Origin: a virus
Strand: one strand, 5' to 3'
Virus record (IMG/VR): IMGVR_UViG_3300006641_000097
Location: 1-32,487 of that record
Length of the DNA: 32,487 nucleotides
Position 1 is the first letter of the stretch. Every line of letters begins with the position of its first letter. The notes below the pieces were generated by a model that was not told where the DNA came from, did not search any database, and saw nothing but the letters and a program-made list of their open reading frames with translations. A program made the position numbers and the translations under genes. Below are positions 1-32,487 of the stretch, piece by piece.

Positions 1-38
1 CCCTTCCGTCCGTCTCTCTCCCTGGATGTTCATGCAAG

Positions 39-404
39 GTGGTGGATGTGGCGTTGATGGGTTCGGTGGCGGCGTTCGTCGATGGCCTCGTGTTGGATGC
101 TCGGGGTCGGGTGTTGGCCGACCTGGCGTTGAGCTTGGCGGCGACGTTGGATGCCGGCTGCGAGTCGGGGTCACCTGCGGCGGTGGCGAAGGAGCTGCGG
201 GCGACGCTGGACGAGCTGACACCGAAGGGGACCGATGCCGACGATGACTGGACAGCGGTCGCTGATCTTGCCTCGGTTCGGGACACCTCGGGACGAGCGG
301 CGGGAGACGCTGGGCGGTCAGGTGGCGCTCGTCGCCGACCGGCTGGGGATGCCGCTGTACCCGTGGCAGCGGCACGTGATCGACGTCGCTCTCGAGCTGG
401 ATGA
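39..404 (+). CDS. terS: putative small terminase subunit (TerS)
   Basis: About 120 residues; the conserved-looking part is the first 75, with a helical LDARGRVLADLALSLAATLD stretch and an AAVAKELRATLDEL stretch typical of small terminase subunits of actinophages. It would bind the packaging site and hand DNA to TerL, which follows directly. The start is uncertain: GTG at 39, GTG at 48 (behind AAGGTGG at 36-42) and ATG at 57 are all in frame, and the frame is open to the left edge of the window. The stop lies about 170 nt inside terL. The tail after about residue 85 is low-complexity Arg/Ala/Gly and may be real overlap or the mark of a sequencing error. The call rests on position and helical pattern. 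Confidence 0.6.
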   Translation: MVDVALMGSVAAFVDGLVLDARGRVLADLALSLAATLDAGCESGSPAAVAKELRATLDELTPKGTDADDDWTAVADLASVRDTSGRAAGDAGRSGGARRRPAGDAAVPVAAARDRRRSRAG

Positions 405-1752
405 CGACGGCCGGTTCGTCTACAAGGAGATCGATCTCACGGTTCCTCGCCAGTCGGGGAAGACGACGTTGCAGCTGGCGAAGATGGTGTGGCGGGCGAC
501 GATCGCTCAACGGTCGCTGGGTCGTCAGACGATCACGTACACGGCGCAGACCCGTAACGCTGCCCGCCGGAAGCTTGAGCGTGACTTCGCTGAGGCGTTG
601 CGGATGTCGCCGGGGTCGTCGTTCCGTGAGGTCCGCAACCCGCGTGACCGTCCGTCGCGGGCGACCGAGTGGAAGTTGTCGTTGAACAACGGCTCCGAGC
701 ACATCCTGTTCGGCCGCGGCAACTACTTGAACATCGACGCTCCGACGAAGCGTGCCGGTCACGGTGACACCCTTGACGACGGCACGATCGATGAGGCGTT
801 CGCTCATCAGACCGACGACGTCGAGCAGGCGATGGAACCTGCGATGCAGACCCGCCGCAACAGCCAGCTGTGGGTGTTGTCGACGGCCGGCGACGAGAAC
901 AGCCTGTACCTGTGGCGCAAGGTGGTGGCCGGTAGGCGGGCGTGTGAGACAGGGGATCATGGTCGGGTCGCGTACTTCGAGTGGTCGCTGCCGGATGATG
1001 CGCCGTTCGACGACGAGGATCTGTGGGCGTCGTTCCACCCGAACATCGACCATCCCGAGGTGCTGGCGTCGATGCGGGCGGCGTTGTCGAAGGCGTTGCG
1101 TAACCCGGATGACCCGGACGCCGGCCTCAATGCGTTCCGTCGTGGGTTCTGCAATCAGTGGCCGAAGGTGCCCCGGTTGCCGTCGGATCGGGTGAATCTG
1201 CCGATCCCGGTCGAGGCGTGGGATGCGTGCCTCGACCAGGTGTCGTCTCCGTCGGATCCGGTCGTGTTCGCTGTCGACTCGGCGCCGGACCGATCGTGGT
1301 CGACGATCGTGGTCGCCGCCCGCCGCCCGGACGGGCTTGTGCACGTCGAGATCGTCGACAGCCGGGCCGGGGTGTCGTGGATCGGGCCGGCGATGACTTC
1401 GCTGGTGTCCGCCTGGTCGCCGGTGGCGGTCGTTGTCGAATCGAGGTCGCCGGCGATGTCGGAGCTGGCGCAGCTCGAGGCGTCGGGTGCGTCGGTGGTC
1501 AAGGTGCCGGTGGCGCAGTACGCAGCGTTCTGCGGCGGGTTCAAGGACCGGGTCGCTGAACGCACCGTCCGGCATCGCGGTGAGATGGGGTTCCGGTTGG
1601 CGCTCGACGGGTTGCGCAGCCGCAAGGTCGGCGAGTCGCTGTTCAGCTGGTCGCGGGCCGACGCCACGGCGGACATCACGCCGATCGTCGCCGCCACCCT
1701 GGCGGTCGCTCACCTGCCCGTGTCGGGGCCGTCGCCGTTCTTTGCCTACTGA
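235..1752 (+). CDS. terL: terminase large subunit (TerL), ATPase/nuclease
   Basis: 505 residues, full length for a siphovirus TerL. It pumps DNA into the procapsid and cuts the concatemer. The N-terminal PRFGTP block is followed by YPWQRHVIDVALELD, Walker A PRQSGKT (about 71-77), Walker B TIDEA (about 184-188, acidic pair D186/E187) and the coupling motif LWVLSTAGD (about 212-220). The RNase H-like nuclease half contains VVFAVDSAPDRS (about 343-354), VVVESRS (about 400-406) and a late Asp in ADITPIV (about 480), which fit its metal-binding acidic residues. ATG 235 follows AGGGG at 226-230; ATG 244 is the alternative. The gene overlaps terS in another frame. Confidence 0.95.
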   Translation: MPTMTGQRSLILPRFGTPRDERRETLGGQVALVADRLGMPLYPWQRHVIDVALELDDDGRFVYKEIDLTVPRQSGKTTLQLAKMVWRATIAQRSLGRQTITYTAQTRNAARRKLERDFAEALRMSPGSSFREVRNPRDRPSRATEWKLSLNNGSEHILFGRGNYLNIDAPTKRAGHGDTLDDGTIDEAFAHQTDDVEQAMEPAMQTRRNSQLWVLSTAGDENSLYLWRKVVAGRRACETGDHGRVAYFEWSLPDDAPFDDEDLWASFHPNIDHPEVLASMRAALSKALRNPDDPDAGLNAFRRGFCNQWPKVPRLPSDRVNLPIPVEAWDACLDQVSSPSDPVVFAVDSAPDRSWSTIVVAARRPDGLVHVEIVDSRAGVSWIGPAMTSLVSAWSPVAVVVESRSPAMSELAQLEASGASVVKVPVAQYAAFCGGFKDRVAERTVRHRGEMGFRLALDGLRSRKVGESLFSWSRADATADITPIVAATLAVAHLPVSGPSPFFAY

Positions 1753-1772
1753 TGCTGCGCCGCGGAGGTGCC

Positions 1773-1919
1773 ATGCGATCGATCGTGACATCAGTGTGTG
1801 AGGTGGTCGGCATGGCTGTCGTGTCGGTCGGCGTCGGCGTCTGGTTCGGCGTCGGGCCCGCTTTGGTGGCCGCTGGGGCGGCGCTCGTCGGCGTCGGTAT
1901 CGCTGGCGGTCGCTCGTGA
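1773..1919 (+). CDS. small hydrophobic membrane protein
   Basis: 48 residues starting MRSIVTSVCEVVG. ATG 1773 has a good ribosome binding site (GGAGG at 1764-1768), and its TGA overlaps the portal GTG start by 4 nt, so it looks like a real coupled gene. Residues 13-44 are almost entirely Val/Gly/Ala with one Trp-Phe, enough for a long transmembrane helix or a tight helical hairpin with Gly in the middle. No function is recognised. Small membrane proteins at this position occur in some actinophages, but none has a role I can name. Confidence 0.65.
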   Translation: MRSIVTSVCEVVGMAVVSVGVGVWFGVGPALVAAGAALVGVGIAGGRS

Positions 1920-3088
1920 GCCTGTTCGTTCGCCGGGCGCGCGTCGAGCAGCGCGACCAGATGACCGACACGTTCGCTGCTCTGCGCTCGGCGCGGGTGT
2001 CGGGAACGTGGTCCGGTGTGCCGGTCACACCCGAGGCGGCTCTGTCCGTTCCTGCAGTGTGGGCGTGCACGCAGCTCACCGCCGGCTTCATCTCGCAGCT
2101 GCCGTTCGACGAGTTCCGCAAGGTCGGCGACGAGCGCCAGGAGCTGCCGCCGTCTCCGCTGCTGGTCACACCGGCGGCCGATGTGCCCATCGAGGACTGG
2201 TTGTTCCAGGCGGTCGAGTCGGCCCAGCTGCACGGCTCGGCGTACGGGATGATCGTCGCCCGTGATCGTGGGTTCTGGCCGACACAGATCGAGCTCATCC
2301 ACCCGAATCGGGTGCAGGCTCGCTACACGCCCGACCGGCGCCTCCAGTGGAAGGTCGACGGGTCGATCGTGGACCCGGCCGACATGTGGCGCATGACGGG
2401 GCGTCCCGAGTTGGGTTCACCGCTCGGGTTGCCGCTGTTGGAGTACATCGCCAACGCCGCCGGGACAGGCATCGCTGCTCGCCGGTACTCGGCCGAGTGG
2501 TTCGTCGACGGCGGCGCCCCGCCCGCCGTCATCAAGCCGGAGCGTGACCCTGGTCAGGCCGGCGCTGAGGCGTTGAAGCAGCGGGTGATCGAGGCCATCA
2601 GGTCACGTCGCCCTGTTGTCATCCCTTCCGATGTGGAGGTGACCGCATGGGGTGGCCGGTCGACGCCTGCCGAGGCCGAGCTCGTCCAGTTGTTGCGCAG
2701 CAACGCCACCGACATCGCCATGTTCTACCAAGTGCCCGCTGAACTGGTCGGTGGGCAGGCGGGCGACTCGATGACGTACAGCAACCTCGATGCCCGCGTG
2801 CTGAACCTGCTCGTGTTCGGCGTGTCGTACTGGCTGACCAAGCTCGAACGGTCACTGACCCGCTGCCTGCCCGCCGGCCGGTTCGTGAAGGCCAACGAAC
2901 GGGCGATGATCCGCACCGACATCAAGACGCAGACGGACGTGTTCACCGCCGAGATCCGTGCCGGCATCCGCACCCCGAACGAGGCCAGGTCGAAGCTCGA
3001 CCTGCCACCCGTACCGAACGGCGACGACACCTTGTGGCCGCCGTATTCAACATCAACGCCCGTGGACGTGACCCCAGGAGGCCAGTGA
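1916..3088 (+). CDS. portal protein, HK97 family
   Basis: 390 residues, normal for an HK97-type portal, the dodecameric ring at the capsid vertex through which DNA passes. Seen: the N-terminal LSVPAVWACTQLTAG helix, HGSAYGMIVARD, IHPNRVQARYTPD, a DMWRMTGRPELG loop near the usual crown/wing transition, and the VPAELVGGQAGDSMTYSNLD segment that is a hallmark of these portals. The C-terminus ends in NEARSKLDLPPVPNGDD, typical of siphovirus portals. It starts with GTG overlapping the upstream small gene (GTGA), and its TGA shares one base with the protease ATG. Confidence 0.95.
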   Translation: MSLFVRRARVEQRDQMTDTFAALRSARVSGTWSGVPVTPEAALSVPAVWACTQLTAGFISQLPFDEFRKVGDERQELPPSPLLVTPAADVPIEDWLFQAVESAQLHGSAYGMIVARDRGFWPTQIELIHPNRVQARYTPDRRLQWKVDGSIVDPADMWRMTGRPELGSPLGLPLLEYIANAAGTGIAARRYSAEWFVDGGAPPAVIKPERDPGQAGAEALKQRVIEAIRSRRPVVIPSDVEVTAWGGRSTPAEAELVQLLRSNATDIAMFYQVPAELVGGQAGDSMTYSNLDARVLNLLVFGVSYWLTKLERSLTRCLPAGRFVKANERAMIRTDIKTQTDVFTAEIRAGIRTPNEARSKLDLPPVPNGDDTLWPPYSTSTPVDVTPGGQ

Positions 3089-3717
3089 TGGTCGCAGAGT
3101 TCCTCGACCTCGGCCGCGAGGTTCGCATCTCGTCAGGGTTCGAGGTGCGCTCCCTGAACGCCGACGGCCCGATCGTCGAACTGAACGGCTATGCGTCCGT
3201 CACCGGCCACCCGTACGACGTCGCCGGCGGGCCCGACCTCGGTGGCTGGGTGGAGACGATCGCCCCTGGTGCGTTCGCTCGCACGCTCGGACGGGCCGAC
3301 CAGAACCGGGCGCTGCTGTTCCACCATGACGGCTCCCGTGTCCTCGCCACGACACGATCGAACACCCTCACGATGACCGAGGACAGCGTCGGTCTGCTGG
3401 TGCGCGCCGAGCTGGACACGTCGGTGACGTGGATTGGCGACCTCGTGCGCCAGATGGAGGCCGGGACGATCGACGAGATGTCGATCGGCTTCTATGACAC
3501 GACCGGCCCCGGTGGCTGGTCGAAGGACTACACGCACCGCACCATCTCCGAGGTGCGCCTCGTCGAGGCGACGGTCACATGGGCGGGCGCGAATCCCGCC
3601 ACCGTCGCCGCCATCGAGCGGACACGTGACGCCGTTGCGGCCGTCCGGTCCGCTCACCCCGCTCTCAGCGTCGACCGGGTTCGCCTGGCCGCCGCTGCCG
3701 CGTTGGCTCGCCGCTGA
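3088..3717 (+). CDS. HK97-type prohead (capsid maturation) serine protease
   Basis: 209 residues from ATG 3088, which has AGGAGG just upstream and overlaps the portal stop by one base; an in-frame GTG at 3034 would give an unlikely longer form. Family features: GYASVTGHPYDV, WVETIAPGAFARTL, RALLFHHDGSRVLA (His79/80, candidate catalytic His) and IDEMSIGFYDTT (Ser132, candidate nucleophile), then the VRLVEATVTWAGANP strand that ends the fold. The enzyme cleaves the scaffold or N-terminal delta domain of the capsid protein during assembly. Here the delta-like coiled coil is still part of the major capsid protein encoded next. Confidence 0.93.
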   Translation: MVAEFLDLGREVRISSGFEVRSLNADGPIVELNGYASVTGHPYDVAGGPDLGGWVETIAPGAFARTLGRADQNRALLFHHDGSRVLATTRSNTLTMTEDSVGLLVRAELDTSVTWIGDLVRQMEAGTIDEMSIGFYDTTGPGGWSKDYTHRTISEVRLVEATVTWAGANPATVAAIERTRDAVAAVRSAHPALSVDRVRLAAAAALARR

Positions 3718-3809
3718 CGCACCCCACCCACGACCCGGGCTGACAGCCACGGCGACGCACTCGGAGCCCCATCGAGGGCCACCCCTGCCCGCCCCCTGCG
3801 CCCCCTCGT

Positions 3810-3839
3810 GGTCAACGCAATGCACACCCCCCGTTGACC
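3810..3839 (+). promoter_or_regulatory. 8-bp perfect inverted repeat ahead of the capsid gene
   Basis: GGTCAACG (3810-3817) and CGTTGACC (3832-3839) form a perfect hairpin with a 14-nt loop, ending 3 nt before the capsid ribosome binding site AGGAGG (3842-3847). It lies in the 137-nt gap between protease and capsid genes, by far the largest gap in the head region. It could be an mRNA stabiliser or processing site for the most abundant transcript, or a protein binding site. The sequence contains TTGACC, but no convincing -10 follows. Confidence 0.5.
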
Positions 3840-3854
3840 CCAGGAGGTCCACCC

Positions 3855-5210
3855 ATGTCCACCCTCATCGAGCGCGTCCGCGCTCGCATCACCGAACTGA
3901 CCGCCCAGCGCGCCGATATCGACGCAGAGCTGGACGGCATCGTCGCCGACCCCGAGGCCCGTGGCTTCGACTCGACCGACGCCGCCCTCGCCCGCGTGAA
4001 CGAGCTGCGCGACGCCGGCCGTCAGGCCGACACCGACCTGGCCGCCGCCACCGAGCAGCTGAACGCTCTCACCGCCCAGGAGGAGCGCCAGGTGGCCGCA
4101 GTGCCGGCCCGCCCGGTCAACGTCGGCGGCGCCGTCGTGCGTTCCGAGGAGCGCACCTACGACGCCCACCGCCACGACCGCAGCTTCTTCGTCGACGCCT
4201 ACCGGGCCGAGTTCGGTCGCGACACCGAGGCCGCCGACCGCATCCAGCGGCACATGCGCGAGGTCGCCATCGAGCGCCGCGACATCACGTCGTCGACGCT
4301 CAACGGGCTCATCCCGCCGGTGTACCTGCTCGACCAGGCGGCGACGCTCGCCCGCGCCATGCGGCCGTTCGCCGACGCCGTCCCCGGCTACACGCTGCCG
4401 CAGACCGGCATGTCCGTCGTCGTCACGAAGGTGACGACCGGCACCGCCGCCGCCGCGCAGACGTCGGAGAACACCGCTGCGCAGGAGACGAACCTCGTCA
4501 CCACCGACCTGTCGGTGCCCGTCGTGACCGTCATGGGCCAGCAGGACCTGTCCCGCCAGGCCATCGAGCGTGGCGCCGTCACCGACGCCCTGGTGTTCGC
4601 CGACCTCGTCGCCGACTACGCGACGAAGCTCGACGCCCAGTGCATCAACGGCTCGGGCGCGAACGGGCAGTCGTTCGGCATCATCACCACCACGAGCGTC
4701 GGCACCGACAGCTATGCGGCGACGACCGTCGCCGCGTTCTACGGCTCCATCAACGCCGCTCTCTCCCGCGTGGCGTCGAACCGGTACGCCCCGGCGACCG
4801 TCATCGTCATGCACCCGCGCCGCTGGCACTGGCTGCTGTCGAAGGGTGACAGCACCGGTCGGCCGTTCGTGGTGCCATCGGAGCGGGTCGCGTGGAACCC
4901 GACCGGGATCGGTCAGACCGAGGGCTCCGGCATCGCCGGCACCCTCGCCGGGCTCCCCGTCATCGTCGACGCCAACGTGCCGACGAACCTCGGCGCCTCC
5001 ACCGACGAGGACCGGGTCATCGTGACCCGCCTCTCCGACCACGCCCTGTGGGAGTCGCCGGTGATGACCTTCGCGTTCGACCAGGCGCTGAACCCGCCCG
5101 CGTCGATCCGGCTGGCCGTCGCCGGGTACCACGCCTTCACGGCGGGCCGCTACCCGGCTTCGACCTCGCTGGTGCAGGGCACCGGCCTGGTCGCCCCGAC
5201 GTACGGCTGA
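3855..5210 (+). CDS. major capsid protein, HK97 fold
   Basis: 451 residues from ATG 3855 behind AGGAGG. Residues 1-85 are a charged, Ala/Glu/Arg-rich coiled coil (STLIERVRARITELTAQRAD...), the internal scaffold or delta domain expected to be removed by the protease. From about residue 110 the HK97 body follows: TSSTLNGLIPPVYL, an RAMRPFADAVPGYTLP N-arm/E-loop region, ENTAAQETNLVTTDLSVPVV, the spine-helix region, HPRRWHWLLS and GLPVIVDANVPTN in the A-domain, and a C-terminal PASIRLAVAGYHAF strand. The upstream hairpin and the downstream strong hairpin suggest a separately controlled, highly expressed unit. Confidence 0.93.
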   Translation: MSTLIERVRARITELTAQRADIDAELDGIVADPEARGFDSTDAALARVNELRDAGRQADTDLAAATEQLNALTAQEERQVAAVPARPVNVGGAVVRSEERTYDAHRHDRSFFVDAYRAEFGRDTEAADRIQRHMREVAIERRDITSSTLNGLIPPVYLLDQAATLARAMRPFADAVPGYTLPQTGMSVVVTKVTTGTAAAAQTSENTAAQETNLVTTDLSVPVVTVMGQQDLSRQAIERGAVTDALVFADLVADYATKLDAQCINGSGANGQSFGIITTTSVGTDSYAATTVAAFYGSINAALSRVASNRYAPATVIVMHPRRWHWLLSKGDSTGRPFVVPSERVAWNPTGIGQTEGSGIAGTLAGLPVIVDANVPTNLGASTDEDRVIVTRLSDHALWESPVMTFAFDQALNPPASIRLAVAGYHAFTAGRYPASTSLVQGTGLVAPTYG

Positions 5211-5223
5211 CCCGGCGTCTGAT

Positions 5224-5259
5224 CTGCCCGCCCCGGTGTCGTCCCGCCGGGGCGGGCAG
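5224..5259 (+). terminator. strong GC hairpin after the capsid gene
   Basis: A perfect 13-bp inverted repeat, CTGCCCGCCCCGG (5224-5236) and CCGGGGCGGGCAG (5247-5259), with a 10-nt loop, begins 13 nt after the capsid stop. There is no T-tract, as in many high-GC terminators. The next gene continues in the same direction, so partial termination or 3'-end protection of the capsid mRNA is the most likely role. Confidence 0.7.
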
Positions 5260-5292
5260 TCACACCCCCAGGGACGAGGGACGAGGGACGAC

Positions 5293-6060
5293 ATGGGCAA
5301 GAACACTCGCGGCCGGGCGCGCCCCAGCTCGGGCCGGGGACCGGCCACCGGTTCCGTCATCATCGGCATCCCGTCCAGGGGCCAATGCGAGTCACACTTC
5401 GCTCGGACGCTCTGCGACCTCGTGATGTGGGATCAGCGGATCGGTCGCCGCCATCTGCACGAAGAGCATCCGGTCATCTGGACGCTCGGCTCGACGCAGG
5501 TCGTCGTCGCCCGCAACGTGCTGGTGCGCAAGTTCCTCGAGTACGGCGGCGACTGGCTGCTGATGCTCGACGACGATCAGGTCTATCCGCAGGATCTGCT
5601 CGAGTGGCTGATCGCCTCGGCTGACAAGGACGAGCGACCGATCGTCGGTGTTCCGGTGTGGCGCTTCGCCTCCGATGGGGAGGCCGGGCCGACACCACGG
5701 GTGACGCACAACGTGATGGACATCCACGAGTCAGGCGGGTTCGTCGAGTGGACGGACGAGCTGCCCGACAAGTCGGTCGTGCAGGTCGCCGCCGTCGGCA
5801 CCGGCTGCCTCATGGTTCACCGTTCGGCGTTGGAACGGATGCGCGAGTGGAGCGTCGAGCAGGGGCTCGGCGCCGACTGGTGCTGGTTCCGTCACTCCGT
5901 ATGGCAGCCCGCCGACATGGCCGAGGGCGAAGACCTGTACTTCTGTCGCCTGGCACGCATGGTCGGCATCCCCGTGTTCGTGTCGACGTTCACGACGTTG
6001 CCGCACGTCAAGTCGGTGCAGCTGTCCGGTCCGGTGCCGGGCGGCCTGGTGACGGTGTGA
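5293..6060 (+). CDS. GT-A-fold (family 2-like) glycosyltransferase
   Basis: 255 residues from ATG 5293. A basic, Gly/Ser/Arg-rich start (1-20) leads into SVIIGIPSRGQ (first strand of a GT-A nucleotide-sugar domain), ARNVLVRKFLEYGGDWLLML and DDDQ (93-96), matching the metal-binding DxD of family 2-type enzymes. A later GEDLYFCRLA resembles the ED motif near the catalytic base, and LPHVKS supplies a possible metal His. There is no membrane segment. Substrate and acceptor are unknown; it could decorate virion proteins or, with the membrane protein next door, host surface glycans. The ATG follows three tandem GGGACGA units (5271-5290). An in-frame GTG at 5236 is inside the hairpin and less likely. 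Confidence 0.8.
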   Translation: MGKNTRGRARPSSGRGPATGSVIIGIPSRGQCESHFARTLCDLVMWDQRIGRRHLHEEHPVIWTLGSTQVVVARNVLVRKFLEYGGDWLLMLDDDQVYPQDLLEWLIASADKDERPIVGVPVWRFASDGEAGPTPRVTHNVMDIHESGGFVEWTDELPDKSVVQVAAVGTGCLMVHRSALERMREWSVEQGLGADWCWFRHSVWQPADMAEGEDLYFCRLARMVGIPVFVSTFTTLPHVKSVQLSGPVPGGLVTV

Positions 6061-6878
6061 AGATCGGCCCCGACGCCGCCCGCTACCTGGCGGCCGGTGA
6101 CGGTCATCGGGTCAGTCGCCCGTTCCATCTGCGCTGGTCGCTGCCGTTCCTGTGCGGCTCGAACGTCCGAGCGTGGTGGGTCGTGTGGCTGGCCTCGTGG
6201 CCGGTGATGGCGGCGGCGATGGTCGCCTGGCGGATCGTGGTCGGCGACGGCTGGCGGGTGGCGGTCGCCGCCGCAGTGGTGCTCGCCGGGTTGCCCGGCA
6301 TCGTCGGCCCGCAGGTCGTCGTGCCGGTCGGTGTCGACCTGCCGGCGACGGCGACGACGCTCGTCGGCGTGTGGCTGATGTCGATGGGTCAGCCGGGCCA
6401 GGTGGCCGCAGGCGTGGTCGTGGTGGCGCTCGCCGCAACTATGAAGGAATCTGCGCCGGTATTTGCTGCGTTGTGGGCGTGGTCGCTGTGGCCGTTGGTG
6501 GCGCTCGTCGTCGTGGCGGTTCGCTGGCTGATCGTGAAGCCGGGACCGGACCCGCTGGGGCCACGGTTCCAGGCGATCGCCGATCATCCGGTGCGTGAAG
6601 CGGGGGCGGCGCACCGGGGCCGCTGGCGGGACGGGTGGCTGATGGTCGCCCCGTGGGGTGTCGGGTTGATCGCCTTGCACTCGCTGTCCGTGCAGCTGGT
6701 CGTGACGGTCGCCGTCGCCTATGCGCTGCTGCTCGTCGCCACCGACACGGTGCGGATCGTTCAGCACGCAGCCGGGCCCGTTGTGGCTGCTGCGGCGTGC
6801 GCTCAGGTGCCTGTCGGCTGGCTGCCGGTCGTGTGCGTGTTCGGTGTCGTCTGGTTCTGGCAAGTCGAAAGGGTGTGA
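6057..6878 (+). CDS. polytopic membrane protein, GT-C-like
   Basis: About 273 residues, starting at GTG 6057 inside the glycosyltransferase stop (GTGA). After a soluble start of about 25 residues there are roughly seven to eight hydrophobic segments. The stretch VGVDLPATATTLVGVWLMSM, then ALAATMKESAPVFAALW, resembles the Asp-containing loop and the A-x-x-x-K-E helix of GT-C membrane glycosyltransferases, but the protein is shorter than those enzymes. A tail RFQAIADHP loop is cytosolic-looking. Translational coupling to a GT-A enzyme suggests a two-component sugar-transfer system. A flippase or simple anchor is the alternative. The GT-C resemblance is by eye only. Confidence 0.7.
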   Translation: MKIGPDAARYLAAGDGHRVSRPFHLRWSLPFLCGSNVRAWWVVWLASWPVMAAAMVAWRIVVGDGWRVAVAAAVVLAGLPGIVGPQVVVPVGVDLPATATTLVGVWLMSMGQPGQVAAGVVVVALAATMKESAPVFAALWAWSLWPLVALVVVAVRWLIVKPGPDPLGPRFQAIADHPVREAGAAHRGRWRDGWLMVAPWGVGLIALHSLSVQLVVTVAVAYALLLVATDTVRIVQHAAGPVVAAAACAQVPVGWLPVVCVFGVVWFWQVERV

Positions 6879-7771
6879 TCGTGCAGACTTTCGCCGACCA
6901 GCGCTTCGTGCGCGCCACCGCCGGCACCCTGTCGTGGCAAGGCGTCGACGCCGACGGCGAACCCGCCGATCCGGGCACCGTCACGATCGGTGTCACGTCG
7001 TCGGACGGGTCGACTGTGATCGCTGCGGCCACCGCCACGTCCGGGGCGACCACGAACCCGAGGACGAAGGCGCTCACAGTGGCGCAGACCGCCAACCTCG
7101 ACCGGCTCACGGCGACGTGGACCGTGTCCGGGGTCGCCGTAGCCACCACCAATGTCGACATCGTCGGCGGCGTCTACGCGTCCGTGGCAACGATCCGGGC
7201 CACCGACACGGTGCTCGCATCCGTCACCGTCGACCCGACGGCGACCCTGACCCGGGCACGCACCGCCGCCGAGCAGCTGTTCGAATCCGTCACCGGTGTC
7301 GCCTGGGTGCCCCGATTCGACGTCGTACGGCTGAACGGCACCGGAACCTCGAGGATCCTGTTGCCGTGGCCGCAACTTCGACGGGTGCGCTGGTGCCGCA
7401 TCTACTCCGATGCGACGACGTACACGTCGCTCACGGCGGGCGAGCTGGCGGCGATCCCCGCCGACCCCGCCGGTGTCGCCGTCCGCACCGACCTCGGTGT
7501 CTGGCCGGCCGGTGCCGCCAACATCGAGATCGGCTACGAGCACGGCTATGACCGGCCGCCGCAGGACATCGTCGATGCGCTGGTGAAGACGGTCAGGCGT
7601 GGCGCCCGCCGCTTCGACAACGGTCTGCCGGACAACGCCACCAGCCTGCAGCTGACAGATGTCGGGTCGGTGAGCCTGGCGACGCCAGGGATCGGGTCGT
7701 GGCACACCGGTATCCCCGAGGTCGACGAGGTGTTGAAGCGGCGCAGCCACCGCACCCCAGGTGTCGCCTGA
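6875..7771 (+). CDS. head-tail connector/adaptor protein
   Basis: About 298 residues; GTG 6875 overlaps the previous stop (GTGA), GTG 6881 is an alternative. Residues 1-95 are beta-rich and Thr/Ala-rich (VTIGVTSSDGSTVIAAATAT), like an added Ig-like or decoration domain. From about residue 115 the helical connector begins: TRARTAAEQLFESVTGVAWVPR, followed by RIYSDATTYTSL and IEIGYEHGYDRPPQDIVDAL, the pattern of HK97 gp6-type adaptors that bind the portal. The end, GIPEVDEVLKRRSH, is also typical. The N-terminal extension makes it about twice the usual length of the adaptor alone. Confidence 0.8.
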   Translation: MIVQTFADQRFVRATAGTLSWQGVDADGEPADPGTVTIGVTSSDGSTVIAAATATSGATTNPRTKALTVAQTANLDRLTATWTVSGVAVATTNVDIVGGVYASVATIRATDTVLASVTVDPTATLTRARTAAEQLFESVTGVAWVPRFDVVRLNGTGTSRILLPWPQLRRVRWCRIYSDATTYTSLTAGELAAIPADPAGVAVRTDLGVWPAGAANIEIGYEHGYDRPPQDIVDALVKTVRRGARRFDNGLPDNATSLQLTDVGSVSLATPGIGSWHTGIPEVDEVLKRRSHRTPGVA

Positions 7772-8262
7772 TGGCGCAGTACCTGACCAGCCGCATCTAC
7801 GCGGCGATGGAAGCGACCCACGTCCGCCTGGCGGCCGTGTCGTACACGGCGCTGAACGGTCGTGCCCCGGTGGTCACGTTCGCTCGCACCGGCTCCGATC
7901 TCGGCGCCGAATCGGTCGAAGTGCTCGGGGCGCCGGCTCAGGATTCGACGATCACGGTTCGGGCGTCGACCCGGCTGAACGAGTCGTTCGCGTTGCGGAT
8001 CGTGATCCGCACGGACGCCGCCCACGCCGACGGCATCACAGCGTTGCGTCGGCTCGCTGTGCTGTCGAGCGAGGTGGAGGCGGCGTTCCGGTCGAGCACC
8101 ACCGGCAAACCGATCCTGCTGTCCGAGGTCGCCGGGTTGTCGACCGACGTCATCGAGTCGCAGGCGGCGACGCTCGGCGTCGCCCCCGTCGTGTACCCGC
8201 TCGACGGCGGCGGGTACGGGGCGATGGCCGTGCTCGACATCGCCGTCAACGCCGTCATCTGA
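7771..8262 (+). CDS. head-tail joining / tail terminator candidate
   Basis: 163 residues; ATG 7771 overlaps the connector stop (TGATG). The sequence alternates short strands and helices (LTSRIYAAMEATHVRLAAVSY, SFALRIVIRTDA, LRRLAVLSSEVEAAF), and its position between the connector and tail tube genes suits a stopper or tail terminator. No diagnostic motif is visible, so the call is positional. It is followed 12 nt later by a small gene with its own ribosome binding site. Confidence 0.5.
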   Translation: MAQYLTSRIYAAMEATHVRLAAVSYTALNGRAPVVTFARTGSDLGAESVEVLGAPAQDSTITVRASTRLNESFALRIVIRTDAAHADGITALRRLAVLSSEVEAAFRSSTTGKPILLSEVAGLSTDVIESQAATLGVAPVVYPLDGGGYGAMAVLDIAVNAVI

Positions 8263-8274
8263 CAAGGAGCTGCC

Positions 8275-8466
8275 ATGCCGAAGGTCACCTACATCGGGCC
8301 GCACACCGAGGGCGTCGAGATCGACGTGCCCGGGTTCTGCGGTGTCGTCACCCAGGGGCAGACGATCGACGTGGCCGCCGAGGCCGCCGAATCGCTGCTC
8401 GACCAGCCGACCAACTGGAAGCCGGCGGGCAAGGCCGCCGCCGCTGACAAGGAGAACCAGCCATGA
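8275..8466 (+). CDS. small conserved-type phage protein in head-tail region
   Basis: 63 residues beginning MPKVTYIGPHTEGVEI, with AAGGAG before the ATG. The pattern V-x-Y-I-G-P-H ... V-P-G ... V-x-x-G-Q-x-I-D-V ... A-x-x-L-L-D-Q-P-x-N-W is a short beta fold seen in many tailed phages next to tail tube genes, usually without a function. The C-terminus is a Lys/Ala-rich tail. The stop overlaps the tail tube ATG (ATGA). Confidence 0.7.
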   Translation: MPKVTYIGPHTEGVEIDVPGFCGVVTQGQTIDVAAEAAESLLDQPTNWKPAGKAAAADKENQP

Positions 8467-9416
8467 CCGCATCAGGACTGTCCGCTCAGGTCGGCTTCGC
8501 GATCGAGACGACGCCGCTCACCCGGGTCACTCCGACCCGGTTCCTCGAGCTCACCAACGAGTCGGTGAAGACCGAGGTGCAGCAGATCGTGTCGCGTGGC
8601 ATCCGGTCGGGTCGGCGCACGAAGTCGTCGATGCAGACCGGCGCGAACGTGATCGGCGGCGACATCACCGTCATCGCCGCCCCGCAGGGGTTGGGGATGC
8701 TGCTGCAGGCGGCGTTCGGTGCCGTGTCGTCGACGGGCGCTGGCCCGTACACGCACACGTTCACGCCCGGCAACGTCCGCGACGACACGCTGACCGTGCA
8801 GTTCGGCAAGCCGCGCGTGATGAGCTCGACGGTCGACGTGTACGAGTACACGGGCGCCGCCGTGACGAACTGGTCGCTGTCGGCGCAGGCGGGCTCGACG
8901 GAGCCGTTGGCGATGACGTTCGGCATCGCCGCCTGCAAGGAAGACCTGACGCAGTCGTTGGCGTCGGCGTCGTACCCGTCGGGCTACGCCGGGTTCGTGT
9001 GGGCGCACGGCGCTCTCACCGTGGCGGGCAGCGCCCGCGACATCATCTCGATCAACGTGGCCGGCGACAACGGCCTCGGCACCGGCCGTCATCGGATCTC
9101 GGCGACGACGCCAAAGAACGCCAAGCAGGCGGTCGAATCCGACTTCAGGTCGTACACCGGGTCGATGACGATCGACTACGACGCCCGCACGATCTACGAC
9201 CTGTACGTCGCCGGCACCGACGCTGCGTTGTCGCTGGCGTTCACGTCGGGTTCGACGTCGTTGACGATCGCCGGGAACATCCGGTTCACCGGGTCGACGC
9301 CGTCGATCACCGGCCCCGAGAACCTCGTGAACGATCTGCCGTTCGAGTTCTACTCGGGGACCAGCGACTCGGCGGCGATCACGGTGACGCTGGTCAACGC
9401 CGACTCGACGCCGTGA
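8463..9416 (+). CDS. major tail (tube) protein
   Basis: 317 residues. The opening SGLSAQVGFAIETTPLTRVTPTRFLEL, then VSRGIRSGRRTKSSMQTGANVIGGDI, is the characteristic start of tail tube proteins of siphoviruses, with later beta strands such as YTHTFTPGNVRDDTLTVQFGKP and GSMTIDYDARTIYDLYVAG. The protein polymerises as hexamer rings around the tape measure. Repeated VTNWSLSAQAG-like strands and a C-terminal SITGPENLVNDLPFEFYSG match the usual end. The ATG overlaps the upstream stop, and its TGA overlaps the next GTG. Confidence 0.88.
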   Translation: MTASGLSAQVGFAIETTPLTRVTPTRFLELTNESVKTEVQQIVSRGIRSGRRTKSSMQTGANVIGGDITVIAAPQGLGMLLQAAFGAVSSTGAGPYTHTFTPGNVRDDTLTVQFGKPRVMSSTVDVYEYTGAAVTNWSLSAQAGSTEPLAMTFGIAACKEDLTQSLASASYPSGYAGFVWAHGALTVAGSARDIISINVAGDNGLGTGRHRISATTPKNAKQAVESDFRSYTGSMTIDYDARTIYDLYVAGTDAALSLAFTSGSTSLTIAGNIRFTGSTPSITGPENLVNDLPFEFYSGTSDSAAITVTLVNADSTP

Positions 9417-9922
9417 CCGAGGCGTCGGACCTGGCGCGCATCGACTACAAGCTCGACAAGATGCTGGTGGGTGTGTCGGACACGATGGTCCGCAAGGCGC
9501 TCACCGGTCTCGGCATGGACGCCAAGCGCGACATGCGTGAGGGGTTCAAGCCGACGGTCGGCGGCGACGTCCGGTTGTCGAACTGGCCTCGTCAGGGGCA
9601 CGACGAGCTGGCCGTCCGGTTCACGTTGCCGAAGCCGGTCGAGATCGTCATCCAGCCTGTCGGTAAGGCTGCGGGGCCGTTGTCGATGTTGGAGCGAGGG
9701 CGAACGGTGCGCCGTGCCGGCCAGTTCCGTTCCCGTGGCACACGCACCCGCAAGTCGGACGGTGCAGTGTCGACCCGTCTGGCGCAGGTCACCCGCAACG
9801 TCGGCCCGATGGCGCCGAAGCACACATGGAGCGACGGCCGGGAAGTGTTCGAGCGGCGGCTCCCTGGTCGGCTGAAGAGCTGGCTGAACGAAGTGGTCCG
9901 TTCGTCGACGTTCGGGAGGTGA
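9413..9922 (+). CDS. HK97 gp10-like protein (tail completion / neck candidate)
   Basis: 169 residues, GTG start overlapping the tail tube stop. Seen: an N-terminal helix pair (YKLDKMLVGVSDTMVRKAL, GMDAKRDMREGF), then RLSNWP and ELAVRFTLPKPVEIVIQPVGKAAGPLSMLERG, resembling small gp10-like neck proteins of actinophages, and a very basic C-terminal half ending RLPGRLKSWLNEVVRS. It occupies the slot between tail tube and tape measure where tail assembly chaperones normally lie, but does not look like one and has no obvious slippery-site extension. Confidence 0.5.
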   Translation: MTEASDLARIDYKLDKMLVGVSDTMVRKALTGLGMDAKRDMREGFKPTVGGDVRLSNWPRQGHDELAVRFTLPKPVEIVIQPVGKAAGPLSMLERGRTVRRAGQFRSRGTRTRKSDGAVSTRLAQVTRNVGPMAPKHTWSDGREVFERRLPGRLKSWLNEVVRSSTFGR

Positions 9923-9926
9923 CCTC

Positions 9927-12053
9927 ATGGCCTTGGGCCTGACCGAGCGACTGAAGATCATCTTCGACGTCGAGACGCAATCGTTCAAGCAGGGCGTCAA
10001 GTCGCTGAAGGCTGAGATGGCGTCCGCTGATGGGGTGGTCGCCAAGTCGAAGGTCGGGTTCGGCGCCCTGAAGGATCAGCTCGCCACGTTCGGTCCTGCG
10101 GCCGCGCTGGCTGGTGCGGCGATCGCCGTCAACTTCGGCAAGAAGGCCGTCGACGCGTTCACGCAGACGGCGCTCGCCGCTGGCCAGCTGTCGGACGCGA
10201 CGACGTTGTCGACGGAGGATGCGTCGCGCTGGCTGGAGGTGTCGGACTCGGTAGGCATCTCTGCCGAGACGATGACGGGCGCGTTCCAGAAGATGAACGT
10301 CGCCGTCGCCAACGGGGCGTTCGCCAAGTACGGCATCGATGTGCAGCGGGCGTCCGACGGCACGATGGACGCCAACGCGACCATGCAGGTGGCGCTCGCC
10401 ACGATCGGGAAGATCCCTGACGCTGCGGAGCGGGCGAAGGCTGCGCAGGCTGTGTTCGGCCGGTCGTACGGGGAGATCGCCCGCCTGATCGAGATGAAGG
10501 CGGGCGACCTGCAGCAGGCGCTCGCTGACGTCACCGACGGCCAGCTGATCACTGACGGCGAAGTCGCGAAGGCCCGCGACTACCAGGCGGCGATGGACGA
10601 CCTGGGCGACTCCGTTCACGAGCTGTCGCTGAAGCTCGGCGGGGAGTTGGCGCCTGCGTTGGGTGGCGCAGCGGAGTCGGCGTCGAAGCTCATCACCTCT
10701 CTCACGAACATGCCCGGGCCTGTCAAGGGTGTCGTCGGCAATCTCCTCGACATGGCGCTGCCCGTCGAGGATGTCGCTGACGGGTTCGCTCAGGTGATCG
10801 ACGGGTCGAGCACCTGGAAGGAACGGCTGACCGGGCTCGGCAAGACGATCCCCTGGGTGGGTACCGCCGTCGACAACCTCGCCAACGCCATCAGTGGCGG
10901 CAGTGAGGCGATGGAGTTCGGGTTCATCAAGAACCTCGAGGTGTCGCGCCAGGAGGTCGGCAACCTCACCGGGCCGATCGATGCGCTGAACACCCTGCTC
11001 GACGCGACGGCTGGCTTGGCTGACGCCGCAGCGAAGGCCCAGCAGGAGCTCAACGATCAGCTGTTCACTGCCGCCGACAACGCCCGTGGCGCCGACAGGG
11101 CCATGGACGACTACCAGGAGCAGCTCGCCACATACGGCGGGATGCTGCTCGAGGGGACCGCCAGCAGCGAAGAACTGTCCGACGCCGTTCGCGACACCGC
11201 TGACGGAGCGATTGAGGCGGCCAAGGCCTACGCCGAGTCTGCTGTCGCCGCGGACAGTTCCAAGGACTACACCGACGAGTTCAAGAAGTCGTTGGGATAC
11301 CTCGCCGACACGCTAGAGCCAGGCTCGCCGCTGCGCCGACAGCTCGAGCAGTACCTCGCGACGCTTGACCAGATTCCCACCGACATCGTCACCGCCGTGT
11401 CGATCGTCAACGGCAACACGACGTTCCAGCTGCCGAACGGCCAGCTGATCGGTCGCCCCGCCGGTGCCGGCGGCACACACATCATGTCGGCGTCCGAGTT
11501 GGAGCAGGCGGCACTCGCCGCGTGGGGCGCAGCGGGCGGCGGCACAGGTGGCGGCAGCGCCGGTGGGCAGCACGAGATGTCGCCGGAGCGGCTGAAGGCG
11601 CTCGACGACTGGGACGAGTGGAAGAAGCGGTACGAGCGCAGCCACGGCGAGGACAAGCCGAAGATCGCCGGGCAGTACCTGAAGTTCCTCTACAAGATCG
11701 CCAAGCTGTTCCCGAAATTCTCCGATGAGGGCATGGCGATCTGGCGGGAGATCCAGCAAGTCCGCAAAGACCGCAACGCCGTGCGTGCCGAGCGGCGTGA
11801 GCGGCGCATCAACCGCCGGATCAAGGCCGCAGCGACGGCAGCGGAAGCGGCCGGGGAGCCGTGGGATTTCGACGGCCTGGCCGCCGGTGGCACCGGGTCG
11901 TCGTCGACGACCGGCGGGCGGGCGGCGGTGGCCGTCACCGTCAACATGCCGCACGCCCTCGTCGCCGACGGCCGGGCGATGCGCGAAGCGTTGCAGGCGG
12001 CGGCGCCGGCGATCTCGCACGCGCTCCGCCGCTACCACGAGGGGGACGCATGA
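9927..12053 (+). CDS. tape measure protein
   Basis: 708 residues behind GGAGGTG. It sets tail length: at about 1.5 angstrom per residue this predicts a tail near 100 nm. The N-terminus (LTERLKIIFDVETQSFKQGVKSL) is the usual tape-measure start. Residues 45-75 are a hydrophobic Ala/Gly stretch, followed by long helical Ala/Asp-rich repeats with the TMP-type LSTEDASRWLEVSD and AAQAVFGRSYGEIARL blocks. A Gly-rich linker (about 533-548) separates a charged helical C-terminal domain with RAERRERRINRRIKAA. The TGA overlaps the next ATG. Confidence 0.92.
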   Translation: MALGLTERLKIIFDVETQSFKQGVKSLKAEMASADGVVAKSKVGFGALKDQLATFGPAAALAGAAIAVNFGKKAVDAFTQTALAAGQLSDATTLSTEDASRWLEVSDSVGISAETMTGAFQKMNVAVANGAFAKYGIDVQRASDGTMDANATMQVALATIGKIPDAAERAKAAQAVFGRSYGEIARLIEMKAGDLQQALADVTDGQLITDGEVAKARDYQAAMDDLGDSVHELSLKLGGELAPALGGAAESASKLITSLTNMPGPVKGVVGNLLDMALPVEDVADGFAQVIDGSSTWKERLTGLGKTIPWVGTAVDNLANAISGGSEAMEFGFIKNLEVSRQEVGNLTGPIDALNTLLDATAGLADAAAKAQQELNDQLFTAADNARGADRAMDDYQEQLATYGGMLLEGTASSEELSDAVRDTADGAIEAAKAYAESAVAADSSKDYTDEFKKSLGYLADTLEPGSPLRRQLEQYLATLDQIPTDIVTAVSIVNGNTTFQLPNGQLIGRPAGAGGTHIMSASELEQAALAAWGAAGGGTGGGSAGGQHEMSPERLKALDDWDEWKKRYERSHGEDKPKIAGQYLKFLYKIAKLFPKFSDEGMAIWREIQQVRKDRNAVRAERRERRINRRIKAAATAAEAAGEPWDFDGLAAGGTGSSSTTGGRAAVAVTVNMPHALVADGRAMREALQAAAPAISHALRRYHEGDA

Positions 12054-13336
12054 CCACGGTGCTCACCATCGGCCGCTGCGCCCTGTCGGAACCGCCCGAG
12101 ACGATCGACTGGTCCGGTGACCAGCTGTCGTTGACCGGGCAGCTGTGGGCGTCGTCGGCGGGCGAGCTGAAGGCGCAACGGGACCAGCTGCTCGGGTTGG
12201 TCGACAACCGTGACGAGCTGGTGTTCCCGGTGACGTTCACCGAGGACTCGACGCTCGACGGCTTCTACGTCGTCGAGTCGGCGTCGGTGGGGTCGTTGCC
12301 GACGATGTTGACGTCGTTTGTGGCGCCGTACTCGATCGCTTTGCGGCGTGTGGCGACAGTCGCTGTCTGCGAATCGGATGTCCTCGCCCAGGTCCGCACG
12401 AACGGGCATGGCACCTCGAGCGCTGAGGGTGTTGTCGGGGCGTGGCCGTATGACGCTGCCGGGTCTCGCTACAACTTCACGACGTCGTTCACATCGACGA
12501 CTGGTCCGGTGACTCGTGAGGGTGACCCGGCTGACGTTGTGGTGTTGGTGAAGACGGTGAGCTCGGCGACGACGGGCACGGTCGGGTTCTCGGTGGAGCC
12601 GGGGGACTGGTACACGGGTGCGGCGACGTTCGAGTGGAAGGCGGATGGGACGAACTGGTCGGCGGTGACTGGTCGTGATCTTCCGGCGGGGACGGCGGTG
12701 TCGGGGTCGTGGCGGATCTCGAACGGGTTGGTGCGGTTGACGCCTGCGACAGCCGGGTGTCTGGTGGAGGGGTACACGGGGTCGGCGTGGGAGTCGACGA
12801 CGATCGACGGGGCGACGAATGTCGGCGGGTTCCCGTTGCCGTTCACGTTGGGCGGTCACGGGTATGCCGGCGACATGGCGGTCCCGGTGATCTTGCGGAA
12901 CGACCCGGACTGTGTGGTGGTCCGCTGCGTCACCCTCGGCGTCTACTCGCCGGCTGAGCGGGTGGTGCAGACGTTCACGATCCGGCGGGGCATGTCGTTC
13001 GTCGAGTGCACCTTCCAGCAGGCGACTGCCACCAACTTCGGGTTGCGGTTCGCGTCGTCGACGGCGACGTCGGACCTGGCGACGGCGACCGCTGGGATCG
13101 TGATGACGTCGAACGACGCCTCCGGCAACAAGTGGTCGCTGATGGGTGCGTTGTCGATGTCGAACGACAACGCGAGTGGCCGCACGAGGACTGCGTCGAC
13201 GACGTCGGTGCCGGTTCAGTGCGCCGTCGGGTTCGTCCTCGACGGCACGACCGCACCGACGTACGGCACAGCCACGAAGCTGCTCGCCCAGTTCCTCATC
13301 GCGGTCGACACCAAGACCCGGGTCGTGTTGCCGTGA
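12050..13336 (+). CDS. minor tail protein, distal-tail (Dit)-like
   Basis: About 428 residues from ATG 12050 (ATGA overlap with the tape measure). The first 120 residues (CALSEPPETIDWSGDQLSLTGQLWA, LKAQRDQLLGLVDNRDELVFPV, GFYVVESASVGSLP) match the N-terminal layout of Dit-like minor tail proteins of actinophages. A Thr/Ser/Gly-rich beta C-terminal half follows, likely a carbohydrate-binding or capping domain. It would sit at the tail tip between the tube and the hub protein encoded next. Confidence 0.8.
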   Translation: MTTVLTIGRCALSEPPETIDWSGDQLSLTGQLWASSAGELKAQRDQLLGLVDNRDELVFPVTFTEDSTLDGFYVVESASVGSLPTMLTSFVAPYSIALRRVATVAVCESDVLAQVRTNGHGTSSAEGVVGAWPYDAAGSRYNFTTSFTSTTGPVTREGDPADVVVLVKTVSSATTGTVGFSVEPGDWYTGAATFEWKADGTNWSAVTGRDLPAGTAVSGSWRISNGLVRLTPATAGCLVEGYTGSAWESTTIDGATNVGGFPLPFTLGGHGYAGDMAVPVILRNDPDCVVVRCVTLGVYSPAERVVQTFTIRRGMSFVECTFQQATATNFGLRFASSTATSDLATATAGIVMTSNDASGNKWSLMGALSMSNDNASGRTRTASTTSVPVQCAVGFVLDGTTAPTYGTATKLLAQFLIAVDTKTRVVLP

Positions 13337-14991
13337 CCGTCACGCAAGTCCTGATGGGGCCGGGTTCGTGGTCGTTGCAGCTGCGCGACGACACCCCGCC
13401 GTCCGTCCGCACCCAGATCCAGAAGCTGGACCATGTGGTGATCTGCCGCCGCAAGATCGACGCCGGTCTGCTGTACACCGATGCCAGCGCCCTGGCCGCC
13501 GTCAAGGCGCAAGGCGGCTACATCGGCGTCATCTTGGACACGCAGGGCCGCACCGGCCTCTCCGGTCAAGATCCCTACTGGTGGATCGCCAGGAAGCGGC
13601 TGACGAGTCAGATCACCCTCACGTCGACGAACACGTCGACGTGGCTCGACCAGATCTTCCCGGCGAACGGGATCACCAAGGGGTCGGTCACGAACGGGAC
13701 ATCGTTCGCCGGTGTCGTCGACATCGGCCGCATGGTCGGCGAGACGCTCGGATGGATCTGCGAGAACGCCGGCGTCGAGTGGCGGCTCCGCCCCGACTTC
13801 AGCGTCGACGTGGCCCCGTCGACGACGCTGTTCCCGGCCGCCACCACGACCTCGGCGGCCGTCATCACCCGCAACGCCGCCGGAGACGAAGGCGGCCTGT
13901 CCGGGATCCTGGCTGACGCCGTCGAACTCGAGACCGACGCCACCGACATCGCTTCCGACGTCACCGTCGTCCACTCGGCCACCGACAAGAAGGTGAAGCT
14001 GGTCACGGCGACGACGACCCCGACCGGTGTGCGGTGGGTGGCGCCGGACGGGACCACACCGGCGATCACCGTGGTCGGCACTGCGAAGTCGTTGAAGCCG
14101 GCTGAAGCGTCGACGTACGCGACGAATCTCGTCGCCCGCCTGTCGGTGCTGAACCGGACGGTGCGGTTGTCGTCCGATTCGCACAACGTCACCGGTGACG
14201 TCGCCCCAGGGACCAGGGTGTGGGTGTACGACAGGGACGCCGACCTGTACGACACGTCGAACCAGGTGCCGTGGCGTGGCGAGGTGATCAGCCCGGTGCA
14301 GCTGCGGGTGGCGTCGATCACGTGGCCGGTGGTGGCTGGGATGGCGGTGTACGCCCGGCTCAACGGCGGCGCCACATGGCTCGACCTGTCCGACTACGTG
14401 GTGTCCGAGCCGGACACGGTGACGTGGGACGTGAACTTCACCGGGAAGCGCCGCAACCAGGCCCCGGTGGCGCTCGGGTACGTGTCGCTCAACATGGCCG
14501 GCGGCGGCGGTGGCGGCCAGGGCGGTCGACCCGCTCACGGCGACGCCCTCGCCGAGTCGGAGACGGACGCCGACGCCGGCGGCTGGACCCCGACATGGAC
14601 GAACGCAGCGAAGGGGACCGGTGGCTCCGCGGCGAACGCCGGCGCCTACACGATCGCCAAGGGGCAGATGAGGGTGCAGGCGGAGATCGTGCTCGGCACC
14701 GGCGGCGGGGCAGGCGTGACCGGCGCCGTGTCGGTCGCCATGCCGTCCGGCTGGCAGGCCGACTGCGTCTCCTCCCGCCGCCACATCGTCGGCACGGCGC
14801 GCGTCGTCGCCGCCGGCAATGAGTACGCCGGGTTCGTCGAGGTCGACGGCGGTACGCCCGGCTCGCTCCAGGTCCGCTGCTTGGACGTGGCGACCGGGCA
14901 GACGCAGGCACTGTCGGCGACCGTGCCAGCCACGTTCGCCGCCGGCGACGTGATCGACATCGACGTGATCATCGCAGTCGAACGCACCTGA
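13333..14991 (+). CDS. minor tail protein, tail-tip hub (Tal)-like with C-terminal receptor domain
   Basis: 552 residues, GTG start overlapping the Dit-like stop. Residues 1-385 contain WSLQLRDDTPPSVRTQIQKL, IDAGLLYTDA, QDPYWWIARKRLTSQITLTS, a GETLGWICENAGVEWRLRPD block and EVELETD-like segments, as in siphovirus hub proteins. A Gly-rich hinge (AGGGGGGQGG, about 393-402) leads to a C-terminal jelly-roll-like domain with WTPTWTNAAKGTGGSAANAGAYTIA (broken up in the protein by turns), a common receptor-binding or fibre module. Host recognition by this domain is inferred. Confidence 0.75.
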   Translation: MTVTQVLMGPGSWSLQLRDDTPPSVRTQIQKLDHVVICRRKIDAGLLYTDASALAAVKAQGGYIGVILDTQGRTGLSGQDPYWWIARKRLTSQITLTSTNTSTWLDQIFPANGITKGSVTNGTSFAGVVDIGRMVGETLGWICENAGVEWRLRPDFSVDVAPSTTLFPAATTTSAAVITRNAAGDEGGLSGILADAVELETDATDIASDVTVVHSATDKKVKLVTATTTPTGVRWVAPDGTTPAITVVGTAKSLKPAEASTYATNLVARLSVLNRTVRLSSDSHNVTGDVAPGTRVWVYDRDADLYDTSNQVPWRGEVISPVQLRVASITWPVVAGMAVYARLNGGATWLDLSDYVVSEPDTVTWDVNFTGKRRNQAPVALGYVSLNMAGGGGGGQGGRPAHGDALAESETDADAGGWTPTWTNAAKGTGGSAANAGAYTIAKGQMRVQAEIVLGTGGGAGVTGAVSVAMPSGWQADCVSSRRHIVGTARVVAAGNEYAGFVEVDGGTPGSLQVRCLDVATGQTQALSATVPATFAAGDVIDIDVIIAVERT

Positions 14992-15007
14992 CCGACCAGG
15001 AGGCTCC

Positions 15008-15124
15008 ATGTTCCGTGCTTTCACGCTCCTCGCAGCGTTCGTCGCCGGCGCCGTGTTCGCCGTCGCCGCCAGCACCGTCTACGTGCTCGACACGGCCGGC
15101 CAGGCCAGGAAGCGAGAGCAGTGA
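15008..15124 (+). CDS. 38-residue single-pass membrane protein in lysis cassette
   Basis: ATG 15008 lies behind CAGGAGG (14998-15004). The peptide is MFRAFTLLAAFVAGAVFAVA followed by a short polar tail ending in RKREQ, so residues 4-28 form one transmembrane helix or uncleaved signal. Its TGA overlaps the endolysin ATG (TGATG), making it part of the lysis cassette. It could be a small holin, antiholin or anchor. No family is recognised. Confidence 0.65.
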   Translation: MFRAFTLLAAFVAGAVFAVAASTVYVLDTAGQARKREQ

Positions 15125-15645
15125 TGGCCGTCAACGCACCCCAGTACCCGAACGGCTACGGCGGCGCCACGGCACCGATGCCGGTGATCGTCGCCCGCCC
15201 CGACGTCCAGCTGCTCGATCCCGAGTTCCTCCGCCGCGTGAAGCAGCTGATGCGCGCCAGCGTCAAGGCGGGCCACCCTGTCGGCATCGGCGGGGCGGGC
15301 CGGACGACGGAGCAGCAGACGGCGCTGTTCCTCGCCCGCCACCACGAGTCACCATCAGGGTCGATCCAGTGGAACGGGAAGCGGTGGGCGCTGAACGCCG
15401 GAGCGGCTCCCGCTGCGCCTCCCGGCCTTTCCTACCATGAACCGACGACACCCGATGGCAAGGCGTTGGCTGCCGACATGGTCGGCGACCTCGTCTGGCT
15501 GCGAGGCGCCTGCGGCTGGTTCGGCCTGCGCGAGTTCTCGGCCGTGAACGGTGAGGGCTGGCACGTCCAGCCGGTCGAGATCCCCACGTCCCGCAGCGGC
15601 TACAAGTCGTCGATGCACCCGCTGCCCCGGTGGGTGAAGCGGTGA
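15124..15645 (+). CDS. endolysin, VanY/M15-type zinc peptidase
   Basis: 173 residues. The core shows SYHE (His105), DGKALAADMV (Asp118) and EGWH (Glu144, His147), the zinc ligand and catalytic pattern S-x-H-x(n)-G-x-A-x-D ... E-x-W-H of D-Ala-D-Ala carboxypeptidase or L-Ala-D-Glu peptidase folds. RTTEQQTALFLARH is the usual substrate-side helix. The expected role is cleavage of peptidoglycan cross-links at lysis. There is no signal peptide, so export must depend on a holin, and there is no separate wall-binding domain. ATG 15124 overlaps the previous stop; GTG 15121 is an unlikely alternative. Confidence 0.85.
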   Translation: MAVNAPQYPNGYGGATAPMPVIVARPDVQLLDPEFLRRVKQLMRASVKAGHPVGIGGAGRTTEQQTALFLARHHESPSGSIQWNGKRWALNAGAAPAAPPGLSYHEPTTPDGKALAADMVGDLVWLRGACGWFGLREFSAVNGEGWHVQPVEIPTSRSGYKSSMHPLPRWVKR

Positions 15646-15977
15646 TCGCCCTGCTGGCTGGTGACGGCGACCGGTTCCTCGGCATCGCCGCCCTACTCAT
15701 CGCTGTCGGGTTGACATTCGTCATGGTCAAGTACGGCCGTCACATCTACCTGTCTGTCGGCAAGGTCCGCGCTGAGCTGTCACCGAACGGCGGATCGTCG
15801 CTGAAGGACCAGTTGAACCGTGTCGAGCAGGGCATGTCGACGCTCCACGACGGCCAGCGGGACATTCGGGCGAACGCCGAACGGTGGCAGGGCGAGATGT
15901 TGGGCCGCTTCAACGAGATGGACAGTCGGGTGCGCCGGCTCGAGCGGGCCCACCATGACCGACAGGAGGCATCGTGA
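15642..15977 (+). CDS. holin-region membrane protein with coiled coil (DUF2746-like)
   Basis: 111 residues from GTG 15642 (GTGA overlap with the endolysin stop). One transmembrane helix near residues 11-31 (GIAALLIAVGLTFVMVKYG) is followed by a charged heptad-like helix (LKDQLNRVEQGMSTLHDG through MDSRVRRLERAHHDRQ). This one-helix-plus-coiled-coil design is common downstream of actinophage lysins and is often labelled DUF2746 or putative holin/spanin-like. It presumably helps control membrane disruption. GTG 15630 is a longer in-frame alternative. Confidence 0.65.
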   Translation: MIALLAGDGDRFLGIAALLIAVGLTFVMVKYGRHIYLSVGKVRAELSPNGGSSLKDQLNRVEQGMSTLHDGQRDIRANAERWQGEMLGRFNEMDSRVRRLERAHHDRQEAS

Positions 15978-16204
15978 TGTTCGACAAGGTGTGGATCCGT
16001 GACACAGCCGAGCGGGCCGTGTCCACCTATGTGCAGGCGTTCCTCGGGCTGGTGCTCGCCGCCTGGGGGACCGGCTTCGACGTCGGCACCGTGAAGGCGG
16101 CCGCCGTCGCTGCTGTCCCCGCCGCGCTGGCCGTCGTGAAGGCCGCCGCGGCGGCTCGGGTGCCGGGCACGATCTCGCCGGCCTCGCTCATCGAAGTCTC
16201 GTAA
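15977..16204 (+). CDS. r1t-type holin
   Basis: 75 residues from ATG 15977 (GTG 15974 is equally possible), behind AGGAGG at 15964-15969 and overlapping the previous stop. The opening FDKVWIRDTAERAVSTYVQA is the signature start of r1t-like holins, followed by two transmembrane helices (about 18-33 and 38-60, FDVGTVKAAAVAAVPAALAV). It would form the membrane lesions that release the peptidase encoded two genes upstream. Confidence 0.82.
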   Translation: MFDKVWIRDTAERAVSTYVQAFLGLVLAAWGTGFDVGTVKAAAVAAVPAALAVVKAAAAARVPGTISPASLIEVS

Positions 16205-16228
16205 CCGACCACCTCCCAAGGAGCCGCC

Positions 16229-16486
16229 ATGTCTGACACCTTCTCCTGGTCGCCGCCAGGCGCAACCCATCCGGCGACGAACGCCGCCGCCGTCACCCCG
16301 TCAGCGTCAGCGCTGACCTACATCACCAGGGCGCTGTACGTCGGCACCGCCGGCAACGTCGTCGTCACGATGCAGGGCGGCGGCACCCTCACGTTCACCA
16401 GCGTCCCGTCGGGCAGCATTCTGCCGTTGCGGGTGACGCATGTGACCGCAGCCACCACCGCCGCGAACATCGTCGCCCTGTGGTGA
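16229..16486 (+). CDS. spike-base-like small virion protein (RCAP_Rcc01079-type)
   Basis: 85 residues with AAGGAG before the ATG. The pattern is A-L-Y-V-G-T-A-G-N-V-V-V ... L-T-F-T-S-V-P-S-G-S-I-L-P-L-R-V-T-H-V ... A-N-I-V-A-L-W. This beta-sandwich pattern, which I recall from spike base proteins first noted in gene transfer agents and found in many phages and prophages, ends as here in IVALW/IVALY. It probably trimerises as an adapter for the fibre-like protein encoded 4 nt downstream. Confidence 0.75.
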   Translation: MSDTFSWSPPGATHPATNAAAVTPSASALTYITRALYVGTAGNVVVTMQGGGTLTFTSVPSGSILPLRVTHVTAATTAANIVALW

Positions 16487-16490
16487 CCCG

Positions 16491-17309
16491 ATGAGTCTCG
16501 GCATCGCCCTCATCCAGACCGTCGCCGGTGGCATCGGTCAGCCGTTCCCGACCGACGTGGACCGGGTGACCGGCGTGACCGTCACCGCCGACGCGACTCC
16601 GCACACGATGGGCACCTGGACGCAGCTGATCGCGTCCACGTCGGCTGCGTCGCAGTGGGTCACCCTGAACGTGTCAGGCACCGGCGTGTCGGGCACCGAC
16701 ACCCGCACGCTGCTGGACATCGGTGTCGGCGCCGCCGCCACCGAGTCGGCGATCGTGTCGTCGATCCCGGTCGGCAGCCAGCTGCTCGGCACGTCGTCGT
16801 CCACAATGACGATCAGGCTCCCTGTCGCCATCGCCGCCGGGTCGCGGGTGTCGGCGCGCATCCAGTCCATCGTCAGCGCCGAGACGGCCTCCGTGAGCCT
16901 CGCCACCGCCGCACAGTCCGGTTTGCTGGTGCCGTCGTCGCTGATCACCATCGGCGACGACCGGGCGAACAGCCGTGGCACGAACATGCCGACGAACGAC
17001 ACCTACGTCCAGCTCACCGCATCGACCGCCGCCGCCTACCAGGCGCTGATCCTGCTCCCCGCCGGTGCCGGTGCCACGTTCGCCGCGCAGACCTCCACCT
17101 ACACCCTCGCGTCTGGTGGAGCAGGGTCGGAGACTGCGCTCGCCACGATGGCGGTTGTCACCACCACCGCCGAAGCCATGTACCTGCAAGCAGCAACCGG
17201 GACCGCCATGTACTTCGGGAATGTGCCCGCCGGGACGAGGCTCGCCGCGAAGCAGAGCACCGGGCAGACGTACCGCGACGCGATCCTGTTCGCTGTCCCG
17301 TACCCCTGA
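16491..17309 (+). CDS. putative tail fibre / decoration protein with duplicated domain
   Basis: 272 residues, Thr/Ser/Ala/Gly-rich and almost all beta. Two halves look duplicated: GTWTQLIASTSAASQWVTLN with ESAIVSSIPVGSQL in the first, and DTYVQLTASTAAAYQALILL with ETALATMAVVTTTAEAMYLQ in the second, each starting near PHTMG/NMPTN. The halves probably form tandem jelly rolls. As the last gene of the structural operon, next to a spike-base-like protein, it is likely an accessory fibre or virion surface protein. A terminator-like hairpin follows. Confidence 0.65.
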   Translation: MSLGIALIQTVAGGIGQPFPTDVDRVTGVTVTADATPHTMGTWTQLIASTSAASQWVTLNVSGTGVSGTDTRTLLDIGVGAAATESAIVSSIPVGSQLLGTSSSTMTIRLPVAIAAGSRVSARIQSIVSAETASVSLATAAQSGLLVPSSLITIGDDRANSRGTNMPTNDTYVQLTASTAAAYQALILLPAGAGATFAAQTSTYTLASGGAGSETALATMAVVTTTAEAMYLQAATGTAMYFGNVPAGTRLAAKQSTGQTYRDAILFAVPYP

Positions 17310-17363
17310 CCGACTCGCCACCCGGGTCGCCTGACCCGCCAGCTGTGCCACACGGGTGGCCGT

Positions 17364-17415
17364 TGAAAGCCCCGCCCCCTCCGGTGCCGCCACCGAGCAG
17401 AGGGCGGGGCTTTCA
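17364..17415 (+). terminator. 14-bp stem terminator after late operon
   Basis: TGAAAGCCCCGCCC (17364-17377) pairs perfectly with GGGCGGGGCTTTCA (17402-17415) across a 24-nt loop. It starts 55 nt after the fibre stop. A-rich left and T-rich right flanks are compatible with a bidirectional intrinsic terminator closing the late operon. Confidence 0.8.
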
Positions 17416-17429
17416 CGCGTCCCGGGGCC

Positions 17430-17446
17430 GGTCACATGTTGGTCAC
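17430..17446 (+). repeat. candidate left integrase arm site
   Basis: GGTCACATGTT (17430-17440), followed at once by a partial second GGTCAC (17441-17446). The same 10-mer occurs twice more at 17634-17654, on the other side of the tRNA-like core. Repeats flanking an attachment core next to a tyrosine integrase are expected for arm-type binding sites. Confidence 0.55.
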
Positions 17447-17540
17447 TTCCCCCCTCGAATCTGGCTCTGCGGAGCACTGCCGGGCACCGGTGGGAACCCG
17501 CTGACCTGGGAGGATGCCGAAACCTGCGGAATCGCACTGT

Positions 17541-17577
17541 TGAGGCCAGGGGTTCGATTCCCCTCACCTCCACCTAA
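17541..17577 (+). other. attP: attP core candidate: 3' end of a tRNA or tmRNA
   Basis: Positions 17548-17564 form a textbook T-arm: AGGGG / CCCCT stem around the loop TTCGATT, with the conserved closing G-C pair. CACCTCC (17565-17571), then ACC, follow, as the 3' acceptor strand, discriminator and start of CCA. The 5' part needed for a complete tRNA is missing: GGAGG at 17509-17513 could pair with only five acceptor bases, and the span is about 63 nt. Many actinophage integrases use such 3' ends so that the host gene is restored after integration. Target: a host tRNA or tmRNA ending CACCTCC-A-CCA (inference). Confidence 0.75.
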
Positions 17578-17589
17578 AAGGCCAGGTCA

Positions 17590-17621
17590 GAGGCCCTTTC
17601 CGCTCAGGCGGGAAGGGCCTC
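17590..17621 (+). terminator. 14-bp inverted repeat between attP core and integrase
   Basis: GAGGCCCTTTCCGC (17590-17603), loop TCAG, GCGGGAAGGGCCTC (17608-17621): one wobble or mismatch in 14 pairs. It is probably an intrinsic terminator that insulates int from host or late transcription. Because it lies next to the tRNA-like core, it may instead come from the natural terminator of the host tRNA gene carried in attP. Confidence 0.75.
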
Positions 17622-17633
17622 TTGCCGTTCTCT

Positions 17634-17654
17634 GGTCACATGTGGTCACATGTT
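17634..17654 (+). repeat. candidate right integrase arm sites, tandem pair
   Basis: GGTCACATGT (17634-17643) and GGTCACATGTT (17644-17654) are adjacent direct repeats, matching 17430-17440. Each contains the palindrome ACATGT. They end 7 nt before the preferred integrase ATG at 17662, so integrase bound here could also repress its own gene. Confidence 0.6.
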
Positions 17655-17661
17655 GTCCGAG

Positions 17662-18807
17662 ATGGCACGTGCGAGATGGGGAACAGGGTCGATCACCGCC
17701 CGAGGTGCGGGGACGTGGCGGATCCGGCTGTCGCTGGGCGTCGATCCGGTCACCGGGCAGCGCCGTGTGCTGTCCGAGACGGTCCACGGGTTGAAGCGGG
17801 ACGCTCAACGCCGCCTCGACGAGCTCGTCCGTGAGCACGGCGACGTCCAGGTGCCGACCACGGCGACAGTCGCCACGTTGGCCTCCGAGTGGCTGCAGCT
17901 GCTGTCGGTGCGTCCGCAGACCGAAGCCGGGTATCGCCGTGCGGTGACCCGAGACCTGGTGCCGTTGCTCGGCGCCGCACGACTCGACAAGCTGACCCCG
18001 CTCGACGTGCAACGGGCCTACAAGCAGGCTGAGACCGCCGGGTGGGGTGTGCATCGGATCCGGTTGATGCACGCCGTCCTGTCGAAGATGTTGAACGACG
18101 CGGTCCGCTGGGGGTGGGTGCCGCGCAACGTCGCCGCCAACGTGCCGCTGCCGGCGTTACCGGCCCGCCAGGACCGGGCCCTCGACGCCGGGGAGGTCGG
18201 CAAGCTCGTGACCGCCGCCGGTCGGATGCGTCCATCGGTGGCGGTGTGGCTTCACCTGCATCTCGCCACCGGCGCACGACGGTCGGAGATCCTGGCGTTG
18301 CGTTGGTCGGACATCGACCTGGTCGGTGGCCGGATCCTGTTCTCGCGGACGTTGGAACGCCGAGACGGGGTGATCGTGGCCCGCCCCGGGTCGAAGACGG
18401 GGCGGATGAAGGTGGTGCCGGTCGGTGCGGCGACGGTGCAGATCCTCACCGAGCACCTCGAGCGAGGCGTCGCCGTCCTCGGCGAAGACCTCCCGGCGGA
18501 CGCCTACGTTCTGTCGTTCGAACCGGACGGGTCGGCGCCGTGGCAGCCGGACTACGCCTCGCACCTGTTCGGTGACCTGGCCGCCGCAGCGGGGGTGTCC
18601 GGGGTCCGGTTGCATGATCTGCGGCACACGGCGATCTCGCACATCATCGCCTCGACCGGGGATCTGTTGTTGGCGTCACGGATCGCCGGGCACAGCAGGA
18701 CGGCGACGACCGGCGACGTGTACGGGCATCTCCTGCCCGGCCAGTTCGACGCCGCCACCGAGTCGCTCGGCCGCCTCGCCGCCGGTGATCACACAGCCGA
18801 CGGGTGA
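17662..18807 (+). CDS. int: tyrosine integrase
   Basis: 381 residues from ATG 17662; ATG 17650 is in frame but lies within the arm-like repeats. The N-terminal ARWGTGSITARGAGTWRIRL is the usual arm-binding domain, residues about 70-150 the SAM-like core-binding domain (TLASEWLQLLSVRPQT, LHAVL-type helix), and the catalytic domain has Arg206/207 (TGARRSE), Lys245 (SKTGR), His318-x-x-Arg321 (LHDLRH), His344 (AGHS) and Tyr354 (GDVYGH). All catalytic residues are present. It recombines attP with attB; the likely attP lies directly upstream. The excisionase-like partner is far away in the early operon. Confidence 0.95.
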   Translation: MARARWGTGSITARGAGTWRIRLSLGVDPVTGQRRVLSETVHGLKRDAQRRLDELVREHGDVQVPTTATVATLASEWLQLLSVRPQTEAGYRRAVTRDLVPLLGAARLDKLTPLDVQRAYKQAETAGWGVHRIRLMHAVLSKMLNDAVRWGWVPRNVAANVPLPALPARQDRALDAGEVGKLVTAAGRMRPSVAVWLHLHLATGARRSEILALRWSDIDLVGGRILFSRTLERRDGVIVARPGSKTGRMKVVPVGAATVQILTEHLERGVAVLGEDLPADAYVLSFEPDGSAPWQPDYASHLFGDLAAAAGVSGVRLHDLRHTAISHIIASTGDLLLASRIAGHSRTATTGDVYGHLLPGQFDAATESLGRLAAGDHTADG

Positions 18808-18814
18808 TCTCCGA

Positions 18815-19225
18815 TCAGTGCAGCATCGTCGACGCGTACGGTGCTGCGAGGGGGACACGGACGGCGAGGATGCCGTCGTCGGTTGTCCATTCGACGATGC
18901 TCCCGGGTTGCACGGTGGTCTCCTTGACGAGGAGGAACAGCAGCCCGAGCAGGAACAGGAACGCTCCGACGATCGCCAGAGCGACTGCCCATGACGGCGA
19001 CGAGCGCTTCACGTCGGGGGCGTCGACGACTTGGACGCTGCGGACCGATCCGGCTGGGAGGTGCACGACGGCCTGCCCGTCCGGGTCGTACAGCACGACA
19101 CTCCCGTCGTCGAAGGCGACGGTGCGCAACCTGCGAGGCGCCATGATCATCATCGGCATGTCGCACCGGACGACAGTTCCCAACGCATCGAGCTTCACAG
19201 CGGCCATCGCCGCAGCGTAGGTCAC
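18815..19225 (-). CDS. membrane protein of the lysogeny operon
   Basis: 136 residues; GTG start overlaps the ImmA-like stop (GTGA), ATG at 19207 is an alternative. Residues 1-75 are soluble and beta-rich (LGTVVRCDMPMMIMAPRRLR, VAFDDGSVVLYDPDGQ), one strong transmembrane helix follows near 79-101 (AVALAIVGAFLFLLGLLFLL), then a short outer tail. It is the last gene of the leftward immunity operon and ends 7 nt from the convergent integrase stop. Expression in the lysogen and membrane location make a superinfection-exclusion role possible, but nothing in the sequence proves it. Confidence 0.7.
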   Translation of the reverse strand: MTYAAAMAAVKLDALGTVVRCDMPMMIMAPRRLRTVAFDDGSVVLYDPDGQAVVHLPAGSVRSVQVVDAPDVKRSSPSWAVALAIVGAFLFLLGLLFLLVKETTVQPGSIVEWTTDDGILAVRVPLAAPYASTMLH

Positions 19226-19665
19226 CGGAACTGCCTGAGCGACGGGTGGCCGGCGTGGCGGGTGCGTTGCTCAAGCAGCCGGATCGCCCGGACAGCGACA
19301 TCGACAGGGACGTCGAACTCGTCGGCCACGTCCGTAGCGGTGACCCCGCCGTCGCTGCGGGTCAGGAAGTCGGCGAGGTCGTCCAGCGGCACGAGGCGGG
19401 CAGCGGTGATGGCGTCGACGATCGCTTCCTCTTTGCGGACGATCCCGATCGGGGTGTCGTCGTCGAACAGGAGACCACGTTCGTCGTGCACGAGCTCGTG
19501 GGCGAGCACGGCGCGCCGGTGGCGTTGATCGAGGCGGTGGTCGAGGATGACGATGCGTCGCCCGTCGCCGCCGTCGACGCAGATCCCTCGGGCGCCGGTG
19601 ACGTCAGCGAACGTCAGGTCGATGTGTGGGCGTCGTCGGAGTTCCCGCCACACCGCCCATGCCAT
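19222..19665 (-). CDS. ImmA/IrrE-type metallopeptidase
   Basis: 147 residues. RAVLAHELVHDERG carries HExxH zinc ligands (His56, Glu57, His60), and RKEEAIVDAITAARLVP supplies a downstream Glu (79/80) as third ligand, as in the ImmA/IrrE family. Such enzymes cleave cognate XRE repressors to derepress mobile elements (known for ICEBs1 ImmA). The XRE repressor of this operon is the obvious candidate substrate, though it is encoded four genes upstream. The C-terminal GGVTATDVADEFDVPVDVAVR looks like a small helix-turn-helix. The gap to the DUF2283-like gene is 33 nt. Confidence 0.85.
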   Translation of the reverse strand: MAWAVWRELRRRPHIDLTFADVTGARGICVDGGDGRRIVILDHRLDQRHRRAVLAHELVHDERGLLFDDDTPIGIVRKEEAIVDAITAARLVPLDDLADFLTRSDGGVTATDVADEFDVPVDVAVRAIRLLEQRTRHAGHPSLRQFR

Positions 19666-19698
19666 GCCGGGTGACGGTACGTGAGGGGTGCGCGCCGG

Positions 19699-20037
19699 TC
19701 AGCTGGTCGCTGCGAGGGTGTCGGTCACGACGTCGTAGGCCTCGGCGTCGTCGTCGAAGATCTTGACCGTGCCGGTGGTCACCGTCGTTTTGATGCGTCC
19801 GTTTCGACGCGCGGACGACCAGGCGGCGGCGGCGAACTGGTCGACATCGGCGATGGTGGCGGCGGTGTTCTCGTCCCCGCCGATGACTTCGATGCCGACC
19901 GGTGTGCCGTCGATGCCGAGGTCGACGATCACGCCGTGGCTGCGCACGTCCTGGGTGACGGGTGCGTCGTCGACGAGCACGCAGTAGAACGCCTCGATCG
20001 TGGCGTCGTACGTCCAGCGCAGTGGAATCCTCATCAC
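19699..20037 (-). CDS. DUF2283-like protein, possible antitoxin
   Basis: 112 residues. The pattern YDATIEAFYCVLVDDAP ... GVIVDLGIDGTPVGIEVIG is the DUF2283 signature (Y-D ... A-Y-x-x-L ... D-x-x-G-x-x-V-G-I-E). The rest is a helix (VDQFAAAAWSSARRNGRIKT) and a beta/acid tail. GTG 20037 overlaps the upstream DUF4258-like stop, with ATG 20034 as alternative. DUF2283 genes often sit next to DUF4258 genes and such pairs have been proposed as toxin-antitoxin-like; the order here is DUF4258 first. Function in this phage is unproven. Confidence 0.75.
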   Translation of the reverse strand: MMRIPLRWTYDATIEAFYCVLVDDAPVTQDVRSHGVIVDLGIDGTPVGIEVIGGDENTAATIADVDQFAAAAWSSARRNGRIKTTVTTGTVKIFDDDAEAYDVVTDTLAATS

Positions 20038-20243
20038 GTCCGATAGTAGGCCGTGATGAGCGTGTTGTGGTCACCAGTGACCACGACCGTCAACCGCCGG
20101 CCACGCGACGCCCAGCCGGTCAGAACGACGTTGCCGTTGTCGCCTGCGTCTCGTTCGTCGGCAGTGTCGAGGACTCGCTGAACGTCGTCCTGGGAGATGC
20201 CACGTTCGGCGCAGCGGGCGATGAAGTGCGCGGTGGGCTTCAC
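20034..20243 (-). CDS. DUF4258-like protein, possible toxin
   Basis: 69 residues from GTG 20243 (GTGA overlap with the previous gene). HFIARCAERGISQDDVQRVL followed by a strand pair RRLTVVVTGDHNTLITAYY fits DUF4258 (H-x-x-x-R-x-x-E-R-G-I-S ... V). The fold is thought to be RelE/BrnT-like, hence the toxin suggestion. Its small size and tight coupling with the DUF2283-like gene support a functional pair. Confidence 0.75.
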   Translation of the reverse strand: MKPTAHFIARCAERGISQDDVQRVLDTADERDAGDNGNVVLTGWASRGRRLTVVVTGDHNTLITAYYRT

Positions 20244-20635
20244 CGTGGGGTCACGAGGAACGTGACCTCGTGTGGCGGGTGATCGAACCCGTCGAGAGTG
20301 AGGCGGTGGACGCCATGTTCATGGAGGGGCACGAGGATGTTGATGTGGAACGGGACGGCGTGGGCGCCGAGGGCGGTCCCGACGTCTGAGCGTTCGGCGC
20401 CCAGGATCGTGCTGGCCGACACGGTTTCGGTGTCGTCGGGGGAGTGGACCTTGGTCGTGACGACCTGCAGCGTGTCGATCTCGACGTTGTTGAGCTCGAC
20501 TTGGCCGACGAGGAGGATCGGGACCTGTCCAGGGATGGGTCCGGCGGCGACCCCCCAGCCGGCGCCGCCGACGGCGAGCAACCCGTTGTGGTCGAGCGTG
20601 GACCATTGGGCAGTGGTGCACCAGCGCAGCTTCAC
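20240..20635 (-). CDS. uncharacterised beta-rich protein (DUF6941-like)
   Basis: 131 residues from GTG 20635, which overlaps the repressor stop (GTGA); the longer open frame upstream is Arg/Pro-rich shadow. Features: WCTTAQWSTLDHNGLLAVGGAGWGV at the start (split by a turn), PIPGQVPILLVGQVEL, and a C-terminal sandwich HINILVPLHEHGVHRLTLDG. The pattern recalls DUF6941 proteins, small beta-sandwiches of unknown function found mostly in Actinobacteria. Co-transcription with the repressor suggests expression in the lysogen. Confidence 0.6.
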   Translation of the reverse strand: MKLRWCTTAQWSTLDHNGLLAVGGAGWGVAAGPIPGQVPILLVGQVELNNVEIDTLQVVTTKVHSPDDTETVSASTILGAERSDVGTALGAHAVPFHINILVPLHEHGVHRLTLDGFDHPPHEVTFLVTPR

Positions 20636-21024
20636 GTGTCCTCGCTGTCGTCGACGGGTGGCAGCGGCCGGTGTGAGGGCCGGCTGATGGTGGGCCGGGT
20701 GTTGCCGGTGTCGGCGGCGAGACGGAGTGCTGGGCGGGCTTCCAGCTGCTCGACTCGGGCGGTCAGGGCGTCGAGGCGGGCTTCGAGCTCGGCGACCCTG
20801 TCGGGGGCGGGGGAGCCGCTGGTGTAGCCGAACATGGTGGCGATCTCGCCGCCGGTGCCGAAGACGGTGTCCAGCGCCAGCGCGTGCCTCCGGTCCGGGG
20901 TCGACTTCCCCGTCTCCCACTTCGACACGGCGGCGTCCGACACGTCGTAGCAGGCACGGGCGACCTGGCGTTGCGTCGCAGGCATCGCTTCACGGATGGC
21001 TCGAAGGCGCTCACCAGGGCTCAT
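20632..21024 (-). CDS. XRE-family repressor (CI-like), candidate immunity repressor
   Basis: 130 residues from ATG 21024, which has AGGA upstream on the minus strand; an ATG at 21066 is in frame but adds a basic, non-family tail. The helix-turn-helix spans about 6-60: LRAIREAMPATQRQVARACY, then VSDAAVSKWETGKSTP with the recognition helix. Residues 75-98 form a coiled coil (DRVAELEARLDALTARVEQL) for oligomerisation, then a Pro/Arg/Asp tail. There is no LexA-type protease domain, so induction probably goes through the ImmA-like protease or another route. It heads the leftward operon, opposite the Cro-like gene. Confidence 0.85.
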   Translation of the reverse strand: MSPGERLRAIREAMPATQRQVARACYDVSDAAVSKWETGKSTPDRRHALALDTVFGTGGEIATMFGYTSGSPAPDRVAELEARLDALTARVEQLEARPALRLAADTGNTRPTISRPSHRPLPPVDDSEDT

Positions 21025-21193
21025 CTGTTCATCCTGCGCCCGTCGGGGCCCTCGGTCCACCGGCACAGTTGAATCTTAGTTGACAACGTAACTACAGGCC
21101 TGTGATTCGCAGACGCCCTGGTCAATCGCCATCTTTCCTCGGATGTCGAACTAATCGTTGACCACGTTCCGAACCTGTGGTTCACTCGCGCCC
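21025..21193. promoter_or_regulatory. divergent repressor/Cro control region
   Basis: 169 bp separate the repressor and Cro-like starts. Local AT content is higher than in the neighbouring genes. Seen: two direct repeats GTTGACAACGT (21079-21089) and GTTGACCACGT (21157-21167); a spaced inverted repeat TAGTT-8-AACTA around the first; and a perfect 10-bp palindrome ACAGGCCTGT (21094-21103). On the minus strand TAAGAT (21078-21073) could be a -10 for the repressor, but no good -35 is visible. The repeats are the best operator candidates for the genetic switch. Confidence 0.6.
21158..21186 (+). promoter_or_regulatory. candidate early promoter driving a leaderless cro-like mRNA
   Basis: TTGACC (21158-21163), 17-bp spacer, TTCACT (21181-21186). 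Transcription would start about 7 nt further on, at or next to GTG 21194, and there is no ribosome binding site before that GTG. Leaderless messages are common in actinobacteria. The -35 element is part of the second GTTGACCACGT repeat, so repressor binding would block it. Confidence 0.45.
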
Positions 21194-21472
21194 GTGGTCA
21201 TCCCCGTCGGACACGAACCGAACCCCGCCAAGCGCATCCGGCTCACCCAAGCCAAGCGACTGATCGAGATGCGGCACCTGCGAGGCATCACCCAGCAGGA
21301 GCTCGCCGACCGCATCGCCGCCATCCCCGGCTTCACCTGCACCAAGCAGGCCGTCTGCAAGTGGGAGTCCGGTGCAGCATCACCCCGGGCGCACATGCAG
21401 GTCGCCATCGCCCAGGTGCTCGATGTCCCGGTGTCGTTGATCTTCGGCCTCGACGGCGAGGCGGTGGCGTGA
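21194..21472 (+). CDS. Cro-like XRE DNA-binding protein
   Basis: 92 residues from GTG 21194; an in-frame TTG at 21158 would put the promoter-like repeat inside the gene. The HTH runs RIRLTQAKRLIEMRHLRGIT, QQELADRIAAIPG, TKQAVCKWESGAASPR, with the typical final helix AIAQVLDVPVSLIFGLDG. It is the first rightward gene opposite the repressor, hence the Cro role. It overlaps the next gene by 4 nt (GTGA). Confidence 0.82.
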   Translation: MVIPVGHEPNPAKRIRLTQAKRLIEMRHLRGITQQELADRIAAIPGFTCTKQAVCKWESGAASPRAHMQVAIAQVLDVPVSLIFGLDGEAVA

Positions 21473-22194
21473 GCCTTCCGGCGCTCCCCAACGCGGCGTC
21501 GGTCACCCCGGCCCAGATCGCCGAGGTCGCCACCGCGCTCGTCGCCTGGGCCGACACCGTCGACGACGTCGCCGAAGTCCGAGACGCCGCCAACAAGTGG
21601 GCAGCGATCACTGAGTACGTGCGGCGCACCTCCCGGGAGGGTGTCGCCGAAGCCGAGAGCGCGCTGCGCCGCCTCGAAGTGCGTGTCGGGCAGCTGCTCG
21701 GCCCGGCCTCACCGAACGGCAAAGGCTCTGGATCGCACGCGAGCGATCCAAGCATCGGCCCCGACGACCGGAGCCGGTTCCGAGCGATGGCCGACAACGC
21801 CGACGTCGTCGAGGACGTCATCGCTGCCTCCACCGACGCCGACCCGCCGTCACGACGCAAAGTCCTCCACGAGATCGCCCGCCGCCACGAAGCCGCCCAC
21901 GTCGCCGAAGCCGAAGCCGACCTCGAAGCCGACCTCGACCGCCGCGGCATCAACCGGCCCAGCGAAGCCGAACGGGCCGCCGTCCGCCCCTACGAGATGT
22001 GCGAAGCGCTGCTCCTCGGCGCCGTGAACGAAGTCCTCGCCCACCGCGACCGGTACGGCGTCGACTACGCCCTCGACGCCCTCGCCCACACCCCCGTCTC
22101 CGCCGCCCTGTGGGCCGCTGCACAGCCCCGAGTGCGTGCAGCCGTCTCCTACCTCCTCACCCTCGCAGAAGCCGCCCAGGAGGCCGCCGCATGA
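21469..22194 (+). CDS. helical early protein, unknown (replication/partition-type pattern)
   Basis: 241 residues from GTG 21469 overlapping the Cro-like stop. It is mostly helical and Ala/Glu/Arg-rich: KWAAITEYVRRTSREGVAEA, ALRRLEVRVGQLL, then DDRSRFRAMADNADVVEDVI and SRRKVLHEIARRHEA. This order of helices (counting or cell-type residues, then a ParB/KorB-like DNA-binding helix pair) recurs in many actinophage and plasmid proteins of unknown role. The C-terminal RPYEMCEALLLGAVNEVLAH differs from those. No function is assigned. Confidence 0.7.
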   Translation: MSLPALPNAASVTPAQIAEVATALVAWADTVDDVAEVRDAANKWAAITEYVRRTSREGVAEAESALRRLEVRVGQLLGPASPNGKGSGSHASDPSIGPDDRSRFRAMADNADVVEDVIAASTDADPPSRRKVLHEIARRHEAAHVAEAEADLEADLDRRGINRPSEAERAAVRPYEMCEALLLGAVNEVLAHRDRYGVDYALDALAHTPVSAALWAAAQPRVRAAVSYLLTLAEAAQEAAA

Positions 22195-22649
22195 CCATCC
22201 ACACCCTCATCGGAGCCATCGTCACCGACCTCGCTGACGCCGGATGCGAGACGTCCCCAGCGGCGATCGAAGCGACGATGCGCGCCGACCACCCCGACAC
22301 GCTCGCCGAGTTCGCCGACAACCTCGTCGGCAAGGCCATCCGCCGCATCGCCCGCGACGTCCTCACCGCCCGCACCCGCACCACCCAAGGCGCGTTCGAC
22401 GGCATGGACCTGCCCGCCTGGTTCACCGTCGACCGCGGCGGCGAGTTCGTCTACGTCCCGCTCAAGTCCGCAACGCTCGCCGACCACGACGCCGACGTTG
22501 CGGTGAAGCAACGCAACGCCGACGCAGCGGTCGAGGAGCTGCGCTACGCGCAGCGACGCGGGTTGCAGCTGAGGCTCGCCGACGGCGCCACCGACACCAC
22601 CCTCGTCCTCGACGCCGTCGAAGCGCTCGCACACCTCCAGGTGGCGTGA
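22191..22649 (+). CDS. early protein of unknown function
   Basis: 152 residues; ATG 22191 overlaps the previous stop (ATGA) and its TGA overlaps the methyltransferase ATG. The N-terminal half is helical (TLIGAIVTDLADAGC, IEATMRADHPDTLAEF, GKAIRRIARDVLTAR), the middle contains a beta hairpin WFTVDRGGEFVYVPL and the end is a long charged helix. No recognisable domain. It probably acts early together with the genes it is coupled to. Confidence 0.65.
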   Translation: MTIHTLIGAIVTDLADAGCETSPAAIEATMRADHPDTLAEFADNLVGKAIRRIARDVLTARTRTTQGAFDGMDLPAWFTVDRGGEFVYVPLKSATLADHDADVAVKQRNADAAVEELRYAQRRGLQLRLADGATDTTLVLDAVEALAHLQVA

Positions 22650-23341
22650 TGTCCGCAGCAGCGAAGCGTCGCCCACCCAAGCGTGAGCACCCCGCCCCGT
22701 TCTCCGACAAGATCCTCGACACCGTCGCCCGCCAACTCACCGAAGTCGGCACACCCGCAGTCGTCGTCGACCCGTTCGCCGGCACCGGCCGCGTCCACGA
22801 ACTCCGCGACCGGGCCGGGGTCGGCCACACCATCGGCGTCGAGCTCGAACCCGAATGGGCGAGCAAGCACCCCGACACCATCTGCGGCGACGCCCTCGAC
22901 CTCGTCGACCACGTCGGCTCCGACGTCGACGCCATCGTCACCAGCCCCGCCTACGGCAACCGGATGGCCGACCACCACAACGCCACCGACGACTCCGTCC
23001 GGCTCACCTACAAGCACTCCCTCGGCCGTGACCTCACCGACGGCAACTCCGGGGCGATGCAGTGGGGGCCGCAGTACCGCGAGTTCCACACCGCCGCCTG
23101 GCAGCAAGCCCACCAGGCGCTGCGCCCCGGCGGAACCCTCACCCTCAACTGCAAGAACCACATCCGCGGCGGCGAAGTCCAGCGGGTCGTCGAGTGGCAC
23201 CTGTCGGTGCTGATGAACGACCTCGGCATGGAGCTCGTCGCCCTCGACGTCGTCCCGACCCGTGGGCTGATGGCCGGCGCCAACGCCGACACCCGCACCC
23301 CTGTCGAGGTCGTCGCCACTCTCAGGAAGGGGGACCGGTGA
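22649..23341 (+). CDS. orphan DNA methyltransferase (N4-cytosine/N6-adenine type)
   Basis: 230 residues. The SAM-binding motif I is VVVDPFAGTGRVHEL (about 38-52), the acidic strand GVELEPEWA (63-71), and motif IV is TSPAYGNRMADHHN (98-111). The order I then IV is alpha/gamma-like. Motif IV reads S-P-A-Y where S-P-P-Y is usual. QWGPQYREFHTAAWQQAHQA and LRPGGTLTLNCKN follow as in actinophage methyltransferases. No restriction gene lies nearby, so anti-restriction or regulation of its own DNA is likely. There is an ATG overlap on both sides. Confidence 0.85.
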   Translation: MSAAAKRRPPKREHPAPFSDKILDTVARQLTEVGTPAVVVDPFAGTGRVHELRDRAGVGHTIGVELEPEWASKHPDTICGDALDLVDHVGSDVDAIVTSPAYGNRMADHHNATDDSVRLTYKHSLGRDLTDGNSGAMQWGPQYREFHTAAWQQAHQALRPGGTLTLNCKNHIRGGEVQRVVEWHLSVLMNDLGMELVALDVVPTRGLMAGANADTRTPVEVVATLRKGDR

Positions 23342-23526
23342 TGGAGCGCCTCGCAGTCACCGTGGAGGAAGCCGCCGAAGCGCTCACCTGCCCGAAGAAG
23401 ACCGTGTACCGGCTCATCAAGGAGGGTCACCTCCCGGCGATCCGTCTGACCGAGGGCACCCACGGCATCCGGATCAAGGTGTCGGTGCTCGAGGCGTTCG
23501 CCGAGCAGGGCGGGGTGACGTCGTGA
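23341..23526 (+). CDS. excisionase-like small HTH protein
   Basis: 61 residues from ATG 23341. LAVTVEEAAEALTCPKKTVY, RLIKEGHLPAIRL and a basic RIKVSVLEAF end match the excisionase / MerR-like helix-turn-helix (HTH_17). As the phage has a tyrosine integrase and no other candidate, it is probably the recombination directionality factor, expressed only in the early operon. It could also be a plain transcription factor. Confidence 0.8.
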   Translation: MERLAVTVEEAAEALTCPKKTVYRLIKEGHLPAIRLTEGTHGIRIKVSVLEAFAEQGGVTS

Positions 23527-23609
23527 CCCGCCCGGACCCGATCACCGTCCTCACGACCCTCGCCTGGCTCACGCTGACCCTGGCGGCGATCTGGGCGGTC
23601 GCCCGATGA
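23523..23609 (+). CDS. 28-residue single-helix membrane micropeptide
   Basis: GTG 23523 overlaps the excisionase-like stop, and the TGA overlaps the next ATG (ATGA). The product is Pro/Asp-containing for eight residues and then VLTTLAWLTLTLAAIWAV followed by Ala-Arg. A transmembrane helix fills nearly the whole peptide. Two coupled overlaps make it more than a chance frame. Function unknown. Confidence 0.5.
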   Translation: MTRPDPITVLTTLAWLTLTLAAIWAVAR

Positions 23610-23713
23610 GCCGCCCGCTCGGTCTGCTGCTGATCTTCGCCGCCATCGTGGCGATCGACGTGCTGGTCGGAGTCGCTGTGTTCGCCGCTCTCGCCGCCTG
23701 GGGGTGGCGATGA
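23606..23713 (+). CDS. 35-residue single-helix membrane micropeptide
   Basis: ATG 23606, coupled upstream (ATGA) to the other micropeptide and downstream to the DUF1643 gene (ATGA). Sequence MSRPLGLLLIFAAIVAIDVL, then VGVAVFAALAAWGWR: one long hydrophobic helix with an Asp in its middle and a Trp/Arg end. It may form oligomers with the neighbouring peptide. Function unknown. Confidence 0.5.
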   Translation: MSRPLGLLLIFAAIVAIDVLVGVAVFAALAAWGWR

Positions 23714-24234
23714 CTGCCCGCACCCGGTTCACGCTTGAACGGACCGTGGACCCGTTCGTGCCCACGACGGCGCTGTGGATCATGCTGAATCCGTCGACCG
23801 CCGACGAGTTCGTTGACGATCCAACCATCCGGCGCGTGAAGGCGTTCACCGCCCGCGAAGGGTTCGGGCGGCTGGTGGTCGTCAACCTTGCGCCGTGGCG
23901 GGCCACCGACCCGAAGTCGCTGCCGCTCGTCGTTCAGCAGGTCGGGGAGTCCGAGGAAGCGCGGGTGAACGCCCGCAACTACGCGGTGATCGCTGAGCAG
24001 ATCGCCTCGGCCGACGTGGTGATCGCCGCGTGGGGAGCGCACGCCACGCCGCAGTTGCGCCGAATCGTTGCCATGTGGGCGATGCCCTCGCCGTGGCCGG
24101 CTGGTTGGCCTCCGATCCGCTGTCTCGGCAGAACGCAGTCCGGCGCACCCCGCCATCCGCTGTACGTCCGCGGGGATGTGCCGCTGGTGGAGTTCGTCGA
24201 GGCACACCACGCACGGCAGGCGGGCGAGTCGTGA
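23710..24234 (+). CDS. DUF1643 family protein
   Basis: 174 residues from ATG 23710 (GTG 23704 is an in-frame alternative). RFTLERTVDPFVPTTALWIM, LNPSTADEFVDDPTIRR, LVVVNLAPWRATDP and ASADVVIAAWGAH form the full DUF1643 signature in order. The family is common in phages and bacteria and has no established biochemical role. Both ends are coupled by 4-nt overlaps. Confidence 0.9.
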   Translation: MTARTRFTLERTVDPFVPTTALWIMLNPSTADEFVDDPTIRRVKAFTAREGFGRLVVVNLAPWRATDPKSLPLVVQQVGESEEARVNARNYAVIAEQIASADVVIAAWGAHATPQLRRIVAMWAMPSPWPAGWPPIRCLGRTQSGAPRHPLYVRGDVPLVEFVEAHHARQAGES

Positions 24235-24761
24235 CCGCCCGCACGCTCGCCGTCATCCTCGGCTTGGCGATGGCCGCCCCCCTCGCCGCCCAGGCGTACA
24301 GCGCCGGCCTGCTCGACGACACGCCCGGCGAGTTGGAGACCTCCGCACGGGTGGCACCGGTGACGTTCCCCCGCGTCAATCCCCCCCGACCGATGCCACC
24401 CGTGCGGATCACCACGACCACCACGACGACCACCACGACGACCGCCGCCCCACTGTCGGCGTGCGACGAGATGCACCGCTACCGGATCGCCGCCGGGCTG
24501 CCCGCCATCTTCGACCAGCTCGGCTGGCGGGAGAGTCGCTGCCTCAACACGGTCACTAGCCGCACCGGCTGCTGTGTCGGGTATTGGCAGCTGTTCGTCA
24601 CGCTGCACCTGCGCGACCCACGGGTCGCACCCCGCTACGCCCTCTGCGGGGTCCGCTCCGCTGCCGACGTGATTGGCGACGACCGGCGAGCCAAGAGGCG
24701 CCAGGCGTGCGCTGCGAAGGCGCTGTTGGACGTCGCCGGCATCGGGGCGTGGTCGCTGTGA
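24231..24761 (+). CDS. exported lysozyme/transglycosylase-like protein with poly-Thr linker
   Basis: 176 residues from GTG 24231. A signal peptide (ARTLAVILGLAMAAPLAAQA, cleavage probably after A20-A22), a Pro-rich spacer, 11 consecutive Thr (61-71) and a compact C-terminal domain. The domain has FDQLGWRESRC (candidate catalytic Glu101), NTVTSRTGCCVGYWQL and several Cys (78, 104, 114, 115, 139, 160), like the E-S-x-C ... G-x-W-Q core of lysozyme-like transglycosylases. It would act outside the membrane on the cell wall. Its place in the early operon, away from the lysis cassette, points to entry control, wall remodelling or exclusion rather than lysis. Confidence 0.7.
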   Translation: MTARTLAVILGLAMAAPLAAQAYSAGLLDDTPGELETSARVAPVTFPRVNPPRPMPPVRITTTTTTTTTTTAAPLSACDEMHRYRIAAGLPAIFDQLGWRESRCLNTVTSRTGCCVGYWQLFVTLHLRDPRVAPRYALCGVRSAADVIGDDRRAKRRQACAAKALLDVAGIGAWSL

Positions 24762-24913
24762 GCGTCTACCCGGACGGCATGGTCGCCGCCGACCTCGACG
24801 CCTGGTGGGGCGGCAACCACGTCTGCCCCGACTGCGGCCAGCAGACCGACGAACCCGAACAGCTGTGCGACCTGTGCAACCAGCGAACAGAGATGGAGGA
24901 AGAAGATGACTGA
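24758..24913 (+). CDS. 51-residue zinc-ribbon protein
   Basis: GTG 24758 overlaps the preceding stop; its end overlaps the pentapeptide gene by 8 nt. [20 protein letters not shown] holds two CxxC knuckles, followed by an acidic tail ending EMEEEDD. It is probably a small zinc-binding adaptor. No function is assigned. Confidence 0.7.
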
Positions 24914-25394
24914 CCGCATCGTGAACGGCTACACGGTCAAGCCCGGGGCCGACCTGTCCGGGGCCGACCTGTACGGGGCCAACCTGACCAGGGCCTACCT
25001 GTCCGGGGCCGACCTGACCGGGGCCGACCTGACCAGGGCCGACCTGACCGGGGCCGACCTGTACGGGGCCGACCTGTACGGGGCCGACCTGACCGGGGCC
25101 AACCTGACCAGGGCCGACCTGACCAGGGCCGACCTGACCGGGGCGAAGGGCATCCGCTGGGGGACCATCGGGCCGGTCGGCAAGGGACGACGGACGCTGA
25201 CCGCATGGGCGCACGACTCGCTGCCCGCCCCGATCATCGGCGGCGGATGCTTCCGTGGCACGTTCACCGAGTTCCGTGAGCTGATCGCTGGGGAGCCGTG
25301 GGAGTGGCCCGGCAGCGATCCGGTTGACATCGCCCGCTGGCGGGCCGAGTGCGCGGCTGCGGCGGACCTGCTCGAACTGGCAGTGACGGCATGA
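24906..25394 (+). CDS. pentapeptide-repeat protein
   Basis: 162 residues with GGAGGAAGAAG before the ATG. Thirteen uninterrupted A-(D/N/Y)-L-x-(G/R) units (residues about 15-79) would form a short right-handed beta helix of about three coils. A different C-terminal domain (80-162: [48 protein letters not shown]) follows. Gyrase-protecting pentapeptide proteins (Qnr, MfpA) are known DNA mimics, but they have many more repeats, so that role is only a possibility. The near-identical DNA units suggest recent expansion. Confidence 0.9.
24945..25139 (+). repeat. 13 tandem 15-bp coding repeats
   Basis: Thirteen units close to GGGGCCGACCTGACC encode the pentapeptides. They vary mostly at the last three to four bases (TCC/TAC/ACC, then GG or AG) and, in a few, at the second codon. 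The near-identity in DNA, beyond what protein conservation needs, points to slippage or recombination; copy number may vary between isolates and in assemblies. Confidence 0.9.
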
Positions 25395-25720
25395 CCGCCG
25401 ACCGCACCCCGCAGATCGGGGAAGTGTGGACATCGGCCCGCACGGGCGACGTGACGATCGTGGCCGTGGGACCTGAGCACGTCGCCTACTTGTACGAGCG
25501 AGATCACCTGTCGTCCTGCTGGACGGTGGACAACTTCCTGCGCCACTTCACCCCACCCGCCGAGCCGTGGCCCGACCTGCCGTCCGTGCGGTGGGGGTTT
25601 CAGGTGCGATCAGACGGCTTCGTGTTCACCTCCACCACCGAGGTAGACGCCCGCCGCTACGTCGCCCACGACCCCGCCAACCGTCGCCTCATCTGTTGGA
25701 CACCGGAGGTCGTGGAGTGA
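25391..25720 (+). CDS. early protein of unknown function
   Basis: 109 residues from ATG 25391 (ATGA overlap). [21 protein letters not shown] at the start looks like a small SH3/KOW-like barrel, then [20 protein letters not shown], and a second beta part [20 protein letters not shown]. Small phage proteins of this layout are common in actinophage early regions. No known function. Confidence 0.65.
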
Positions 25721-25947
25721 CCGAGTTCCGTGACGCCATCGCCGCTCTAACCGATGAGAGATACGACGGGTGCAGCCCGCGCCATCGGGCCGACGACATC
25801 CTCGCCATGCCCGAGATGCGGGCGATCCGGCTGGCGTTGCGGCGGATGGCTCTCGACATGAGCGATCTGCGTCCGACGTTGGAGTACTACGGCCTACCCG
25901 AGCACGTCCTCGCCTGGGTGCTCGACGACCAGGAGGCGCAGCCGTGA
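25717..25947 (+). CDS. small early protein of unknown function
   Basis: 76 residues from GTG 25717 (GTGA overlap on both sides). All-helical: FRDAIAALTDERYDGCSPRH, MPEMRAIRLALRRMALDMS, LPEHVLAWVLDDQEAQ. No domain recognised. It was accepted because of tight coupling within the operon. Confidence 0.6.
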   Translation: MTEFRDAIAALTDERYDGCSPRHRADDILAMPEMRAIRLALRRMALDMSDLRPTLEYYGLPEHVLAWVLDDQEAQP

Positions 25948-26147
25948 TCGCCACCGTGACAGTCAGTAACCCATCGGTTGAGGTGGAGCACTTCCCCGAC
26001 CTCAACCATTGGGGCGTCCGGTTCCTCGACGCCGACCGCAACGTCCTCGCCGTCGTCACCTGCACCGACCCGTGGGAGTTGGCGACGCTGCTTCTTGACG
26101 CCAGCATGGACCTCAACGTGATGCTGTTGCAGGCGGCGGCGAAGTGA
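25944..26147 (+). CDS. small early protein of unknown function
   Basis: 67 residues from GTG 25944, overlapping both neighbours by 4 nt. Beta strands IATVTVSNPSVEVEHF, GVRFLDADRNVLAVVTC and a helix WELATLLLDASMDLNVML. No family is recognised. Position just before the Cas4-like nuclease suggests a role in early DNA metabolism, without direct support. Confidence 0.6.
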   Translation: MIATVTVSNPSVEVEHFPDLNHWGVRFLDADRNVLAVVTCTDPWELATLLLDASMDLNVMLLQAAAK

Positions 26148-27565
26148 GTGACGCCCGACGTGACCGCTGGGGCCGCTACCTCGTCCTGCCGCCCGGCGGC
26201 ACCAAGCCGATCGGCTACAGCCGGGCGACGACGAAGGCGAAGATCCTCGACGACCAGGGCGGGCTGATGCCGTGGGCGGCAACGGCCACCGTCGTCGGCG
26301 CCCTACGCCGGCCAGGGCTGCAGGCTCGCTGGGCCGCACTCCTCGCCGAGCACCCTGACCCGTGGTACGGCTCGCCCGAGTCGAAGGCAGCGTGCAAGCG
26401 GCTGGTTGAGGAGTGCAAGCAGGCGGGCGGGTCGACGGACCGGGCCGACCTCGGCACGGCGATCCACGCCATCATCGAGGGCATCGGGCGCGGCGGCACG
26501 CCGCTGCTCGACGACAGGATGCGCGCCGACGTCGACGCCTACCTCGACTGCCTCAACCGCTACGGGATCACCGTCGACCCCGAGATGATCGAGTCGATCG
26601 TCGTCCTCGACGCCTACCAAGTGGCCGGGACCGCCGACACGCTGCGCACCACCGTGCCCGGCCTTGACGACGTCGTCGGCGACCTCAAGACCGGCGCATC
26701 ACTCGACTACGGCGCCGCCGGCTACGCGATCCAGCTGGCCATCTACGCCAACGCCGACAACCGCTACATGCAGGGCGCAGCCGCCGACGGCAGCGAGGAC
26801 CGGCGGCTGCCGATGCCGAACGTGTCCCGCGAGCACGCCCTCCTCTTCCACCTGCCAGCCGGTGAAGCCCGCTGCACGCCGATCGTCATCAACATCGACG
26901 CCGGCTGGGACGCCTTCCACCGTGCGCTGGAGGTGGAGCAGTGGCGCAAGCGCAAGAACCTCCTGACCCCGCTGGGCGACCTGCTCGGCTCGCCCTCTCT
27001 TGTTCCCATTCCTCCCACGGCTGCTGCGTCGAGCGAACCTCCTCCGTTCGACGCGCCCGTGGCGAGTGCGGGCGCCGACGACTCCTCTCCGTCGGCGCCC
27101 GCTGCTTCGACCCGTGGCGACGAGCTCGCCGCCGTGCCGACGGCCACGCCCGACGAGGGCGGCCCGGCTGACGACGCCGCCGTCGCCCTGCTGCGCTCCC
27201 GCTACGCCGCCCTCGACGCCGCTGGGCGGGCGTGGATTGGCGAGCTGTGGAACCAGGCGCAGCGGCACCACGTCGGGTTTCACCTGCGGGACAACTACAC
27301 GGTGCGCCGCTTCGAGCTGCTGCGCGGCTTGACCCTCCTGTGCGCCGCAGGCGCCGACGATGACGAGACGCTGCGCACCGCCGTCGCCTCCGTTGTCGGC
27401 GCCGACTGGCCCCGTTTCGGCAACGTCGAGCCCGGTCACGCCCTCGGCGTGCTGGGCGCCGACGAGGCCGCCCGATTCGCCCTGCTGTGCGACGCCCTCG
27501 CCGCCGGCACGGCGACCGCCGACGTCAGCGACGCCGGCGTCGTCACCCTCCACATCCCCAACTGA
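26144..27565 (+). CDS. Cas4/RecB-like PD-(D/E)XK nuclease
   Basis: 473 residues from GTG 26144. Nuclease motifs in order: TAIHAIIEG (His108), MIESIVV (Glu150), VAGTADTL (Asp165), VGDLKTG (Asp180, Lys182) and YAIQLAIY (Gln197-x-x-x-Tyr201), i.e. the RecB/Cas4-type core, probably an exonuclease for recombination or concatemer processing. A Pro/Ala/Ser-rich linker (about 282-340) leads to a second helical domain (LRSRYAALDAAGRAWIGELW, QAQRHHVGFHLRD) of unknown role. The four Cys of an iron-sulphur Cas4 are not visible. The SSB-like gene follows 15 nt later. Confidence 0.85.
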   Translation: MSDARRDRWGRYLVLPPGGTKPIGYSRATTKAKILDDQGGLMPWAATATVVGALRRPGLQARWAALLAEHPDPWYGSPESKAACKRLVEECKQAGGSTDRADLGTAIHAIIEGIGRGGTPLLDDRMRADVDAYLDCLNRYGITVDPEMIESIVVLDAYQVAGTADTLRTTVPGLDDVVGDLKTGASLDYGAAGYAIQLAIYANADNRYMQGAAADGSEDRRLPMPNVSREHALLFHLPAGEARCTPIVINIDAGWDAFHRALEVEQWRKRKNLLTPLGDLLGSPSLVPIPPTAAASSEPPPFDAPVASAGADDSSPSAPAASTRGDELAAVPTATPDEGGPADDAAVALLRSRYAALDAAGRAWIGELWNQAQRHHVGFHLRDNYTVRRFELLRGLTLLCAAGADDDETLRTAVASVVGADWPRFGNVEPGHALGVLGADEAARFALLCDALAAGTATADVSDAGVVTLHIPN

Positions 27566-27580
27566 AAGGCAGACACAGCC

Positions 27581-28156
27581 ATGTCAACACCCATCGGAAG
27601 CACTGCAGGCACAGCCGGCCCGCCGGCACTCAGCCTGCCCAACGTCGGCGACTGGTGCGACGTCGCCATCGTCAATGAGGAGAAGGTCGCCGCCTACGTC
27701 TTCGGCACGTCCGAGCCGGCCCTGACCATGTCGGGACAGCCGAAGACCAAGGACAAGGTCACGGTCATCGTCGTCAACCCCGGTACGGCCGTCGTCACCG
27801 TGAACAAGGAGACACGCCCGCCCGTCGCCGACGAGCTGGCCGTCATCTACTTCGAGGGGCGCAACCGCTGGGACCCCGACCTCGACAAGGAGAAGGCCAA
27901 GGGCGACTTCAAGTCGTGGAGCGGCGCGAAGACCGACCACGGCCAACTGATGACCGGCGACGTGTTCCGCTGGCAGTTCGCTGAGGAGCGCCCCGGCAAG
28001 GGCGCTCAGCCGCGTCGCATCCGCCTCGTCAAGCTGCGCGCTGCCAGGCCCGACGAGGCTGAGCGGACCGCTCGCTGCGACGCCCTGTTCCACGAGATGA
28101 AGCGCGGCACGCCCGTCGGCGCCCCGGTGAGCGCAACGCCGATGACGGACTTCTGA
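27581..28156 (+). CDS. putative single-strand DNA-binding protein (OB-fold-like)
   Basis: 191 residues from ATG 27581. A beta-rich core (DWCDVAIVNEEKVAAYVFG, KDKVTVIVVNPGTAVVTVNK, LAVIYFEGRNRW, VFRWQFAEERPG, RRIRLVKLRAA) suits an OB fold, and the C-terminus ends TPMTDF, a short acidic/aromatic tip like SSB interaction tails. Position directly after the Cas4-like nuclease and upstream of resolvase and primase genes supports an ssDNA-binding role. The family is not recognised with certainty. Confidence 0.5.
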   Translation: MSTPIGSTAGTAGPPALSLPNVGDWCDVAIVNEEKVAAYVFGTSEPALTMSGQPKTKDKVTVIVVNPGTAVVTVNKETRPPVADELAVIYFEGRNRWDPDLDKEKAKGDFKSWSGAKTDHGQLMTGDVFRWQFAEERPGKGAQPRRIRLVKLRAARPDEAERTARCDALFHEMKRGTPVGAPVSATPMTDF

Positions 28157-28290
28157 CCGGCTGACCGTTCTGTCTGCTGCAGGCAGATGACAGCCGGGAA
28201 AGACCGGCCCCCACGGCGAGGCGCACGGCACGCAGACCTCCGCAGTTCGACTCTGCGGCGTGGGGCAACCGATGAGGAAAGGACGAGGAA
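28157..28290 (+). ncRNA. structured whiB leader with tRNA-like acceptor/T-arm
   Basis: Three consecutive hairpins: TCTGC/GCAGA (28173-28187), GCCGG/CCGGC with loop GAAAGA (28193-28208), and a composite in which CCCCACG (28209-28215) pairs with CGTGGGG (28259-28265). Inside it, CCGCAG / CTGCGG (28240-28245, 28253-28258) encloses the canonical T-loop TTCGACT. The two stems abut without a gap, as in the acceptor/T-arm half of a tRNA, but only 24 nt remain for D and anticodon arms, no CCA follows, and no proper anticodon loop can be drawn. It is likely a tRNA-derived or tRNA-mimic leader rather than a working tRNA. Confidence 0.4.
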
Positions 28291-28695
28291 GTGATCGACA
28301 AGCTGATCCCGCTGGTGCGGCCAGAACCGTGGACGGAGCACGCCGCCTGCGGCGGGATGGACCCCAACATCTTTCACCCCGAGCGAGGCGACACCAGGGC
28401 CGTCCGTCGGGCGCTCGCCGTCTGCGCTGCCTGCCCCGTCGCCGCCGACTGCCTCGACTACGCACTGCGCATCGGCTCCACTGTCGGCATCCTCGGCGGG
28501 ACATCCGGCAAGCAGCGGCGAGGGATGCTGGCCGGCGGCAAGCGAGGGCTGCGCGACATCCCCTGCGGCACCTACGCCGGCTGGCGCAAGCACAAGCGGG
28601 AGGGCAGCGAGGCGTGCTTCGCCTGCTGTGAGGCGATGCGCTCATTCTCCCGACAGGCAGGCGCACGCCGCCGTGCCCAGCGGGGCGCGGCGTGA
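28291..28695 (+). CDS. WhiB-family regulator with extra C-terminal Cys motif
   Basis: 134 residues from GTG 28291 behind GAGGAAAGGACGAGG. Iron-sulphur ligands Cys20, Cys45, Cys48 and Cys54 (HAAC ... CAACPVAADC), then the GILGG turn of WhiB proteins (66-70). The C-terminal domain contains CGTYAGWRKHKREGSEACFA (Cys92, Cys109), with Cys112 and Cys113 next, a second Cys module that I also recall from actinophage proteins. WhiB proteins bind sigma factor region 4 and alter transcription or block host cell division and exclude other phages (known for WhiBTM4). It overlaps the resolvase gene. Confidence 0.92.
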   Translation: MIDKLIPLVRPEPWTEHAACGGMDPNIFHPERGDTRAVRRALAVCAACPVAADCLDYALRIGSTVGILGGTSGKQRRGMLAGGKRGLRDIPCGTYAGWRKHKREGSEACFACCEAMRSFSRQAGARRRAQRGAA

Positions 28696-29030
28696 CCAAC
28701 CCACAGAAACGGAAAGGCGACCAAGCCGAACGCGAAATCGCCGCCATCCTCACCGACCTCCTCGGCACGAAGGTGCGCAGGCGGCTCGGAGCGGGCAGGC
28801 AGGACGACACCGGCGACCTCGACGGCCTCGCCGACTGCACCGTCGAAGTCAAGTCGTACGCCGACACCCTCCGAGCGATCAACGTCGGCCTCACCGACCT
28901 CGAGCGTGAGCAGGCGCACTCCGGTGACACGTTCGGTGTCCTGTTCGTCCGCCGCCGTGGCGGCCGCTGGATCGCCGTCATGGACGTCCCCCGGTTCGCC
29001 ACCTTCTACCGAGAGGCGACGGGGCCATGA
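28692..29030 (+). CDS. Hjc-like Holliday junction resolvase / PD-(D/E)XK endonuclease
   Basis: 112 residues from GTG 28692 (GTGA overlap). KRKGDQAEREIAAIL (Glu), RRLGAGRQDDTGDLDGL (Asp) and CTVEVKSY (E-x-K) give the order E ... D ... E-x-K of the archaeal Hjc and phage resolvase-like nucleases. The end is WIAVMDVPRFATFYR. It probably resolves branched replication or recombination intermediates before packaging, working with the Cas4-like and SSB-like proteins. Confidence 0.8.
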   Translation: MTNPQKRKGDQAEREIAAILTDLLGTKVRRRLGAGRQDDTGDLDGLADCTVEVKSYADTLRAINVGLTDLEREQAHSGDTFGVLFVRRRGGRWIAVMDVPRFATFYREATGP

Positions 29031-29155
29031 CTCAGCCGTACGACCCCAAGCTCGACTGGCAGCGGTTCTGGTGGGAGGCGCGCGCCTACTACCTGGTGGC
29101 GATCGCCAGGAACGCCCTCGCAAGCCTCCCAACGGTGCAGCAGAGGCGGCGATGA
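29027..29155 (+). CDS. 42-residue early protein
   Basis: ATG 29027 overlaps the resolvase stop (ATGA) and the TGA overlaps the next ATG. Peptide MTQPYDPKLDWQRFWWEARA continues with a helical, basic end (VAIARNALASLPTVQQRRR). It is amphipathic with three Trp and may bind a partner protein. Kept because of coupling on both sides. Function unknown. Confidence 0.5.
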   Translation: MTQPYDPKLDWQRFWWEARAYYLVAIARNALASLPTVQQRRR

Positions 29156-29289
29156 CGACGCTGCGCTGCCCCACATGCGGCCAGACGGTCGTCGTCGCTG
29201 TCGCCGTCAAGTCGGCCAGCTGCGCCCACCGCGGCACACCCCACGACGCCCGCAAGCCGACCCCGATGATCGAGCAGGTTGACCGATGA
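29152..29289 (+). CDS. 45-residue zinc-finger-like protein
   Basis: ATG 29152 overlaps the previous stop; the TGA overlaps the primase ATG. RCPTCGQTVVVAVAVKSASC, then AHRGTPH: one CxxC knuckle plus Cys and His residues that could complete a zinc site. Small zinc ribbons beside replication genes are frequent in actinophages. No function is assigned. Confidence 0.55.
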   Translation: MTTLRCPTCGQTVVVAVAVKSASCAHRGTPHDARKPTPMIEQVDR

Positions 29290-31472
29290 CAGCCGACCCA
29301 GCCGACACGACAGGCGGCGATCCGCTCGCCGCCGCCCTCCACTACGCCTCGCTCGGCTGGCGGGTTGTCCCCATCAAGCCGGGGATGAAGCGCCCACCGA
29401 TGGAGTCGTGGCAGCACGCCGCCACCACCGACGAGAAGGTGATCCGTAACTGGTTCCGCGGCCTCTACCGGGGCCACGGCGTCGGCATCGCCACGGGCGA
29501 GGCGTCGGGCATCTTCGTGCTCGACGTCGACGTCTCCGACGGCAAAGCCGGCGACGAGACGCTGGCCGACCTGGAGGCGGAGCACGGCCCGCTGCCCGAC
29601 ACCGTGCGGGCGATCACCGGCACCGGTGGGCGACACATCATCTTCCTCCTGCCGCCCGGCCGCACGATCCGCAACAACGCATCGACACGCCTCGGCCCCG
29701 GCCTCGACATCAGAGGCAACGGCGGGCAGATCGTCGCCGCCCCGACCGTGCATCCCAACGGGCGGCCGTACTGCTGGGAGATCGACCACGCCCCCGGCGA
29801 CATCGCCGTGGCGATGGCCCCCGACTGGCTGCTCGACCTCCTCGACCCACCGGCGCCCGCTGCGCCCCCGCCCGCACCCACCCGCCTCGGCACCATCCTC
29901 AACTCCGACTCGATCATGGAGCGGATCAACGCTGACCACGACTGGCACCAGCTGCTCTACGCCGACGGCTGGAGCCGACACTCCGTCGACGCCCGCAACG
30001 GCGACACCCACTGGACGCGCCCCGGCAAGGATGTGCGCGACGGGGCGTCGGCCGTGCTGCACGAACCAGACGGGCCGCTCGTCGTGTTCTCCACCGACGC
30101 CTCGCTGGCTGCGCTCCACCGGCCCGAGCTGGCGATGCGAACAGGCGACGGGTTCAGCATGTCCAAGTTCGCCTACCTCGCCGCCACCCGCCACAACGGC
30201 GACCAGTCGGCCTGTGCAAGCGCCTACAGGACGGCGCTGAACGCCTCTCAGACGCTCGCTGTGACCGCTCAGGGCGGACAGGTGGCCTACGCCGCCCTGA
30301 CGGGCGCTGAGGCGCCTGTCGACGGCCTACTGATCGACTGGCAGACGTTCTGGGCCCGTGACCATTCGGCGAGCGAGTGGCTGATCGACCCGGTGCTCGC
30401 CGAGGGCCGCTCACACTCCATCTACGCCCCGGCGGGGACCGGCAAGTCGCTGCTCGCCCTGTGGCTCGCCGTCCGCATCGCCACCGGCAAGCAGGCGCTC
30501 GACACGACGCCCGCTGCGCCCCGACACGTCCTCTACCTCGACTATGAAATGACCGAGAGCGACCTGTACGAACGCCTCGACGCAATGGGCTACGGGCCCG
30601 ACACCGACCTCTCACGGCTCCACTACGCCCTCCTGCCGATGCTGCCACCGCTGGACACGGCTGAAGGTGGCCGCACCCTCGAGGCGCTGGCCGCACGGGT
30701 TGGCGCCGACGTCGTGGTCGTCGACACGTTCGGCCGTGCCGTCGAGGGCGACGAGAACGATGCCGACACGACGCGAGGCTTCTTCCGCCACACGGGGATG
30801 GTGCTCAAGGCGTCCGGTCGCACCGTCCTGCGCACCGATCACGCCGGCAAGGACCCGACGAAGGGGCAGCGGGGGAGCTCGGCAAAGAATGATGACGTGG
30901 ACGTCGTCTGGTCCATGACCGTCGTCGAGGGCGGCTACTCGCTGACCGCCAAGAAGCGACGGGCGGGCTGGATTCCCGAACAGGTGAACCTGACCAAGAT
31001 GGACGACCCCGAGCTCGGGTTCAGGATCACCGGCCTGCCCGCCATCCCAGCCGGCACACGGGAGACGATCCAGCTGCTCGACTCGCTCGACGTGCCCGTC
31101 GACGTGACGTCACGACGAGCGGCAGAGATGGTCAAGGACGCCGGGCACAAGGTGCGCCGAACCATCCTGCTGGCCGCCCTGAAGGCCCGTCGGCAGGCGC
31201 TAACGCCTGTGGATAACCCGGTCCAGATGAGGCCGAAAGTGGTTCCCGATCGGCGGGAACCACTCGGGAACCAGGGGGGTGGGAACCACCTCGGGAACCA
31301 CTCTGACCAAATCTGCATTTCACCTGGTCAGGACGCTGGGAACCACTCGGGAACCACCGGGAACCACCTTCACGCCGACTGGTTCCCGGTTTCCGTACCC
31401 CTAGGTACGGAACCGGAACCGCTGGTGGTTCCGGAATCAGCAGAGATTGACAATGATCCCTGGGCGTTCTGA
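29286..31472 (+). CDS. PrimPol-helicase replication protein
   Basis: 728 residues. The N-terminal bifunctional primase/polymerase has ALHYASLGWRVVPIKPGMKRP, VLDVDVSD (Asp80, Asp82) and GTGGRHIIF (His117). A linker with an R/H-rich region (LYADGWSRHSVDARNGDTHW) leads to the C-terminal RepA/DnaB-like ATPase: SIYAPAGTGKSLLALW (Walker A, about 380-388), LYLDYEMTE, DVVVVDTFGR (Walker B, about 473-480) and GQRGSSAKNDDVDVVW (sensor region). It primes and unwinds phage DNA at its own origin; no separate DNA polymerase is visible, so host polymerase is used. The last about 75 residues are encoded by the iteron cluster and are low-complexity. Confidence 0.93.
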   Translation: MTADPADTTGGDPLAAALHYASLGWRVVPIKPGMKRPPMESWQHAATTDEKVIRNWFRGLYRGHGVGIATGEASGIFVLDVDVSDGKAGDETLADLEAEHGPLPDTVRAITGTGGRHIIFLLPPGRTIRNNASTRLGPGLDIRGNGGQIVAAPTVHPNGRPYCWEIDHAPGDIAVAMAPDWLLDLLDPPAPAAPPPAPTRLGTILNSDSIMERINADHDWHQLLYADGWSRHSVDARNGDTHWTRPGKDVRDGASAVLHEPDGPLVVFSTDASLAALHRPELAMRTGDGFSMSKFAYLAATRHNGDQSACASAYRTALNASQTLAVTAQGGQVAYAALTGAEAPVDGLLIDWQTFWARDHSASEWLIDPVLAEGRSHSIYAPAGTGKSLLALWLAVRIATGKQALDTTPAAPRHVLYLDYEMTESDLYERLDAMGYGPDTDLSRLHYALLPMLPPLDTAEGGRTLEALAARVGADVVVVDTFGRAVEGDENDADTTRGFFRHTGMVLKASGRTVLRTDHAGKDPTKGQRGSSAKNDDVDVVWSMTVVEGGYSLTAKKRRAGWIPEQVNLTKMDDPELGFRITGLPAIPAGTRETIQLLDSLDVPVDVTSRRAAEMVKDAGHKVRRTILLAALKARRQALTPVDNPVQMRPKVVPDRREPLGNQGGGNHLGNHSDQICISPGQDAGNHSGTTGNHLHADWFPVSVPLGTEPEPLVVPESAEIDNDPWAF
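31239..31433 (+). repeat. iteron-like cluster inside the replication gene, candidate origin
   Basis: Seven direct GGGAACCA copies begin at 31255, 31266, 31281, 31293, 31338, 31349 and 31359, mostly 10-15 bp apart (near one helical turn). Reversed copies lie at 31241 and 31381, partial ones at 31409, 31415 and 31427. The first pair forms an 11-bp perfect inverted repeat (AGTGGTTCCCG 31238-31248 / CGGGAACCACT 31254-31264). Between the groups lies the least GC-rich stretch, flanked by CTGACCA (31303-31309) and TGGTCAG (31325-31331). Lambda carries its origin iterons inside gene O in a similar way. Confidence 0.7.
31391..31412 (+). repeat. 9-bp perfect hairpin at end of iteron cluster
   Basis: TTCCGTACC (31391-31399), loop CCTA, GGTACGGAA (31404-31412). 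With bulges it extends outwards over GGTTCCCGG and CCGGAACC to cover about 31381-31420. It may be a single-strand priming or binding structure of the origin, or terminate replication protein mRNA. Confidence 0.55.
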
Positions 31473-31524
31473 GCCGATGACGAACCGCCCGCCGACCCAC
31501 TCGACCCGACTGAAGGGACAACCA

Positions 31525-31989
31525 GTGAACCGATCCGACCTCGACCGCCTCGTCGCCTCGGCGTCCGCACTCCGCCCCGCCGCCCTCACCGCCCTACGCA
31601 CCATTGCCGCCCTCGAACGCGACGTCGACGGCTGGCCGCCACGAGGCGAGCAGTCGGGCGGGCGGGGCGGCGGTGACAGCTCACCCGTCGAGCGGGCCGT
31701 GCTCGGTGGCGGGCACTCGCCGCTCACGCTCGCCCGCGACCGCCAGAGGCTCGCTGAGGGCGTCAGGGACGCCGTCGACCGCCTCGACCACCTGCTGCGC
31801 CTGGCGGGCCGCTACGGGGCTCCTGTGGCCTCCTCGTCGGCGCTGCGCTGCACGGGCGGCGACGGCACCCCCGGCGCCCTCGACTGGGGCGACCCCACCT
31901 GCACCAACATCGCCGAGCCAGGCCGCACCACCGGCCTCTGCCACGCCTGCCGACTCCGGCGCGACCGCTGGCAGCGGCAAAGCGCATGA
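31525..31989 (+). CDS. helical protein with C-terminal Cys motif, unknown
   Basis: 154 residues from GTG 31525, with GAAGGGA 7 nt upstream; ATG 31477 is in frame but has no binding site. RSDLDRLVASASALRPAALT, ALRTIAALERDVDG and RLAEGVRDAVDRLDHLLRLA are helices; the end has SALRCTGGDGTPGALDW, then DPTCTNIAEPGRTTGLCHAC, a four-Cys zinc-binding arrangement similar to other actinophage proteins near replication genes. Role unknown. Confidence 0.65.
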   Translation: MNRSDLDRLVASASALRPAALTALRTIAALERDVDGWPPRGEQSGGRGGGDSSPVERAVLGGGHSPLTLARDRQRLAEGVRDAVDRLDHLLRLAGRYGAPVASSSALRCTGGDGTPGALDWGDPTCTNIAEPGRTTGLCHACRLRRDRWQRQSA

Positions 31990-31993
31990 GCCG

Positions 31994-32110
31994 ATGAGCC
32001 GCACCTGGGTATCCACCACAAACGCCACAACCCCTGCTACCGTCCAGGTAGTTGAGCCGTCGTGTCCACCCGGACCGGCGGCTCCTGCGCGTCAGGCTCC
32101 CCTCCGATGA
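31994..32110 (+). CDS. possible 38-residue ORF coupled to HNH gene (weak)
   Basis: ATG 31994 to TGA 32110, overlapping the HNH ATG by 4 nt. The product is Thr/Pro/Ala-rich (MSRTWVSTTNATTPATVQVV...) and has no ribosome binding site. The overlap is the only argument for it. Hairpins within it suggest that the stretch may be untranslated leader. Confidence 0.22.
   Translation: MSRTWVSTTNATTPATVQVVEPSCPPGPAAPARQAPLR
32054..32084 (+). promoter_or_regulatory. two-step hairpin upstream of HNH gene
   Basis: GAGCCG (32054-32059) pairs with CGGCTC (32079-32084), and inside it GTCC (32064-32067) pairs with GGAC (32072-32075). A smaller CTACC/GGTAG hairpin lies just before (32037-32051). Together they cover much of the 117-nt gap before the HNH gene and may form a terminator or a structured leader. 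Confidence 0.4.
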
Positions 32111-32388
32111 CCGACCGCAACCTCACACCCAACCAACGCCGAGGGCGCAAAGGCCGACCCTGGCAACGCACCCGCCAGCTCATCCTCGCCCGAGACGGCT
32201 ACCGCTGCCAGATCCGCGGACCACGCTGCACCGGCACCGCAACCACCGTCGACCACATCATCCCCCTCGAGATCGACGACACCCGAGCACTCGACCCCAC
32301 CAACCTCCGAGCAGCCTGCGGCCCCTGCAACTACGGCCACTGGGGACACAACACCACCCGCCAACCCTCCCGGCGATGGCTCCCATGA
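32107..32388 (+). CDS. HNH endonuclease
   Basis: 93 residues from ATG 32107 (GTG 32062 would add 15 residues). RTRQLILARDGYRCQIRGPR, CTGTATTVDHIIPL, then NLRAACGPCNYGHWG: the Cys pairs, the DH of the catalytic HNH core and the Asn are all present. HNH nucleases encoded beside terminase genes work with TerS/TerL in cos cleavage and packaging in HK97-like phages. If the ends of this sequence are joined, it lies about 140 nt before terS. Confidence 0.9.
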   Translation: MTDRNLTPNQRRGRKGRPWQRTRQLILARDGYRCQIRGPRCTGTATTVDHIIPLEIDDTRALDPTNLRAACGPCNYGHWGHNTTRQPSRRWLP

Positions 32389-32487
32389 ATGCCCCATGCA
32401 TGAACATGCAGCCACTCGGAACTCGCCCCCTGTTCCGCCCCCAACAACCACCACCGATTTCTTCTCTGACCAGGGACGATGCTGGAC
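32389..32487. other. non-coding right end, probable cos/packaging region
   Basis: 99 nt without a gene between the HNH stop and the window end. It contains the palindrome TGCATG-AA-CATGCA (32397-32410), and the 11-mer TGCATGAACAT (32397-32407) reappears inverted at 26-36. C-rich and T-rich stretches follow. In HK97-type cos phages the cohesive end site lies between the HNH and terS genes, which is where this stretch would be after circularisation. The exact cut cannot be read. Confidence 0.4.

Follow-up and report, generated by a model that had tools for sequence, protein, structure and literature searches.

A predicted GT-A glycosyltransferase and a TM1-less GT-C-like membrane protein between the capsid and connector genes of a probable actinobacteriophage

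The virus studied here encodes two proteins between its genes for the major capsid protein (MCP) and the connector, where a sequence-only reading had placed a GT-A glycosyltransferase (GT) with a clear DDD motif and a coupled, GT-C-like membrane protein (MEM). The locus raises the question of what two putative sugar-transferring proteins do in the middle of a head module. The likely role of the pair is to add sugars to the virion or to the envelope of the host. As an account of the whole two-step process, we lean towards a late, capsid-linked glycosylation cassette of an actinobacteriophage.

Gene order and the hairpin behind the capsid gene

The window, that is, the whole stretch of DNA analyzed, is an entire IMG/VR virus record of 32,487 bases, with a GC content of about 69% and no tRNA found along its length. 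Its head module runs in the order terminase, portal, S78 protease, HK97-type MCP, GT, MEM, and head-tail adaptor. The MCP gene (positions 3849–5210, plus strand, capsid group MCP6) matches phrog_2263 (E 1.1e-53) and Pfam Phage_capsid (E 1.5e-17). It is followed on the same strand by GT (5293–6060, 255 aa, ATG start), MEM (6057–6878, 273 aa, GTG start), and the head-tail adaptor or connector that closes the island (6881–7771; phrog_442, E 1.1e-16; phrog_30828, E 3.5e-50). Both genes of the pair are thus present in the window, and position 6878, given earlier as the end of the feature, is the stop of MEM. The GTG start of MEM overlaps the stop of GT by four shared bases, and the two genes are therefore probably coupled in translation. 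The position between capsid and connector and the coupling proposed from sequence both hold. A longer frame in the list of open reading frames, starting at 5658, was rejected as MEM, whose start is at 6057. From gene position only, we infer late expression of GT and MEM.

An integrase is encoded at 17650–18807 (phrog_1, E 3e-56), which suggests that the phage is temperate. The isolate relatives of the window MCP are all Mycobacterium phages (57 of 57 records), and those of a second capsid type (64 records) infect Gordonia, Mycobacterium, Mycolicibacterium, and Rhodococcus. Since the MCP relatives among isolates are all phages of actinobacteria, the host is most likely an actinobacterium. Further along the window, at 12050–14991, two large proteins without a PHROG match follow the tape measure gene; they are probably tail or receptor-binding parts.

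A strong hairpin, read earlier as attenuator-like, directly follows the MCP stop on the plus strand (5224–5259). Its core is a 15-bp stem formed by 5224–5238 and 5245–5259, and a GTG at 5236, in frame with GT, sits within this stem. The fold is more stable than that of shuffled sequences, with z -4.4 for 5211–5280 and z -7.5 for 5216–5265; over a longer stretch, the value was only z -1.8, and 10 of 200 shuffles were equally stable. The hairpin is thus real. It has no T-run, and a terminator scan gave no match, so that a reading as terminator or promoter was rejected for want of support.

Comparison with related loci shows to which gene the hairpin belongs. Among distinct 70-base stretches 3' of the MCP stop, 37 of 37 have z below -2 (median -4.4), whereas after other genes this value is reached in 5/30 cases for GT, 3/30 for the protease, 2/36 for MEM, 2/25 for terL, 1/26 for conn3, 1/18 for portal, and 0/6 for conn19. 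Phages of group MCP6 carry the hairpin in 14 of 14 loci with GT and in 10 of 16 without; in group MCP9, the counts are 37 of 42 with GT and 1 of 1 without. Four isolates outside the locus survey (Optimus, Mcklovin, Jflix2, and prophiGD43A-5) have a hairpin behind MCP as well, and no sugar island was seen in the last three. The idea that the hairpin is a switch of the sugar genes was rejected on account of these isolates and the 10 GT-less MCP6 loci. Because phages without sugar genes have it too, the hairpin goes with the capsid gene, not with the sugar genes. It perhaps protects the MCP mRNA or lowers read-through into the genes that follow. Across the 37 of 37 distinct loci of the MEM/GT group, the hairpin is strong but diverse in sequence, and it looks like a general feature of these actinobacteriophage capsid genes.

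Predicted folds of GT and MEM

GT matches the PHROG glycosyltransferase family phrog_34859 (E 2.1e-11); against the Pfam GT2 family (PF00535) it scores 20.6 bits, under the curated cut-off of 23.3. Isolate phages yielded only five weak matches to the window GT and none to the GT of locus L145. A model built from 32 relatives (pLDDT 85) has 222 matches in the PDB at E ≤ 0.001. The best VIA matches are A197 of the archaeal virus STIV (Z 18.7, 2.2 Å over 165 residues) and the human lysyl hydroxylase LH3 (Z 18.6), with mimivirus R699, Mnn9, ColGalT1, and TarP lower down. The DDD motif noticed in the sequence is formed by D93-D94-D95 (bases 5569–5577); across the 32 aligned rows, D93 and D95 never vary, and neither do the E213-D214 pair and H238. 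The model thus predicts a Rossmann-like GT-A fold with a DxD motif, as first proposed. The acceptor is not given by the shared fold alone. DPMS and GtrB structures are absent among the 50 GT matches listed, which excludes nothing. GT has no evident hydrophobic membrane segment.

The model of MEM, built from 40 relatives, has a pLDDT of 87 and a pTM of 0.87. In a comparison against 348 PDB chains, the 36 best rows were all GT-C folds, with Z from 14.4 to 6.8 in a range that, by the warning of the tool, helical bundles can reach by chance; row 37 falls to Z 3.5. The matches include PMT1, ArnT, AglB, STT3/OST, PglB, AftD, AftB, ALG9, and ALG3, together with EmbB, PIG-U (Z 9.6), PimE, AftA, ALG6, and others of these families. 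Because every row above the gap in Z comes from one superfamily, MEM is assigned a GT-C fold on the strength of its model, and the fold search put it with these proteins (36 of 36 rows) rather than outside them. Foldseek found no PDB match to MEM at E ≤ 0.001; its weak top rows include OST (best E 0.49) and Emb enzymes. In BFVD there is a match to one uncharacterized phage protein, A0A6J5M3A1 (E 1e-5, 24% identity). The less confident parts of the model, residues 181–210 (pLDDT 53–73) and 221–240 (pLDDT 66–69), hold the motifs with the highest conservation.

Searches of Pfam, NCBIfam, PHROG, and the PDB with the MEM sequence gave no credible match, and a sub-threshold NCBIfam match to a pilus protein was judged to be chance. 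With hhalign, small sets of host PMT_2 and GT87 proteins gave nothing clearly above reversed controls. No match was found by tblastn in 50,697 phage records, whereas IMG/VR yielded 114 relatives, of which the best 80 were kept. Among 84,980 genomes of bacterial and archaeal species there is one homolog, in Microtetraspora glauca, and a second sample of 394 genomes of the same class contains two, the first being that of Microtetraspora glauca. Given so few homologs in these surveys, MEM is not an ordinary host gene. By these searches, it is a family of phage proteins to which Pfam, PHROG, NCBIfam, and the isolate phages offer no match.

In the alignment of 40 relatives, which reaches down to 33% identity, residues D6, R9, D94, E131, D230, and R233 are invariant, position 130 is always Lys or Arg, and Y10 is also conserved. 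The bases concerned are 6072–6074 for D6, 6336–6338 for D94, 6444–6449 for K130-E131, and 6753–6755 for R233. D6 stands at the start of a helix (residues 5–14). AftB and PimE have their catalytic aspartate in the loop that follows TM1, at the tip of helix JM1 (PMC12041299, PMC12041525). The structural alignments start with residue 1 of MEM on AftB residue 57 and PimE residue 53. Provided that this first part has no gaps, D6 falls on AftB D62 and PimE D58, and Y10 on PimE Y62; the placement rests on the starts of the alignments. The spacing from D94 to K130 is 36 residues in MEM, and that from D160 to K195 is 35 in PimE. The same offset fits ArnT D55, PMT1 D77, and STT3 D47, which we take to be the catalytic aspartates of these enzymes. 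The model therefore indicates that MEM keeps the expected GT-C catalytic aspartate as D6, with a putative role in catalysis.

MEM thus resembles the GT-C(A) polyprenyl-phosphate-sugar transferases PMT1, ArnT, AftB, PimE, and STT3 in its predicted fold (Z 8–14), in an aspartate at the JM1 tip, and in the order and spacing of further conserved residues. It differs from them in size (273 aa) and in having no large outer domain, no sequence-level match, and no TM1. The conserved GT-C module consists of TM1–TM7 plus JM1 and JM2 (PMC12041299, PMC12041525). MEM starts at JM1, where GT-C enzymes have just completed TM1. No hydrophobic stretch was found upstream in 118 of 120 MEM-homologous frames with a complete N terminus, a set that includes the same contigs fetched more than once. 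With TM1 absent and the remainder of the module present, MEM is best labeled, on its model, a GT-C-like, TM1-less variant and not a standard member.

The two frames that do have TM1 are chromosomal homologs from actinomycetes (L087:9767–10816 and L179:1423–2313), with no phage genes recognized by eye nearby. They are a possible source or descendant of the phage gene.

The loss of TM1 could also mean that MEM, despite keeping the GT-C fold, is not an enzyme. PIG-U, one of its structural matches, is a subunit of the GPI transamidase, and by analogy MEM could be a scaffold, or a subunit that binds the carrier and anchors GT or the head at the membrane. PIG-U is described as structurally similar to the GT-C family, outside it, and different in function (PMC12041525). 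This role is very unlikely for MEM, because the invariant D6, R9, D94, E131, D230, and R233, with Lys or Arg at 130, form the pattern expected of an active site.

Linkage of GT, MEM, and the capsid gene

A further question was whether the two genes always travel together beside capsid genes. The 85 loci collected for MEM (L002–L086) include four without MEM, one that is cut, and two with too little upstream sequence, which leaves 78 that can be assessed. GT lies upstream of MEM in 73 of them, an arrangement conserved widely enough to exclude chance adjacency, and within 60 bases in 65; after relatives at least 90% identical are dropped, it does so in 31 of 35. Near-identical copies remain in the locus counts unless otherwise stated, and the lists hold the best 80 of larger sets, with 114 MEM relatives in one case and at least 475, 494, and 390 sequences in the others.

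In the remaining five loci (L036, L041, L079, L080, and L086), MEM follows the terminase gene. The first four contigs carry GT elsewhere, beside MCP; the contig of L086, a 10.7-kb fragment, has no GT match. In these five loci, which represent a distinct phage group, the genes next to MEM encode a hydrophobic protein of 47 aa (c37) and then a protein of about 117 aa (c38).

Seeding the survey with GT gave 79 loci, of which 74 have a recognized MCP and 4 have MEM; four of the five without a recognized MCP are cut upstream of GT. Surveys seeded with MCP kept loci with at least 2.5 kb downstream, dropping 42 of 80 for MCP6 and 23 of 80 for MCP9. The 38 MCP6 loci comprise 13 with GT and MEM, 3 with GT only, 22 with neither, and none with MEM alone. 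For MCP9, the corresponding numbers among 57 loci are 11, 44, 2, and 0. GT is therefore found in 16 of 38 MCP6 and 55 of 57 MCP9 loci. Combined, these capsid-seeded surveys show GT with 24 of 24 MEM genes and 47 GT loci without MEM. As far as these samples go, MEM depends on GT, and not the reverse, and GT goes chiefly with the capsid gene, in most cases with no MEM beside it. Joint travel of the pair and its place in the capsid module are upheld.

Co-divergence was measured from distances with the portal distance removed, after near-identical phages had been dropped, leaving sets of 8 and 12. GT follows MCP in both (partial r 0.64, p 0.002, n = 8; 0.78, p 0.002, n = 12). MEM shows no co-divergence with MCP (0.21 and 0.09) and no clear co-divergence with GT (0.33, p 0.04, and -0.01). 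As controls, GT tracks the protease too (0.68 and 0.80), and the protease tracks MCP in one set only (0.19 and 0.79). In these small sets, protease, MCP, and GT diverge for the most part as one block, which MEM does not join. Either function or linkage may be the cause. We did not accept the co-divergence of GT and MCP as proof that the capsid is glycosylated, since the protease gives the same signal and linkage of neighboring genes could account for it.

The loose tie between MEM and GT distances is what would be expected if the two were unrelated cargo sharing an insertion-tolerant gap between capsid and connector. Other cargo does occur in this gap, namely an HNH endonuclease in L085 and an uncharacterized 188-aa protein in L009, and in five loci MEM follows terL instead. 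Such a coincidence is nonetheless distinctly unlikely: MEM is present in 13 of 16 MCP6 loci with GT and in 0 of 22 without (Fisher p 1e-7, kinship ignored), and four of the five phages with a relocated MEM still carry GT, the fifth being a fragment.

Related islands and the target of the sugars

The region between MCP and connector holds further sugar-related genes in the window group, which thus has a sugar island of glycosyl- and methyltransferases. The companions are SAM methyltransferases (cluster c11, 26 members; c32, 5 members) and a second small GT2 (c25, 7 members); another GT is single cargo in L021. In a close relative (L004:1146–3652), a second GT-A, a 2OG-Fe(II) oxygenase (Pfam E 9e-16), and a methyltransferase replace MEM. 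By analogy, this oxygenase together with an LH3-like GT recalls hydroxylation followed by glycosylation. In a metagenomic myovirus from Manatee Spring (L088:2367–3011, MW202496.1), a GT lies two genes after MCP, so that placing a GT near the capsid gene may not be limited to actinobacteriophages.

Islands of glycosyl- and methyltransferases between capsid and connector are already known from cluster J mycobacteriophages (Omega, Thibault, and Optimus), as described by Pope and co-authors in 2013, who, in the part of the article consulted, did not decide between viral and host targets (PMC3706429). The order in Optimus is MCP, GT, kinase, methyltransferase, three GTs, protease, two unknown genes, GT, and connector. 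The window genes occupy the same place as this island, with its several GTs and SAM methyltransferase; the Optimus MCP is 36% identical to that of the window, and Optimus gp12 matches the GT profile, although distantly (E 2.6e-8). The differences are that the cluster J island has a kinase and a zinc protease, both missing from the window island, and that MEM has no match among the 12 Optimus proteins tested (gp12–gp23).

In the cassette that we favor, the soluble GT would move a sugar from a nucleotide donor to an acceptor in the cytoplasm, for which the best candidate is a head protein, for instance the MCP that GT follows and with which it co-diverges. MEM, as a minimal GT-C transferase, would then draw its sugar from a polyprenyl-phosphate carrier; D6 would be the catalytic residue, and D94, K130, and R233 would help to hold donor and phosphate. 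Methyltransferases or additional GTs encoded in the island would decorate the product in many relatives. If the site of MEM faces outward, its acceptor would lie in the host envelope or be an exported glycan, and the donor would be made and flipped by the host. With GT acting on capsids in the cytoplasm, the two enzymes would then share no acceptor; the occurrence of MEM only together with GT in the samples here would instead fit a joint product.

The orientation of MEM bears directly on this point. In the usual GT-C orientation, the would-be inner loops carry 9.1 Lys and Arg and the outer loops 6.6, on a loop assignment that rests on predicted helices and is uncertain after residue 180. By the positive-inside rule, these charges mildly favor an outward-facing active site; MEM would then act on the envelope or on an exported acceptor, and GT inside the cell. 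We do not treat the rule as decisive, since the N-terminal tail is also positive (4.9 Lys and Arg). In the usual orientation, the N-terminal 36 residues have to cross the membrane.

Alternatively, the loss of TM1 may have turned MEM inside out. Its site would then be cytoplasmic and use a polyprenyl-phosphate sugar of the inner leaflet without a flippase, and MEM could extend the sugar placed on the capsid by GT, so that a single virion glycan results from both enzymes. Such a joint product would account for finding no MEM without GT, and GT also on its own. The loop charges speak mildly against the inversion, which we hold to be unlikely.

An outward-facing MEM would also suit a role in envelope modification. 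GT would make or extend a lipid-linked sugar and MEM would transfer it outside, and the late change in the host surface glycan would mask the receptor from progeny or stop superinfection. GT-C enzymes are described, in the part of the source consulted, as acting outside on lipid-linked donors (PMC11127046), chromosomal MEM homologs with an ordinary TM1 exist, and TarP, a wall teichoic acid GT, is among the structural neighbors of GT. The model for such a role would be the gtrABC seroconversion cassettes of P22, SfV, and others. Like the window pair, they encode a GT-A-type and a GT-C-type enzyme together on a phage. Gtr(type) proteins are far larger than MEM, and no GtrA flippase (PF04138) was found in 14 phage records, which are possibly fragments, whereas 7 of 14 control genomes were positive. 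The window GT is, moreover, soluble to judge by its lack of an evident membrane segment, bound to the capsid gene, and mostly without MEM. Lysogenic conversion genes are usually expressed from the prophage, unlike a pair in the structural gene block. The likeness to gtr cassettes, as membership of that family, is thus not upheld, and an envelope role of this kind is rather unlikely.

Glycosylated virions have precedents among phages of actinobacteria. The mycobacteriophages Che8 and Rita are cited as having phage-encoded GTs and glycans on the major capsid protein, and in the related F1 phage Maravista the GTs lie near the 3' genome end; the part of this account consulted mentions no GT-C member (PMC11256854). 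In a Rhodococcus phage, a GT and a methyltransferase were read as a hint of glycosylated virions (PMC13313380). One Caudoviricetes genome is described as carrying a pentofuranose system of three components that includes a GT-C, possibly for seroconversion (PMC11127046), so phage GT-C genes as such are not new. Within the limited literature searched, no paper was found on a phage-encoded GT-C glycosyltransferase with the capsid. By this literature and the family libraries, a TM1-less GT-C member of a phage capsid-connector island appears to be new.

As a putative enzyme, MEM would be one of the smallest in the GT-C class, and the existence of homologs that have TM1 alongside others that lack it is a natural experiment on the role of this helix. 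Virion glycans reportedly affect immune recognition of mycobacteriophages, to go by the title of Freeman's 2023 work. A small GT-C in the island makes the question of envelope versus virion target testable, because the membrane orientation of MEM alone separates the two. If the inverted orientation is true, a membrane enzyme would build a two-step virion glycan.

Follow-up and report, generated by a model that had tools for sequence, protein, structure and literature searches.

The window analysed here is one virus record taken whole, 32,487 bases long, which its gene content identifies as a temperate tailed phage. In addition to the genes listed in Table 1, an ORF profile scan placed portal, protease, tail tube, and tape measure genes in the window. 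With terminase, portal, protease, capsid, and tail genes of its own, the record does not qualify as a satellite that relies on a helper phage for virion genes, and its WhiB gene suggests an actinobacterial host. The ORF at 24906-25394 encodes a pentapeptide-repeat protein (PF00805), within which CAGGTCGG occurs 10 times (24949-25136); this is a protein-level repeat, unrelated to the putative replication origin described below.

Table 1. Positions of genes and sequence features in the 32,487-base window
Feature	Positions	Strand	Remark
Terminase	235-1752		
Capsid	3834-5210		
Integrase	17650-18807		
Metalloprotease	19222-19665	-	adjoins integrase
Exonuclease	26144-27565		
WhiB	28291-28695		
RusA	28692-29030		
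Initiator gene (PrimPol, RepA-type helicase, C-terminal domain)	29286-31472	+	728 aa
C-terminal three-helix domain	31056-31202	+	proposed iteron reader (AlphaFold2, conservation, motif covariation)
DnaA box	31208-31216	-	
Iteron cluster I	31240-31300	+	one reversed GGGAACCA, then four direct copies
Central spacer with CTGACCA/TGGTCAG inverted repeat	31301-31336	.	less GC-rich; candidate unwinding site
Iteron cluster II	31337-31388	+	three direct GGGAACCA (11 and 10 bp apart), then one reversed
Two adjacent 9-bp hairpins	31391-31434	.	
Next ORF after array	31447-31989		

The initiator encoded at the right end of the window contains a Prim-Pol domain (PF09250, E 1e-44, residues 17-181) and an AAA_25 domain (PF13481, E 2e-27, residues 362-523) in Pfam. 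Its helicase part carries a Walker A motif, and the helicase profile matched the RepA protein of RSF1010 (1g8y, E 3.7e-7, query 19-187), which places it in the RepA family. For the C-terminal domain, AlphaFold2 predicted three confident helices (residues 24-33, 42-51, and 58-72 of A2); the mean column identity is 51% for the helicase and domain alignment compared with 29% for the C-terminal domain alone, a domain far less conserved than the helicase core. Sequence searches with this domain returned nothing significant, and a PDB and fold search gave no significant structural match. The structural neighbors listed include DNA-binding helical domains (homeobox domain, Zur/Fur, AhrC, and StbA), and because none of them is significant, the domain can be called helix-turn-helix-like only tentatively.

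Behind this domain lies a dense array of short repeats. There are nine exact copies of GGGAACCA in the 32.5 kb, all within 31240-31387, where 1.0 is expected per window and the maximum in 100 dinucleotide shuffles was 5. Seven of these are direct (starts at 31255, 31266, 31281, 31293, 31338, 31349, and 31359, with spacings of 11, 15, 12, 45, 11, and 10 bp) and two are reversed (31240 and 31380), in agreement with the initial annotation of this DNA, which had described seven direct copies with reversed ones at both edges; a degenerate reversed copy lies at 31426-31434. That annotation had also reported an 11-bp perfect inverted repeat, a less GC-rich central stretch bracketed by CTGACCA and TGGTCAG, and a 9-bp hairpin, each of which was recovered: the inverted repeat at 31238-31248 and 31254-31264, the bracketing words at 31303-31309 and 31325-31331 around a spacer of 51% GC (69% for the window), and the hairpin at 31391-31412. 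To these can be added a second 11-bp inverted repeat (31356-31366 and 31380-31390), a second hairpin directly behind the first (31413-31434), and a feature that the annotation had missed, a perfect DnaA box, TTATCCACA, which is the single TTRTCCACA in the window and lies 23 bp ahead of the first iteron. The locus has direct repeats beside a DnaA box, an arrangement shared with iteron origins that include DnaA boxes. The near-helical spacing that had been claimed holds only loosely because over 35 independent relatives the iteron spacings, which peak at 10, 12, 23-24, 33-37, and 45-49 bp, fit a period of ∼12 bp better than one of 10.5 bp. The hairpin pair folds at -20.7 kcal/mol (z = -5.8), the loop of the first being CCTA and the arms of the second carrying degenerate iterons. 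An intrinsic terminator was rejected for these hairpins because they lack a T-run, and a known RNA family was likewise tried for the element and rejected.

The iterons of the window are read in all three frames. When codons were shuffled so that the peptide was kept, the mean number of GGGAACCA copies was 3.3-3.8, and nine were reached in 0 of 1000 shuffles; among the relatives with a coding tail, 30 of 40 gave p < 0.01 in this test. In three lineages, wobble positions that fall within iterons are better conserved than those elsewhere (p 0.0004-0.008, in a leave-one-out test with iterons defined on the left-out row). The codon-shuffle nulls and the wobble conservation bear out the earlier suggestion of selection on the DNA, as opposed to the peptide.

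Scans for relatives gave 111 loci, most of them metagenome contigs, and 58 were left once helicases of >95% identity had been removed. A genome scan contributed three relatives only, in Thermoleophilia and Acidimicrobiaceae MAGs; the helicase occurs in 3 of 296 genomes of a phylum sample, the starting genome counted among the 3, and a search of plasmids found distant helicases only. For each whole locus, the strongest local 8-mer array was sought with no preset motif, and its position was related to a zone reaching from 200 bp before the end of the C-terminal domain to 600 bp behind the stop codon. The best array of the locus fell within this zone in 45 of the 58 relatives, with 5.1 expected from the zone length (P ∼3e-37), the zone borders, filters, motif finder, and clade cut-offs having been chosen after the first arrays were seen. 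The top array lay elsewhere in 13 relatives, four of which (L041, L048, L052, and L083) have a zone array as the second strongest, and nine of the 58 have no clear zone array. One of these loci, L083, also has another strong array a long way from the helicase gene, with 12 copies of TCTCATCA in 129 bp (12164-12292).

The place of the array follows the protein domain more closely than the end of the gene. In 46 relatives, the array starts at a median of 50 bp behind the end of the C-terminal domain, and the standard deviation of its start is 26 bp when measured from that point versus 99 bp when measured from the stop codon. The array is inside the ORF in 33 relatives, spans the stop codon in 6, and follows it in 7; where the protein tail is long, the array lies inside the ORF, and where the tail is short, the array comes after the stop.

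The iteron motif itself exists in over 20 versions across lineages, among them GGGAACCA, GGGACGCG, GGCGCGGT, AGACAGGT, GGGGACCA, TGCACCTG, GGGAAACA, TCACGCCG, and many others, but the loci repeatedly share one arrangement, in which iteron cluster I is followed by a less GC-rich spacer, a cluster II spaced 12 and 10 bp, and a short-loop hairpin. With motifs fitted de novo, the order of a gap of at least 20 bp followed by ∼12 and ∼10 bp was found in 25 of 35 clades differing by >25% in the helicase, compared with a mean of 6.1 and a maximum of 15 in 2000 shuffles. The initial annotation had stated that an origin here would be refuted if relatives with the same gene did not conserve the repeats; the place and the layout are kept and the motif differs, a result that does not refute the origin. 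In 29 cases, the GC content of the spacer averages 0.10 below that of its own locus (t -6.0), and the gap ahead of the iteron triple often holds AAAACCCC- or CCAGGT-like words. The hairpin, whose short loop often includes TA, lies ∼150-245 bp behind the domain in relatives and is in the top decile of random segments in 38 of 58.

DnaA boxes are enriched in the same zones, with 13 TTRTCCACA boxes in 29 kb of zone sequence versus 18 in 701 kb elsewhere (17-fold, P 6e-11). Most of them are just ahead of the first iteron, and a box occupies a place similar to that in the window in L041, L048, L050, L071, L088, L023, L061, L049, and L067; near many arrays of relatives, such boxes are absent. In the GGGACGCG lineage, 5-12 TTRTCCACA boxes are found ∼0.7-1 kb behind the C-terminal domain (L012 10576-10852; also L006 and L010), a cluster that we read as an additional DnaA-rich element next to the iterons.

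Across 46 loci, the motif covaries with the C-terminal domain when the helicase is controlled for (partial Mantel r 0.385, p 0.0002) and much less so with the helicase when the domain is controlled for (r 0.12, p 0.02). The motif therefore tracks the C-terminal domain more closely than it does the helicase core. The covariation is moderate, and near-identical motifs occur with quite different domains, for example in the window and L027. At another locus, L018 (9942-10163), compared with L006 and L014, the helicase is close to the GGGACGCG lineage, but the C-terminal domain has diverged and other repeats stand in place of the RDA (GGGACGC) ones, which looks like a recent switch of specificity.

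Arrays of this kind are also present in named elements. In the isolated Streptomyces phage mu1/6, eight copies of ACCTGCCC inside the 3' end of gp21 form the strongest array of the 38-kb genome, at 14134-14311 of record DQ372923, and are followed by a hairpin. The mu1/6 gene resembles that of the window in its helicase family, the place of the array inside the gene, and the hairpin, and it differs in its motif and in that no PrimPol domain was found in the 6.7-kb gp21 region; no description of the mu1/6 origin was found in the literature searched. Arrays lie directly behind the primase-helicase (RepA-type) genes of Idiomarinaceae phage 1N2-2 (AAATGTAC x5, L125 5073-5277) and Faecalibacterium phage FP_Lugh (AAAATAGC x4, L126 5210-5294), and directly behind a gene annotated "helicase RepA family" in an Escherichia coli element (NZ_CP031350, AAAGTGAG x5, L128 4905-5094). 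This last element also has integrase, AlpA, PerC, and capsid genes and appears to be a capsid-forming phage satellite. Two Manatee Spring phages (L129 3835-3929 and L127 3578-3678) have arrays mid-gene and upstream of RepA-type genes, which may mark alternative origin sites within this helicase group. No array was found behind the RepA-type helicase gene of Caulobacter phage RW, and the helicases of BFK20 (gp43) and Gordonia phage Evaa have different C termini and no array.

The initial annotation had tied the array to a PrimPol-helicase gene, a link to PrimPol that the relatives do not bear out. Of the 58 relatives, 36 have PrimPol fused to the helicase; no PrimPol was detected in the other 22, some of which are truncated upstream, and 16 of these 22 still have the array as their top one. 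Given its non-detection in these relatives and in the mu1/6 gp21 region, the array goes with the helicase and the C-terminal domain. Nor did the proposed GC-skew check lend weight to the origin. In the window, the skew minimum is at 32471 and the maximum at 20869, and GC3 skew is lower in plus-strand genes beyond 23 kb than in those before 19 kb (p 0.015). If the ends of the record join, this pattern is weakly compatible with an origin close to the array. The mu1/6 skew has no minimum at its array, and for that reason GC skew was not used as evidence.

Based on the place of the array in relatives, the DnaA boxes, and the motif-domain covariation, by far the best reading is an origin within the initiator gene or next to it; the initial annotation had proposed one inside the gene. 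The repeat block is very probably the site at which replication of this phage starts, and we put a probability of about 0.82 on the fuller proposal that 31208-31434 is a phage origin lying in the coding sequence of the protein tail, with an array read by the C-terminal domain of the phage's own helicase. The mechanism with the best support involves a self-loading initiator helicase, which would bind two clusters and open the spacer between them. The three-helix domain behind the RecA-like helicase core would bind the iterons, and helicase rings loaded by copies on both clusters would flank the less GC-rich spacer. The spacer would open, in many lineages with the help of host DnaA at the adjacent box. 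The helicase would then unwind outward from the spacer, and the fused PrimPol, or another primase where PrimPol is absent, would prime; behind cluster II, the hairpin with its short loop probably serves as a signal for single-strand priming or for loading. We also consider it more likely than not that a family of RepA-type self-loading phage helicases reads its origins through this new three-helix domain, with more than 20 switches of specificity, the iterons of each origin changing jointly on a fixed scaffold, and that the stop codon slid freely over the origin, so that the C-terminal tail would in effect be translated origin DNA.

Iteron arrays often also autoregulate, and the array precedes the next ORF, as would suit an operator at which the initiator or some other regulator controls itself or the genes downstream, with the origin elsewhere. 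This reading is unlikely, as the array is at the 3' end of the gene and not at a promoter, is accompanied by DnaA boxes and a hairpin, and keeps a set distance from the helicase C-terminal domain but not from the stop codon; the lack of a sigma70-like promoter in 31000-32487 is a weak further argument, since actinobacterial promoters may differ. Less probable again is a lambda-O-type origin, where the protein would only mark the site and hand over to the host replicative helicase: iterons inside an initiator gene with a less GC-rich stretch are what such an origin would have, but this protein includes a RepA-type helicase of its own, with Walker A motif and, in the window, a PrimPol, and the array follows the proposed DNA-binding domain on its 3' side and need not be translated. 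Direct repeats can be parS- or pac-like, but we give still less credence to a partition, packaging, or recombination site, as the motif tracks the helicase C-terminal domain, no par-like match was present among the ORFs scanned, an integrase gene is present, and the terminase gene is at the opposite end of the record. A low-complexity or peptide repeat with no DNA function, to which the GNQ/GNH reading of the tail might point, is scarcely credible and was rejected on the codon-shuffle nulls and wobble conservation, with the three reading frames, the reversed copies, and the arrays after the stop codon in relatives also contradicting it; the true peptide repeat of the window, by contrast, is the Pfam pentapeptide repeat.

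Among known systems, phage lambda has its iterons between the DNA-binding and P-binding parts of the nonenzymatic initiator O. The likeness to lambda O seen in the initial annotation stands insofar as the iterons (31240-31388) are inside the initiator gene. It breaks down in that O is no helicase, whereas by sequence a helicase domain is part of the same protein here, and in that the lambda iterons separate two needed protein parts, whereas those of the window follow the proposed DNA-binding domain and sit in a tail missing from some relatives; the array can also come wholly after the stop. The RepA/RepB'/RepC and oriV system of RSF1010 also combines a RepA-related helicase, iterons, hairpins, and its own primase; helicase, primase, and iteron binder (RepC) are three proteins there, with ssi sites for the RepB' primase, and would be one polypeptide here. 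On pRN1, the PrimPol-helicase gene ORF904 has a required stem-loop behind it (PMC4234260). This essential cis element resembles the proposed origin here in its place close to the end of the gene and in a structure that is kept as the sequence changes, but pRN1 has an SF3 helicase and a 100-nt stem-loop, with no iteron array reported (PMC4234260). Origins inside repA or adjoining it have been suspected in mycobacteriophages, where no repeats were found (PMC7157519). The relatives described here offer a rule for finding origins in poorly studied, mainly actinobacterial phages, namely to look ∼50 bp past the point where the C-terminal domain of the RepA-type helicase ends, and compact replicons for actinobacterial vectors could come from such origins.

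The window is closer to the rep-ori of SaPIs and PICIs than to lambda O. These satellites have a Rep helicase with a C-terminal origin-binding domain (PMC7581432, PMC6092414). In both systems, the origin, proposed here, is directly 3' of the known or proposed DNA-binding domain of the initiator (the array starts at a median of 50 bp in our 46 relatives), two iteron sets flank a melting region (a candidate one here), and the helicase C terminus reads, or here is proposed to read, the origin. The SaPI Rep is D5/AAA+-like, whereas the helicase here is of the RepA/RecA type (AAA_25); where SaPIs and PICIs have an AT-rich region, the two iteron sets here enclose a spacer that is only 10 points less GC-rich than its locus; and the phage loci add DnaA boxes and a hairpin and have the origin mostly inside the coding sequence. 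With more than 20 natural initiator-iteron pairs on one scaffold, the code between domain and origin and their joint change become directly testable, and the rep-ori organization, described as unique to phage satellites, would extend to tailed phages with an unrelated helicase.
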